Of a stretch of 64,000 bases of DNA, positions 1-64,000 are shown piece after piece. Numbering within the stretch: the first letter of the stretch is position 1; each line of letters starts with the position of its first letter. Under the pieces are notes generated by a model. It saw only the letters and a list, made by a program, of their open reading frames with translations, was not told the origin of the DNA and made no database searches. Source of the DNA: Diadema setosum (Eukaryota; Echinodermata; Echinoidea; Diadematoida; Diadematidae); contig NC_092701.1 of assembly GCF_964275005.1 (NCBI RefSeq), positions 6,554,715 through 6,618,714 on the forward strand, written 5' to 3'. A program made the position numbers and the translations under genes.

Positions 1-81
1 AGGTATTACATATTCTGTTCAATTTTGACATGTATGTCATATTTACAGTCATATATTCACAACAAACATACAATATAGGCC

Positions 82-308
82 TACTGTATACGCTGTTATT
101 TTCGCGTACAGATATCTTCGCGAATGAGGAGGTTACAGACTTTTTCGTGAGATGTAGTTTTCGCGTATTGACACCTACGGCAATTTAAATGTACTATTAC
201 TCTAAAGCGTCTGGCGACATTTTCGCATGTTGTTAAATTCGGGATCCAACTGTGATTCGCGAAATTTGCGAAAATAAAACCCTCGCAAAAATAACAGCTT
301 ATATAGTA
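82..308. mobile_element. MITE with TACTGTATACGC-type ends (copy 1)
   Basis: The left end reads TACTGTATACGCTG and the right end, on the opposite strand, TACTATATAAGCTG. The interior is full of TTCGCG/CGCGAA words. A better preserved copy with nearly identical ends lies at 50382-50625. It is short, AT-rich at the ends and has no coding capacity, so it is a non-autonomous DNA transposon. The terminal TA would suit a Tc1/mariner-type target, but the superfamily is an inference. Confidence 0.65.
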
Positions 309-312
309 CAAG

Positions 313-344
313 CAGGGAGGTGGAAGAATTCTTCCACCTCCCTG
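313..344. repeat. Perfect 32-bp palindrome beside telomeric repeat
   Basis: CAGGGAGGTGGAAGAA is followed at once by its exact reverse complement. Related hairpins occur at 654-690 (15-bp arms, 7-base loop) and, degenerate, near 34490-34538. The recurrence of the word CAGGGAGGTGGAAG in hairpin form at three places marks a small repeat family rather than chance. Confidence 0.7.
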
Positions 345-358
345 GTACAAGTATATCA

Positions 359-536
359 TAACCCTAACCCTAACAAGTATATCATAAGTACAAGTATATT
401 ATAACCCTAACCCTAACCCTAACCCTAACCCTAACCCTAACCCTAATCCTAATCCTGAACCTAATCCTAACCCTAACCCAAACTCCGAACCCTAAACCTA
501 ACCCTAACCCTAATCTTTACTCTAACCTTATCACTA
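359..536. repeat. Interstitial telomeric repeat (CCCTAA)n
   Basis: Tandem CCCTAA units, the C-rich strand of TTAGGG, run through most of this interval. They are interrupted once by a short AAGTATATCATAAGTACAAG spacer and degenerate toward the right. TTAGGG is the telomere repeat of echinoderms and vertebrates. Genes and transposons lie on the right and a MITE on the left, so this is internal and not a chromosome end. Confidence 0.85.
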
Positions 537-550
537 ACCAGTAAATAGAG

Positions 551-563
551 GGGGGGGGGGGGG
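551..563. repeat. Poly-G tract
   Basis: An uninterrupted G run about 13 bases long sits between the telomeric tract and the hairpin at 654-690. Such tracts often vary in length between assemblies. Confidence 0.8.
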
Positions 564-653
564 TAATTGCCCTGATACAGCAGGGCTGCCAATATTCCCA
601 CATCCAAATCAGGGAGACTCCACAGAGCAACCAGGGAGATGCCTGTGTTAATA

Positions 654-690
654 CAGGGAGGTGGAAGAAAGACAGTCTTCCACCTCCCTG
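654..690. repeat. Hairpin, 15-bp arms
   Basis: CAGGGAGGTGGAAGA (654-668) pairs exactly with 676-690 around a 7-base loop. It has the same sequence family as the palindrome at 313-344, so the two bracket the telomeric tract. Confidence 0.7.
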
Positions 691-877
691 GTTAATATAA
701 GGCAACTCAATGGGCAAAAATAATTCCCAAATCAGGAAGATTTTAATATTTTCTTATTCAGACACAACAAGATTTTGACATTATCAAAAAGCCTCTGCAG
801 TAACAGGGAAACTTTGCAGCTCTGCATATCATGCATGCATCTACACAAATTAAATATAATAATACACTCACATGCAA

Positions 878-1000
878 CAACGCTGATTTCTTGTCTTTCC
901 TTTGATCATTTAGCTTTGAAATTTCGGCAGATGATAGAAAAAACATTAGACTACAAAATTGTGCCAAAAACAGAAATCCGATTGTTTTGACCATGCGCTG
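878..1000 (+). mobile_element. Fragment of the 0.66-kb MITE family
   Basis: The stretch from GATTTCTTGTCTTTCC through the TTTTGACC at its right end matches the internal right-hand part of the full element at 29308-29969. The following bases (to about 1190) keep words such as GCGCTGATATC twice and a CCAGTTAGTGATTGG segment, but no clear right terminus. It is a truncated relic just upstream of the cyclophilin gene. Confidence 0.6.
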
Positions 1001-1380
1001 ATATCTCGCTACAATTTGCTAGTACTCGTGCGCTGATATCGCACTACAACATGCAAGTGCCATCAAACTCATTCTGTTTTTTACTTGGCCTAAAATACCC
1101 CAATACAAACAATGTGTGGTTGAGGATATAACAATGTCACTCTTCGGACCACTTAGCACCAGTTAGTGATTGGCCGTGTACATGTTTTGAGAAAAGTCAG
1201 GTAATTGGATCACTGCACAAAAACAATATTGCTTGGAGACACACAAGTAGAGAATGATGCTGCTTGATTTCTATATTCCTTTCATAACTCATACCGTGGT
1301 CATGAACTGCAGTCCAACAGACAAAGCCGGGATTGCAATTTTTAGCATCTGACAACGCCATTTTAATAGCAAAAATAACC

Positions 1381-1875
1381 ATGGCTGGGCCCCTTGTTTT
1401 CTTTGATATTTCTGCTGATGGCAAGCCCCTGGGTAGAGTAGTCATGCAGCTGCGTGCTGACGTTGTGCCAAAGACAGCCGAGAACTTCCGTGCACTCTGC
1501 ACCGGTGAGAAGGGCTTTGGCTACAAGGGTTCCACCTTCCACCGTGTCATTAAGGACTTCATGTGTCAGGGAGGCGATTTCACCAACCATGACGGAACTG
1601 GTGGAAAGAGCATATATGGCAAGATGTTTGCTGACGAGAACTTCAACCTCAAGCACACTAAGGCTGGAATCTTGTCCATGGTCAACCATGGTGCCGACAC
1701 CAATGGATCCCAGTTCTTCATTAGCACCGTGGTAACAGACTGGTTGGATGGAAAGCATGTTGTGTTCGGATCTGTACTCCAAGGAATGGAGGTCATCAAG
1801 GAAATGGAGTCCTATGGTAGCATGAGTGGCAAAACTTCCAAGAAGATTACAATCAGTGACTGTGGTCAGCTGTAG
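1381..1875 (+). CDS. Cyclophilin A-type peptidyl-prolyl cis-trans isomerase
   Basis: The single open exon encodes 164 residues, the size of a one-domain cyclophilin such as human PPIA (165). These enzymes catalyse cis-trans isomerisation of Xaa-Pro bonds, act in protein folding and bind cyclosporin; without a signal peptide the product should be cytosolic. The fold is complete from PLVFFDI to the terminal SDCGQL. In human CypA numbering R55, F60, M61, Q63, F113, W121, L122 and H126 are all present. Oddly, the usual MANAG at 100-104 reads MVNHG, so pocket positions 101 and 103 are changed. The start is the ATG in AACCATGG, which fits family length; an in-frame ATG at 1333 would add 16 unusual residues. 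It has no introns, whereas many animal orthologues have them, so it may be an intact retrocopy or a naturally intronless paralogue. Confidence 0.95.
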
Positions 1876-2015
1876 AAAGCCCAGTCTTCAGTCGTCAACC
1901 TTCAGCAAAAGTCATCTCAACCCATCAAGATCGCATGCAAGGTCTCAATATATCTCAGAAGGTGATTTGTATTGCGGTATTACATCTGCATAGAGAAGTG
2001 ACTGTAGATTCACTA

Positions 2016-2021
2016 AATAAA
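2016..2021 (+). promoter_or_regulatory. Likely polyadenylation signal of the cyclophilin gene
   Basis: AATAAA lies 141 bases after the stop codon and begins a nine-base A run interrupted only by its T. It is the first canonical signal downstream and predicts a 3' UTR of about 160 bases. An alternative reading is the eroded poly-A tail of a retrocopy. Confidence 0.6.
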
Positions 2022-2154
2022 AAAAAGAACATTACTGACATCCCATTTAATAACTGCAAGCTGGTTTCAGAGCCTCCTCGAGAAGGTTTGAAAGCCTGCT
2101 CTGAAAAAGCACTCTCTCGTCTCTTTATACTGCTCACCAAAAGCAGGCCCTAGC

Positions 2155-2330
2155 AGGCCCACCTGGCCCAAAACTGATTTTCATCAAATAAGCTTTGAAT
2201 TCCTCTTAGAATGGCATGGTCTGTACTATTTCATAAGCGGTTTCATAAGTGGATTCTTGATATCTTGCAAAAATTTGAAGCCCACTTCTCACCTCCACCA
2301 ATACTATACCATCCCTTTAAATGATCACGT
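2155..2330. mobile_element. Half of a TTAAAGGG-ended foldback MITE
   Basis: The words TTTTCATCAAATAAGCTTTG, GAATGGCATG, ATCTTGCAAAAA and TTCTCACCTC, ending in CATCCCTTTAA, parallel the right arm of the complete element at 62873-63262. The left arm is missing. Confidence 0.6.
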
Positions 2331-2523
2331 GGAACAAAATTCACATGGATCACACCCGACACATGGGAAAATTTGAGTGACTTTTATAGTTGGCTGTAAC
2401 AGGTTATGAAACAGCTACTGTATCATCCAAGGATTACAATTCTTAGTGGCAAAGCTATTATTTAATGTAGCAGCACGTAAACATCATCCTCTTTCAATGT
2501 AAAAAAAAAAAAAAAACATGTTA

Positions 2524-2995
2524 ATTGAGTGAATGCTGCAATATTAGTAGAATATATTTTTAGTGAAAGTTTGAGGAAAATCAAATATCAGTTCAAAAGC
2601 TATGGATTTTTGAAGGTTTGGTAATGAGACCACTGGATTAGATGAGTACTACAGATCATGACATCACATTATGCAGTATCACTAAAGAAAATTCAGTCTT
2701 TTTATCCATATTTCTAGCACAGTAATGAAAAGCAGGGGGATGATATCACCCTTGACATGACCCTGACAAAACCAGAAAATATGTATTTTCACACAAAATG
2801 ATATTTTGTGTACCAGTATTTTTCTTTCTTTATTTTATATCACAATACATATGATGTTTTGATCTACAGTATTCTTCTTATCCAGCAGTTTCAACACCAA
2901 ATTTCACAAAGTCATGAGTTTTGAACACATTTTCCAATTTTTCTAAAACTTTCACTGATGTGATATTGCTGCATTCACTCAATCCACAATTTGAA
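2524..2995. mobile_element. Foldback element, TTGAGTGAATGCTGCAATAT arms (copy 1)
   Basis: The left arm starts TTGAGTGAATGCTGCAATAT and the right arm ends with its near reverse complement, ATATTGCTGCATTCACTCAA. Arms of roughly 150-200 bp carry GTGAAAGTTTGAGGAAAATC, and the centre is unpaired. Related copies are at 9817-10379 and 23875-24443. This copy lacks the CTTTAAAGG outer ends. Confidence 0.8.
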
Positions 2996-3200
2996 TCTGT
3001 AGAATCAATGCTAAGTATTTTAAAATAACATACAAAATGTGAACAATGTGCTGTTTGCGCTGAATTGTTTTTGCAATTTCGGCCAATCATACGTAGGCTA
3101 GTATTTGCGCATCAAATGTAGCGGTAATTGTGTGTTAAGTGTATGCGCGCGCGCAATATGTAGTAGTGTGATTTTCGGCCTTCCATAATGGGCTAGAAAG

Positions 3201-3258
3201 ATGGCGCACGAACCGACGGTTTGCTGGTTCATGAGTCTAGCAAAAATGCAGGAAATGT
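3201..3258 (+). other. Candidate first coding exon of a small spliced gene
   Basis: The sequence around 3130-3260 is CpG-bearing and promoter-like. An ATG at 3201 opens MAHEPTVCWFMSLAKMQE and runs to overlapping donors (GTGTAAG at 3257, GTAAGA at 3259). Joined at 3257 to the exon at 4119-4191, the frame stays open. I do not recognise the product, and the better-scoring donor gives a different frame. It could equally be a non-coding transcript or chance. Confidence 0.2.
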
Positions 3259-4118
3259 GTAAGATTATCACACGATAATCACAGAATCCCGGATGGAAGT
3301 CTTGCATCTGATGGTTCCGCGTAAGTTTACGATTATTACGTAGTTCACAATTCTTGATAAAAGAGAATTTAAATGCCTTTTGTGTGTCCAGATATCATGA
3401 ACGGTCTAGCGTAAGTGACGCTAGTGTAGGTTATGTACCGTGCATACTGATATAGTAGCGTAGGATTGATAGCTTCGCATTGTGTACCGGAACGTTGCGT
3501 GTAGAGTTACTGTAGTTGTAGCGTTGTAGACTCGCATTGGCTCTTTGTGTTATCACTTGGCCGTGAGCTGATATGTCGTGTAGAGCAGTATTCAGAACTT
3601 GGTTTAAATTATATGGTGGTAATACGTTCAGAATTAATTCACAACTTCTGTAAGACAGAATTTGACAGTTAAGCAACTCAGTTTGTTGAGTAACATTTCC
3701 AGGTGAAGATTTAAAAGTAAATATGAGGTTGGATTCGATACTAGTAATGATAAAGACTAGTGATAATTTTGTTGTTTAGGCAGTTCCAGTCTAAATAATG
3801 CATTTAGACGTTAATACAAGTGTATGAATAAAAGACTGTCTTTTGTGTTTCGAGGTACGTGCTTTACGTATTACATTCATAAGTATGTGGTTTGATGTAT
3901 GGTAGCGTACAGGCTGAAATATTATTACATTTTCATGTGATATGAAGTGTACGTTATTATAGCATCTTAAGCAGCTCTGGCTTAAGGGAAATTATCATTT
4001 ACCTTGTTAAATGTACGAAGGCAAGCGTAGTGCCACACATGTAGGCATATAATGTGTGATGTAAGTTATTTTGCATTTTTCATACAATCCTTTGCAACTT
4101 ACTGTATTATTTCACAGC

Positions 4119-4191
4119 TTGGGACAGGATCGCAATCGGAATGCGTCCAGAGGGGTTAAGCTTCTAGGCTTGGAAGATCACAAGTCTGTAA
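4119..4191 (+). other. Candidate internal exon
   Basis: A pyrimidine-containing acceptor ending TTTCACAG precedes, and a strong GTAAGT donor follows. One frame is open throughout, beginning LGQDRNRNASRGVKLLGLED and ending HKS. The splice-site quality and the basic, high-complexity peptide make a real exon plausible. No domain is recognised. The next candidate acceptor is TTTACAG, about 4553-4559. Confidence 0.3.
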
Positions 4192-4558
4192 GTCTGGTAT
4201 AGGGTCTTTACATGTATATTACAGCTTTAAACAATATTTTTCTTGTTGATACATAAATTGCAACAGAAAATTGATATTGCAACAGTGTACAAGGTGTATA
4301 ATTAACATTGCTATAGTGTAACAGTGGATGGATAATGACATTCCAAAGCTGCCATTTCATGATGTGTAGTGAATGCATGCATGGATACAAAATGTGTATG
4401 TATAATGATGCAGTATAAGACAGTGTACTATTGTTTGTTCAGAAGAAGCAAATCTTTTTGTGTGTTAATGGAGAATTATATCGATATACAATTGTGATCC
4501 AAGAAATGTATGTTTGATATATATTCATAAAGTGTATCATTCATTGCTTCATTTACAG

Positions 4559-4606
4559 TTTTACCGTTTCACATATATGCGCACACGCACTTGGGCTTGC
4601 GCATAG
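4559..4606 (+). other. Candidate terminal exon
   Basis: After a TTCATTTACAG acceptor, the frame continued from the 4119-4191 exon reads FYRFTYMRTRTWACA and then stops. If all three pieces are joined the product is about 57 residues. No polyadenylation signal is obvious just downstream, which weakens the model. Confidence 0.15.
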
Positions 4607-4822
4607 ACAGCAAGGAGGAGAATTGATTAAAGACAAGAGTGCAACGTTCGACTCGACTGTCTTCGATTTTATTCTTGTTGTGCATGTGTATACGGTTAGC
4701 TGACTGGATAGGATCTAGTGCTACCGGTACCTAGTAATCCGAGGCCAGCATAAACAATACAATGATGAAATTGTTTCTGGACTAAACCATCTACAGTTAT
4801 GGTTCATTGAGAAAAGTACTGA

Positions 4823-4855
4823 CATCTCCTTATATCTTTAAAATATAAGGAGATA
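4823..4855. repeat. Short hairpin
   Basis: ATCTCCTTATA and TATAAGGAGAT form an 11-bp stem around a short A/T loop. No function is evident. Confidence 0.5.
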
Positions 4856-5242
4856 TGTATGGTATGGTATGGTAGGATGTTTTGTAATACAACTAACATA
4901 CAATTGTCACAAATGTACACACAAGTAGTTATGCACATGTATCAAGGCTGTATGCATGGTTATTTTAATGTGTATGTACGCAGGTGGACCAGATTAATGG
5001 AGAACATTCTATATGATATTAGATATAGTACATACAGGCTGACCAGATCAGTGGAGAATTTTCTATGTGGTATACAATGTAGCTACAGTACATGTATGCA
5101 TGTGACAGGAAATACATTATAGCTCACTCAATCTAGAATGATTTAACCCATTCCAGAAAATTCTGGGAAGTTCTTACATATTTGGATGAGTGAGGCACTG
5201 TCCCTGTAGCCCAATGTGATTGGTAGTTAATTTTGGCAATGA

Positions 5243-6048
5243 TGTTATGCACATAGTTAGGCAGTGAGTCATCCAGGTTTCCTGGAACTAGGACTTGCTA
5301 GTATGTTCAGGTATGTGGCCCCAGGTTGGAGAGGGTTACAGAATGTGCTAGAAAGGGGTGAATGGATAGTATATAAGCCAGAGAAATTCTGCAGTAGGCA
5401 GAGTACCCAACACCTCTGCTCTGAGAGTTACGTCACTTCTGGCTCTGAAGCGACTTGTTACGGTCAGTCCTGTGTTACCTGCTGACCTGCTATACAAACT
5501 GTGTTTGTGGAGACAAGGCCTGGGAGACATTTTGCCTGCAGAGAATTAATTTGCCTACATTGGAGATAGACTCCATATTTTAGTGTCAACGGACATTATT
5601 ACGGCAAAGCTGTGACGGGCTGGATTCCTTGCTGGACATTATAAAGTGAATCATCATTCAACGCCTCGACTGGACGTGGTCGCCATAACGTTTGGATTCT
5701 GCACGTTTCGATGTGGACATATATCGTGGAGTTTACCCCGGATCTATACCGTGGACTATCGTAACCTGCGCCTTTGGAGTTACCTTGGAGGAATCATTCA
5801 TCGGTGCGTCAAGGATCATTCATCGGTGCATCGAACATCGTATCTGAACATTTTCATAGGATTACTTGATAACAAAATATGTAAGTGATTCCATTACCGA
5901 TTTGTAATTGTTTCTATTGATCATTATTGTACTGATGTGAAAACCGATTACGAGTCTGTACCCACAATATCACTGTTAATAAACCGCCTGAACATTAGTT
6001 GATTGTTTCTTTTGTGCGATCATTCTCGGAGTGATTGTGGTCGTAACA
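5243..6048 (+). mobile_element. Probable solo LTR, Ty3/Gypsy-like
   Basis: About 806 bp begin TGTTAT and end GTAACA, the inverted-end pattern of LTRs. In order there is a TATA box (GTATATAAG near 5370), a GC-richer leader-like stretch, and an AATAAA about 65 bases before the right end. No primer-binding site, polypurine tract or protein-coding interior follows, so it is best read as a solo LTR fossil. No exact target duplication could be fixed, so the outer limits may be off by several bases. The Gypsy assignment is an inference from length and layout; age is not determined. Confidence 0.5.
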
Positions 6049-6240
6049 CAATAAATGCATCAAATGTGATAACTCAAACATTTTTCAAATCACTGTTCCC
6101 AATGGTAAACTGTACCTTTAATGGTAACTTGAGTGATGATCATTATTCTGAAGCAACAAATTCTGTTTACCTATAGATGTTCATTTATAAAAAAAGAAAG
6201 ATGAAAACAGGCTTGTTAATCCAAACATCTGTGTCATCAA

Positions 6241-6849
6241 TACCTCCACCAAGAGAGGGGGTTATGTTTTCATTACCGTTGGTTTGTTTGTTAGTTAGTT
6301 AGTTAGTTAGTTTGTTTGTTTGTTTGTTTGTTTGTTTGTTTGTTTGTTTGTCTATGTGCAAAATAACTCTAAAAGTAGTTAATGGATTTTAATGACACTT
6401 ACAGGAAATGTTGAGAATGACACAAGTAACAAATTATGATAAATTTTGGTAGTGATTCGAGAAATTTTGGGGGGAATTTATGAAGGATTTTAATATTTTG
6501 ACAGGTAGGGTCAATGAACTTGGGAGTTAAAGCTGCGCATTTTTTAAGGTTTTCAAACACGCACCAAAGTGCATGCTCTAGTTTCTGCTAGGGCGAGGCG
6601 TGCGATGCGCAGTTAAAGGTTTATAACGTAACAAAGGCTCCTATATTGGGAAATTGGGCATTTCATGAATTTATGGAGGATTTTTGATATTTTGACAGGT
6701 AGGGTCAATGAACTTGGGAGTTAAAGCTGCGCATTTTTTAAGGTTTTCAAACACGCACTAAAGTGCGTGCTCTAGTTTCTGCTAGGGCGAGGTGCGCGAC
6801 GCGCAGTTAAAGGTTTATGACGTAACAAAGGCTTCCATATTGGGAAATC
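6241..6849 (+). mobile_element. Dispersed repeat, TACCTCCACCAAG family (copy 1)
   Basis: It begins TACCTCCACCAAGAGAGGGG, followed by a (GTTT)n run and the words GCAAAATAACTC and GGTAGGGTCAATGAACTTGG. Other copies are at 32341-32837 (+) and 51538-52013 (-). A segment of about 194 bp (GACAGGTAGGG to the second GACAGGTAGGG, near 6500 and 6694) is tandemly duplicated only in this copy. No coding capacity is seen. Confidence 0.8.
6287..6351. repeat. (GTTT)n / (GTTA)n microsatellite
   Basis: GTTA units pass into about a dozen GTTT units. It lies at the same point in the dispersed repeat where the 32341 copy has only a few such units, so it expanded within the element. Confidence 0.85.
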
Positions 6850-6984
6850 GGGCATTTCATGAAGCGTTTTGGTCGGATATTTCTTCTGACAAACTGTTAC
6901 AAGCTACTGAAATCCTTGCATCTGATTGGCTGAGAGCAAATTTGTCTGACAACATTGTCGGACAAAATGCTTCATGAAATGCCC
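6850..6984. mobile_element. Palindromic foldback element, GGGCATTTCATGAAGC ends
   Basis: GGGCATTTCATGAAGC at the left is repeated inverted as GCTTCATGAAATGCCC at the right. Inside are GAAATCCTTGCATCTGATTG and GAGCAAATTTGTC. The element at 62208-62385 has the same internal core with slightly different tips, so they are related. This one sits at the 3' side of the dispersed repeat and is followed by a C run. Confidence 0.85.
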
Positions 6985-7439
6985 CCCCCCCCCCCGATCT
7001 TTCTCATAATCTTCCATTATTATCCCTTTCTTCTCTTTTTTTCTCTTAGCATCACAGGCTGTGTACATGACCATTAATGTTTTGTTGTATGAAATAGTTA
7101 GTTGTTTGCCGTAATAAAGTATGTCACTGGTTTGTTAAAACTGTTTATTTATTTCTTTGTGTATTTAATGAGGCCCCAAATATTAAGCGTGGCTTACTGG
7201 GGATCCTCCTATATGGTATAGGCAGGCAAATGGCATCTGATGGTCACACAAGTGTCAAGTTTCTTCCATGCTGTCTAAAGTTCCATACAGGCTACTTAGA
7301 ACCTCATTTTTGTGTGAAAACAAGAGTAAAGTATAATTACAAAACACAAAATATATGATGCCAGTTTTATCATTTCTTTGTGCACCAAAGCAAGTCAAAT
7401 AATCATTTGTCAATCATCAACAGCAGTATATATGTAATT

Positions 7440-8340
7440 ATAAATATAGGCATAACTTTTGATCCTTGACCTCTGACCTCATGACCACAAAATTCCAAAG
7501 AGAATTAATATCAGGCAATACATATATAACCAAAGTACACTTGTAGTTTCATAGAGACACTATGAGCTATTACTGAGATCTGAAGTGAAATTGTAGCCTT
7601 TTCACTTGACCTCAAACCTTTGACCTTATGACCCAAAAGTTTTCCTCGAGAATCACAATGTGGTAATGCATGTATAGTGGGGGAAAAAAAGAACATTCCG
7701 GCATTGCAGAGATAGGGGTACAGAAGCGGATCTAGAGGGGGGGTTGGGGGGGTTAAAATCTTATCTTTCTTTTTAAACTTGTAATTTTATTTTTTTCTAT
7801 TTATGGCAATGACCTCTATGCCAAAAATAGTGGTGTTTTAGATGCAAGAAAACGCCATTTTCACACACAGATTTTCAAAAATTCTCGCTACTGTGGCAGG
7901 GGGGACACCTCCCTCCCACACCCTCCCCCCCCCCCCCCCCTCGCTCGCTCCGCTCGCTCGGGCTCGGTCGCTAAGCTCCCTCACATACCGCCCCCAACCC
8001 CCCCCCCCCCTTTATAAAAAGCTAGATCCACCCCTGGGGTAAGTAGTGAAATTTTAGCATTTGACTTCTACCATTGACCTTTAACCTAAACTTCATGTGC
8101 GCCCAAAAGTGGCTGAACTCAACTTTATCCACTCATATGAAAATTTGGAAAATTTCATTTGGATACCTCAAATGATTAAGTTACATATTGTCCACAAAAT
8201 CTATTACAGACAGAAGAACAAGAGGACAACTGGAAAACAAAATGCCTTTAGTGACACTTGTGGTAGAAGCATGAATGCTGACATTTTATTTATTTATTTT
8301 TTTGGGGGGGAACACCAATGGCACATATTGTAAGGAACAA
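7440..8340. repeat. TGACCT-rich imperfect tandem repeat, interrupted
   Basis: Three related units start at about 7466, 7601 and 8060 with (T)TGACCT...TGACC and share CCCAAAAG and surrounding words. They are split by the hAT-like MITE at 7721-8036. The first unit carries a perfect DR1 (TGACCTCTGACCT at 7467-7479), the layout bound by RXR/HNF4-type nuclear receptors. Confidence 0.55.
7721..8036. mobile_element. hAT-like MITE, CAGNAGCGGATCTAG ends
   Basis: The left end is CAGAAGCGGATCTAGAGGGG and the right end, on the other strand, CAGGGGTGGATCTAGC. A C/G-homopolymer belt lies just inside both ends. The CAGGGGCGGATC tip is characteristic of a widespread non-autonomous hAT group. The flanks share GGGTA but no clean 8-bp duplication is visible. 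Confidence 0.7.
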
Positions 8341-8580
8341 ACAAGGTGCATGGTCCCGGTGTTTTAGTCAAATGCGCACGCGGGCGCAAGTTTCCTATAG
8401 AGACCTACGCTATCGACTCCTCTTTAGCGCTTACGCTTTGGCCCACTTCCCCGAGTCCGAAGAAGTCTGATTCACTGTAGTCAGTGGTCAGATCACAGTT
8501 CGGCTCATGATTCGGCTGAGGGGGATGACAGCTTTAGCAAACTTCTTTTGTGATGTCATAATAACAAGCACATATGCACG

Positions 8581-9432
8581 CAGGCCTCGAAATAGGATTT
8601 TGGAGGGGCAAGGCCATTTAGAAAAGGGCACTTTTTCCAAGAGGCCAGGGCACGGCACTTACATGTAGGTCAGTCAGGGGGGCACCAAGGCCACATTGGA
8701 AAGGGCATGTTGGGTGTTTATACGTGATGTGAATGCCCCATAGAGCTGTATGCTATCGACCATGCTGCTACGTACACTTCAGCAGCGCACGCACGCATAA
8801 GATCTCTCCGCAGCAGACGACGTTAGGCAGTAGACCATACGCAATACGATGTAAGTTCTGTATTCACTACAGTACGTTCTCAACGCGTACACCGCGCTCG
8901 CTTTGGAGCACTTCCGGCGTCATTTTGCTTTGAGCATGCGGGCATGAATGCAGAGCGAGAGAGATGGCAATGCTCGCAGCCGTCCGACAGGCCTGGCATT
9001 TTTTAGCATGGCTTGCGACCACTTGCTCCGGCCCGCCGCTGCCTAGCTAGTAACTCTATGGCCGCTGCGCTGCGGAGGCAGTCGGGACGGTTAAAGCCGG
9101 TCGGGCGTACATGTACGTAGACTTCTACACGTCGTCTCGTATCACGGAAAGATACTTCGAGTTTGAATCAGATATTTGGGACGCGAGTGAACTGAAGGTA
9201 TGATATTTGAGATCAGGAAAGTTGTTCAAGCTTATTAAAGTGTAGACTTTGAGAAAGGGCATATTATACATCATAAATAATAACTTTCATTCTAAAAGGG
9301 CACCATGGCCACAAGAAAAAGGGCACATTTTTTTTGGCCGTAACTTTGATCAAGGAAAAAAAGGCATTGCGGCCAACGAGAGGGGCACCGACAGCCATGG
9401 CCGTCGGTGGCCGTCGGTTAATTCGAGGCCTG
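8581..9432. mobile_element. hAT-like element, CAGGCCTCGAA ends, nested
   Basis: CAGGCCTCGAAATA at the left faces AATTCGAGGCCTG at the right. The flanks read ATGCACGC and GTGCACGC (7 of 8 identical, counting the terminal C/G as flank), as expected for the 8-bp hAT target duplication. Subterminal GGGCAC/GGGCAT words are repeated at least four times on each side. The core is GC-rich and holds a possible exon (9111-9197). Confidence 0.75.
9111..9197 (+). other. Possible 29-codon first exon inside the hAT-like element
   Basis: ATG at 9111 opens 29 sense codons, beginning MYVDFYTSSRITERYFEFES and ending DIWDASELK, and stops exactly at AAG|GTATGA, a good splice donor in phase 0. The surrounding CpG-rich DNA is promoter-like. 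It may be a leftover transposase exon or a captured host exon. No family is recognised. Confidence 0.25.
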
Positions 9433-9816
9433 TGCACGCACCCTGGCATTACTACAGACTGCGCGATGCACAGAGAAGACAACGAAGGCAACGTTACTTA
9501 GCAACAGCTACGCACTTTACTCTTGATGACAGCTCAACTTCAGTAATCTTCGTATCAATGCTAACGGTGATCGGCAGTATCATCAACAGCGCCCTCTACA
9601 CTACCGGGACTATGCCCCTTTAAGTAGTGCAATGGCATGCTATCAATTTCAAACAATATAGAGAATGCACTTATTTACAAAAATTATGGTAACATTAACA
9701 ACACTGGGCATACAAATTGTATGTATTTCCCCAAACAGGTGGCTGTCTACTGTAATTCATTCCACAGAAAATGACACTTTATGGGTCATGTGAGAGAGAG
9801 CTGCTGCACACTACTT

Positions 9817-10379
9817 GTAAAGGCAAGTGCACCTTCACAGAAATGCAGATTGAGTGAATGCAGTAATATTAGTAGAACACATCAGTGAAAGTTTGAGGAA
9901 AATCGGACAATCCGTTCAAAAGTTATGAATTTTGTAACTTCCTGCTCAGTCACGGATGGATGAGAAGACTACTATAGCTTGTGATGTCACATGTGTACAA
10001 TGATATAAAGAAAGAATAAAGAAAATTCCACATATTTTCACTTTTCTCGCATAACAAATGAACACTCGGCTTCTCTCTTTCAGAAGGCAGGGGAATAATG
10101 CCAGGTACTACCCATAACATACATCAGTAACAAGTCGAAGAAATGTGCACTTTATTCAAAAGTAAAGTTTTGTGAAATTCTCTTTTTATTTTCCTTATAT
10201 CGTTGTACGCATGTGACATCATAGTCTTCTCATCCAGAAGGGACTGCGCAGAAACTTAAAAAATTTATAACTTTTGAACGGATTGTCGGATTTTCCCAAA
10301 ACTCTCACTGATGTGTTCCACTAATATCGCTGCATTCATTCAATCCACATGTATATGAAGGTGAACTTGTCCTTTAAAG
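9817..10379. mobile_element. Foldback element, CTTTAAAGG ends (copy 2)
   Basis: The left arm runs TTGTAAAGGCAAGTGCACCT, then TTGAGTGAATGCAG. The right arm ends TCATTCAATCCACATG and then CCTTTAAAG. Arms of 180-200 bp are nearly complementary and include GAAAATCGGACAATCCGTTC. The centre contains a degenerate A/T stretch. Confidence 0.85.
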
Positions 10380-10638
10380 AGGAAATCCATCCCCCAAAAA
10401 AATAAAATCTTAAAGAAAGAGGAGGAAAAATCCCTACGGAACGCTCCAAACAATTTTGACATTTCAAAATGTCATTACTTCCTTATTTCATATCCGATTT
10501 TGAACATTTTTACACTGATCTGCAGGAATTGTTTTCTCTTTTTTTTTTTTGAAATCGATAAAATTGTGGAGTGGTTTTTTTTTTCTTAAAAGTGGTTTGT
10601 GTACGTGTCTGTTAGACTGTCTATCTGTATGTCTGTGT

Positions 10639-10663
10639 GTGCATGAGTGTGTGTGTGTGTGTG
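10639..10663. repeat. (GT)n microsatellite
   Basis: A run of alternating G and T, partly interrupted, lies within a T-rich area and continues as TATGTGCGGC. Confidence 0.8.
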
Positions 10664-11056
10664 TATGTGCGGCATTTGCATGTGGGTGGCTATTAAATTC
10701 ACCATGCAGATGGTGATAGGAAACACAGGAAAAGGACCAATGCTCATGCAACCTTGCTTCGGCCATAAAATACCATGCTGAAATCCATTACCATGGCAAC
10801 TGCTGAAAACTGAGGCTTTTTTCCTCTTGTGGGTTACTGACCTTTTATAAAGTACTTGACCTTTTTATGATTTATCAAGAATACCATATCTTAGTTGCTG
10901 TGTTTGCATCTTTGATGCAAGATCAGCAAATATCATAAATGGTCAAGTGAAGGCTGATTGCAGTGATGGCAAACGTACCACTAGACACAAGTAGGCCTAT
11001 ACATTGTACCAGGAAATGAGACTTTGAAAACTTAAATCTACAGCAAGCACTGCCTT

Positions 11057-11430
11057 ATACCCCTTTCATAAACTCATCCTCCTATTATCCGCATAAGAAT
11101 AATGCGGACAATTCAATAAAAGATGCGTTCACAAACTCTGAAAATAATCCGCATTATTTTTAAGAGCGCCCGTCCTGAGAAAGGCAGATAATCGTCATGG
11201 TGACTGCACACGTCCCTCCTGCGGGAAAGACAGGTGACGTTTGACCGCACCCCAGCAATTATCCGCATTATTTGGATTTGCGTTCATAAACTCCAAATCT
11301 GGTCCCGATACTGCTATAATGCGGATAATAGAAGGGTCGAAATAACGTGCATTATTCTTTCCCCACTCCGATTTTACGACCAAATGTAGCGGATATTATC
11401 CGCATTATTGAGTTTATGAAAGGGGTATTA
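11057..11430. mobile_element. Foldback element, ATACCCCTTTCATAAACTC ends
   Basis: The left end ATACCCCTTTCATAAACTCA recurs inverted as TGAGTTTATGAAAGGGGTAT at the right. The inner parts repeat AATCCGCATTAT in both orientations and TTCATAAACTC a second time near 11283. No protein is encoded. Confidence 0.85.
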
Positions 11431-11504
11431 GATTCAACATTGAAAAGAGTGAATTTTGTGTATTTAAACCTTCTGTAAGATATCATCTCACCTACATGGC
11501 TTCT

Positions 11505-12067
11505 TAAAGGTAGGGAATCCCATTTGCATGCCTTAAATGAAGAGTTGTATAAATACAGTGGTATGTTGAAGAGAGTATCATTTTAGAAACTCCCATAAAG
11601 TATTGAAAGTGGAAGGTAACATTTAGTACATTTTTATTGACCTTTAGATTTTGAATTGAATTTTTTTCGGGGCTCACCGTAAATTCCAGTACATTACTAG
11701 GCTACCTTTGCAGACCCATGCACTGCATGTGTGTCCATCATGTATATTTTGTGAAGATAGTTCATCAAAACGTACAAACATTTCTATATACATTCTTGCC
11801 ACACACTTATATGTTATTACATCAGCTCTTATACTTTTAGATTTGTGTTTATAGATAAAAAAAAATACAGAAGACTGCAACAAAAAGGCTTAAGTGTGGC
11901 TGACACACAGAACTACTGATTAGTTGAGTTTTGTGCATTATTCAAATTGTAGATAACTGTTGACTTCCAAATTTCTCAGCAGTGGTCTAAACAAGTCCCC
12001 TGAGGTTCATATCTAATGTTTTGCTGCATTTTGGGAGGTCTGTAAAAGGTATCCCCTACCTTTAACA
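11505..12067. mobile_element. MITE with TTAAAGGTAGGG ends
   Basis: TTAAAGGTAGGGAATCC at the left matches, inverted, GGTATCCCCTACCTTTAA at the right. It is about 560 bp of unique AT-rich interior without coding capacity. Confidence 0.65.
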
Positions 12068-12420
12068 ATCATGATCCTGCATGTTTTGGGTTTCTTGGCA
12101 ATTTGGCTTACTTGGGGTTTGTTCCTGGATCTCACAATAAATCAAACAAAATAAATTTGAGTCAAATTCCCTTGAAATAACTCTTCATCTGTACTGCTGT
12201 AGTAGTAGGATGTAATCGGGAGATGATTTTTCTTTGAACACACACGGACAAAAGAGGAGCTGGAATAGCCACACCTCCCTTTCACAAGTGTAAAGTATGC
12301 TTATTTTAATTTAATTTTCTTTTTCATGCTCAGGAGGCAATGCTGTAGTTCCTCATGCTGCAGGATGATGGATGGAGTGGCATCATTTAAAAGCATGCAT
12401 AAGCTCATTAGCTAATGCCT

Positions 12421-12434
12421 GTTGCCATGACAAC
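12421..12434. promoter_or_regulatory. RFX X-box-like motif with adjacent homeodomain-like sites
   Basis: GTTGCCATGACAAC is one base off the palindromic X-box GTTGCCATGGCAAC. Just upstream lies CATTAGCTAATG, a palindromic ATTA/TAAT pair typical of homeodomain sites. The surrounding 12300-12480 is high-complexity, non-repetitive sequence and a good enhancer candidate. Confidence 0.4.
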
Positions 12435-12573
12435 AATGATTATTTCACAAGCTACCGCAACGTGAAAAGGGACCCGTGTGGGGCCGGTCGTGTGCTACGA
12501 TAGGCCCTGGATGTTTTGTTGGAATTCCTCTTCAGTTAATCCATCCCAAGGTCACAGGACAGTCAAACTTCTT

Positions 12574-12662
12574 TAACCCATTGAAAACGAGCTAATTTTG
12601 CTATAATACGATCTCCCGTAGACACCTGCCAGAGTATACGCAGGACTAGTTTTCAACAGGTT
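12574..12662 (+). mobile_element. Short palindromic repeat, TTAACCC family (copy 1)
   Basis: TTAACCCATTGAAAACGAGC at the left is mirrored by the inverted GTTTTCAACAGGTTAA at the right. The diagnostic core is TAGACACCTGCC followed by AGTATAC. Further copies are at 23172-23272, 32879-32976, 43279-43368 and 48325-48420. Confidence 0.75.
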
Positions 12663-13626
12663 AAAAAAAAAAAAAAAAATCAGTGAATTCCAATGAAAGC
12701 TTTCCTCAGTGACAGGAGAAATAGCTAGTCACGCACTGAACAGACAGTTCCACATTGCCACAAAAGTTGCAACAAAGATCGGGCCATATTGACATATCAG
12801 TGAGTCACCGATCTCCATGCGTGAGTGATGGGTGTAAATTGAATTCAACTCAAATGAGCACATCTAATTTCAGCTGGAAAGCTCCCAGATACCGCATTCA
12901 TAGCCCTACTACCCTTCCCCACCCTACCCCCTCCCCCCCCAAAAAAAAAAAATAATAAAATAATAAAAATAAAGGGAAAGTCACTGCTTTCTTTGAGAGC
13001 TCTGAGGACTTAATGTTTTTAGGGCACTTGTTGGCTGCATTTATTCTTCAAATTGAAGTGCTGCCCACTTCCAACAAAAATATCGTCAGTCAGCAAAAGC
13101 AATGGCTGTTACAAGTGCTCTCAACATTATTCACGTGCCAGTCAAACACAGACCAATATACAGATAGTAAATTATATCATTAGGAAATTATGAAATTAAT
13201 CATTTTTTCTAAATATGATGGTAAGTAAGAACCAAAATTTGAACAACTTTGTAAAGACAAATGCCTTATTGGTACTTTAGCTAATCAGCTTTTTCGGATG
13301 GCAACACTGGTCTTTAAGGGAGGGTATTATAACTCTTTTGGCATTTCTGACCAACTGGTTAAATTTTGCCACTTTTGGAGACACATGGATTTCCAAACAT
13401 TCACACATAAAAATCAAGGAAAGTCCTGAAAGAGCAACTAGATTTGATCTTGTCACGAGGATGAGATAGGTGACACCACTTTTGGAGACACAGATTTCCA
13501 AACATTCACACATCAGAATCAAAGAGAATCCAAAAAGGCAACTAGGAGCAATAATGAACTTTGAGATATCGTGACCTCAATAGGCTAGAATTCAGAAATC
13601 AGGGAGAGTGTCCCGTTCTCTTGTCA
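12663..13626. other. No gene recognised; short internal duplication
   Basis: The interval holds A-rich stretches and one imperfect direct duplication: GGAGACACATGGATTTCCAA near 13377 recurs as GGAGACACAGATTTCCAAAC near 13484, each followed by ATTCACACAT. No splice-bounded coding segment is evident. Confidence 0.5.
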
Positions 13627-14437
13627 TAAGGCGTGTCTTCATCAGCCCGAAGTTTCAAAATAGCGCGCTATCTTGCGGTTACCAAACTAGTCCGATGTCA
13701 AGATAGCGCGCTATCTGTGTAGTGAAGACGCAAATAGCCCGCTATTTGATCGGGAAAATTTCCCCCAAAATCTTGGTCTAGTTCGTGAACTAGAGCGCTA
13801 ATTCGTGAAATTGCGCGCTATTTCGGGTGCGTCTCCATCAGCCCGAAATTTTCTCGATCCCTCCACGCTTCTGGTTAGCCAGCTGGCTATTGAAAGCGCA
13901 TGTACAAGCTAGTGATTGTGTATAGTGCATACACTCACGGCGTATTCAAGGATCACGTGTGTGTATAGGACTACTGTTGTTGACATCTTTAAAACTAGGG
14001 AGGTGATTCCGTGCATGCTAGCTGGTTTTTTGTAAACTTCTTCTTCTGGTCCACTCTACTTTATCTAAAGATTCTTGCAGATTGTGTGTATTTTGGATTT
14101 GTTTAAACATTGCAATTCGTTCAATATAAGATGTGTCACTGGACAGAAGAGTAGCGTTATGAATATCCCTTTGGAGAGAATTTGCTGTACTGCTCACCTC
14201 TCCCTGGTTGTAGTATCGTACATACGGTGTTGTAGGAGATTTTGAGCTGGAAATCCACTTTCGGACAGCGAGCTAGGCAGAGAAATGATCCAAAATGCGC
14301 ATACGTCAATTTTCGGACTAATTTCCCGAAGTAGGCTGTTTGAGCTGATGAAGACGCACATTCGCTCTATCGGGCTATTTTCCAAGACCGCAAAATGTCC
14401 CGCTAGTTTGAACTTCGGGCTGATGAAGACACGCTTA
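13627..14437. mobile_element. Foldback element, GCGTGTCTTCATCAGCCCGA ends
   Basis: GCGTGTCTTCATCAGCCCGA at the left is matched inverted by TCGGGCTGATGAAGACACGC at the right. Internal sub-ends (GAAGACGC near 13724, GTGCGTCTCCATCAGCCCGA near 13828, GATGAAGACGCAC near 14348) suggest at least one element of the same family nested within another. TAGCGCGCTAT palindromes recur in the left part. Confidence 0.8.
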
Positions 14438-14499
14438 TAGGCTGTTTTTACATGCACCGAGAGTACATAATTGAATCACGATTCTAAGGTTTATAGTGA

Positions 14500-15200
14500 C
14501 CTCGTCTACAGCCACTATGTCTATTTTCCAATTGGTCTTCTGGCATATCGTCTATTACCGATTCGTCTAATACCCATTTGGTCTACAACTCGTTTTGTCC
14601 AGTACCCATATTGTCTAATAGTCACTTTGCCCACTTCCCGTACTGTTTAATACCCAACTCGTCTAAGGAGCATTTCGTCTACAAAACAATTGATCTAATA
14701 GCTAAATCGTCTACACTCACAATGTCTATTTGCCATGTCGTCTAATATCTATCTTATCTACTACTAGTTAGTCTACTCCCACCTCGTCTACAAGTCATTT
14801 AGTCTGCATTCACTTTGTCTAGTTATCATATCGTCCAACCCTTAAGTTCGTCCATACCCAATATGGTCTATACCCATCTGGTCTACTCCCAACTCGTCTA
14901 CTCCCAATTGGTCTACTCCCAACTGGTCTACTACCAACTGGTCTACTCCCAACTGGTCTACTCCCAATTGGTCTACTCCCAACTGGTCTACTCCCAATTG
15001 GTCTACTCCCAATAGGTCTACTCCCAATTGGTCTACTCCCAATTGGTCTACTCCCAACTTGTCTACTCCCAATTGGTCTATACTCGTCTATACCCAATTG
15101 GTGTACTCCCAACTGATATAGTTTTACTCTCAACAATTTACCCAAACTGATCATTTCCATCTGGTCATGCTGATAATGAATATACCACTTTGTCTAGTGT
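14500..15200 (+). repeat. 15-bp minisatellite array, left arm
   Basis: About 45 imperfect units with a GTCTA(C/A) start. Units near 14870-15090 are almost identical, while outer units are much more diverged, so the inner part expanded or homogenised most recently. Because 15 is a multiple of 3, the array reads open in several frames on both strands; those readings are artefacts. Confidence 0.9.
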
Positions 15201-15934
15201 CCAGTCCGTCTCACTGTCATGAACTATTCATATTAAACCCTGCCCTTGATTAGCACAAAAATCAATATTAGACTATTCTAGTTGTTAATTATTCCGCACA
15301 TGCTGAATATAAAGACATACTAATCAATGGTGAGACATGACTATCCAGTCTACATTCTGGCCGTAAATAACTAAATAATGATAAACTAGCTCAGTTACAA
15401 TCCTCCATCACAAACGAATTGTCAGCAACCCCGCCTTCGAGATACATTGAGCCATTTCTATAATCACATTATTTTGGGTCAATTTGAAAATAGCCTAGGT
15501 AAAACAAACCGTTATGTTAGTACTATTCTCGATGTTACATTAGGGCGCAATTCCACAAAATGTTACCAACAGGATAAACATAATATAGAGCCATTATCAC
15601 ACCCTTGTGTTTGAAGAAAATGATTTTGAAACATGACGATGACCTCAATATGCATCTCTCACGACTAAGGATGGATACTCCAAAGCATTGTAAACAAAAA
15701 TTGAATCCAGATTCCACATGGAATGGCGCTAGTCACATTTTACTGTTTCCTTGAATATCAAGTTTTAATGCATTTAAATCATGTGTTTACAAATGTTATT
15801 GTGAACTTAATTTTGATCAATTTTCAAAGATATGCTGAACAGATTTGAATACTGGGTGGCGGGGCACCTTTGAGCTTATTTAGGGTTCCTCGCGAAACGT
15901 GTATTGAGTACATTGCAGGCAAGTAATTTATTCA
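15201..15934. other. Left inner segment of the TU-like element
   Basis: Unique AT-rich DNA between the left array and the nested hAT-like insertion. No homology to the right inner segment (20924-21355) is visible in either orientation, so the inverted repeats stop near the array. No coding exon is recognised. Confidence 0.5.
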
Positions 15935-15941
15935 TCTTAGT
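15935..15941. repeat. Target-site duplication of the nested element, left copy
   Basis: TCTTAGT here is repeated exactly at 20917-20923, immediately outside the other end of the 4975-bp element. Seven bases are perfect; hAT insertions usually give eight. Confidence 0.8.
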
Positions 15942-16204
15942 CAGGGCTGCACACTAACCCATTTTTTCTGCCGGTCCAACCTGTCTCTGTCGGACCGGTA
16001 AATGCCCTGTTTTAACATTTTTTACCGGTCTGAACAGAAAATTTACCGGTCAACAACGACAACCCAAAAAATAAACTTATTTTCTTGTTTTTTATGGACG
16101 TACCCCCCCCCCCACCCATGTACATTTTACAGATTAATATTTTTTTTTAAACTTGCATTATCTATTGCACAAGAAATAAAAAAAAAAGATAGGAAAAACT
16201 AGAA

Positions 16205-16330
16205 TGTTTGTTTGTGAATTACAGTGTAAAATGATAATGAACGAAATTAGATTGTATCAAATGCGTTTGTGACTTTTTCTAAACATCGGCGCTCGAACTT
16301 GCTGCGTAACTTGCTCTTGGTGGTCAGTTG
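16205..16330 (+). repeat. Direct repeat flanking the satellite array (left)
   Basis: TTTGTGAATTACAGTGTAAA and GACTTTTTCTAAACATCG here correspond, in the same orientation, to TTTGTGAAATGACTGTGTAA and TACTTTTTCTAAAAATCG at about 20275-20400. The array is therefore bracketed by direct, not inverted, copies. Confidence 0.7.
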
Positions 16331-16439
16331 GATTGCGACGATTTAATGAATTATTTTAGCTGTGAAATTTTCTGATGTACGTGCTCCAAGGAGTTCTTTA
16401 TTTTTCTCCCGATAATCTATTCGCATTTGTGCATGCGTT

Positions 16440-19400
16440 CTTGAAAGGCACACGACATGCAGGGCCGAATTTGCAATCCTTTTTTGCGCCCATTTCCACC
16501 TCAAATATTAGCGGGATTGTGACGATTTCATAAATTACTTCGGCTGTAATCTTTTATGATAACGGGCCAAAATGGGTTGAAGATGTGTCCTTTATTTTTT
16601 CCCGATAAACTCTTCGAATTTCGTAAGTGCGTTCTTAAAAAGAGGCACCACATGGCCGAATTCATGATACTTTTTGCGCCTATTTCCACCTCAAATATTA
16701 GCGGGATTGTGACGATTTCATAAATTACTTCGGCTGTAATATTTTCTGATGCAAGCGCCAAAAGAGGTTGAAAATGTGTCCTTTATTGTTTCCATTTAAA
16801 CTCTTCGAATTTCGTAAGTGCGTTCTTAAAAAGATGCACCACATGGCCGAATTCATGATATTTTTTGCGCCTATTTCTACCTCAAATAATCAGCGGGATT
16901 ATGACGATTTCATAAATTACTTCGGCTGTAATCTGTTATGATAACGAGCCAAAATGGGTTGAAGATGTGTCCTTTATTTTTTCCCGATAAACTTCGAATT
17001 TCGTAAGTGCGTTCTTAAAAAGATGCACCATAATGGCCGAATTCATGATACTTTTTGCGCCTATTTCCACCTCAAATATTAGCGGGATTGTGACGATTTC
17101 ATAAATTACTTCGGCTGTAATCTTTTATGATAACGCGCCAAAATGGGTTGAAAATGTGTCCTTCATTTTTTCCCGATAAACTCTTCGAATTTCGTAAGTG
17201 CGTTCTTAAAAAGATGCACCACATGGCCGAATTCATGATACTTTTTGCGCCTATTCCCACCTCAAATATTAGCGGGATTGTGACGATTTCATAATTACTT
17301 CGGCTGTAATATTTTCTAATGCAAGCGCCAAAAGAGGTTGAAAATGTGTCCTTTATTTTTTCCCGATAAACTCTTCGAATTTCGTAAGTGCGTTCTTAAA
17401 AAGATGCACCACATGGCCGAATTCATGATACTTTTTGCGCCTATTTCTACCTCAAATAATCAGCGGGATTGTGACGATTTCATAAATTACTTCGGCTGTA
17501 ATCTTTTATGATAACGGGCCAAAATGGGTTGAAGATGTGTCCTTTATTTTTTTCCCCGATAAACTCTTCGAATTTCGTAAGTGCGTTCTTAAAAAGATGC
17601 ACCACATGGCCGAATTCATGATACTTTTTGCGCCTATTTCCACCTCAAATATTAGCGGGATTGTGACGATTTCATAAATTACTTCGGCTGTAATATTTTC
17701 TGATGCAAGCGCCAAAAGAGGTTGAAAATGTGTCCTTTATTTTTTCCCGATAAACTCTTCGAATTTCGTAAGTGCGTTCTTAAAAAGATGCACCACATGG
17801 CCGAATTCATGATACTTTTTGCGCCTATTTCTACCTCATATAATCAGCGGGATTGTGACGATTTCATAAATACTAATAACTTCGGCTGTAATCTTTTATG
17901 ATAACGCGCCAAAATGGGTTGAAAATGCCTCCTTTATTTTTCCCGGATAAACTCTTCGCATTTCGTAAATGCGTTCTTAAAAGATATACGACACGGCCAA
18001 AAATCATGTTTCTTTTTGCGCCTATTGTTTCCTCAAACTTCAACGGGATTGCGATGATTTCATGAATTATTATTCGGCTGTAATCTTTATGATGCACGGG
18101 CCAAAAGGGGTTGAAAATGTGTCCTGTATTTTTCTCCCAATAATCTCTTCGCATTTCGTACTTGCGTATACGACACGGCCGAATTAACGATCCTTTTATC
18201 GCCTATTTCTACATTGAATATCAACCGAATTGTGGCAATTTCATGAATTACTTCAGATGTAATCTTTTGTGATGCGCGCACCAACTAGAATGGTTGAAAA
18301 TGTGATCTTTATTTTTCTCCCCATAATCTCTTCGCATTCCGTACATGCGTTCTTGAAAGGTATACGACACGACGGAATTCACGATCCTTTTTGCGCCTAT
18401 TTCTACCTCAAATATCAGCGGGATTGCGATGATTTTATGAATAACTTCGGCTGTAATCTTTTATGATAACGCGCCAAAATGGGTTGAAAATGGGTCCTTT
18501 ATTTTTCCCGGATAAACTCTTCGCATTTCGTAAATGCGTTCTTAAAAGATATACGACACGGCCAGAAATCATGTTTCTTTTTGCGCCTATCGTTTCCTCA
18601 AACTTCAACGGGATTGCGATGATTTCATGAATTATCATTCGGCTGTAATCTTTATGATGCACGGGCCAAAAGGGGTTGAAAATGTGTCCTTTTTTTTCTC
18701 CCAATAATCTCTTCGCATTTCGTACTTGCGTATACGACACGGCCGAATTCACGATCCTTTTATCGCCTATTTCTACATTGAATATCAACCGAATTGTGGC
18801 AATTTCATGAATTACTTCAGATGTAATCTTTTGTGATGCGCGCACCAACTAGAATGGTTGAAAATGCGTTCTTTATTTTTCTCCCCATAATCTCTTCGCA
18901 TTCCGTACATGTGTTCTTGAAAGGTACGACACGGCGGAATTCACGATCCTTTTTGCGCCTATTTCTACCTCAAATATCAGCGGGATTGCGATGATTACAA
19001 TGTATAACTTCGGATGCAATTTTTTATGATACACGCGCCAAAATGAGTTGAAAATATGTCGTTTATTTTTCCCCGATAAACTCTTCGCATTTCGTAAATG
19101 CGTTCTTAAAAGATACACGACACGGCCAAAAATCATGATTCTTTTGCGCCTATCGTTTCCTCAAACTTCAACGGGATCGCGATGATTTTATGAATTATTA
19201 TTCGGCTCTATGCACGGGCCAAAAGGGGTTGAAAATGTGTCCTGTATTTTTCACCCAATAATCACTTCGCATTGCGTACATGCCTAACGTCACGGCCGAA
19301 TTCACGATCCTTTTAGCGCCTATTCCTACATCAAATATCAGCGGGATTGCGATATGTCATTACTTATTTCGGCTGTTATCTTTTGTGATACATTCACCAG

Positions 19401-20240
19401 AAGGGTTGAAAATACGTTCTTTATTTTTCTCCCGATAATTTCTTCGCATTTGTGCATGCGTTTTCAAAATTATACATTGCATGCAGGGCCGAATTCGATA
19501 TTCTTTTTGCGCCTATTATTGTTTACTCAAATTCCAACGGGATTGCCAAATTTTCATGAATTTCTATTCGGCTGTAATCTATATGATGCAATCGCCAAAA
19601 GGGGTGAAAATGTGTCCTTTATTTTTCTCCCGCTAATCTTTTCCCATTTCGTACATGCGTTCTTGAAAGGTATACGACACGGCCGAATTCACGATCCTTT
19701 TTGCGCCTATTTCTACCTGCAAATATCAGCGGGATTGTGGCGATTTCATGAATTACTTCGGATGTAATATTTTGTAATGCACGCACCAGAAGGGTAAAAA
19801 TGTGTTTTTTATTTTTCTCCCGACAATCTCGTCGCATTTGTGCATGCGTTTTTGATGAACAACACGGCATGCAGGACTGAATTCAAGATCCTTTTTTGCG
19901 CCTATTATTTCCTCAAATTTCAACGGGATTGCGTTGATTTCATGAATTGTTATTCGGCTGTAATCTTTTATGATGCACTCACCAAACTGTTTCCTTTATT
20001 TTTTTTTTCTCCTCTATAATCTCTTCGCATTTCGTACATCATAAGCTTTTGAAAGATACGACGCGGCCGGTCGAATTCATGATCCTTTTCGGGACGATTT
20101 CTACCTCAAATATGTAAGCGGGACTGTCATGATTTCATGATTTTTTTTTCTCCCTAGTATTATCTCTTCACATTTTGTGCATGCGTTCTTAAAAAGTTCA
20201 CGGAAGGGCCGATTTTGTGATCCTTTTTTGCGCCTATCTT
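16440..20240. repeat. ~190-bp satellite array inside the hAT-like element
   Basis: About twenty head-to-tail units are marked by TTTTTGCGCCTATTTC followed by CTCAAATAT, GCGGGATTG and TTCGGCTGTAATC. Landmark spacing is 190-193 bp in the left half (16486, 16676, 16867, 17057, 17247, 17437). Left units are very alike, with alternating variants; right units are more diverged. A longer block recurs at about 565 bp (17883 and 18448), a three-unit higher-order duplication. Open readings within it repeat the same peptide and are not genes. Confidence 0.95.
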
Positions 20241-20269
20241 CATTATGAGACCATTCTGAGCGAATGAAA

Positions 20270-20400
20270 ATATTCATTTGTGAAATGACTGTGTAAAATT
20301 AAAATAAACGCAATCAGATCCATTTACTGCATCGCTGAATATCGAATGTGTTTTTACTTTTTCTAAAAATCGACACTAGTATATTAGTTCTAACATAACT
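20270..20400 (+). repeat. Direct repeat flanking the satellite array (right)
   Basis: This is the partner of 16205-16330. A direct duplication bracketing the array is the substrate expected for unequal exchange, so it may mark how the array first arose inside the transposon. Confidence 0.65.
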
Positions 20401-21355
20401 GCCACGCTGCAGCGAAGCCGGGATCGGATCGATCTTGCGTTAAAAATCATGAGTAAAATGACCCAGAAATGCGTGCGCTTCTATCAATGCTTCTTGTCTG
20501 GCATGACCGCCGATCGCAAGCAATCGAAAAGCAGTTACACTGTACATGCTTTGCATGTATTGCATTGCATGCAGTGCGTGAGCAGCGCCAAATGCGCAAG
20601 CTAGCGCGACTCAGATAACTGGTCGACTGCTAGTGCTCAAAACTAATCCCGTTCACTGTACAAATTGCACCGGTAGACATAAACGAAAACTTGCGTAAAA
20701 CTTGTTGAACAGTACGATATCTTGCATTCTGTTTCTCCCTGATCGGGGCTGCTCTTTTTCTTTCTACTGACCCCACCAATGTTTCTTTTTTTTTTTTTTT
20801 TTTTTTTTTACTGGTCATGTCGGACCGGTAACTTGTGGATTTCCTGAAAAGTTACCGGTCCGACAGTGACTTTTACCGGTCTTTGTCCGTCGGACCGGCG
20901 CCAGTGTGCAGCCCTGTCTTAGTAGTAGCTATATATTGTACATGAATCATATATTTGTGTATATGTTTCAACCTTTTTTTGTGCATTTAACCGTTTACAT
21001 ACATCAGTACGTGGCAGACAGAATAAAGAATACTGATAATGTACTTCTAATGTGTTCCTTTTCATTCTAACATACTTATGATTGTGTATCAAAGTTGAAT
21101 GGATGGAGTGTTGAAGTTTGGACATATAAATGCTGCATGATTTCTTCTGATATAAATTACACATCCACCACAAAAATAACACAGCAAGTTTTTTACACTG
21201 TGACATTATCTTTTTTTTTTTCCTAAAAAAATTGTCATAATTAGAACATAAAAATTTAAACCAAATGGGGCACCAAGAGTGTTCAACCTATTTCACTGGG
21301 AAAAAAGAAACTGGATGAAGTAGACTTAAATAGCAAAAAAACAAAAAAAAACTAT

Positions 21356-21925
21356 GACTAGTAGTAGACCAGTTGGGAGTAGACGAGTTGGCAGTAGACG
21401 AGTTGGCAGTAGATGAGTTGGCAGTAGACCAGTTGGGTGTAGACCAGTTGGGTGTAGACTAGTTGAGAGTAGACGAGTTGGGAGTAGACCACTTGGGTGT
21501 AGACGAGTTGGGAGTAGACCAATTGGGTGTAGACCAGTTGGGATTAGACCAATTGGGAGTAGACCAGTTGGCAGCAGACCAGTTGGGAGTAGACTGACTG
21601 GTTATTAGACTAATTGACTATTAGACAATGAGTTGTAGACCAATTGGCTATTAGACAAAATGAGCTGTAGACTATCTTATTCATAGACCTTATGATTAAT
21701 AGACGAAATGGTCAATAGACATAATGGGTGTTAGACGAAATGTGACTTAGACAAATTGGTCATTAGATAAAATGGCTAGTAGACGAAATGACAATTAGAC
21801 TAATTGACATATAGACAAAATGGTTGGTAGACGAGTTGGTAGTAGACGAAGTGAGTTTAGACGAGATGGCATTAGACTAGGTGGACAGTGGACAGGGTGG
21901 TTGTAGACGAGGTGCCAATTTACCC
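21356..21925 (-). repeat. 15-bp minisatellite array, right arm
   Basis: Inverse-orientation copy of the left arm array, with about 35 units such as CAGTTGGGAGTAGAC. The units nearest the loop are again the most regular, and outer units diverge (GACAAAATG, GACGAAATG variants). Confidence 0.9.
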
Positions 21926-21957
21926 GATTCTGATGCATCACTAGAATCGTGATTCAA

Positions 21958-23170
21958 ATCATGCATTCTGGCTGTGTGAATGCAAATTGTAATCACAGAG
22001 GGTGACTTGAATCATAATTCCAGTTGTCGTCCAAATGAGGGTCCAGAGGTAGTACCAAGCACGATTCTCCATAATCATGAATAAAACAGTCTTTATATGG
22101 ATTGACCTCCAAATCACACTTTTAGGGCCGGGGAGGAGCTCACAGTGACCTTTCAACCACTTCAGCAGAAAAGCTGCGTTCCTAAAATGCTCGCATTGCG
22201 CACAATCTAAAGTGCGTGCTACTTACTGCTCAAGAGCTGTTGTCGAAAAGACACACATGCCTCCTCTCCTCGCTTTCAAACTCAAAACAGCAGAATCCGT
22301 AAATTAGCTTTCCTCACTTGTGTGTACACACAATCATTCTAATTGTAAAATATTCCAATCATAATTGTAATTCAGCACTGCAATTACATGTCTTGACCCG
22401 TGTGACAATGGCCAAGAAGCAATTGCCAGCTCTGCCACCATCATGTTGACACACAGTTGCTGAGCTTGAAGTTTAGGTTGAAAACTCAACTGGTTATGAT
22501 TAGTTCCACTCGTGAATTCACGACTCAGGTTCACGTGTGCACATAAACTTAAGTTCCAACTTAGAGCAAATCCCACTTGATTACACCAAAAGTGCAGTCT
22601 CTGCTAGATGACCTTATGCCCATACAAAATAGCGCAGCTGGAGGTTGGCCCATATGCAAATGAGAAGCACAGTTCATGCTAACCCACAAGCTTGTTGATT
22701 ATTGTGTCCACACAGTGAAACTACAAGTGGGGACCCCCCCCCCCCCCAGCTCATGGAGAGAGAGTAAACCCTACGATGTCTTGTGGTTCTAATCATCGAC
22801 TGAAGATTGCTAACGCTATAAAAACTTTGGAGTGCGTCCACACGGTGCTAAACTACAAACTAATCATCAAGAGTTAAGTTTTCGACCTACACTTAAAGTT
22901 TAGGAATAAACATCAAATCATCACTTACCTTGGTAGGGAGAAGACATAATGCTAGACTGTACAAAACTTGTTTTGCTTTAGATCCAATTGTCCTCAGGTT
23001 AAAGGTCACATCACATGATTGGGTCACATCCTTGAACCTGCACAAGCTGTTGGAACAGATGAAAAGAAAAACATGTTTTAAGAGATAGCATCTACAGCGA
23101 CAAAGGTCACACTTTGTTCATGTTACATTTGCACAATTGAAATCTGAGATGATTGTACTTTGAAGATAAA
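21958..23170. other. No gene recognised; possible eroded foldback remnants
   Basis: Words such as GTGTCCACACAGTG (about 22705) and GTGCGTCCACACGGTG (about 22832) followed by AAACTACAA suggest ends of another small element, and a C run sits at 22735-22747. Nothing coding is recognised. Confidence 0.4.
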
Positions 23171-23171
23171 C

Positions 23172-23272
23172 TAACCCCCTTTGCATGAGGACAAGTCCCC
23201 AGTACAACGTGTATATTCGGGCAGGTGTCTATGGGAAATGCATGTTGTAGCAGTCCATCCTCAATGGGTTAA
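23172..23272 (-). mobile_element. Short palindromic repeat, TTAACCC family (copy 2)
   Basis: On the minus strand it reads TTAACCCATTGAGGATGGAC, then TCCCATAGACACCTGCCCGA and a complementary end. It is the same family as 12574-12662. Confidence 0.75.
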
Positions 23273-23520
23273 GGTCAATGGTGTGCAGACAAATACTACA
23301 ATCCCATGTGTCCACGTCTGCCATGTGAGTGTACTGAGTAACTCTTTAACTCATCCATGAGATGACGTCTGTGACATTATTGCCAAGAATAGTCTTATCA
23401 CCTCTCAACTTTATTTGCTTACAATAGGAAATCTTTGCCAAGGTTGATTGTGAACAGAGCCTCCGGAAGAACAAAAGACCAAAATCTAGATTTTATCCTT
23501 TGTAGAAATTTATACTGCAG

Positions 23521-23526
<6 letters not shown>

Positions 23527-23555
<29 letters not shown>
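23527..23555. repeat. Poly-A tract
   Basis: An A run of more than 25 bases. No adjacent SINE or LINE end was recognised. Confidence 0.8.
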
Positions 23556-23557
<2 letters not shown>

Positions 23558-23874
23558 CGTATCCATATAAAAATTAGATCATTTCAGTCAACAAAACTAC
23601 ATGAATAGAGGAAGCAAAATACCCTTGAGAATGATAAACAAAACTAGCACAGTAACAGAATGTATGAAAAGCATTGCTATGTGCCACCAATAAAACATTA
23701 ATTCACAGATCTATCACTGCTTTGAAGTATTAAGTACACCGAGCTAAAATTTTTCCATCTGTCTCTGAGAAAAACATTTTTGGTTTCAATTCTTCCACAT
23801 TTGTGACACACACTTTCATATCAGTTGTCATCCTTCTACCTTGGATCTCATGTCGATGATTCAAACCCTTTTGC

Positions 23875-24443
23875 CTTTAAAGGGAAGATAAACCCCAAGA
23901 ACAATGTGGATTGAGTGAAAGCAGCAACATTAGTAGAACACATCAGTGAAAGTTTGAAGAAAATCGGACAATCGATGCAAAAGTTATGAATTTTTAAAGT
24001 TTTGGTGTTGGAACCGCTGGATGAGGAGACTACTAGAGGTTATGACGTATGAGTGGACTACAATATCAAGAAAATATAAAGAAAATACTACAAAAATCCA
24101 TTTTTCATGAAAATTACAAATTCCATCAACTTGATATTGACATATGTTAAGGGTAGCAATTATTCCCCATGCTTTCTGAAAGCGGTTGGTCCACTGCTTT
24201 TCATAATTCTAGAAAAGAGAATTTTTGTTGAATATCCTTTATATTTTCTTTGTATTGTTGTCCACTCATACGTCATATCCTCTAGTAGTCTCCTCATCCA
24301 GCGGTTCCAACACCAAAACTTTAAAAATTCATAACTTTTGCATCGATTGTCCGATTTTTCTCAAACTTTCACCGATGTTGTCTACTAATGTTGCTGCTTT
24401 CACTCAATCCACATTGCTCTTTGGGTTTACCTTCCCTTTAAAG
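23875..24443. mobile_element. Foldback element, CTTTAAAGG ends (copy 3, best preserved)
   Basis: CTTTAAAGGGAAG opens the element and CTTCCCTTTAAAG closes it. Arms of about 200 bp pair almost base for base, through CAATGTGGATTGAGTGAAAG and AAAATCGGACAATCGATGC to GACGTATGAGTGGACTACAA. The central loop is about 140 bp. Arm identity is higher than in the copies at 2524 and 9817, so it is probably the youngest of the three. Confidence 0.9.
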
Positions 24444-24459
24444 TCAGCACTGACATTTT

Positions 24460-24620
24460 AAACACTTTTGCTTCAGAGAGTAACACTGAATTTTTCCTAT
24501 GAAGACAGCACTCCTATTATCTTTTGCCTTGGAGACAAAACTGCACTTCATAATTCTTTTGTTACGGAGATAACATTGAGCTTTGAACTCTTTGCCTTGG
24601 AGACGAAATGATCCTTCTCC
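24460..24620. repeat. Degenerate ~60-bp tandem repeat
   Basis: CTTTTGCCTTGGAGACAAAA, TTTTGTTACGGAGATAACAT and TCTTTGCCTTGGAGACGAAA are successive versions of one motif spaced about 60 bases apart. Its function is unknown. Confidence 0.45.
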
Positions 24621-24740
24621 TTTGTTTAAATTTCATTAATTTTTTTTTTTGTAGGTTTACTGAACCTGTGCTTTAAACTTAGCAATATAAAAGAATCTGT
24701 CTTTGGAGGGAAAGCTCTTTTCTAAACGAGTATCATCGAA

Positions 24741-25027
24741 AGGCGCGGTGAGGCTGGCATAAGATCGAGAAGTTTAAGATCACGAAGTTTAAGATCTTGA
24801 AGTTTTGCCAGTGTGACCGCAAACTTCCCACAAATAACTTCCCGTGAAACTTCTCGATCTGTTTGCGGGCGGTGTCTCCAAAGCGCGAGGCCCTTGTCAT
24901 GTACAGATGTGCATTGTTAAGTCACAATCACTAGCCATCGGACGACGCACTCTTGCTTGCGCATGTACCAATGGCTCAAACTTCGCTATCTTAAACTTCT
25001 CGATCTTTTGCCAGTCTTACCGCGCCT
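24741..25027. mobile_element. Foldback element, AGGCGCGGTGAGGCTGGC ends
   Basis: The left arm AGGCGCGGTGAGGCTGGCAT and GATCGAGAAGTTTAAGAT are matched inverted by ATCTTAAACTTCTCGATC and GCCAGTCTTACCGCGCCT. GAAGTTTAAGATC is repeated inside the left arm. It is about 287 bp and non-coding. Confidence 0.85.
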
Positions 25028-25189
25028 ATTATGCAGAATGCTTTCAGTTCTTCTCATGTAGATGCTTCATTCTGATGATACGCAGTATACGTGGCCCTAC
25101 TGGTGTGACCTTGCCACCTTGCAAAGTTCTGGCGCATCGAAACAAGCATGACTTGTTTGCCATATAGTTTGTTTGTTTGTTCATTTTCC

Positions 25190-25518
25190 ATCTGAGAAGA
25201 TGGCTGGATAGCCCATATTCAGCTATGCTAAGCTGGTCTTCCACGGGGTCCAGTTGGATGTGAGGCAGGACCACTTCACCGGGTTAAACACCCTGCTCTT
25301 TGCGATCAATGAATGAAGCAGGATCTTTAACGTGCGCGAGCTGTGGCTGCTCTCACACACAGGACCTCCATTTTATGTCCTATCCAAGCCAAGGGACAGA
25401 GTGTTTTGCCTCTTGCTGGAGGGGACGGTATGATTACACACAACATTGCTCAGTCCATTCTCGCGTTCGAACCCGGGCCGCTTGGGTCGGAGGCAGACGT
25501 GCTACCAACTGAGTCCTA
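25190..25518 (-). mobile_element. tRNA-derived SINE with conserved-core body
   Basis: On the minus strand the head has the polymerase III A-box region (CTCAGTTGGTAGCACG, 25498-25514) and B-box (GGTTCGAACGC, about 25464-25474), as in a tRNA. The body contains GGCTTGGATAGGACATAAAA and CGCGCACGTTAAAGATCC, a core I have seen in invertebrate SINEs. It ends near GGGCTATCCAGCCATCTTCT. No tRNA fold with an acceptor stem is completed, so it is a retroposon. Confidence 0.7.
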
Positions 25519-25529
25519 TTCATAACTCA

Positions 25530-27110
25530 ACCAGAAAACAAAGAAAGTATGGCAGCTTTAGTAAGTCTCAAATATGATTTCTTTGTATGGTTAGGGTTCC
25601 TATCTAAACAGCTCTGGCAGGAATTTGCCCATGACTTGACTGACCTACAAGCAATGATTATGTGAATGCAGCCACACATTCCAGCTGTCAAAGGCAGAGA
25701 AAAAAAGGAAGAAGAATTGATGAAGCCAAAGAAATTGCCAACATAAGCACTGAGCACCTACCATAAGTATGGCTACAAATCCATGAACTTTCACCGTGCA
25801 GTGAGCAACTATAGTGGTGATACAGTTTCAGATGAATGTTAATGGTCTTCTTATGATCTACATGCCATAACAGCTAGTTTGTACACCTAAAAATAGAGTA
25901 CATGAGCAAAATGTCCTACCTCGCATCACTGTAGGCTTGCAAACAGAAGGGCCAGTGCTTGTTATTGACTGCCTTCTTCACGCAAACATCCAAGGATTTG
26001 TGTGGTACACCACAGCCTAGAGTCCTCCCAACCAAAGAATTCCCCCTCCGGAGAGCATGGGGTGTATGTCACCTGGGGCTGGAAGCAGGAGGGTCATGAA
26101 AGTGTGACAGGCCCCTTTCAACCCCACATCACCAACTGAACTTGTGGTTCTCTTTTTTTCTCCAGCCCTACCTCTCCTGAGCTGCCAGCTTGTGGGTTAG
26201 ACTTTCATTTCAGACCCTATTACAGCTTTCACTGTCAGTCTCTGCAGGAAGGTGTTGGTACTGGTAGACATAGGCCCTACTGTACAACCAGAAATTTTTG
26301 TGTGCATAAAACGTTCGTAAAATTCGCAAAGAGCCAAGATTCATGACAGTATGGTGCATATTAAAGAAAGTGTTGTTTACACAATGTGTTGAATGCCAGT
26401 GGCTATTCATGAAAGTTTTATGCCACAAAAGAAAAGGCAGTCAGTTCAATTCGGTAAATTTCATGCCATGAATGTTTCTGGCTATACCGTCCAAGAGACT
26501 TTCAAGTCTTGCCATCTCAAATGCAAGGGTTTCTAGTATCTTCAGTCTTGGTCCAAGTCCCGAAAATTGATGATTACTCCCACAGACCCTCTTCTAGTTG
26601 TTATACCATTCTCTCCTCCAGAACTGTCAAGGCCATAACATCCTGCCCCCACACTTAAAAAAAAAATAATCAAATAGGAGAATAATGACTTTTTTTACAG
26701 CAAATAAGTGAATGTAGGTAAAAATACAGGCCTACAGAGCCTATCGATCACACCATTTTGACAATTTTTTTTTTACATGCACCTCCACAAATAATGCCAA
26801 TGATTATTTATTAGGGAAGTAAAATTTGCCATTAATTACATCCACAAGAAGGAAACCGACTCTGATTCACAAAAAGGGAAAATTGTGCTAGGAACATGAA
26901 TTACAAAATACAGTCTGTTTCCAAAGACTAGAGTGTCAGCATCTCTCCTCTGTGTACCTACGTCACTCTTTTTTTTTTCTATCTTTTTCATTTCTAGCTT
27001 TCAGGATAAAAAAAAAAAAAAATAGTTTCTACCTCTAATGCTCAGGGGATTTCTGTTTTGTGGGAAGGGTGGCGGAGAGAGGCATACTTCTAAACAAGTC
27101 CATGGGTTCA
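25530..27110. other. No gene recognised
   Basis: Mostly unique AT-rich DNA. An eroded MITE of the TACTGTAAAACA type may span about 26278-26480 (ACTGTACAACCAGAAATTTT at the left, then AATTCGCAAAGAGCCAAGAT and TTGAATGCCAGTGGC inside). No exon or splice-bounded frame stood out. Confidence 0.5.
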
Positions 27111-27117
27111 CAGGTCA

Positions 27118-27131
27118 GTTTCCATGGTAAC
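27118..27131. promoter_or_regulatory. RFX X-box-like motif
   Basis: GTTTCCATGGTAAC is a symmetrical X-box-type site (GTTNCC, AT, GGNAAC). The adjoining 27040-27240 is non-repetitive. Confidence 0.4.
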
Positions 27132-27657
27132 AGCATACTTTTGACCCTATCAGCAAAATTTGAAAGGACACAAAGTATGGAGCACATACAACAGGAATCC
27201 CATTTGATAAGCATTGATTGGCACAAACCTGGGTTCCATTATATTTTAATTTCACTTGGGCCCTAGGCAAAAATTCCACTGGTTGCTAGACATCAGCCTA
27301 GCACTTCAAAGTGTTCAAAAAAAAAAAAGAAAAAATGTAATAAATCTCACTGATGTACAAGATATCGAAAACTCTGTGGTTGTTGTTTTTGTTGTTGTTT
27401 GAGAGTTTTGTTTTGTTTTTTGTTTTTTTTGCTTTTTCATGGTTTGTGTTGACTTTTTATTTTCATTTCATTAACCTGACAAAATTTAACGCATGTTTAT
27501 TTCAATATTCCACATTTCAATTGTTTGTATTTAGTACAACAGTTTATCCCCAACAACATAATTCATTAGGCCTATATATCTTCACTTTTAGCTTCTTTTA
27601 ATTTTTGGGTGGAAGGGGGGGGGGGGGAGGTGGAAGGGAGAAAGATGTTGCCCACCT

Positions 27658-27692
27658 CCTCTCCCTCTCTCTCTCTCTCTCTCCCTCCCTTT
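27658..27692. repeat. (CT)n pyrimidine tract
   Basis: CTCTCTCT repeats with interspersed CCC, following a G-rich stretch at 27610-27640. Low-complexity DNA. Confidence 0.8.
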
Positions 27693-29307
27693 CTCTATTT
27701 TCATAATTATCATTTCATCACAATTGTTGGAGTGCTTACTTTCAGCAAAATAACATGTAGGTTAAGTTGAATCAACTAAGATACTAAAACACAACATAAT
27801 AACATGCTTTATATATATCTGACTCTCAACATTATGTTTCATGAAACTTTACAACTTTCCTACCTACGACCAATCTTGATGAAACTCCATCTATTGTAGT
27901 CCTTTTTTCTATTCTTTCCATGGCAGCAAACATGAGAATAAAATGCATTTTCTGTCAATGTAAAAATGACAGTTAGGCCTACCATATGTCTTCATTTTCT
28001 TATTCTGCACTATGGTTCAACTGTCAGTCTTGAACACTGGCATTTCTGTGACTGTTTTGGGTTTCGATTGTTTTATCTTTTTAAGCAGTTGAAGCCCTAC
28101 AGTTCAAAGCATGGTCAGGGTATGACTACTAGAATACTAGTTACAAACTAATAGACCCAAATGTCAATTCATCGAAGCACCTAACATACACAAGACAAAA
28201 TTGGAAAACACAACAAAAGATCCTCATTGAGAGGCTGTGAATACAGAGTCTATTGAGTTACTCTGTTCCATGTTTGCATTCAATAAGCACATGTTTGGTT
28301 AGAGAAACCGAAAGTTTTGGCAGCCGCGGAACCCTCCCCAACATAAACACCACAGTCTACTGTGGCTGCTAAATATTTCTTTTTCGGTTTTGGGTCCCTT
28401 TTCTATGTCTCACAAGGAGCCACGCATATTATTTGTGACACAGCTTTTCACGCTTCCAAATCAACAATAAGGCCCTCGGATGGCTAGTCAGCTACTGTGG
28501 ATATAAAAGTATTTGTGTGTGTGTGTATGTGTGTGCGTGTGTTTGTGCCCACTGGTACTCAACAGATAGATCAACCTCTGTACATTCATGAATTATAATC
28601 TGTTTCATTGGGGTGAAGCATTCCCAAAACAGAATAACATACAAACTCTTATGGTTGACTACTCATTCAATTCCTCGAAACAATATCATCATTTCTTTCA
28701 ATAAAAAGTAAGTGACTAGTTTTGCAATGAGATACTTTATAATGATGATGATAAATATCAAATATATATAAAATAATAAAAACATTAATGATACCAAATA
28801 ATAATGAGCATTTATAAAGTTTTACAATCACATTCTCTGCTGCATATGATACAAATTCATTCCTTCTTTTGAGTGTAATGGCCATGGGAAGAGAGCCTTT
28901 CTGTTGAAAAGATAACTTCAGTCCAGTGAATAAAAAAAGCTTTCACAGTTATCAACTCTATCCATATTATCATCCTTTAATATTGCGTGTACATCTGTAG
29001 TTGTATTACAGTCCCAATTATTTCTTTTCACAAGAGATATAGTCTTTTTTGGATAAACACAGTGCAGCATATGAAAGTAGATGCTATTTGGAATTTAGAG
29101 TCATCAAAAGAACAGATTGGTCAAATAAAGGCCAAAAAAAAGCACACAACTCTTCAAAGCAATCACTCCATTATGTGTATGATTATGTAATATTAAAAAG
29201 CATTAGGTATATCGAACATTTTCAAATTCACTATTACCCTCTCATCTCCTCTTCACACAAATCAGCAGAATACAGTCTTCTCTGGTGTTTCTTTTGCAAT
29301 ACGTAAA
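27693..29307. other. No gene recognised
   Basis: AT-rich sequence with a short GT-rich run near 28515-28545 and ATA-rich DNA near 28740-28800. No transposon ends or coding exons were recognised. Confidence 0.5.
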
Positions 29308-29969
29308 TGTGACCCGCTACAACAAAAGGACCTGAAAAGTCGAGGGAGGACAATTTTCTGAAAATGACATGATGCATGTATTATTCCCTTACTCTTCAGC
29401 TTTAGTTTTGTATGTAACACGACTCATAAAAGTACTCGGGTGTGGAGATATTTATGATTTTATGAGACCATGTTGAGCGGTCTAGGAAATCAACGTTTCG
29501 AGAAAACCACCTTCAAAGTTTTCTTTCCGACGCAATCGTAATACAGTTTTCACCTTTTGACAATAGGAGGTATGCTCCTAGTAACCTCCACCATGTTCAT
29601 TCAAGCTTAGTGCCAGCGGTCTACGCACTACCAATCAGTAACCGGGATGCCACACACTGACCAATGAGATCACCCCCTCCCTATTAGGGGCGGATTCTAT
29701 CTGCGGCGCTAAATAAAAATGTTCAGACATGTTTTTGTTCTTTTGAAAGTCAGAAAATCATGATCCGGAAAAATGCTAATTTCTTGTCTTTCCTTTGATC
29801 ACTTAACTTTGAAATTTTGGCAGACAATAGATGAAACATTAGACTATAAACATTACGCCAACAACAGAAATTTGATGGTTTTGACTGATTTTGATGACCT
29901 GACTTCAAATTTAATTTTCTCGGCTCAGCCATCAGCAACTTTTGGATCCTTTTGTTGTGGGGGGTCACA
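29308..29969 (+). mobile_element. 0.66-kb MITE, TGTGACCCGCTACAAC ends (copy A)
   Basis: The left end TGTGACCCGCTACAACAAAA is mirrored by TTTTGTTGTGGGGGGTCACA at the right. The interior contains ACGACTCATAAAAGTACTC, CCAATCAGTAACCGGGATGC and TTTCTTGTCTTTCCTTTGAT. A second complete copy lies inverted at 44634-45300 and a fragment at 878-1000. There is no coding capacity. Confidence 0.9.
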
Positions 29970-30509
29970 CATTTTTAACATCCAAGTTGCAATGGGAATA
30001 TAGAATATTGTATTGTTTTGTATTTTATATAATAATAACTTTTAAGCAATACATTTCCCCTAATACCTGTCATCATATAAAGATTCAACCTCCCAGTGTC
30101 CAAAGTCTCAGTTGTAAATTATATGCAACTACTGATGCTCAGCACTATCTTCACAAACTTGCATGCTATACACGTCCACTAGACATATCTAGAAATATCC
30201 ACACAAACATCTACATTATGAACACACACAGTGAATAACTATTGAAGCCTCAAGGATACACATCCTGAGGGTTGGGCCTATTACAGCTGTATATAATAGT
30301 ATTTGAACATGTATACATCAAGGTCATTAATTTTTCCTTACTGTGGCCAGGCACAGCCTGCATGAATTCTCTTCCTAGAATGGTATTGATAACTATTTTG
30401 TACGGTAACATTGCCAAACAGCCAATTACATGCACACATACAAAGTAGGCTTACTTACATACTGTATGCTCCAATAAATCGAAGTGCAGGTGTTCAAACT
30501 TAACCATAG
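29970..30509. other. No gene recognised
   Basis: AT-rich unique DNA between two mobile elements. No conserved exon is visible. Confidence 0.5.
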
Positions 30510-30912
30510 CCTTTTGTCAAGGCCCTCTCGCTGTATGGTGAAAAAAGCCCTGCTTCGCATCCTTTTGTTAGCCCTTTGAATTACCAACTTTTGCTCTGTT
30601 TTCGGGAACAAAAGTAAACGAATCAACGTGTCTGTCTTCCCGAGCCCGATTTGCATACGGCGAATGCATGCCACAGACCCCCACGGTTGGTCAGTGGTGC
30701 ATGCGAACAGGTGTGACAACACCAAGACGGAGAATGTGGGGAGCACACCATTCCATTGGTCGACTGGCACCTGTTAATATGAATATTCAGTATGGTTCAT
30801 GTGTTATGAATAATAATGTGTGAAGCAGATCTTAAAAGGCCCTCCCGCTGTCATGCTCGACTAGGCTTGCTTCGCTCGCCCATTACAGCAAGAAGGCCTT
30901 GACATATAAAGG
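30510..30912. mobile_element. Foldback element, CCTTTTGTCAAGGCC ends
   Basis: CCTTTTGTCAAGGCCCTCTC with GCTGTATGG at the left is matched inverted by CATTACAGCAAGAAGGCC and TTGACATATAAAGG at the right. About 400 bp, with CTTCGC words near both ends. Confidence 0.65.
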
Positions 30913-31630
30913 CTAACTTGACTTTGGCCTTGGTACCTGCACAAATTACACATACAAAAGTCTTTGTAAAATAAAGCTATCACAGGTTTTGCATATAATT
31001 TGCTATGTATTCTGACATACTGCTTTGCAAAAAGTATACTGTGTGTTGCTCTGTGTGACATAGAATAATGTGGAGTTTCCACTTTTAACTTCTGTCCAAT
31101 AATTGTCTTATTTGAGCCTGAAAATTGTGCCTTTTGACATTTGTAACATGGAGATTAAAAATATATTCTACGAAGTTTGCATTGCTGAGATGTCCCACCC
31201 ACCATTGTAGTCCCATATATTCCTTTTTCCTGTGATGGAGTCTTTTGTCAACATCATGGGTGTACTGTATTTATTGGTCTAGTCTGCTGAAAAATTATAT
31301 CAAAGATGGGAATAAAATCCAGAGCTCGGCAGCTGTGTCTTGATGATGTTTCTTAAGACACAGTTCATATTCAAAACACCATGTTACGTCCACAGCCAGG
31401 AGAGATAGAGAAAGTGCATGCACACGAGTGAAAGCCATTCGAAGCAGCCCGCACAATGAGACGGTTCATCGGAGAATTATGCATTCACTCTTCCTCATCA
31501 TCATCAGCTCGCATGATTTGTGTTGCATTCACGGACTCCGAGAAGAGGGCAGCTCAGGCTCTTTGGCAGTAGAGGCTCACTGAAACTCAATCAGATTTGT
31601 ATCTATACCACGATATGAAGCCATAGGGGT
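30913..31630. other. No gene recognised
   Basis: Unique sequence; 31380-31570 is somewhat GC-richer and of high complexity but has no open splice-bounded frame. Confidence 0.5.
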
Positions 31631-31632
31631 TG

Positions 31633-32027
31633 CAATCTTGATATACATTGTACCAACCTCCCGATGAAATTGATTTGAATTTTATAGAAAAGAGAAGAAT
31701 GAATCTACTATGAGAAATATATCTCATGAAAATAGCATTCTTGCAGAGCCCATGTTATTCCTTTTTATTCATTTGTTCTTTTTGTTGAGCAAATTGGTAC
31801 AAGGTGGATTGATATATCTTATGGAATTAACAATCTTGATATACATTGTACCAACCTCCCGATGAAATTGATTTGAATTTAGAAAAGAGAAGAATGAATC
31901 TACTAGGAGAAATATATCTCATCAAAATAGCATTCTTGCAGAGCCCATGTTATTCCTTTTTATTCATTTGTTCTTTTTGTTGAGCTAACTGGTACAAGGT
32001 GGATTGATATATCTTATGGAATTAACA
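31633..32027 (+). repeat. Recent 198-bp tandem duplication
   Basis: The block starting CAATCTTGATATACATTGTA at 31633 recurs at 31831. The two copies differ at only a few bases plus one 3-base gap, so the duplication is recent. No transposon end or coding frame coincides with its edges. Confidence 0.9.
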
Positions 32028-32340
32028 TTTAGTTAATATATTTTATCCTAATCATTCGAGACAAATGCAACAAAACAGCACTAGGAGCTCTTGCAGAAGA
32101 ATATACAGGCATAAATTGCAGTTTCTGCACTCTTTTGTTAATCATCATCACAGTATTACCATTCACACAGTGACACAATACAAGTGAAAAATAATGAAGT
32201 GTAATTTTGATTAAATGACTGATGATCATTCAATCTATCAAATGATTAATTGATTGAGCACATACACTGTATGCATCCATTCTCCAGTAGGGCCTATATG
32301 TTCAAAAGTGAGTGAGCATAATGTGCGTTCATCCACATAT

Positions 32341-32837
32341 TTACCTCCACCAAGGGAGGAGGTTATGTTTTCGTTACCGTTTGTTTGTGTGTTTGTCCTT
32401 GTGCAAAATAACTCAAAAAGTTTTTAACGAATTTGGATGAAACTTGCAGGAAAGCTTTAGAATGATACAAGTAACAAACAATTAAATTTTGGTAGTGATC
32501 CAAGAAGTTTGGGGGAATTTATGAAGGATTTTTGCTATTTTGTCAGGTAGGGTCAATGAACTTGGGAGTTCAGGCTGTGCGTATTTGAGGTTTGCATGCG
32601 CGCACTAAAGTGCGTGCTCTAGTTTCTGCTAGGGCGAGGCGCACCGTGCAGCTGAGGGTTTATGACGTAACAAAGGCTTCTATATTGGGATATCGGACGA
32701 CTTTCAGCACACAATGCTAAAAGTACGTATGGGTGGAAATCACTGATCTATCTCTATGGAAGAACAAGATCAGTGGCGGAGGAAATGAGCTGCATGCTTG
32801 GCGGAGGTCTGTGCTCTCAGAGTGCTTTTCTAGTTAA
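32341..32837 (+). mobile_element. Dispersed repeat, TACCTCCACCAAG family (copy 2, complete)
   Basis: It starts TTACCTCCACCAAGGGAGGA and finishes CAGAGTGCTTTTCTAGTTA. It contains GGTAGGGTCAATGAACTTGG, AGTGCGTGCTCTAGTTTCTG and GGCGGAGGTCTGTGCTCTC. It is the best reference for the copies at 6241 and 51538. Similar dispersed sequence is, from memory, common in marine invertebrate genomes. Confidence 0.8.
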
Positions 32838-32878
32838 TGTCATTTAATCAAGGTATTCAAACACGATCCTCATGGTGA

Positions 32879-32976
32879 GTTAAATAAACCTGTGAGGATG
32901 GTTTGATTTTGCTATAACACACATTTCCCATAGACACCTGCCCGAGTATACTCACAAATCGTCCTCAACAGGTTAA
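32879..32976 (+). mobile_element. Short palindromic repeat, TTAACCC family (copy 3)
   Basis: GTTAAATAAACCTGTGAGGA at the left is mirrored by TCCTCAACAGGTTAA at the right, with the CCCATAGACACCTGCCCGAG core. Confidence 0.75.
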
Positions 32977-33054
32977 GCAAGAACATAAAAACTTTTATCT
33001 TTTGATAAGAATCTATGAGATGCTCAACTTCTGTTTACAGAATATTGTCATTTA

Positions 33055-33235
33055 TCATCATTCTCTGATTGTATTTTATTATGACAGTATCTTGATTGCA
33101 CAATTTTTGTGTGATTGTATTATTGTTGTATTGTGATGGTATTATGATTATGATTACCATCATGACTGTATTATGGTTGTATAATATTTTTATGATTGTA
33201 TAATGATTGTACAATGACAGTATCAGAACTTGGCC
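33055..33235. repeat. Degenerate TGATTGTATTAT low-complexity repeat
   Basis: ATGATTGTA, TTATTG and GTATTATG words recur at irregular spacing. It reads open on the minus strand with asparagine/isoleucine-rich peptide, which is a composition artefact. Confidence 0.6.
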
Positions 33236-33299
33236 ACTATAGAAGCAGGAAGAACTTGGAAATGGAAACACACAATCATACAGGATCAACAGCATCCTC

Positions 33300-33600
33300 A
33301 GAGACTCCAACCCAAAGCACCTTCTGATCTGGAGATTCTCCCGCCTGAAACCCCTAGCAAACGGGAGACTCCAACTTGATGTGTGCGAAGCGCGAAGTTC
33401 CTAGGGTTCTAGATGCTCTCTTGTGCTATCTAAGGCTTATTTTTTCAACACACGATAGAAATAAGTAAGAAATCCTTTCCAACGGGAGACAAAGAGCCAG
33501 GGCGGGAGAAATTAAATCTCAAACGGGAGAATGGGAGATTTTGCAAAAATGGGTTTTCGGCGGGAGATCTCCCGTCGAAAACGGGAGAGTTGGAGTCTCT
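33300..33600. mobile_element. hAT-like MITE with perfect 8-bp target duplication
   Basis: AGAGACTCCAAC at the left and GTTGGAGTCTCT at the right are exact inverted ends. GCATCCTC directly precedes and follows them, the 8-bp duplication expected of hAT. CGGGAGA words are repeated inside in several places, as subterminal repeats would be. It sits beside a SINE. Confidence 0.85.
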
Positions 33601-33601
33601 G

Positions 33602-33741
33602 CATCCTCCTGTGAACTAGGCAACAGGGATAAAGTGCCTTGCCAGTGGGCACAACCACTGCAGCCAGGGGACTTGAACCAAAGACCTTGTGAGTGATCAT
33701 CCATGGCCTCTTCCACAGAGCTACTATACAACAGCTCCACA
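33602..33741 (-). mobile_element. tRNA-derived SINE, GGCTGCAG-body family (copy 1)
   Basis: The minus strand begins GGAGCTGTTGTATAGTAGCT. The B-box GGTTCAAGTCC is at 33669-33679, and the body reads GGCTGCAGTGGTTGTGCCCA and GCAAGGCACTTTATCCCTG. The copy at 48585-48712 shares box positions and body. A hAT-like MITE inserted next to its tail. Confidence 0.8.
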
Positions 33742-33899
33742 TTCCATCAAGCCACTTCAGGTGGTGGAATACTGAGTATACAATTTTCTTCCTGGAGCTG
33801 CTACATTATGTACCTGCACATCACTTGGTATGCTTTCAGTATAACTGAATGAGATCGTTCCCAATACAGAATGCAAAGACAACCCGAAAGAAGCGCCTT

Positions 33900-34062
33900 C
33901 AAATAATTATATGATATTGACTGGCCTCGAGGGAGATACCAGAAAATATTGCCCAAACTGAAAGAATATTGCCCGAGTCGAAGACGAGGGCAATATTCTT
34001 TCAGTGCGGGCAATATTTATCTGGTATCTCCCTCAAGGCCAGTCAATATCATAATTATTACC
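33900..34062. mobile_element. Near-perfect foldback hairpin with ATATTGCCC arms
   Basis: ATGATATTGACTGGCC and CGAGGGAGATACCAG lead into GAATATTGCCC on the left; the same words occur inverted on the right around a loop of about 14 bases. Arms are about 70-75 bp with few mismatches. Words near 34075 (CCCCTAGGTATATTAGG) and 34832 (CGTATAGGTAATAATC) hint that it is one end of a longer element reaching about 34855. Confidence 0.85.
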
Positions 34063-34489
34063 TATCCCCTAGGTATATTAGGAAAATATGTGAATACGGC
34101 TATACACTATGATATAGATCAAGCCACATTTGACTACCTGTAGATCATCACCAACATGTCGAATAATTGAAAATTGTTTATCAATGTATATCATTCAACT
34201 CCAACTTCAAAGATACATATGTAGTTGTAACAGGCGAACTTCAAACATCTGAAAGCTTTTACACTTTATTTTGCTTCTGTTTCAATTTGGAGAGTTGTAA
34301 GAACTGATGGTCACTGTGCAGTTATTGAGCACAAATGGACTATTATTGTTTGACGCGTAGTGCTGCTAGAAGTGGTCGACCTTGTATGAGTTGATTTATC
34401 GGCGTTCTTCTGCGGTGCGTGTAATCGACACGCAGCGACGTCCTTGAATGTTTTCTCTTCATGGTCGATCGCAATGTTTACATGTAAAG

Positions 34490-34538
34490 CAGGGAGGTGG
34501 GAAGCGAGATTCCACTCCTTCTCTTCCCACCCCCCTGT
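34490..34538. repeat. Hairpin of the CAGGGAGGTGG type
   Basis: CAGGGAGGTGGGAAG faces CTTCCCACCCCCCTG around a loop of about 20 bases. It is a diverged relative of the hairpins at 313-344 and 654-690. Confidence 0.6.
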
Positions 34539-34542
34539 TTTA

Positions 34543-34728
34543 CAGTGCACTCCCGTTATAACGAACACGGTTATAACAAAATTCTGGTTATAACGAATTA
34601 AAAATTTGGGCTGCAATGTCATCCACTCTATGTATTTCTATTGTTTATTTGTTCAGTTATAACAAAATTCCAATATAACAAAAGAAAACTGCCGGTCCCG
34701 AGGATTTTGTTATAACAGGAATCCACTG
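34543..34728. mobile_element. Tc1/mariner (pogo/Tigger-like) MITE
   Basis: CAGTGCACTCCCGTTATAAC at the left and, inverted, CAGTGGATTCCTGTTATAAC at the right, each directly flanked by TA. The TA target and CAGTGG..CCCGTTATAAC end are typical of pogo-like elements. 186 bp, non-coding. Confidence 0.85.
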
Positions 34729-34855
34729 TATATATGTAAAACCCCGGATGCTCGAGATATGCTCTAATATCGCCCGCTGAACTCCTGACCCTGCAAAATA
34801 ACAACTGTAATTGCCCCGCAAAACTACCTCGTATAGGTAATAATCAGTAATATCA

Positions 34856-35397
34856 TTATGGCTTCCAGTGAAGAAGTGTCACAAGCCCAGTTGTCCTATT
34901 GTGTGGGACAACTGATAATCAATGTAGGGCAAGTTCACTTGCCAAATAAGTGATCTGCATGCAAACTTTCCTATGGGGTATGTGGAAGATATAACTTGTG
35001 AAATACTTAGATGTTATCTGTGACTTGTGTAGAAACTCCTTTGATACAAACCAATAAAATGCACTCTCACTTCGAAACACATGTCGAGAACTGAAAATAC
35101 TCAATGAAGGCTGCGTTTGTTCCTCAGTATACCAAAGTACATCGTATCACTACTTTGGTACTATCCACCACTCAGGAATAAGAAGACAAATACTGCAAAC
35201 TAAACTGATTTTCTGAACTTGCACAGTGATATAAAGAAATTAAATCGCCACATGCATTGCTTTTATCCTTTGGTGTATAATGAATATACATACACCATGA
35301 CCTGCACTATCCTCTTTCATAAGAAGACTGATATTTTAGGCATTCTCTCCCCCAATTCTACCCCCCCCCCACAAGTGTCATTGCAACCAGCATCAAA
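34856..35397. other. No gene recognised
   Basis: Unique AT-rich DNA ending in a C run near 35361-35370. A short inverted pair (ACCAAAGTAC / GTACTATCC region) near 35130-35166 is not convincing as an element. Confidence 0.4.
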
Positions 35398-35564
35398 TAC
35401 TGTAAAACAAGAAATGTTTGCGTGCATTTCAATTTCACAAATTTTGCGAGTCAAGATTCGCTTAATTAAAATGCATGTGAAAGTTCTTGTCTACACTATA
35501 TGCATTGAATGTTAGAGGCAACTCGCGAAAATTTCATGCTGTGAAAATATCGTGTTTTACAGTA
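35398..35564. mobile_element. MITE with TACTGTAAAACA ends (copy 1)
   Basis: TACTGTAAAACAAG opens it and GTGTTTTACAGTA closes it. Inside are TTTTGCGAGTCAAGATTCGC and ACTCGCGAAAATTTCATGCT. The terminal TA suggests a Tc1/mariner-type target. A longer related copy is at 44289-44514. Confidence 0.85.
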
Positions 35565-36864
35565 TGATTTTTATTTAATATCATGTGACAAGATTCATGA
35601 TCAAATCATACAGGCACATTCAGGGTACAAGTAGGAATGCCTGCCTGAAAGTTCTGCATTTACTTTTAAAATAATTTCTGCATCAATGAAGAAGTTCTAA
35701 ACTTGATCGGACCAACAAAACAGCTCGTAACTTTTCTACAAGGTCTGAAGTGAAACATACAACATGAAATTTATGCAAAACATGTTCGTACTTTGGTATA
35801 CATACATTTTCCTTTTAATCTATACAAATGCACATACGACCTAGCCCACTGGTGCTATGCTCAAATATGGATGTGTTTTTGTACACTTATAGAGTACAAG
35901 GTAATAGCTTTTGATAGTTGTATGTTACATGGCTAACATTAGTTTTTAAAATGCCTCAAAATGTCTACCTCACACTCTCTTACCTAAAGCTGAAGGGGCC
36001 ATATTAGTGGATATATGTCCTTCCCTGCCCCACCCCCAAGCTTTAAGAATGAGGCAGGTACCTTTGAAATACCCTGACCTTAATCAATTGATACTGCAAC
36101 AGTACTGATCAATACATTCTTTTGATATCTTGGCTTAATTGTTGACTGTGAAAAGAGCATTCATCTGTCTCCCTTTCATCAATCAATCAGGGGTCAGAGG
36201 TCAAACCTCAGAGTTTTTTTTTTTTTTTCTTTTCTTTTCTTTTCTTTTTTCACAAGATGGATCCTTGATGACCCTAGATAGATCAATAATTCTCACTTCA
36301 ATCACATATATGTCAGACGCTCTTTGATTTCAAGTCCAGACAGAATAATTTCGCCGAAGCACAATTTCCTGATTCACTCCCAGTACACAATGACTTTTAT
36401 ACAAGAACTTCACAATGTTTTGAGTCTACCCTCTATCACCATCTGGTCTTTCGTTTTCAGCATATGGCAGATACGATATGAATTTTCATTCCAAGCCTGG
36501 TATACAAGTCTAGATTATGAGTGTAATCTGCCACACATTTACAGCTTGAGAATAAATCCAAAAATTATTAAAGACATGTAAAAGAGGCAATATTCCCCGG
36601 TTATGACACAGACTCTCCATAATTTTCCATCATGTCTTCTTGGAGCTTTTCTTTTTTTCTTTTTGCCTTTTTTTTTAATCACCCGCTTCCGTTTCCCACA
36701 TTGATTGATAGATTCTCTGATGAACCAAACTGACACATACCTACATTGTAGGCTTGGAGAAACAAGATGGAGCATTTCAAGACTGCATCACATTCCTTGT
36801 TAAATGACAGACTATCATGCCTTCAATTTTTTCCTTTTTTCTCTCCCTATTCCGCTGTGTGTCT

Positions 36865-36930
<66 letters not shown>

Positions 36931-37018
36931 TTGCTCACTGAGAATATAAATACAACAAAACATAAATTATACTGTCTGACCATGCCACACTAACAGGGAT
37001 TGATATCATTGTGCACAT
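35565..37018. other. No gene recognised; DR1 motif and GT repeat
   Basis: This unique stretch includes GGGTCAGAGGTCA (36191-36203), a DR1 of nuclear-receptor half-sites. T-rich low complexity (36213-36250, 36650-36680) and the GT microsatellite follow. No coding exon was recognised. Confidence 0.45.
36857..36929. repeat. (GT)n microsatellite
   Basis: About 30 GT units with early TCT interruptions. It reads as valine/cysteine or histidine/threonine runs in translation, which is not a protein signal. Confidence 0.95.
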
Positions 37019-37482
37019 AAACCCCCTGTTCAGACGCAAGCCAGTTTATACCAAAATCGATAAACGACGTATAAAGAATCATCGTATAGCCGACAGACTG
37101 TTCAGACTCTAATTTCGACCATTCCAGAAAAACGTCATATAGTTGTGCAGTTTCTCACTGCGCATGTTGTTATGGTCATGAGTGACAGGTACAAGGTCAC
37201 CTTTCATGCTCGCTCCCACTAAACCCCACCCAGTTATATCATTTTATAGTCGCTATACGTTCAGACGCACAATGGACACGATGGAATGCTGATTCGTTAT
37301 CATGTTCTAGTTCGAAACGATGCTCTGACCGTCGTTTCGCTATTGTACGTCGTTTCGTTATACATTGTTTCGCTAGTCGGCGTTCAGATGTATTAAGTCA
37401 TCATATAACTATACCATTTCGGTATAGCTATACAGTTCTAGTATAATTTTTTCCCTTTTTTTTTCGTCTGAACACCCTGTTT
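37019..37482. mobile_element. Foldback element, CCCTGTTCAGACG ends
   Basis: AAACCCCCTGTTCAGACG at the left is mirrored by CGTCTGAACACCCTGTTT at the right. Internal TTCAGACTC (37110), GTTCAGACGC (37259) and GTTCAGATG (37382) repeat the tip sequence, and CGTTTCG words recur. About 464 bp, no coding capacity. Confidence 0.8.
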
Positions 37483-37559
37483 GTCTACCACTGTTTTGTG
37501 GTTTTGTTTTATGAGGTTTCATTCATCCAATGCTGATCTATCTCTCAGCTTTTAAATAA

Positions 37560-38410
37560 ACAGCAGGGCTGCCAAACTCTGCACATTAAAAAAAAAAAAA
37601 AAAATGATGATCATATTATGAGAACAGGGATAATAATTCACAACAAATAATGATAAACAGAAAAAGTAATATTTTGAAGGCACAAGTCATATCCTTATTA
37701 AGACATAGAAAATTTGTATGGTATACAGTAATCACATCAAATCTAATTTCAGGAGGAAAAAGAAAATATCATTATCATAAAAACATGCCGTTTGAGAGCT
37801 CTGGTGCAGTACCAGTATTCCTGGGTGTGCAGACTGTTGAATCCAGAGTGAAAATAAAGATTTGAGCAGGATCGCACAAACTAGATCACGAAAATCATGG
37901 CTGCCTGTACATTAGTGAGTCAGCTCATACTGTATCCTGGGGGAACTACACGCGAGTGATCTTCGAAATCTGATCCTCTCATTGCTGCTTGCTTACCGAT
38001 TCTTCACATATTTTGCTCACATACTGTTCCTACTGTCCCATTCCATTCCAACTGTCCCATTTCATTCCAGCGACTGTAGCAATTCTTAAGACAGTCAATC
38101 TAACTATCAAAAAAATAATAATAATAATAATAATAAGATCAATAAATAAATAAATATAAATGACTTGAGTAAAAATCTGTCAAGCTGAAAACAGCTAAAA
38201 AGTTTGCAGCTTATAACAATTTTTTTATGTAATACACCTTTGTACACATTAAACTGTGCAATATGCATGATGGAAACCAACACTGCTCCACACCTTTATC
38301 CAACACTTACCTAGATAAGGGAGGTGTGTAAGCACAGGCCACGAGGTGACTCCAAATACTATCCACTGGAATGCCAGGTATGGGGTGCAGCTTTCTAGAT
38401 GAGATATCCG
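37560..38410. other. No gene recognised
   Basis: It begins with CAGGGCTGCCAAACTC, a hAT-like tip without a partner, then A-rich DNA and an (AAT)n run near 38113-38138. No convincing exon. Confidence 0.4.
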
Positions 38411-38424
38411 GTTGTCATGGCAAC
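38411..38424. promoter_or_regulatory. RFX X-box-like motif
   Basis: GTTGTCATGGCAAC matches one half-site of the X-box exactly and the other at five of six bases. It lies in a non-repetitive stretch next to a GGA-rich tract (38495-38530). Confidence 0.4.
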
Positions 38425-39490
38425 ATGCAGGTCAAGGGGGAGATAAAAGTGGTGTCATCTCATCTCAGCTAGCTCTGCGGTGTCATCTTATGGAGCAGAG
38501 CGGAGGAGGAGGAGGAGGAAGAGGAGGAGGAGGGATGCTGCAACTCGTGAGCCGACTGGAGAGGAGCTGTGTGGCAGCAGGGATGAAGGCTCTTGTCCTT
38601 GTGTGCACACAAGCTAGCGCTGTATGCAGATCCAAAGGGTATAGGGAGACTGAAAGAGAACGGTGGAAGAGTAAAATGAATGAGGAGATAAGGCTATAAG
38701 CACGCACAGAGCACCAATAGATTAGTCTTACATATTCAGACCCTGCACTGTTGATATCTCTCAACCAACCCTGTGAGAAAGTGGGTGAAGCGGCCAGCAA
38801 TGATTACAAGAGAAAAATCTTATCAAGGTGTCACCTACAATAACAAGTCTTTTCACAAGTGTGATGGTTTGAAGGAAAAAAATACAACAAATACAAACAA
38901 ACAAAGAAAGAAAAGCAGCAGATTTCAGCAAAATCACAAAAATATAAAGTTTATGGCTGTTTGAATAGCAGTGTGAGTCATAAAACATGGCTTCCTTTGG
39001 GGAAAACAAGTCATACATCGAGGTCACATGACTGAAATGTTGCCTGCATCCGATTCCCATGCTATTCATCGCACACACTCTGAATATTCCTTCATTCACA
39101 ACTCTTCTAAACAATTATCATATTTCTGGAGCTGTTACATATTATGGAATGACAGAAGTTAATGCTATTGTAAGAACATTCATGACATGTCGACAATGAT
39201 TCTTGTTTTGGGTTTTTGTTTTGTTTTGTTGGTTTTTTTTATACCTAAAGTTATATGTTATGTGTAATGACAGGACAAAGAGAATAATACATTTACAGAC
39301 TAACTACACAATTAAAAGTCTAACTACAATTTTATGAGATTTTGATTGCTGACCGATGCAGAATAAAATAATTGCCTGCACTGCTCGGTACAGAGTCATA
39401 TATTTTGAGGTGGTTTCATTTCTCACATTTTTTTTTTCAAAAATCTGTGAGTCCTTTGAGACAGCACATGCCTAGAGGCTAGAGTATGAC
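38425..39490. other. No gene recognised
   Basis: A purine-rich (GGA)n tract at 38495-38530 reads open on both strands but has no recognisable product. The remainder is unique AT-rich DNA. Confidence 0.45.
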
Positions 39491-39493
39491 CTG

Positions 39494-39651
39494 GGCCCCG
39501 TTTTATAAAAGATGTTAGGATGTCAACTCCTGCTGGAATGGCAACTTCCAATAGCAACAGCCAATCAGGAAGCTAGATTCTTGTCGTTACTATGACAATT
39601 GCCATTCCAGCAAGAGTTGTTATCATATCAACTTTTTATGAAATAGGGTCC
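39494..39651. mobile_element. Palindromic foldback element, GGGCCCCGTTTTATAAAA ends
   Basis: GGCCCCGTTTTATAAAAGATG at the left (39495 on) faces CAACTTTTTATGAAATAGGG at the right. Near the centre, AACAGCCAATCAGG recalls the GCCAATCAGA of the element at 62208-62385. Inner arms TGGAATGGCAA / ATTGCCATTCCAGCA also pair. Confidence 0.8.
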
Positions 39652-42600
39652 AGAGCATGACCCAGGCACTCAAGTGTGCTAACCTTGTGTGGCAAGTTGC
39701 ATTGTGGGATCTAGAGACATTGATGGTTTTGTCACAAGCTGTTCGCACAGGATTTTCAAAACCCCACAAAGGTACTGGAATTCTTCTTTCGTATCTACAT
39801 CCCTTCATAAACTTCCCAAGCATGGACGTATACACACAAGAGAGAAAGTTGCAAATGCAGTCTGATTCTAAGTCTAATTGAGGACAAGAAGATGAGAGCT
39901 TGGACAAGAGAGTGTGAATAGCATTAGCACCTGGTCAACAATAGCCCTTGAGAAAAGGGAATTAGTAGAGATACTCCTCCAATATGACACACACATTATG
40001 TGTATAGATAGATTACAAAGGATCCTTTAGTCTAATGGTACAGACCCTGTGTTTGATAATCCCTTTTCTTGAGAATAATGGGTAGCATTCTTTGAATGCG
40101 AGAGAGATTGGGATGGGGGCAGCAAGCACTGAATATAATATACAATCATCATGTAGAATACCTAGTGTTGAGAATTTTTCACATTAAACTGTCATGGGAA
40201 ACACTGCGGCTATCTACTGTAATTCAACAATCGCCCTAAAAGAAATAAAAGAAAATAAATTCATGGTATAACAAGTTACATACTTCTCTTTTCAAACTTT
40301 ATAAAGACAAAATAAACAATTCATAGAAAGTTTTCCTTTGTCCTTCCCTAATAATGTAATGGCATTCATTAAAACCTGTCTCTTCTGTCACCTCTCAGCC
40401 ACTTTAAGATGTTTCATCATGACCTTTGAACCCTTGTCTAAAATACTTATACTTGTAATCAGTAAAAACTTTTAAGCCCTATACTACTTCATGTACAAGT
40501 TAATATACTTATAAGTCATGATATGCTTAATCTTATTCTTGACTTTGGAACTCTAGCCCCCACCCCACCCCCTGCTACAGATACATGAAACTGAATTCCT
40601 AAAAACTAGATTACTGTACTCTGTTACCCTTTACCCAGTTTGATTAACCCGAGTCAGTGAATGATTGAGCTACTTGACTAATTGGGTGATGTCATTGATC
40701 AAAACATGTGACTAACTTAGTCTTTATCAATGGTATCATGTGACAAATACTTATAATACTTTAAAGGGCTCCCGTCCTATGGCAAAGTATAGAAACCTAG
40801 CATGTAAAATGTTTTTTTTTTTTTATATATATTTGTTACAGCATTCTGTTTTGTTTCCAGCAACTTTATTTCATAGAGATTCTTTTTAATACACACATTT
40901 CTTTAGGTTAACTTCCATTAGACTATGATCCTTTGATTTCCACTTTTTTAATTTCAAATCTAATGTCCATTTAATCTGCAGTTTACAACATCTGTTTGAC
41001 ATCCCTGTCGGCAGCTTCAGCAAGGAGCACAAAAGCGTTAATATAATCCTCTTCTTCACGGTAATCTGAATGAATTAACTGTGACAACTGCATGCAGCAA
41101 CACGAACATGGATCCTTTTAAGAACCCTCACTTTGAATCACTATCTTTTCCTCCCCCTTGTAATCAGTTTTGCTTTTAATCCTTGTTCCCCTTTATGGCA
41201 AATTTAATTTGCGCTAACAATCGGGAGGCATTCAATCCCTGTCCTATTCATCGGCGACATCATCAATCACATGATCTCACTCCTCGAAAGTTTTGAGTCG
41301 AACCTTCTCCTTGCTGTGGCTTTCCCCTCATAAGACCGCTGCCTTCCACTCTAATCTCCCGTTGCCATGCATTGGCAATCCCGTCTATTTCCTGGAGCTG
41401 CATCTATGCTAATTCAAGCATGCCCATCTCGGCTTGCACAGCACATCTCCCGGGGACGGCTCTCCGCGTGACTTCACACAGGAGGCAGCGATTTTCCTCC
41501 TCCTCTCACGCTGCTCACGGAATGTTTTCCAAACATGATGCCATGTTGAAGCTAGGGGCTTGTTTACACTATGCCCTCACTTCCTCAAGCCGGCCTCGAA
41601 AGGTGTAAAAGTGCCCTCTATAAGCGATGCACAGCAACACTTTTCTTTCAAGACAACCAACATTTATTCTCATTCCTCATAAAATCTATAGATTCGTACA
41701 TACTTTTTCATTTCATGATTGATCCGCATTTGTCATTTATTGCATAAATGACATCATAAATGATCATGTAACTTTGAAAGATATCTCCATCATGACACTT
41801 GTGTTTAACACAATACCAGTACTTGGGTTAACTCTGTGTCAAACACCCAATTCTTCATTAAATTAATGCGTCCTGAAGGGTATTAAAATCTTTAATATCA
41901 GGCTGATAACTTCAACACAGTCACTACAGAAGGATGCCAAAAGCAATGGCAAAGTTGCACATAAGAGAGGCACCCTGAGTGTGTTTAACACAGAGAATTT
42001 GGCACACTCTACTGAATTCCTGGTGGCATGGAAAGGCAAATTGAGTTTAAAAATACAGGACAACAGTACATACCTCTGGATTTAGTACTAGGTCTAATGT
42101 TTGCAATGAGAGTTCATGCTCATCTAGATTATCTTCCACATGTGCTCCTATATTACAACCATCGATACAACCATCTTTGATCAACCATAGCAATCCATGC
42201 ATATACTGAACTATTAAGAATACATGATGTACACAACTTGTTTTCCAAATACACAACATGTACTCCACTATTATTTATAACTCCAATTTCTACATTGTAG
42301 ATAAATAATACAGATTATATTTATAGGACTAAATCCCCCACGTCAGAAATAAAATCTGTGATGGTCTGTAAAGATCTTGGTTTTGATCGCTTTGTTCGAT
42401 TGTCGTTTGCTTTTTTTTTTTTTTTTTTTAGTGGGGGGGGGGGGGGGGGGGGCTTGGTCCAGTTTTGGCTAAGTTAATGGTTAATTTCTTTGCTCCTGGA
42501 AGAAATTCATGCATTTTGTTTAACGTAGATTTCAGCAGGCCATCCTTTTCAGGAAGCTGGCATGGTCAAACTCCTATTTGCAGGGGTACTGCATGATGTT

Positions 42601-43278
42601 GACACAATCACAATGAACATTCTCCTGAAGGCACAAATGTGAATGCTCCCCCAGGCAGTCTCTGAAAACCCTTTAATAATACTGAGGCGTCTTCACAGCT
42701 TTCCGACTAGCACCATATTAGTTCAGTTCCGGCACTTCAGTGTCAAGGTGGAATTCATGGCATCTCTCCTTATTACATTGGTTGTTCATATCAGAGGCTT
42801 GAGTGTTGTCTTTTAATCTTGTTTTGTCAAGTGTATGGTACTCTCACAACATATCATCAAGATTTATGACTTTCCAAGCTTCTGCATTCCCTAACTGTCC
42901 TTCTCAAGCATGTATGCAGTTTGAGGAAACTACACTTGTACCTATATGCATACATAAATTACATGAATGTAGTCATGACCTGACTTTTCCCTAATTTGTC
43001 TCAAAACTCTCTTGTGGTTGCAAGGGAAGGTTTTGTTGTTTTTTTACTTTTTTGTTCAACTCGATCCACAAAGCAGGTTTAATATCTAATTACTTAACAT
43101 TGTTGCATTAACAGTGAAACTTTGGAAGATGACCCAAACTTCTCATCTTACACATCCATTAACTGTCTTTGCTCAAAATCTGCTCAGTCATTGTGTTGTT
43201 TTACATACTGTATCATCAAATTTTTCATGGAGATTTATTGCATAATTGCAAATTTATACAAAAAAAGACTGGATGGAT
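39652..43278. other. No gene recognised; some enhancer-like sequence
   Basis: Unique AT-rich sequence. The subregion 41180-41620 is GC-richer and of high complexity, with GTTGCCATGCATTGGCAATC (41364-41383) and no stop-free splice-bounded exon; it resembles conserved non-coding DNA. A DR1-like TGACCTTTGAACC is at 40420-40432. T and G homopolymers lie at 42412-42452. Confidence 0.45.
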
Positions 43279-43368
43279 TGACCCATTTAAGACAAGTCCC
43301 GAGTATACTTGGGCATGTCTATGAGAAATACATTGTTGTAGCAATATCAACCCGTCCTCAACGGTAAA
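43279..43368 (-). mobile_element. Short palindromic repeat, TTAACCC family (copy 4)
   Basis: The minus strand reads TACCGTTGAGGACGGGTTGA, then CATAGACATGCCCAAGTATA and a complementary end. It matches the family core with some drift. Confidence 0.7.
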
Positions 43369-43452
43369 AGCAGATCAATAAAAAGCGTGTAATAGTAATG
43401 TTTCCCACGCAGATCATCAGCATTTGAAAGGTTTTGTTTTTACCCTTTCTGT

Positions 43453-43453
<1 letters not shown>

Positions 43454-43495
<42 letters not shown>
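43454..43495. repeat. (GT)n microsatellite
   Basis: About 20 uninterrupted GT units. Confidence 0.95.
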
Positions 43496-43497
<2 letters not shown>

Positions 43498-44288
43498 CAT
43501 GTGTGTGATCATCTTTGAAAGGAGACACAGAGACCTACACACAGACAAGGAAAGATCCAGCAAAAATGAATAAAAAGAATATATAATTAGTTTGAAACCA
43601 AACCTTTGTTTGGTCGAGGATAGTCACAAACATTAGCAGGGTTTACAATATAATGTCACATCCATTTACAAATGCCAGCACATTGCTTGAAGATCATTAA
43701 AGAATTGTTTAAAAGGGAATAACATTTATTAGCTGTAATTCTTACATAAAGGCACAGTACCTCTATTTGGTGAAATTATTGCCAATAGGTTAAGTGTGTG
43801 TTCACACTGTGGAATTGACAATATAATATCTTTTTTTGGCCATCAAAAAGAAAGCTACCTGTTTTCATACTAGGGAGCTTTTGATTTTTGCAACATGGAT
43901 GCTCAGAGGAAAAATACCTGTTCTGCGCATGCACAAAATCGCTAATTAATCAAAATCTATCTACAGCTGTATCTATATCTTGTGTCGTCTCAGTTTTCAT
44001 TACACGCTCTGGGCTATTTTCGCATCTGCTCAATTCACAACACAGAGAGCTATTCGATGCACTAAATCATATGGGGGCGCCATTTTACTTTTTATAGGTT
44101 GTGTCCTTGTGTAATCTAAAGCTACTCTGCAAAACAACATAGGGAGAGGGGAGAGCCGCCAATGTAATCGTCTTAGATGTCTATGTCATAAATCTACAGC
44201 TCCCCAATGTATTTCAAGAGCAATGCAATATACATTTTTTTTTTTAATCTCTCTCATTCAGCATTCATGAATGACTATTAAACACCAG
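43496..44288. other. No gene recognised
   Basis: Unique AT-rich DNA, slightly GC-richer at 44120-44165, without identifiable exons or repeats. Confidence 0.45.
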
Positions 44289-44514
44289 TATGCTGTAAAA
44301 CGAGGAATGTTCACATGCATTTTAATTTAGCGAATTTTGCGCAAGTCAAGATTGGTAAAATTAAAATGCCCGCAAAATTCTTGTCTACACTTTATGCATT
44401 GAATGCCAGTGACAACATGACCAAATTTCACGTCCCACAAAAGGTTGTCAGCTCCAATTCGCGAAAATTTCATGCTGCAAAAAAAAAAAAAAAAATTAAA
44501 TATCTTGCTGTATA
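44289..44514. mobile_element. MITE with TACTGTAAAACA-type ends (copy 2)
   Basis: The left tip TATGCTGTAAAACGAGG and the right TATCTTGCTGTATA are diverged. The interior matches the copy at 35398 (GCAAGTCAAGATTGG, TTGTCTACACTTTATGCATT, GCGAAAATTTCATGCTG), with an extra A run at 44479-44495. Confidence 0.75.
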
Positions 44515-44633
44515 ATACATTTGAAGGTGTCTCTTCTTTCTGCAGTTATTGGTTGATGATAGACTGTTCTTCAATCAGATATTTTCTTTATTGAATGGCA
44601 AAGTCTTCTTTGATTCGTATATGTGACCAGCTA

Positions 44634-45300
44634 CAACAAAAGGATCCTAAAGTTGCTGACGGCTGAGCTGAGAAAATCGAGCTGAGAAAATCGAGAAAAA
44701 GTCACATCAACAAAATTGGTCAAAACAATCAGATTTCTGTTTTTGGCATAATTTTGTAGTCTAATGTTTTGTCTATCATCTGCCGAAATTTTGAAGCTAA
44801 ATGATCAACGGAAAAGCAAGAAATTGCCGTTTTTCTGGGTCATGATTTTCCGACTTCCAACGTAACAGAAAATGTCCGAAGATTTGGATTTAATGCCGCA
44901 GCTAGACTCCGCCCCTAGCAACGAGGGAGTGATCTCATTGGTCAGTGCGTGGCATCCTGATTACTGATTGGTCGTGCGTAGACCACTGGCGCTAAGCTTG
45001 AATGAATATCGCAGAGGTCACTAGGAGCATGCCTTATATTGTCAAGGGGTGTAAACTCTCTCGCCGCCACTTCATCATGATAGCATCAGAAGGAAAACTT
45101 TGAAGGCGTTTTTCTCGAAACTCTGATTCCCTCAACTACTTGACATTTGCTAATAAAATTGATATCTCCGCAACAGAGTACTTTTATGAGTTGTGCCATC
45201 TATATAAAATCAAAGTAAAAGAGTATGGGAATAACGTCATGCCATTTTCAGAAAATTGTCCTTCCCTGACTTTCAGATCCTTCTGTTGTAGCGGGTGACA
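44634..45300 (-). mobile_element. 0.66-kb MITE, TGTGACCCGCTACAAC ends (copy B)
   Basis: The ends TGTGACCAGCTACAACAAAA and TTCTGTTGTAGCGGGTGACA face each other. TA stands directly outside both tips. The interior matches copy A (29308-29969) in reverse orientation, including GCAAGAAATTGCCG and CCAATGAGATC-type words. It is a complete element of 667 bp. Confidence 0.9.
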
Positions 45301-46920
45301 TATGTTGTATTAATACCAATATACTGATTCAATGGAAGTAATGCTCATTTATCTAGGGAAGATGTTAACTTGTTAAATAAGCCAAGACAGCAGGAACAAA
45401 TACCTGTCGAGATTGATCTGTAAAAAGAACAGTAATGATATTTTTTCCTTTTACACTGAAAAGTTATATATCTCAGTTTCATTCAGGCAAGCAGTGAAAT
45501 TTGACCTTTGAACCCTACCCATCACACTCATTTGTCCCAAAATCTGTCACTGCTCTGCCATGACATATGAGTATATATACCTCATTTTGAGTAATCATGG
45601 TAGAAGCTTCTTGAGTGATTGAGCAAATAGCAACAGTTCGGTGTTTCACCTCAGCCTTGTTCATTCTTTGAATAGTAATCAAACCATTATACTTTGCAAA
45701 ATGTGACTCACAGAGTGACACATTGTTTGTACCTTTAGATTTGTGCTCAGACCTGCTACAACACAAGATAAAAAGTAAGGGAAAATAATTATATTTGAAG
45801 TAATGAAACCATTACCAGAACTTAGGTTCCTATCAAAAAAAAAACAAACAAACAAACAAACAAACAAATCTTGGCAATCATGGTAACTGCACAAAAAATA
45901 GAATTTATTGCCAGATTGCATTACATGCAAGTTTAAAATTTTCCAACCTCTTTTTTAGAATGGAACGGTTGCTTAATTGGGACAGGTCTTCATCCCAAGC
46001 TGTCCCAGTAAAATGATGGCTCTACATCTGTTTTACAAATGCATCTACCACCTCAATCATTTTTAGTTTTTTAAACTAATCAAAGTAAATCACTCTCCAT
46101 GAAATGAGGGGTCTACAAACTTTCACTGAAAGAATATTTTTCAATAATCAAAGTGTTGAGGAATCTACAATAAATCACACAATTCAATGCTCCACTCACT
46201 TTCCTTGTGTACTGATAACATTTGTACTGAAGGCATTGCTGGGATGGAGCTAAATTAGTAGACATTACACGTATGTAATGAAATGGTAGATGATATTTAC
46301 ATGGCAAGGAAAGGAGCATTACGGTATATAGACTGATCCATTCTATGGGTTTGGAATGCCTGTGAGGGAGTTAAATACACCTCCCCAAGGTAGCAGAATG
46401 TCTAATCCTGAGGTTTGAACATTCTGTATATTTCCAACAACAGAAGTCATCATCTGTTTAACTGTATGTCATGGTAATCAAAGGAGTTTGAGAGCAATGC
46501 ACACCTTCAGCTTGAATTTTCCACAAAGCCATTTGCAAAGCATTATCAACAAGCCCGCATCTGACATGGATAAGTAGCAAGCTACATGTACGTACACAAC
46601 TATAATATAGCTACAATATACATTCAGTTGTACACTCTATGAAACTTCAGCATCTTACATCGCCTAATAAGCGTAGTGGAATCCAAAATTGAGTGCCATG
46701 ATTCTGTCATGCACTGCTTCTCTCCATTATCACTTAAACTTATCCGAAAAACTGTTTTCCCAACAAGAAACATCCCCAAGAATGTTCTACCCAGTAGAAG
46801 AACACTACAAATGTCCACTATCTCACATGATCAAATTGTATTCATCCAATAATCTTGATTTTTATGTGCATTCTTTTGTTAATGATTGTTTTTGTTATGC
46901 TTACATGAAATCACATTGAT
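45301..46920. other. No gene recognised
   Basis: Unique DNA with a DR1-like TGACCTTTGAACC at 45502-45514 and an (AAAC)n run at 45842-45868. No exon was recognised. Confidence 0.45.
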
Positions 46921-46980
46921 TTCATTTTCATTTTCTATGAGATGTGGAAAATAAACTTGAAACCTGAACTTGAATAAATT
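46921..46980 (+). mobile_element. Possible 3' end of a LINE
   Basis: GAAAATAAACTTGAAACCTG followed by AACTTGAATAAA resembles the ACTTGAA-type microsatellite ends of CR1/L2-like LINEs. No reverse transcriptase sequence precedes it in the window, so the call is weak. Confidence 0.25.
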
Positions 46981-48324
46981 ATGGGTAATTTACTGTCTTA
47001 AATACACATATGCCAATATCAGAGATGCCAACCTTGAAAACAGCACTGCAGTATTCTGACAGCTATAATGGATATTTAAGTGGAAAAAACAGTATTTTTA
47101 GTGTTCTTGCAATATGTAGGAATGAATACGATTTGAGAAAACAGTATCTTCCATGAAACCTGCAATATTTCTTGCCAAAAAAAGTACTAAATACTGAAAA
47201 AAAACAAACGAACAGATGGCATTTATATAGTAATATTTTTTACTATTACAGCATTGAGACATTTTTTTTATTTATTTTTTTTTTTTGTACATGGGTTCTT
47301 GGTTCTGTTATGAAAGCAATTAACATTTTGAAATTGCATTTAAATTATCCTTGCACTATCACAGGTAAACAGTTGCTTCTAATGTATTCACAATGAATGC
47401 AATTCCACAGGGTCAGTTTAAAATTTGTCATTAAACTCGGTATGATATCGCAGTTCCTAGTAAATCGCCCATGAGTGATCACTGTCAAGCCCTTAACGAC
47501 AGATGAATCATTAGTTTAATTATGCATTATTTCTTCCACATATCTAAAATATGGATACCAACCATTTCTTTCCCTTTTGTTCCTTGCCCCAAATATTGCT
47601 AGGACTGCTGATGATGTCATTCATAAATTGTCTGAAATAAATCTGATGGCGGTAAACAACTCTGGCTATCAGAGTTGCATTTATTTCATGGTTAATGAAG
47701 CATGAATTTCATATATCAAACCAAGTTAGCTTGCCATCAGGAGACCGATTCACACCACAATTAATCTTCTATTGAGTGAGAAATATGGACTTCATTCCAC
47801 ACATTCAAAACAAATTAAAGCTTGCAGGAATACTGACATATTTAATGTCTATCATAAACATAGACCTTGTTTTGAATAACAGGCAATATTTTCCATCATC
47901 ATGCAAATCATTGTCATTTGAAATATGTGTGTAAGATACACATAACCACATACCGGTACAATGTAAAAAGCATTTTCGCAAGAAGACAGTTTCACTATCA
48001 GGTTAGGGACAAATCTTTTAAAAAAGATAATAATAATAATTTTAAAAAAATTCAGATACACTTGAGCGAGATCAATAATCTATCATGAAATTGTGATGCA
48101 GATTCCAATCTAAGGACTGGCCAAGAGTAGACGGTTTCATCAAACTTGTACATGGAATAAGAAGTTACAGAATACACCCATGTTTTCTACAAACATTCTT
48201 TTTTATCTCTCCAATCCCTTTGGTGCCAAAACAGCATTTCCGCTGGACAGATTCCCTATGCTGTTTTACATGAGAGGTCCATTCAAGTTTAACGCAAGGT
48301 TGAGTGCGTGTGGATCAACCAAAT
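46981..48324. other. No gene recognised; candidate conserved non-coding stretch
   Basis: Around 47440-47545 the sequence is non-repetitive and rich in homeodomain-like words (AATCATTAGTTTAATTATGC). A CAGAGATGCCAACC tip at 47009 may be a lone hAT-like end. No coding exon was found. Confidence 0.4.
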
Positions 48325-48420
48325 GTTAACCCGTTCCAGAATGAGTCCAAAGTATACTCGGGCAAGTGTCCATGGGAAATGCATGTAGTAGCAAAATAAG
48401 CCCATCCTCAACGGGTTAAT
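48325..48420 (-). mobile_element. Short palindromic repeat, TTAACCC family (copy 5)
   Basis: TTAACCCGTTCCAGAATGAG at the left and CATCCTCAACGGGTTAA at the right, with the inverted core TCGGGCAAGTGTCCATGGGA. This copy preserves GTTAACCCGTT and ACGGGTTAA tips best. Confidence 0.8.
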
Positions 48421-48584
48421 AGAAAAATTTGGCGCATTGTAGCTAAGTCCTCAAGTTAGTGCAAGACACTGTACATGTACATGTATTGAAATGAATCAAA
48501 TTGTTTTACATGGCTGCCAAGCAAACAACGAGTGCTTGTATTAAGGAAGCATGTACACACTGGCTTTAATCTCTTCTACAAGGT

Positions 48585-48712
48585 CTGCCAAAGGTGGCAA
48601 CAAGGGTGCAGTACCTTGCCTAGGGGCACAAATGCTGCAGCCACGGGACTCGAACCTGGGGCCTTGTGAGTTACAGTTTGTGGCCTTAACTGAGCCACAA
48701 TAGACCCCTATT
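48585..48712 (-). mobile_element. tRNA-derived SINE, GGCTGCAG-body family (copy 2)
   Basis: The minus strand has TTGTGGCTCAGTTAAGGCC (A-box region), B-box GGTTCGAGTCC (48646-48656) and body GTGGCTGCAGCATTTGTGCC then GGCAAGGTACTGCACCCTTG. It is the same family as 33602-33741, about as diverged as expected for old copies. Confidence 0.8.
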
Positions 48713-48729
48713 AAACAATGAGAAGCAAC

Positions 48730-49999
48730 AGTTTGCTTGAACTTCTGAGCAGACAATGTTGGACATGCGCAGTCAGGGCGAATCTGTATCATTGCTGATG
48801 AATGCCAATGTCAATGAATTACATAGTCTGTGCAGCAAATCAATGCCGTGTTGAGGCTTTATTATACAACATTCATCGTCTGGAGGATGTACGTGCGCCC
48901 TCTGGCTGTAATATCCAGCTAAAAGGATCTGCGGGCTATAAGTATCTCAGGCGCGACACGAAGGTGGACAATGACAGAATCATCACTGCAAAATTATGCC
49001 GCTTGCTTGATCTCTGTGCTTCCTAGCAAGCTGTTACCTCCCAACCTCTCTGGCCATTGGGCAAACCGCCATACCTCCCACTTTCCACATGTATACTACA
49101 TCCGCCACATTTACAAGAGATGCAAATTCACACACACACACAGCAATGAGCATGTACTATGATCAGACGCAAAACCAAGGAAACTGCCTCGAGGGTCATC
49201 GAACAATTGCTTACCAACATTCCTTGTCATCAAAAGAACAACAACCTGTGGGGCCTTGTCTGGTCGGCTTATTACGGCTCCCACATCCAAGCCGGTAATT
49301 TATACAGATGACATCGCAGGATGAACACTGGTGTGGTGGGCTTGGGCGCTGAGTGCACGCCGCCCGCTATGTAATTTACCCCGAATTAGCATTGGATGAG
49401 GTACAACTCTCCCTGCACGCACGGCGATCCCTCATTCTCCACGGCAACTCGTTGGAGTGAATGAGTCATCCGCGGCAGCTTTGCAAACCTCACAGCCTTG
49501 ACTGTAGTGTACAGCTTCTTTTTCCCCCTCTGCGCTCTACACTAGCTCTCTCTTCTGGGTGCTGTTTACAATGGATGCCTCACCCAGGGTCCTGTTTACA
49601 CTGGGGATTTCATGGTGCTTTTGTCTGCCAGCTGAGCACAATGCCTTTTTCTCACCCAGAAGAAAAGGGGGGAGATTTTAAATTGTCGGGCACTGCTTGG
49701 AATTGGGCATGTGACCAGAAGTGAAAAAGGCAGCAAATCCTCACAGAATGTCATTCATGTGTGCATGCATGAATCATCACACTTCATTCAAAAAGAAAAA
49801 AAAAAAGACATGTTACTTCAAAACTCTGACAATTCCTCTTCGCATTATAGCCTCCGTATTATCACTGAAGGGAATGTTTTTCCAGGTGTACACCTACATG
49901 ATTAGTCTTTGTCATGGAACAAAAAAAAAAAAGGAACACATAAATGCTGTACAAAATGAAACAAATGTACCTGGTACCATATATTGGCATTACATTTTA

Positions 50000-50044
<45 letters not shown>

Positions 50045-50380
50045 TTTTTTTTTTTTAAAGAGATTTTCTTGTTTGCACACAGCACTACACAAGTTTTGGT
50101 CAGTCAGATGTAGTGAAGAGGAAAACTGCAAGTAGCCATCATGGTCAGATGAAATTTTCTTGCTTTTAATTCTGCAGACTTACTGGTAAATGCTGTAGTG
50201 CTATAGTAGCAAGCAATATCAGCATGCTTTTCTTTTTGCGCTAGTTTCTAGTTGCTTGAAATGCGCCAAAATTTCCACACCATGAAAATGTCCACATTTA
50301 CTACTATACTTATACCCAACTTGCCCACTTGGGATTTTGGATAAGTGTCTCATACGATTTATTATGCAAGTCTCAGACAC
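48730..50380. other. No gene recognised; high-complexity region 48800-49680
   Basis: 48800-49020 and 49200-49680 are GC-richer, non-repetitive and look like conserved non-coding DNA (for example TAATTTACCCCGAATTAGC at 49372). A CTCF-like core, GCGCCCTCTGGCTG, lies at 48895-48908 (minus-strand motif). Open frames here show no known domain. Confidence 0.45.
50003..50046. repeat. (GT)n microsatellite followed by T run
   Basis: About 20 GT units ending in TATGTGTG and ten or more T residues. Confidence 0.95.
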
Positions 50381-50381
50381 T

Positions 50382-50625
50382 TACTGTATACGCCGAATAT
50401 TTCGTGAGGTTTTTATTTTCGCGAATTTCGCGAGTCAGGTGCTATTCGCGAAATTAAAGACATGCGAAAATATTGACTCTGATCTTGATGTGAATGTGAC
50501 GTATGCGTGTACACTTCTCCATTCAGTACAGGACTTCACGATCGCGAATTTAACCACTCGCGAAATTGTCGGGAGTTCCCGATTTGCGAAAATTTAGACT
50601 CGCGAAATATATGGCGTATACAGTA
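50382..50625. mobile_element. MITE with TACTGTATACGCC ends (copy 2, complete)
   Basis: TACTGTATACGCC opens and GGCGTATACAGTA closes the element exactly inverted. Inverted CGCGAAATTCG-type words run inside both arms. It shares its ends and TTCGCG-rich body with 82-308. Confidence 0.9.
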
Positions 50626-50629
50626 CCCA

Positions 50630-51535
50630 ACAGTGAGATCTAGTTGCCCCTGGGAACGCAGACAAGTGAGTTTGTAGCATCCTGCACTTAAGTACAATAT
50701 CAAAACATGCTACAAGGTAGGCCCAATTCACACGCATCCGAGATTAAAGGGGCTTTTAAAATCAATTTTCACAACATGATGTGAAAAAGTCTGTAAATTT
50801 TTGGTGTGGACAAAAAAAAAAATTATGTTACTAACTCTCACGATACAAATCATGATGTGAAAATTTGTCCAGCTTATTTTTTTTTTAAACTCTCGCAATA
50901 ATTTGCCCTGTGTAGCATGTGTGAAAGGTACGCAAAGAAACCATAATTTCTTTAAATTCTAAAATAGAGTTCTTCACAGTACGTAAAGACATGCAGGTGG
51001 CCAGGGTTGTCATGCGGTCGCTGTTTTATCATGTGCAGTCTGAAGATCCAAAGTACTTCAGCTGTAGCAAAGAGATAATCTCTTTTATTTTTAAGTGAGA
51101 ACAGTGGCAAATAAACTTGACTTTTGCATCTTGCTACAAAAGCCAATTACTCTTTTGTGTTGAAGCAGCTTCCACGTGTTTTAGCTCTGTTTGTTTACAA
51201 CGGGTAGTTCCCCTCTGAATCTTGCCTATGATAGCATCAGCATCACTGACCAACTTCTAGCTACTCACCAATAAAGAAAAAATAAAAATTCTTTATTTTG
51301 TCATTTATATTTGTTACATTATACATGCAAATGCAAATGGTATGTTCAGAGTTAATATCCATAACCTGATTTTGATTTACGTTTAATTATGGGAGGCATC
51401 ATCCACATTCATAATGTTCCATGAAGCTTTACAATGATAAATAGACCTGATTAGATTTGATCATACTTGATTAATTCATGTACACAGTGTGGTGTATGAT
51501 CAAGTTTATGTGATCATAATAAATCAATGACAAAC
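50630..51535. other. No gene recognised
   Basis: Between about 50720 and 50930, TTCACACGCATCC and GCATGTGTGAA face each other with A/T runs inside, possibly an eroded foldback. The remainder is unique AT-rich DNA. Confidence 0.4.
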
Positions 51536-51537
51536 TG

Positions 51538-52013
51538 GAGAAGCACTCTGAGAGCGCAGACCTCTGCCAAGCAGCTCATTTCCACCGCTGATCTTGTTCT
51601 TCCATAGAGATCAGTGATTTCCACTCATAAAGTTATGTAATGCAAGCTGAAAATTGCCCAATTTCCTAATTTAGAAGCCTTTTGTTATGTCATCAACTTC
51701 CACCTGCGCAGTGCCTCGCCCTGGCAGAAACTAGATGCACTAGCATGCACTTTGGTGCGCATTATATATGCAAACCTAAAAAAAAAAAAAAAAAAATTTA
51801 ATGCACAGCTTGAACACCCAAGTTCATTGACCCTACCTACCAAAACACTTGAAAATCCTTCATAAAATCCATAAAAATGTGTGGATTGCTAACAAAATTT
51901 AATCATATGTTCCTTGTGTCATTCTCAATCTTTCCTGTAAGTTTCACTTTTTGAGTTATATTGCACAGAGAAAAGCAAACCCTGACAAAAGCATAACCTC
52001 CTTTCTTGGTAGC
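51538..52013 (-). mobile_element. Dispersed repeat, TACCTCCACCAAG family (copy 3)
   Basis: In reverse orientation it carries AAGCACTCTGAGAGCGCAGA, AGCAGCTCATTTCC, CAAGTTCATTGACCCTACC and CATAACCTCC. An A run at 51779-51797 sits in the middle. It is colinear with 32341-32837. Confidence 0.8.
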
Positions 52014-54187
52014 TACCAGTATGTTCATATCTCTATAAGCCAGTTATGCATTCCCTCTAAAGCCCATATTGTCTATGTAGTTTCATCCAGGGTCAATGGG
52101 CGGAATCATCATGAGCCATTGGCTCTGTTCTGCTGTTGGGTTTTTTTTTCAGATTTTTTTTAAGAACCAAAAGTGTGGGGATTGCAGACTACCCCCCCCC
52201 CCCACGTTTTACTGGTCCCTGATATCAAATCACTCTTCCTCAACATTCACTTCTTCAACACAAACCTGAATTTCTGCTGAAAATGCGATCGACATCCCAG
52301 TGTGAACATACCAACTGCAGTGGGTTGTGTTGTGCACCTCACTTACTGTCCAGCTCAATGCTGGCTCTCACGCGCAAACACACACATTGCAACACCCTGA
52401 TTTATACTGACAGCGGTAATGGGGAATTAGTTTGTGCGCATTCCTCACTCTCAAATTTGACACGGAATGGATTCACAACATAAATTGACAAATGCCTTCT
52501 CACTCAGTCACTGGTGAGCCAGATGGATAATATTTGCACCAACATCAGCCCCTCCCCCACCACTCCACCCCACCCCCTCTTCCCAATTCTTGCAATTGAC
52601 TGTTGGGACATGGTGTACAGATATGCAATGGTCTGTTTCATCATCAAATGTAAAGTGCAGTGATTTTTGCAATGGCTATGAAATGTTCTTCAGAATTAGA
52701 ATTGATAGAGGTAGTATAGTATCATTATCATTGATAACTGTACTTACTGTGGATAATATTGCTCACAAGTCACTAAAAGGCCTCTCAAATACAACTCTTT
52801 CATTCACACATGTACAGCTTGATTGCTAACTTTCACACTTTTCTTTCCCCCCATTTTTTTTTTTTTTAAACTGGAATCAATTTTGGTGAACAATAAATGA
52901 AAAAGGACACCTTGAGGTGGCATTATCATTTCACAAGAATTTAGTTCTGACTTGATGTACAGGCTGTATAATGAATTTTGAAGTTTCTATGTAGAACAAA
53001 CTCCCTGGGCCAAGCTGCCAGCTGTCCTAAAAAAGAATAAAAACATATTAAACCAACAACAACAATAACAAATTGCTGAAATCACAGCAACAATCAGAAT
53101 AGCAACTCAGCTTTCAGGATTCAGTGCATGTTGCCATGGAAATTGCTTTGACTACAGATTTTTATCATTACAGGCTAATCAGGTACATATTTTCACAGGG
53201 TCTGGACGGTGAGAAATAAACTAGTAACAATGCTATTGGGTTTTTTTTTTGTTTTGTTTTTTTTTTTTTCTACTCCACACTGGTTTTGCATTCCACAAGG
53301 AAATGTACCGGTATATGATCAGAGTCATACTCACCTCGCAAAAATGTCCGGAGTCAAAGGCATATATTTTATGGCTATTGCCAAAACAATCAAGACTAAT
53401 GGTTCAATGTCACGCATGGGAAGCTTTCAATTACAGTAATTGGGAACCAACAAAGTTTGTGTTCTCCTGCAGCATTCCACAGGTAAGTCAATTCTTTCAT
53501 CACAGGGATAATTATCTGAAGCATTGTGTGGTGTCTATCTGACAATTCAAACAATGACTAACTCCTGTATATACCTAGTGTCCAATGAACGAATAACTGC
53601 ACAACTGTACTGCTGGAGGCAAGATTTTCTGCAATGTGACTTGACATAAGATCTAGACCACAAATGTGTCTTCCATAGAAGTGGATGGTCAAGCAGATTG
53701 TATTGAGTATACAATCAGTATTCTTTAAACATCTCACCTAGAAACACAAACCACCCAATTTAGACTCAGTTGCATGTTTTGCACCTATGGTTACTAATTT
53801 CAGTGCAATGCAAATCCATAGAGAAGAAAGTCTCACTGCTATACTTAATGAGAGAGTTATTGGCTAAAAATCAATGCTTGTCTGAGGCTCCCAAACAACT
53901 TTATAGAAATCTGGATTTCCTATAGAAAGCCTTGACCAAAAAAAAAAAAATGTATTATTGATCATCATCACTGATAGTAAAGTAAAAGAGCAGTCAATCT
54001 CTTTTTAGTTCTCAGTCACATTAAGAAATATGCAATTTTAGCTTCACCTCAAAATAAAATTGACTTTTAGAACAGTAAAGCCATTTTTGTTCTTTTTGTC
54101 CATGGCAAACATCAATGCGCCCTTTAATTTCTTCTTGCTATCATTGACATCTTGCTGATCAAAACAGATTGTGTTTTGTTCGGGTGG

Positions 54188-54229
<42 letters not shown>

Positions 54230-54385
54230 TATCTCTTCAGAGTGATTTGTATCAATATCCATGATACATGTAAAGCAGTCATTTTTGTTTGTTAAACTTC
54301 AAAGACAAGTAGGAATTAAAAGAAAATAAATACTGGACAGCACACAGTCATGAATAAAACAAATTTCAATAATAATAATACTGGC
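52014..54385. other. No gene recognised
   Basis: Unique AT-rich DNA with homopolymers. An X-box half site, GTTGCCATGGAAAT, is at 53130-53143. A (TC)n run lies at 54191-54226. No exon was recognised. Confidence 0.45.
54191..54226. repeat. (TC)n microsatellite
   Basis: About 18 TC units; its minus-strand reading gives arginine/glutamate runs and is not a gene. Confidence 0.95.
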
Positions 54386-55410
54386 CTACTTTGGCAAAAG
54401 GAAGCAAGTGACATCAATTACAAATGCTACAAAGATGAAGAAATTATGTTTTTGGGTAGGCCCTTCAACATGGAAATTTGTGATGAGAAATAATGTCGGT
54501 ATCCGTGCAAGTCATAATGGTGATGCATTTATGACAAGAATTTTGACATTCCATAGAAACTCATTATTATGTAACTTGCGTCCTTCTGCCAAAGTATTAT
54601 AGATTTGTAGCAAACATGAAAAATCTGGCAAAAGGAAGCATGTGACAATCATATCATGAGTATGTTACTTGCTTCTTTTTGCCAAAGTATTATAGATCTG
54701 TAGCAAACATAAAAAATTGGCAAAAGGAAGCAAGTGACAATCATATCATAAGGATGTCACTTGCTTCCTTTTGCCAAAGTATTTTAGATTGTGTATAAAT
54801 ATGAATGATTTGGCAAAAGGAAGCAAGTGACAATCATATCATGAGGTTGTAACTTGCTTCCTTTTGCCAAAGTATTTCAGATTTTTAGCAAACATGAAAA
54901 ATCTGGCAAAAGGAAGCAAGTGACATTCATATCATGAGAATGTTACTTGCTTCCTTTTGCCAAAGTATTTCAGATTTGTATCAAACATGAAAAATCTGCC
55001 AGAAGGAAGCAAGTGACAATCATATCATGAGAATGTTACTTGCTTCCTTTTGCCAAAGTATTTCAGATTTGTAGCAAACACAAAAAATGGCAAAAGGAAG
55101 CAAGTGACAATCATATCATAAGGATGTTACTTGCTCCCTTTTGCCAAAGTATTTTAGATTGTGTGTAAATATAAATGATTTGGCAAAGGGAAGCAAGTGA
55201 CAATCATGCGGTTGTAACTTCCTTCCTATTGCCAATTTTTTAATGCAATTTTGTGCACTTGCTTCCTTTTGCCACCCAAATATCTCAGAAATGGGCCAAA
55301 ATTGTCATTTTTGGATTTTTCAGTTAAATAGAGCATGCCTCAAATATGCCAAATCAATAAAAAAAGTCAATATCCACAAAAATGTCACTTGCTTCCTTTA
55401 GCCAGAGTAG
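54386..55410. mobile_element. Foldback element made of tandem hairpins
   Basis: The ends CTACTTTGGCAAAAGGAAGC and GCTTCCTTTAGCCAGAGTAG are inverted. Between them GGCAAAAGGAAGCAAGTGAC (54393, 54627, 54719, 54812, 54905, 54998, 55089, 55182) alternates with its complement (CTTGCTTCCTTTTGCC). The period is 91-94 bp from 54627 on. Each unit folds into a stem of about 20 bp with a loop of about 20 bases. No coding capacity. Confidence 0.9.
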
Positions 55411-55456
55411 GGCAGAATACACTGTACGTGTATTGATCAGAACCAAAGAGATTATA

Positions 55457-55569
55457 CCACAAGAGGGCGTAGTCCAGTCGGGAGGCAGCCGCGCGAGGGA
55501 GCTGCCATTTCGTGTTGTGGGAGCCGCCATTGCACGGATCCTGTACAGTTATTAATCAGTAGATGGCAG
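55457..55569 (+). promoter_or_regulatory. Pair of CTCF-like motifs with YY1-like words between
   Basis: CCACAAGAGGGCG (55457-55469) and TCAGTAGATGGCAG (55556-55569) each match the CTCF core pattern with about one deviation, in the same orientation. Between them are GCTGCCATTT and AGCCGCCATT, YY1-like. The stretch is GC-richer than its surroundings and lies just outside the hairpin element. Functional assignment is inference. Confidence 0.35.
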
Positions 55570-57800
55570 CACACTGTTTAATGCGCTTGACTTGAATATT
55601 CGACGCACTGACATTGCGCCGTTTTATTGTGATGTCACAACGTCATGTTTAAGCGTCATAGAAATCATGCTGATGTTGTTTGATTTTTATGGCGTGAGTG
55701 GGAATGTACGCGAAGCAAACATCATAACATTGCTCAAACTACTGTCTAGTCTACACCCAAGTTCCAACTGTTTATTTTGCGAACAACAAAAAGGTCTGGA
55801 CTCTACCAAATGGTTCAATTGATATGATATCATCGTAGAAACTAATATTCAAACAATTAACCACATTGCGATATGAAAATGAAAATGTGTTATGAAGAAT
55901 AATATATCACTCAAAATATGATATGAGAAGATATGACTTGAACGTACATTGTAGACTTAGATCCACTGCCTGGATGTGAGGGTGTGCTCCCTCTTCAATT
56001 TTGGACGCATCATTTCTACGCACGCGAATAGCGACTACTTACTCTATAGGTATAATCTCTTTGACCGGAACACATCAGCTGAATCACATTGCACATACCC
56101 TCTAGGGTCTAGTCTACTAAAATATTAATTCATCTATCAATCCAGCCATACCAGAAGAACAGAAAACAATTTAAAACAAACTATACTGTTGATAAATATG
56201 AATTTCTTTTCCTTTTTTTAGACCAATTTACAATTTTTTTTAATAAACAATGTGAAGAAAGCATGGAAAATCCAATGTTTTTATCACAAAGCAGCCTAGA
56301 TCTAGATCTAGAATCTATGTTCACACATCAGTTTCAGATTTTCTAGTAATTTCTGTAAAAGTGAACATTTCTGGGGTGTAGAAATTTTCACACATTTCGA
56401 ATGCAACCAGGTACTTCACGTACATACAAAAATTAAATCACACAAATATCTTTGCTTGATATCATATGTACCACTATTTAATGTCTCAATTTCGCGGAAT
56501 TAAGAACACGCAATTTCATCTAAACATGGCAGAGCACAAAAAAAAAAAATAAATAAAAAATACTCAAGCAAAAATATATCCATTTGTTACAGACTACTTA
56601 GTCTATCGTTTTGGAGGTCCAACTCTGCCCAATTAAAGTCTTGATGACAGAGTAAGTTGACAGAGTGATTGTTTCATAGTCATACTGTTAATTTCCTGTG
56701 TCCAGATAGACATCACCCCCATCCTATTACCTAAATATTGATAATTCTAGTCAAATGTTATACCTTGTCTAATTTAGCTAACTTTTCTTTGGTGTCCATG
56801 TGTTAAATTCTCTTTATTTTTCATTTCTAATGAAAGAAACTTTTTCCACAGTAACACTGGCATAAAATCAATTACATCCGAAACAAAAATGACAAATCTA
56901 CCAGACTCTTAGTACAGACCAAAGTCTATGCCTTGCAGTAGACGAAGTACACCTATTTCAAGCCAGCGCTGCTCACATAGGCAGCCTGGATTCTCTACCA
57001 TGGCTTTCTCAAATGAAAATGTTGCTTGGCAAATATGGCAGAGTATAACCCCAGGGCGCTCCTTCACACAGTTTTGTATTGCTTTACGTTCCGGCTGGCC
57101 ACAATTAGGCAGAGTACTACTCTGCACCTAGATCTAGTTAGAAAGCTTATAATATATCGGCATTTTGAACTCAAAAGGTTTTGAAATTAGGTCATTCGTC
57201 TACATATAGGCCTTGAATACTAACCCCAGGCACTCCTTGTACACAGTTTATATTAATTAACTTCACATTCAGGCTGGTCGCAGCTAAGTAATAGAATACC
57301 ATCTCTATGTGGGCCTGGCTATTTTAAATATTAATGTGTATGTCCGAGTGAGATACTGCTAGGTAGGGTTCAGATGAAGTTCAGTCGTTGTCCGGACTTG
57401 TTACTTGTTACTTGTTGCAGTAATCCCATTCGCAGCTCCAAGGAAGCTATACCATGTCTAAATAGTAATACTTATTTCACATTCATTAGGCGCCTAGTCA
57501 TTATTACCGTCATGACCGGGGTCTCATTAGACATCTGTCATGTTGAAAGTATCGTGTTCAATACAAAAGGCAAAATCCACAATACATTAATACTGCAGTC
57601 AGCACTGTAGACTGCTTGACTCACCTTTTTGAAACTCTCTGGAAATCAGTGATGCATCTCTCTCATATCATGACATTATCATTCATCATGTCAATTCCAG
57701 GTAGGCCTAAACAACATTGTTTTGTTTGTTCGTTTTCATTGACAGAGTGTTTTCAGTGTCAATCTACACTCTAGTCTTGTGATAGTCACCCGCCTACATA
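55570..57800. other. No gene recognised; imperfect direct duplication
   Basis: Around 57049-57133 and 57221-57310 a segment recurs imperfectly (ACCCCAGG, GCTCCTTCACACAG / CACTCCTTGTACACAG, GGCTGGCC / GGCTGGTC). The longest frames across it show no known domain. A TTACTTG run is at 57400-57417. Confidence 0.4.
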
Positions 57801-57829
57801 GGTATTATTAAACATTGTCTAAAAATCAG

Positions 57830-58500
57830 TCACCATCCACGGCATCCAGGCCAGTGATCCTCTTTAAGCACGTCGAAGTAGAATAGGCCTAGTCGCGACG
57901 GGAGTGTTGAGTACCGGTATACAGGCGCCTGTAGGCGCCGGTATTGCATGGGATACCTTCTTCTATCCAGCAGCGGTGGGTGGCTAAACTCAGGCAGGGA
58001 TGTATAGAAGATGCTTGATTCTTCTGTGATGAAGAGAGTTCCTGATAACATAATTGTTCTCTACATACTAGTAGAGAACGTGTTACGGGGAAAAAAAAAA
58101 GTTTCCACTAGTTTCATCAGGTTAATAGTGTATGCCAGGCTGCAAGTTAATTTGGAGACCACCACCTCGCGCCATGTACACAGACGTAGACGAGAGTGAG
58201 AATGGACACGTGTACGACCGGGCCCCCGCCGGCCGGCCGTCCGGCTAGCACACGCTGGCTACCAGGCCCAGCTAGCCCCGTGCCGAGCGAAAGACATCCT
58301 TTACCACCTCACTAGCTGATCGCGGAATCAGAAACCGCGCGCCCACTGAATTACTAGTATTTTTCAAGAGATGGCGCTCTAACCCACTCTTTCTCGGAGC
58401 CTTGAAAGAAGGCTCTGCTCTTTCTTCATTTTTACACGGCTGCACAGTCGTGACTGCTCTCTCTCAGTACGTGCCGTCTCTTTTATAACAAAACAAAACA
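57830..58500 (-). promoter_or_regulatory. GC-rich segment, possible minus-strand promoter
   Basis: 58140-58330 contains CpG-dense sequence (GGCCCCCGCCGGCCGGCC), unusual for this window. On the minus strand TTATAAAAGAG (about 58480-58490) is a TATA-like box, with transcription expected toward lower coordinates. No start codon with a convincing frame or splice donor follows, so a non-coding first exon or repeat-derived GC-rich DNA remain possible. AAGAGATGGCGCTC at 58368 is another CTCF-like core. Confidence 0.25.
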
Positions 58501-58526
58501 AAAACAAACAAACAAACAAACAAAAA
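58489..58526. repeat. (AAAC)n microsatellite
   Basis: About nine AAAC units with small interruptions. Confidence 0.85.
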
Positions 58527-59446
58527 CACATTCCTTCAAACAATCAAACTTGATAAGTTTCACTTGAATGTGTCTCGTTCAGCAGATGAGCAAGTGTGGA
58601 CCCTTAATTTGTTTTGCTTGGTTCAAAGGTTGTGATTTTATTTGTCTACTTTTACTGATATTCGTCTTTTTCAAAATCAATGTGTCACTGTTGCTACTCT
58701 CCTATTGTGCAAATTTAAATCTACATCACGTTCAACTTTAACTTCGATGAAAACCACTTAAGAATGAACAGTATTAAAGTTCAGACAAACGAAGAGTTTT
58801 ATCGGAAAACCAGCTAACTCCGTTTTTTGATAAGTTGATATATTTGTGATTGGGGCTGCTAAAAAACAAAAATCATGGGATATTTCAATCATAACTTCTA
58901 GAACATTCCATGTTATGTTACAAGTTAGGTATCATCGGAAAGGTTTTATTTTGCATTATCTGACGATGAACATACTTTAAAATGTTTGAAAATGGCGCTT
59001 AGCTCATTTTGCAAGGAAACTATAATAAAGGAAACCAGATTTTGTTATTGTTGCTGTCATGGAGGCCTGAAAAGTAACACTTTAGTCAGATCTATGACTT
59101 TCTTTGCTTTATCTTGTTTGTGCTTATGCTTTCTTTCTTTTCCCACATTAAATGTCCCTACTCCGACCTCGATCTGACCACCCCCTTTAGTCTCACTCTC
59201 TCTCTCTCTCTCTCATTTTTCTCTCATTATATAAAACATGTGATGTTTTATTAATATAATCCATAATTATATAAAATCCTTGGCCTAAAAAACATGTACT
59301 GCTATACGGCCCCAGTAGGCTATCACGTTCATTGAAATAAATATCAGCGAAAAAAAAAAACATGTTAGTCCGACTTCTCAACATCACCACTGTACAGATC
59401 TGTCGTGAGATGGAAATGAAAATCTTGCGCAATCTCCCTAAACTTA
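58527..59446. other. No gene recognised
   Basis: Unique AT-rich DNA with a short (TC)n run at 59192-59213. Confidence 0.45.
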
Positions 59447-60692
59447 TATAGGTTTTCCCGGCCAATTTCGCACTTTTGTCAGTCCATTTGATAAAATGTT
59501 CATTCAATTTAGCGAAAATCCTCGTCACTGCACATTCTGTCATTCAAAATTGCAACTTGTTCATTCAATTTAGCATTTCGATCAATGAAATTCGCCTTTC
59601 GAATGTGCCTTTCGAATTCGTAAATAGGGCATTCAAATTTGCACGTGCTCTTCAGTCATTCAAATTCGCCAGCACTGGCGGAAAATGGTATTTCAGTCAT
59701 TCAATTTCGCGTATAGGCAGTCAAATTCCAAACATGTTCATTCAAATTGGCGTAATGTTATTTTTATTTAGAAAAGGTGAGAACCGTGATTTATACGTCT
59801 TTAAATGTGAATTTTTGTTTCATCCTCACACTGTTAAGTATAGCAAAGTTTGTTGTTCTGTTACGCCCCTCTTCTTTTATACATGTTATCAGAACTATGC
59901 ATGTTACCAGTACCATAGATTCACTTCACTTTCTTACGTCAGTAATGGCAGTAACACGAGTTAGATACAGGTGTATCTCTCAAAAAGACAGGGAAAGAAT
60001 CATAAAAGCATTGAAGGACAAATTGATGGCTAGAGCTGATCCAAGAACTTTATTCTTAATGATGATCAACGCAATATACCACCCACCAAATGAAAATAAT
60101 GAAACATACAGATGAAAGAAATAATCACGATGTAAATTGAAACCTCCTTCTCCCAGTCAATGTCAAAACAAACTTAAGATTAATGTATCTGTGAATGAAA
60201 TAATGCTATCGAACATTAAAACACATACATATATATTGAAAGTACTGTTGCAAAGGCGATATCAGAATAAAGAATGAATACGAAAATATGAAATTTATGA
60301 TGCTTGCAAACAATACCTATGATGAATGAAAAACGAAAAAAAAAAAGGAATAAAAGCATTAACATGTCTGCTAAATTGACTGCAGTAAATGCGAAATTGG
60401 ATGCCCAAGAACGAATTTGAATGAACGAGCGCAGCGTATACGTGATCACGTGACTATATCATGCTAAATTGAATGAACGATTTGCGAAATGGTGCTTGTC
60501 TTACGAATTTGAACTGGAAAAGTGCTGATTCGAATGATGTTAAAGGTAATTTGAATGCTCCAAAATGAATTTGAATGAAAAGATTATAAAATTGAAATAC
60601 CGAACATGCCATCTAGGCTAAATTGTGCTAAATTGAATGCACAAATTAGGAATTGGACTGAAAAAAGTGCGAAATTGGCCGGGAAACCTATA
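59447..60692. mobile_element. 1.25-kb DNA transposon with arrays of subterminal motifs
   Basis: TATAGGTTTTCCCGGCCAAT and TTCGCACTTTTGTCAGTCCA at the left are mirrored over about 38 bp at the right. Inside, TTCATTCAATTTAGC-type words recur about eight times from 59497 to 59752. Their inverse (GCTAAATTGAATGAA and variants) recurs about nine times from 60371 to 60650. The middle has a possible coding remnant (59945-60115). The family is not recognised. Confidence 0.85.
59945..60115 (+). pseudogene. Possible transposase N-terminal remnant
   Basis: From ATG 59945 the frame reads MAVTRVRYRCISQKDRERII, then KALKDK, and stops after 56 residues. The ISQKDRERIIKAL segment resembles the first helix of helix-turn-helix domains in some transposases, but the second and third helices are not obvious. 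Its position in the middle of the inverted-repeat element suits a decayed or internally deleted transposase. Recognition is weak. Confidence 0.25.
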
Positions 60693-62207
60693 TTATCTTG
60701 CTAATGGGGGGAAGGGGGGGGGGGGAGAAGCGAGAGAGAGGGGCGCGAGAGCAAAAAAAAAAAAAAAATAGGATATCATTATTGCTCTTTTGAGTCGTTT
60801 ATACTTATATACAGCTACATAATGTAGGCTCAATAAGAAAATATCATGGAGAGCAGGATACACTCTAACAACTTTAGCTCTAATACATCTAAATTTACTG
60901 GGCGGACATTGGACAATACTAAACATGCCGGTTACTATCGAACACTCTCTTGATTTAGAGAACCCCGACTGAACCCCCACCCCCTAAAATTAACGAAGAG
61001 AAAAACAGACCCGTTTTGAAGCTGTGGTGGGTGTGTTCATTTTATCAATGTTGTGACCTTCAACCTTGAAGAAGAAATTCGGATCCTAATTGATTAGTCT
61101 GAAAAGAAAGAGTAGAATTCTTTTGAACAAAACAATAAAAAAAAATAATGGTCGAAATCACATGAAAATAATGATAAGGAGGTTATATGAAAATGTGAAG
61201 TTCTGCTAATTTTCACAGAACAGTTCTTGAACAGTCGGTATAAGAATATGAAAATAGTATATTTGTCATTATCTCACAACTTGCCATACAGTTTGTACAT
61301 AATTCTTTTTTTTTTAGATTTCTCATTTTTTGTTCTAATGCAATAAGCGCCCTAGTCTGAAATTCTGATATTATTATGTATTAATGATATACATGGGTGA
61401 TCATAATTTATTTCTTAGTTATTCAGCTGGGAATAATTATATTTCACACTTTCATACAGCAGAAAATTTGTAATTTACGATATAATTGTTCACGATCAAA
61501 TGGAAAATATTGTCGAGGTAATATTACATCACCATTGAGCTTACTCATCAACTGTTCAAGTACTGTTTTGCTAGTAAGTAGCGATCAGAAGTTTGAAATG
61601 CCATACTCAGTAATCTCATTGTTCGTTCGTTAGTTTTGTTTTGTGTTTTATCTGGACCGGAATTCTCCTCTAAATAAGTATAGTGTTCTAATCCCTGTTA
61701 TTAGGAACCGTCATGGTGCAATGATATCAATGCTCTGTTTTTTAAGAGAAAAAGAATAAGATGAAAAAATGTGTCGTGTGCGTGAAAAGAATCAAGTTAA
61801 TTGAAATACAAACACTTTGGAAAAAGCATTATTGGTATACATCCAATATTTTTCTTCATCTTCTTCTTCTTCTTCTTCTTCTTCTTCTTCTTCTTCTTCT
61901 TCTTTTTCTTCTTCTTCCACCAGATCTATCCCTTCTTCCCTTTCTCGTTCTTCTCCGTTTTTCTCATTCTTCTTCTTCTTCCACTTGATATGTCTTCTAT
62001 TTCTCAAAACTGAAAGGCCCGAGGATGTACAGTTCCGAGACAATTTCGGGCAACAGAGGGCGGTCAACCAAACAAATAAAAAGACAAGACTGCCGACGAA
62101 GTGTGTAGGCCAGTGCCGTACTGGTGGTGTGGGCGTGGGTACAGTAACACATACATTGTCACTGTACTGCTAGCTAGCTGGTTATGGGGCCGGGAAAGCC
62201 TAGATCT
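60693..62207. other. No gene recognised; low-complexity tracts
   Basis: It contains a poly-G/GA block (60705-60745), A and T runs and the (TTC)n microsatellite. Just before the foldback element, 62050-62062 has ACAGAGGGCGGTC, a CTCF-like core. Confidence 0.45.
61855..61916. repeat. (TTC)n microsatellite
   Basis: About 18 TTC units with one TTT interruption, continuing as degenerate CTTCTTC to about 61980. It reads as poly-Ser, poly-Phe, poly-Leu or poly-Glu in different frames. Confidence 0.95.
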
Positions 62208-62385
62208 GGGGGGCGTTTCATCAACGAGTTCGTCGGAGGTTTTCACCGACGAATTTGCTATCAGCCAATCAGACGCAAGGATTTACACTGACAACTGTTA
62301 AAAGCTAATGAAATCCTTGGTCTGATTGGCTGATAGCAAATTTGTCGGTGAAATCTCCGACGAACTCGTTGATGAAACGCCCCCC
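62208..62385. mobile_element. Near-perfect palindromic element upstream of snapin
   Basis: GGGGGGCGTTTCATCAACGA at the left and TCGTTGATGAAACGCCCCCC at the right are exact complements. The arms continue through TCGTCGGAGGTTTTCACCGA and TTTGCTATCAGCCAATCAGA for about 75 bp. The centre is about 25 bp. It carries a CCAATCAG / CTGATTGG pair (a CCAAT-box word in both orientations) and ends about 150 bp before the snapin ATG. Confidence 0.95.
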
Positions 62386-62536
62386 TGAACTAGCCCGACC
62401 AGACACTGTTACGCTATGCGAAAACAGCGACGTACCATGTACAGCGACTGGGCTGTGTATAGTTAGATCTGAACATGCAATGCTAGGCAGCTGCTGCTCA
62501 AATTGCCGACAAATACCCGTATTATCCTGAATAGCA

Positions 62537-62625
62537 ATGGAGAATCGAGATGCTATAGCGTCTGGTATTGCAGAGCTGCTGAAACCTGCAGTTCAGGAAG
62601 TAGACGAACGAGTGAGGATTGTGAG
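62537..62625 (+). CDS. SNAPIN: Snapin, first coding exon (partial gene)
   Basis: The exon encodes 29 residues plus two bases: MENRDAIASGIAELLKPAVQ followed by EVDERVRIV. This matches the start of the snapin domain (human AEGLLEFLRPAVQQLDSHV, then HAVRESQ). Snapin is a small coiled-coil subunit of BLOC-1 and BORC, acting in lysosome-related organelle biogenesis, lysosome positioning and vesicle trafficking, and binds SNAP25. An in-frame TGA nine bases upstream fixes the ATG, which has a good context (GCAATGG). The donor GTGAGC follows at 62626 in phase 2. Residues needed next (R/ESQ..ELREQID) were not found in the remaining 1.37 kb, so exon 2 lies beyond the window. The human protein is 136 residues, so about a fifth is seen here. 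Confidence 0.85.
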
Positions 62626-64000
62626 GTGAGCTTGCGTAAATAACTGAAACTGTTCCGTGTAACATGAACATGTTAGAAATCTACACAGTCAATGATTAGG
62701 TCTATGTTATGACTGAGTTTATAAAACATGATCCCTATCGCATACCACTGAACTGTTTAGACATCTAGGTCCTAGAGTCCATCTCACTTGCACTTAGCAT
62801 AGGTTTACATAGGACCCTACCTGGTTAACAGTGGTTAACATACCTGGTTGTACTCTTGATCTTGTAGGCATTAAAGGGACTGTACAGTACTGGTTGAGGT
62901 GGGGATTCATGTTTTGAACATTCTTAGGTGAGATAGTGAGAAACATCTCATGAAATATGAAAGAGCATGTAATTTTAAAAAGGATTCAACGTTTATTTGA
63001 TGAAAATTGGTGTTCAAATGGCTGAGATATCCAAAAAAGTGATAATAATAAAAGGCGACATGCCCCACCTTTATTAGGATCTCTTTGTTTCACCTTGTTT
63101 TTGGATATCTCAGCCATTTAAAAACCAATTTTCATCAAATAAACTTTTGATACCCGTTAGAATTGCATGATCTTTGACATCTCATAGAGTGCTTTCTGAA
63201 TATCTCGCAAAACGTTAAAAGCAAAATTCTCACCTCGACCAGAACTGTACATACCCTTTAAACTTAAAGTTATAAAATAATACAGAACTTATTTTCTCCT
63301 CTGCTACATGTACGCCATCATCTGGAGTGGAAGCCTGTTGCGGTAATTCACAAACTTACATTGTGGTATGGTGGTTTGTGTGTTTGCTGTTTGTTTATTG
63401 AGAACATTGCTATGCCATGGTCAAATGGACATGAATGTTATTGCAGCTCAGGGTTATAACTTATAGGTATTGTCCTTTTTTTTTGTCTTCAATGCTTTCT
63501 CCAATTTATCCAAATTAGATTTAAAAGAGTTGAGTGATGTGCTTATACTAACATAAAAGATATAATCTAAGTTATAGGGTTCTGCCGACACTAGCTGCGT
63601 GATTTTACCCTAATCGAGCAGTGCGTGTGAATTCGAGTACCTATCAGGCACCGCGGGTTCGACAGCATGACGGTCTTCCGGCACTGTACTGGTATCAGGT
63701 GGTAACTGTGTCACCGAAAAAGTGCATGTGTGTGTGCGTGATGAAAGTACTTACGGTACGCCACATGAATGCTCTAATGCCCTTCCCTGCGCGGCGCGGC
63801 GTGATCGAGCGCGAGCAGACCCTAGACAAACAGGGTGCTATGCAATATTGGCACACAACGGAACGCAACGAGTGGTAAACTTCGTGCTTCAATCACGATT
63901 TTAAATGAATGAATTCTGCTTAATAAAAATATCTGTAAGCAGGGGATCACTAATTAACCTATTGCAGAGGAAATATGTCCACTTGTGGCGTTGGCAAAAT
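62626..64000 (+). other. Start of the first snapin intron
   Basis: After the GTGAGC donor comes unique sequence, a complete foldback MITE (62873-63262) and a GC-richer patch (63590-63890). No acceptor followed by the expected ESQ...REQID coding sequence was found. Confidence 0.6.
62873..63262. mobile_element. Foldback MITE with TTAAAGGG ends (complete)
   Basis: ATTAAAGGGACTGTACAGTA at the left is mirrored by CAGAACTGTACATACCCTTT at the right. The inner arms TTTGATGAAAATTGGT and GCTGAGATATCC pair with GGATATCTCAGC and ACCAATTTTCATCAAA. About 390 bp, inside the snapin intron; the half copy at 2155-2330 is a relative. Confidence 0.9.

Follow-up and report, generated by a model that had tools for sequence, protein, structure and literature searches.

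In the window (the whole stretch of 64,000 nucleotides that was analysed, to which all positions refer), repetitive DNA is nested three layers deep: an old dispersed repeat holds a TU-like foldback element, which in turn holds an array-bearing element. With a probability of about 0.9, we read the locus as the product of two insertions into the old repeat, of a TU-like foldback and then of an array-bearing non-autonomous element, both being non-coding passengers and the arrays being putative binding sites. The nesting is real because the outer and the inner element are both multicopy. The nested pair is a new example of known element kinds, not a new system.

Structure of the outer foldback element

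The outer element ends at 14488 and 21924, as defined by aligned genomic copies (features lie on the forward strand unless stated). Its inverted arms are 86% complementary over 215 nt (14866–15080 and 21380–21594). The left arm starts with old, diverged 15-bp units (14488–14863; terminus GGTTTATAGTGACCTCGTCTAC), a part aligned over 370 bp in 19 copies that are 0.3–2.2% off the majority, and continues into a homogeneous inner array of 14.5 units (14864–15080; 91% matches by TRF). The right arm, on the reverse strand, mirrors this with an inner array of 15.5 units (21363–21594; 85% matches) and outer diverged units (21595–21924; terminus GTAGACGAGGTGCCAATTTACC), the latter located by copy alignment and by matches to the end pattern. 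A looser count gives 12–23 units in the left and 11–22 in the right array of 19 copies. The middle segment, recognized from other copies, is present as a left part (15081–15934) and a right part (20924–21362). Without the insert the outer element measures 2455 bp, close to the empty copies L015 (2452 bp), L018 (2421 bp) and L021 (2457 bp). An earlier note, made from the letters of this DNA, had described two opposed 15-bp arrays as the arms of a foldback of some 2.5 kb once the insertion is removed; the complementarity of the arms and their recurrence in genomic copies bear out the arms, and the empty copies match the length.

The target-site duplication in the window is imperfect: GATTCTAA (14480–14487) and GATTCTGA (21926–21933) agree at 7 of 8 bp, and an extra C stands at 21925. 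Among 18 other two-ended copies the 8-bp duplication is exact in 13 and near in two (L009, 7/8; L027, 6/8); it is ambiguous in L022, and none was seen in L021 and L028. The note had placed the outer boundaries at 14471 and 21957, which are flank, not element. We rejected these positions as ends: they belong to a hairpin of the target site, whose left stem TTGAATCACGATTCTA (14471–14486) forms a perfect 16-bp stem with its complement at 21942–21957 and was mistaken for an element end, the copies end elsewhere, and unsplit relatives of the flank exist. When the flanks are joined without the TU, 38 other places match across the junction at 77–84% (best 40 of 154 candidates scored, the remaining two being the window's own halves), which identifies 14440–14487 and 21934–21999 as the left and right halves of an older dispersed repeat. 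Judged from these alignments, the TU inserted into a hairpin of that repeat. The stem score is 16 at the window's target and 3–8 at those of the 18 further two-ended copies. A preference of TU for hairpin targets was rejected, the window's being the single hairpin among 19 targets.

The TU-like family in the genome

Searches for the families covered one genome and the best-scoring candidates of each family. Further copies with the same array arms, on which the note had made its reading depend, exist: the left arm is matched at 39 other genomic places with 96–98% identity (best 40 of 344 candidates scored). The TU end pattern has 189 exact matches in the genome, and a reversed control has none. 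The middle is modular; it differs between copies, some of which have insertions. Homogenization of the arms within a copy was considered and rejected (mean left–right unit distance 0.178 both within a copy and from copy to copy; permutation p 0.17).

The targets show a symmetric trend, GTnnnnAC over 8 bp, derived from 21 sites. On retesting with 20 new sites (one end read for each, two sharing one flank), 30 of 80 positions agree with it vs 20 expected (p 0.009, base frequencies assumed); the preference for A at position 7 alone was not repeated (7/20). The THAP core motif TNNGGGNW does not occur in the commonest TU unit.

The host genome holds bindin (PF02084, E 2.9e-54; 0/14 control genomes), which we take to be confined to sea urchins, so that the match marks the host as an echinoid. 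TU elements of Strongylocentrotus purpuratus, reportedly the subject of Liebermann et al. in 1983 and 1986 and of Hoffman-Liebermann et al. in 1985, are said to combine a sea urchin host, long inverted arms of 15-bp tandem units, 8-bp duplications, a modular middle and, in some copies, insertions. Compared by this description, the element in the window has the same host group, arms, 15-bp units, 8-bp duplications and modular middle, but is interrupted in its loop by another element with an array of its own. The name TU-like, which the note had used, stands for the array arms, the 8-bp duplications and the echinoid host; it denotes a resemblance of structure to TU as described above, rather than homology to published TU sequence.

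The inner element and its family

The loop of the foldback is interrupted at 15942–20916 by a younger inserted element of 4975 bp with CA..TG ends and no recognizable coding sequence. Its 14-bp terminal inverted repeats, CAGGGCTGCACACT at 15942–15955 and its counterpart on the reverse strand at 20903–20916, match each other perfectly and are flanked by a perfect 7-bp duplication, TCTTAGT (15935–15941 and 20917–20923); the note had reported an element of this length with inverted ends and the perfect 7-bp duplication. A tandem array with a period of about 190 bp (16396–19986; 18.9 copies by TRF) lies inside.

Matches to the left end are all 92–100% identical (best 40 of 1114 candidates scored); paired with 40 right-end matches scored likewise, they give 36 left–right pairs of 3249–5192 bp. 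The lengths of these 36 copies are quantized at 193 bp (resultant 0.79; maximum of 1000 random sets 0.55). Among 20 copies the duplication is exactly 7 bp in 17, 7 bp with one mismatch in one, 6 bp in one and 8 bp in one; empty sites also give 7 bp for the window insert. The target consensus is nn[TA][TA]Ann (19 sites, excluding two copies whose duplication is not 7 bp long).

Order of insertion and cargo in TU copies

The inner element is younger than the TU copy that holds it, as the note had argued, because all six other TU copies found with a full middle have a single TCTTAGT and no insert (best 40 of 192 candidates scored); these are the empty copies that the note had suggested looking for. 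In some form the site is spanned by 11 of 20 fetched copies, none with the insert.

Other TU copies do contain inserts. L072, L073 and L074 have a common insert (4890, 5058 and 5666 bp, 95–98% alike) at the same TU position, which is lacking in L069 and L071. The insert-bearing long TU at loci C4 and C3 are flanked by different exact 8-bp duplications, GTCCGATC and ATTGTAAG; overall, five of seven long copies have an exact 8-bp duplication, L071 has 7/8 and for the C7 composite none was seen. The TU copies that moved with a nested element inside measure 11.4 and 13.0 kb. Since two insert-bearing copies have their own exact 8-bp duplications, TU can carry inserted cargo, which is established for the insert in the long copies and not for the window composite.

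Two other accounts of the locus bear on these data. Tandem arrays are commonly misassembled, and the arrays could be an assembly artefact or unrelated satellites opposed by chance; this we regard as negligible. It would require an identical misassembly of every copy, and the unit order, specific to each arm, recurs across copies; a join of the two arms in assembly is very unlikely because both arms occur together in 18 of the 20 fetched copies, 13 of them with exact duplications. The other account, that TU and satellite element of the window were mobilized as a unit and are present at other loci, draws on the different TU lineage that did spread with its nested element. It is nevertheless very improbable, as the six other full-middle copies found are empty and 0 of 39 other scored inner left ends lie at those TU places (best 40 of each list).

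Coding capacity and candidate transposases

In the copies read by Pfam and for open frames, no transposase was found for the outer or the inner element. The coding search covered seven long TU copies, most of them read in part (one long copy with a run of N was left out), and no coding copy was among them. Translated in six frames, L071, L072 (9.0 of its 11.4 kb) and L073 (9.7 of its 14.3 kb) had no Pfam family over cut-off, and neither had L014 in three frames; L069, L070 and L074, assessed by open-frame length alone, have longest clean frames of 162, 116 and 100 aa. Six frames of the window's inner element likewise gave no family over cut-off. L110, a 2.8 kb relative that shares the 14-bp end, has an element-like stretch of about 157 bp, short and with a decayed far end, and no transposase by Pfam. 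Weak matches below cut-off were discounted as arising by chance or from repeats: Extensin_1 in L071, NosD and eIF_4EBP in L073, S26e in L110, and PDZ_1 (8.5e-5), DUF5055, S19e and DUF6451 in the inner element of the window.

P-type transposase domains have 52 matches in the genome, with long open frames. A near-identical P-type pair, at C6 and C18, remains alike throughout the flanking sequence fetched; the element ends lie beyond it, and within it there is no CAGGGCTGCACA end. Between TU ends, no gene of the P type was observed. A KDZ transposase model had no match in the genome and none in 14 control genomes. As neither element yielded a transposase in the copies read, mobilization in trans is inferred for both.

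Superfamily of the inner element

The note had called the inner element hAT-like. As a family call this is unproven, because the family duplicates 7 bp, against the 8 bp usual for hAT. The CAGGG..CCCTG ends do resemble those of hAT elements, and a non-autonomous member of that superfamily is a reasonable candidate, if somewhat short of an even chance. The available text of PMC12730594 describes hAT lineages with 5-bp, 6-bp and, in rust fungi, 7-bp duplications; it also gives 8 bp as the usual hAT length, found exactly in one of 20 copies here, and reports hAT7 from rust fungi alone, and no transposase has been linked to the inner element. Membership of the P superfamily or of Kyakuja (KDZ) is unlikely. 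Duplications of 7 bp are described for Galileo, of the P superfamily (accessible part of PMC2775673), and for Kyakuja, together with CA..TG ends (PMC12730594, as above), and P-type domains are present in the genome. However, the Galileo target GTAGTAC is unlike the inner-family consensus, Kyakuja is described there without inverted repeats, the KDZ search found nothing, though with a model silent in the control genomes too, and the one P-type pair examined offered no matching end in flanks that stop short of the element ends.

Relation to known elements

None of the literature titles listed describes the outer or the inner element, and the papers listed for five exact sequence strings are unrelated. 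A reading of TU as the Galileo equivalent of echinoids, with 15-bp arms that bind a P-type enzyme and cargo that moves between them, seems to us improbable. It draws weak support from the GTnnnnAC trend, symmetric like GTAGTAC, and from the P-type transposases and cargo-bearing TU copies in the genome; on the other side, the commonest unit is without the THAP core, and the space between TU ends showed no P-type gene. Galileo is foldback-like with long repetitive arms, as is TU, but its duplication, GTAGTAC, is 7 bp long and its transposase, of the THAP type, is known (PMC3688188 and PMC2775673, in the parts available). Binding of that transposase to array units in the arms has been shown biochemically (PMC3688188, same part).

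Tetris, a foldback of Drosophila virilis, is similar in its tandem-unit arms, non-coding variable middle, 8–10 bp duplications and a transposase not found; its arm units are about 220 bp, in contrast to 15 bp here, and its structurally complete copies number three, the two-ended copies here at least 18 (available text of PMC4079207). The inner element has parallels in miDNA4-MITE (Xenopus), CgHINE (oyster) and DINE (Drosophila), non-coding mobile elements that likewise enclose a satellite-like array (PMC9659126, in part), but is set apart by CAGGGCTGCACACT ends, 7-bp duplications and a length of 3.2–5.2 kb. hAT7 and Kyakuja share the 7-bp duplications, Kyakuja also the CA..TG termini; both are fungal in the portion of PMC12730594 at hand, Kyakuja is without inverted repeats, and no protein is seen to link either of them to the inner family.

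Proposed history and significance

In the history we propose, a TU-like foldback DNA transposon (14488–21924, 8-bp duplication) would have entered an old dispersed repeat that had a hairpin at its core, and a non-autonomous DNA transposon with an array of units of about 190 bp (15942–20916, 7-bp duplication) would later have entered the TU loop. Both would be non-coding passengers using transposases supplied from elsewhere. By analogy with Galileo, the 15-bp arrays are most likely repeated transposase-binding sites in the arms, a putative role. The observed lengths suggest that arms change by gain or loss of 15-bp units and inner elements by gain or loss of units of about 190 bp. Cargo between the arms can travel with TU, as it did with the nested element common to the long copies.

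The locus gives a clear sequence of events, from old repeat to TU to array-bearing element, and the 7-bp duplications make the inner family worth a proper superfamily placement. Since the genome holds many copies with matched empty sites, it becomes testable which transposase moves TU foldbacks, and to what extent their arms help to disperse inserts of foreign origin.

The foldback and its genomic copies

Copy searches were run on the 912.7-Mb genome (102 contigs) in which the window is C17:6554715-6618714. A bindin match (E 2.9e-54; none in 14 control genomes) identifies this genome as that of a sea urchin, bindin not being known outside echinoids.

The 15-bp arrays, read in the earlier note as the arms of a foldback, are indeed opposed, with 215 nt at 86% complementarity (TRF and repeat finder). 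The left arm matches 39 further genomic sites at 96–98% identity (best 40 of 344 candidates scored), and both arms are present in 18 of the 20 left-arm copies fetched; in L014 and L016 the second arm was not found inside the stretch fetched. The right end of L014 lies ~12.9 kb off with a matching 8-bp duplication. L016, with no right arm in the 10 kb fetched, has its left arm and flank duplicated in tandem, ~2.15 kb apart (C16:37702757 and 37704908). Copy alignment places the start of the TU-like foldback (TU) at GGTTTATAGTGACCTCGTCTAC (window 14488) and its finish at ...GACGAGGTGCCAATTTACC (window 21924). An 8-bp duplication is exact in 13 of the 18 two-ended copies and near in two (L009, 7/8; L027, 6/8); L022 is ambiguous and none was seen in L021 or L028. 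The window duplication is GATTCTAA/GATTCTGA, plus one additional C at 21925. A pattern of the two TU termini gives 189 exact genome matches vs 0 for its reversed control. The flanks of L019 resemble TU-type units (AGTTGGTC, ATATAGACGAAACGATGATTGGACC), and this copy may be a TU nested in a TU relative.

Each arm consists of a diverged outer part, kept between copies, and a homogeneous inner array of 12–23 units on the left and 11–22 on the right. The outer part lies 0.43–2.45% from the majority over ~695 bp in 19 copies (window 1.59%). An arm-specific unit order is apparent and is repeated among the copies displayed, and left and right arms are no more alike within one copy (distance 0.178) than across copies (0.178, p 0.17), which suggests that the two arms already differed when the family began to spread and that each changes in length independently of the other.

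Order of the layers

The outer ends had been placed at 14471 and 21957, but TTGAATCACGATTCTA and its complement there are the stem of a target hairpin, and a comparable hairpin was found at the targets of 0/18 other two-ended copies. Joined without the TU, the flanks (114 nt) match 38 other sites across the junction at 77–84% (best 40 of 154 candidates scored, the remaining two being the window's own halves); the TU was thus inserted into a dispersed repeat, which is more diverged and presumably older. A 72-bp inverted pair (13626-13696 and 14369-14438, 82% alike) adjoins this repeat on the left.

Within the TU loop, the insert described earlier is confirmed at 15942-20916: it is 4975 bp long, its 14-bp inverted ends match perfectly, and so do the two copies of the 7-bp duplication beside it. 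The proposed check for empty copies succeeded: six other sites with the full 816-bp left middle have a single TCTTAGT and no insert (best 40 of 192 candidates scored), so the window duplication is 7 bp. The insertion site is spanned in some form by 11 of the 20 fetched copies, none with the insert. These data demonstrate target duplication for both TU and inner element and establish the relative order of the layers, the inner element being younger than the TU as the earlier note had it; the nest of three repeat layers is real.

The inner element

Scored left and right ends (best 40 of 1114 and best 40 of 931 candidates) pair into 36 elements of 3249–5192 bp, and the pattern CAGGGCTGCACACT, then any ten bases, then a base other than T, occurs 336 times as an exact match in the genome vs 0 for its reversed control. 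Of 20 of the 36 whose ends were fetched, 17 have an exact 7-bp duplication and one has a 7-bp duplication with a single mismatch; the remaining two have 6 bp and 8 bp. Positions 3 and 4 of the duplication are A/T in 19/19 sites (window included, 6-bp and 8-bp copies left out). Element lengths fall in steps of roughly one unit, with a best period of 193 and a resultant of 0.79 (maximum of 1000 random sets 0.55), demonstrating that array lengths vary in unit steps. The window unit 18396-18587 has its closest matches elsewhere at 96–99% (best 40 of 1047 candidates scored), and 26 of the 40 fall within paired elements, window included. Measured from the right end, 19 of the 25 non-window matches lie at 2489–2546 bp (2520 in the window), at variable distance from the left, and six lie elsewhere; among the matches listed, most other units in those arrays match the window unit at 74–94%. 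The arrays are therefore mostly copied whole, differing by units, with greater unit differences on the left side.

Cargo and mobilization

Among TU copies with larger middles, one inverted-ended insert is found at the same TU position in L072 (4890 bp), L073 (5058 bp) and L074 (5666 bp), 95–98% alike; L069 and L071 lack it. Its C4 and C3 loci each have their own exact 8-bp duplication; the C7 locus has none. Nested cargo has been co-mobilized with TU in a lineage other than the window's. The ends of this 4.9–5.7-kb element, spread in long TU copies, are GGCC..TTTTAC.ATCAGTGGTGTAA.

Neither the window element nor the long copies scanned (L071 and parts of L072, L073 and L014) gave a Pfam family above its cut-off, which points to movement by transposases that would be supplied in trans. 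The THAP core, TNNGGGNW, was not found in the commonest TU unit, which argues against direct carry-over of Galileo's enzyme. By analogy with Galileo, whose arms were shown to hold multiple transposase-binding sites (PMC3688188), the 15-bp units would probably act as repeated binding sites. P-element-type transposase domains have 52 matches in this genome, where their open frames reach 925 aa; two copies, at C6:39085064 and C18:36246021, are near-identical.

Other features of the window

An intronless 180-aa open frame (1333-1875, + strand), which we take to read like cyclophilin A, is possibly a retrocopy. Telomere-like degenerate (TAACCC)n (22.8 units) occupies 402-539, 6.5 Mb inside the contig, and a largely self-complementary tandem array (93 bp x 6.9 copies) lies at 54569-55207. 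Self-palindromic stretches (9818-10376, 23872-24446, 33902-34059 and 62200-62393) are perhaps MITEs.

Comparison with known systems

Sea urchin TU elements have the same plan as the outer element, which is TU-like by structure and host. The proposed hAT affinity of the inner element is not established, with 7 bp duplicated in most copies vs the 8 bp usual for hAT (PMC12730594). Like the inner element, hAT7 of rust fungi and Kyakuja (same paper) and Galileo, of the P superfamily (PMC2775673), are reported to have 7-bp duplications. Array-built foldback arms like those of the outer element are known from Tetris (PMC4079207), and tandem arrays within non-coding elements are well known (PMC9659126). 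Both kinds of element are already known, and the nest in the window is another example; the interest lies less in the arrangement than in the tests it enables, of the TU transposase, the spread of cargo and the superfamily of the 7-bp element.
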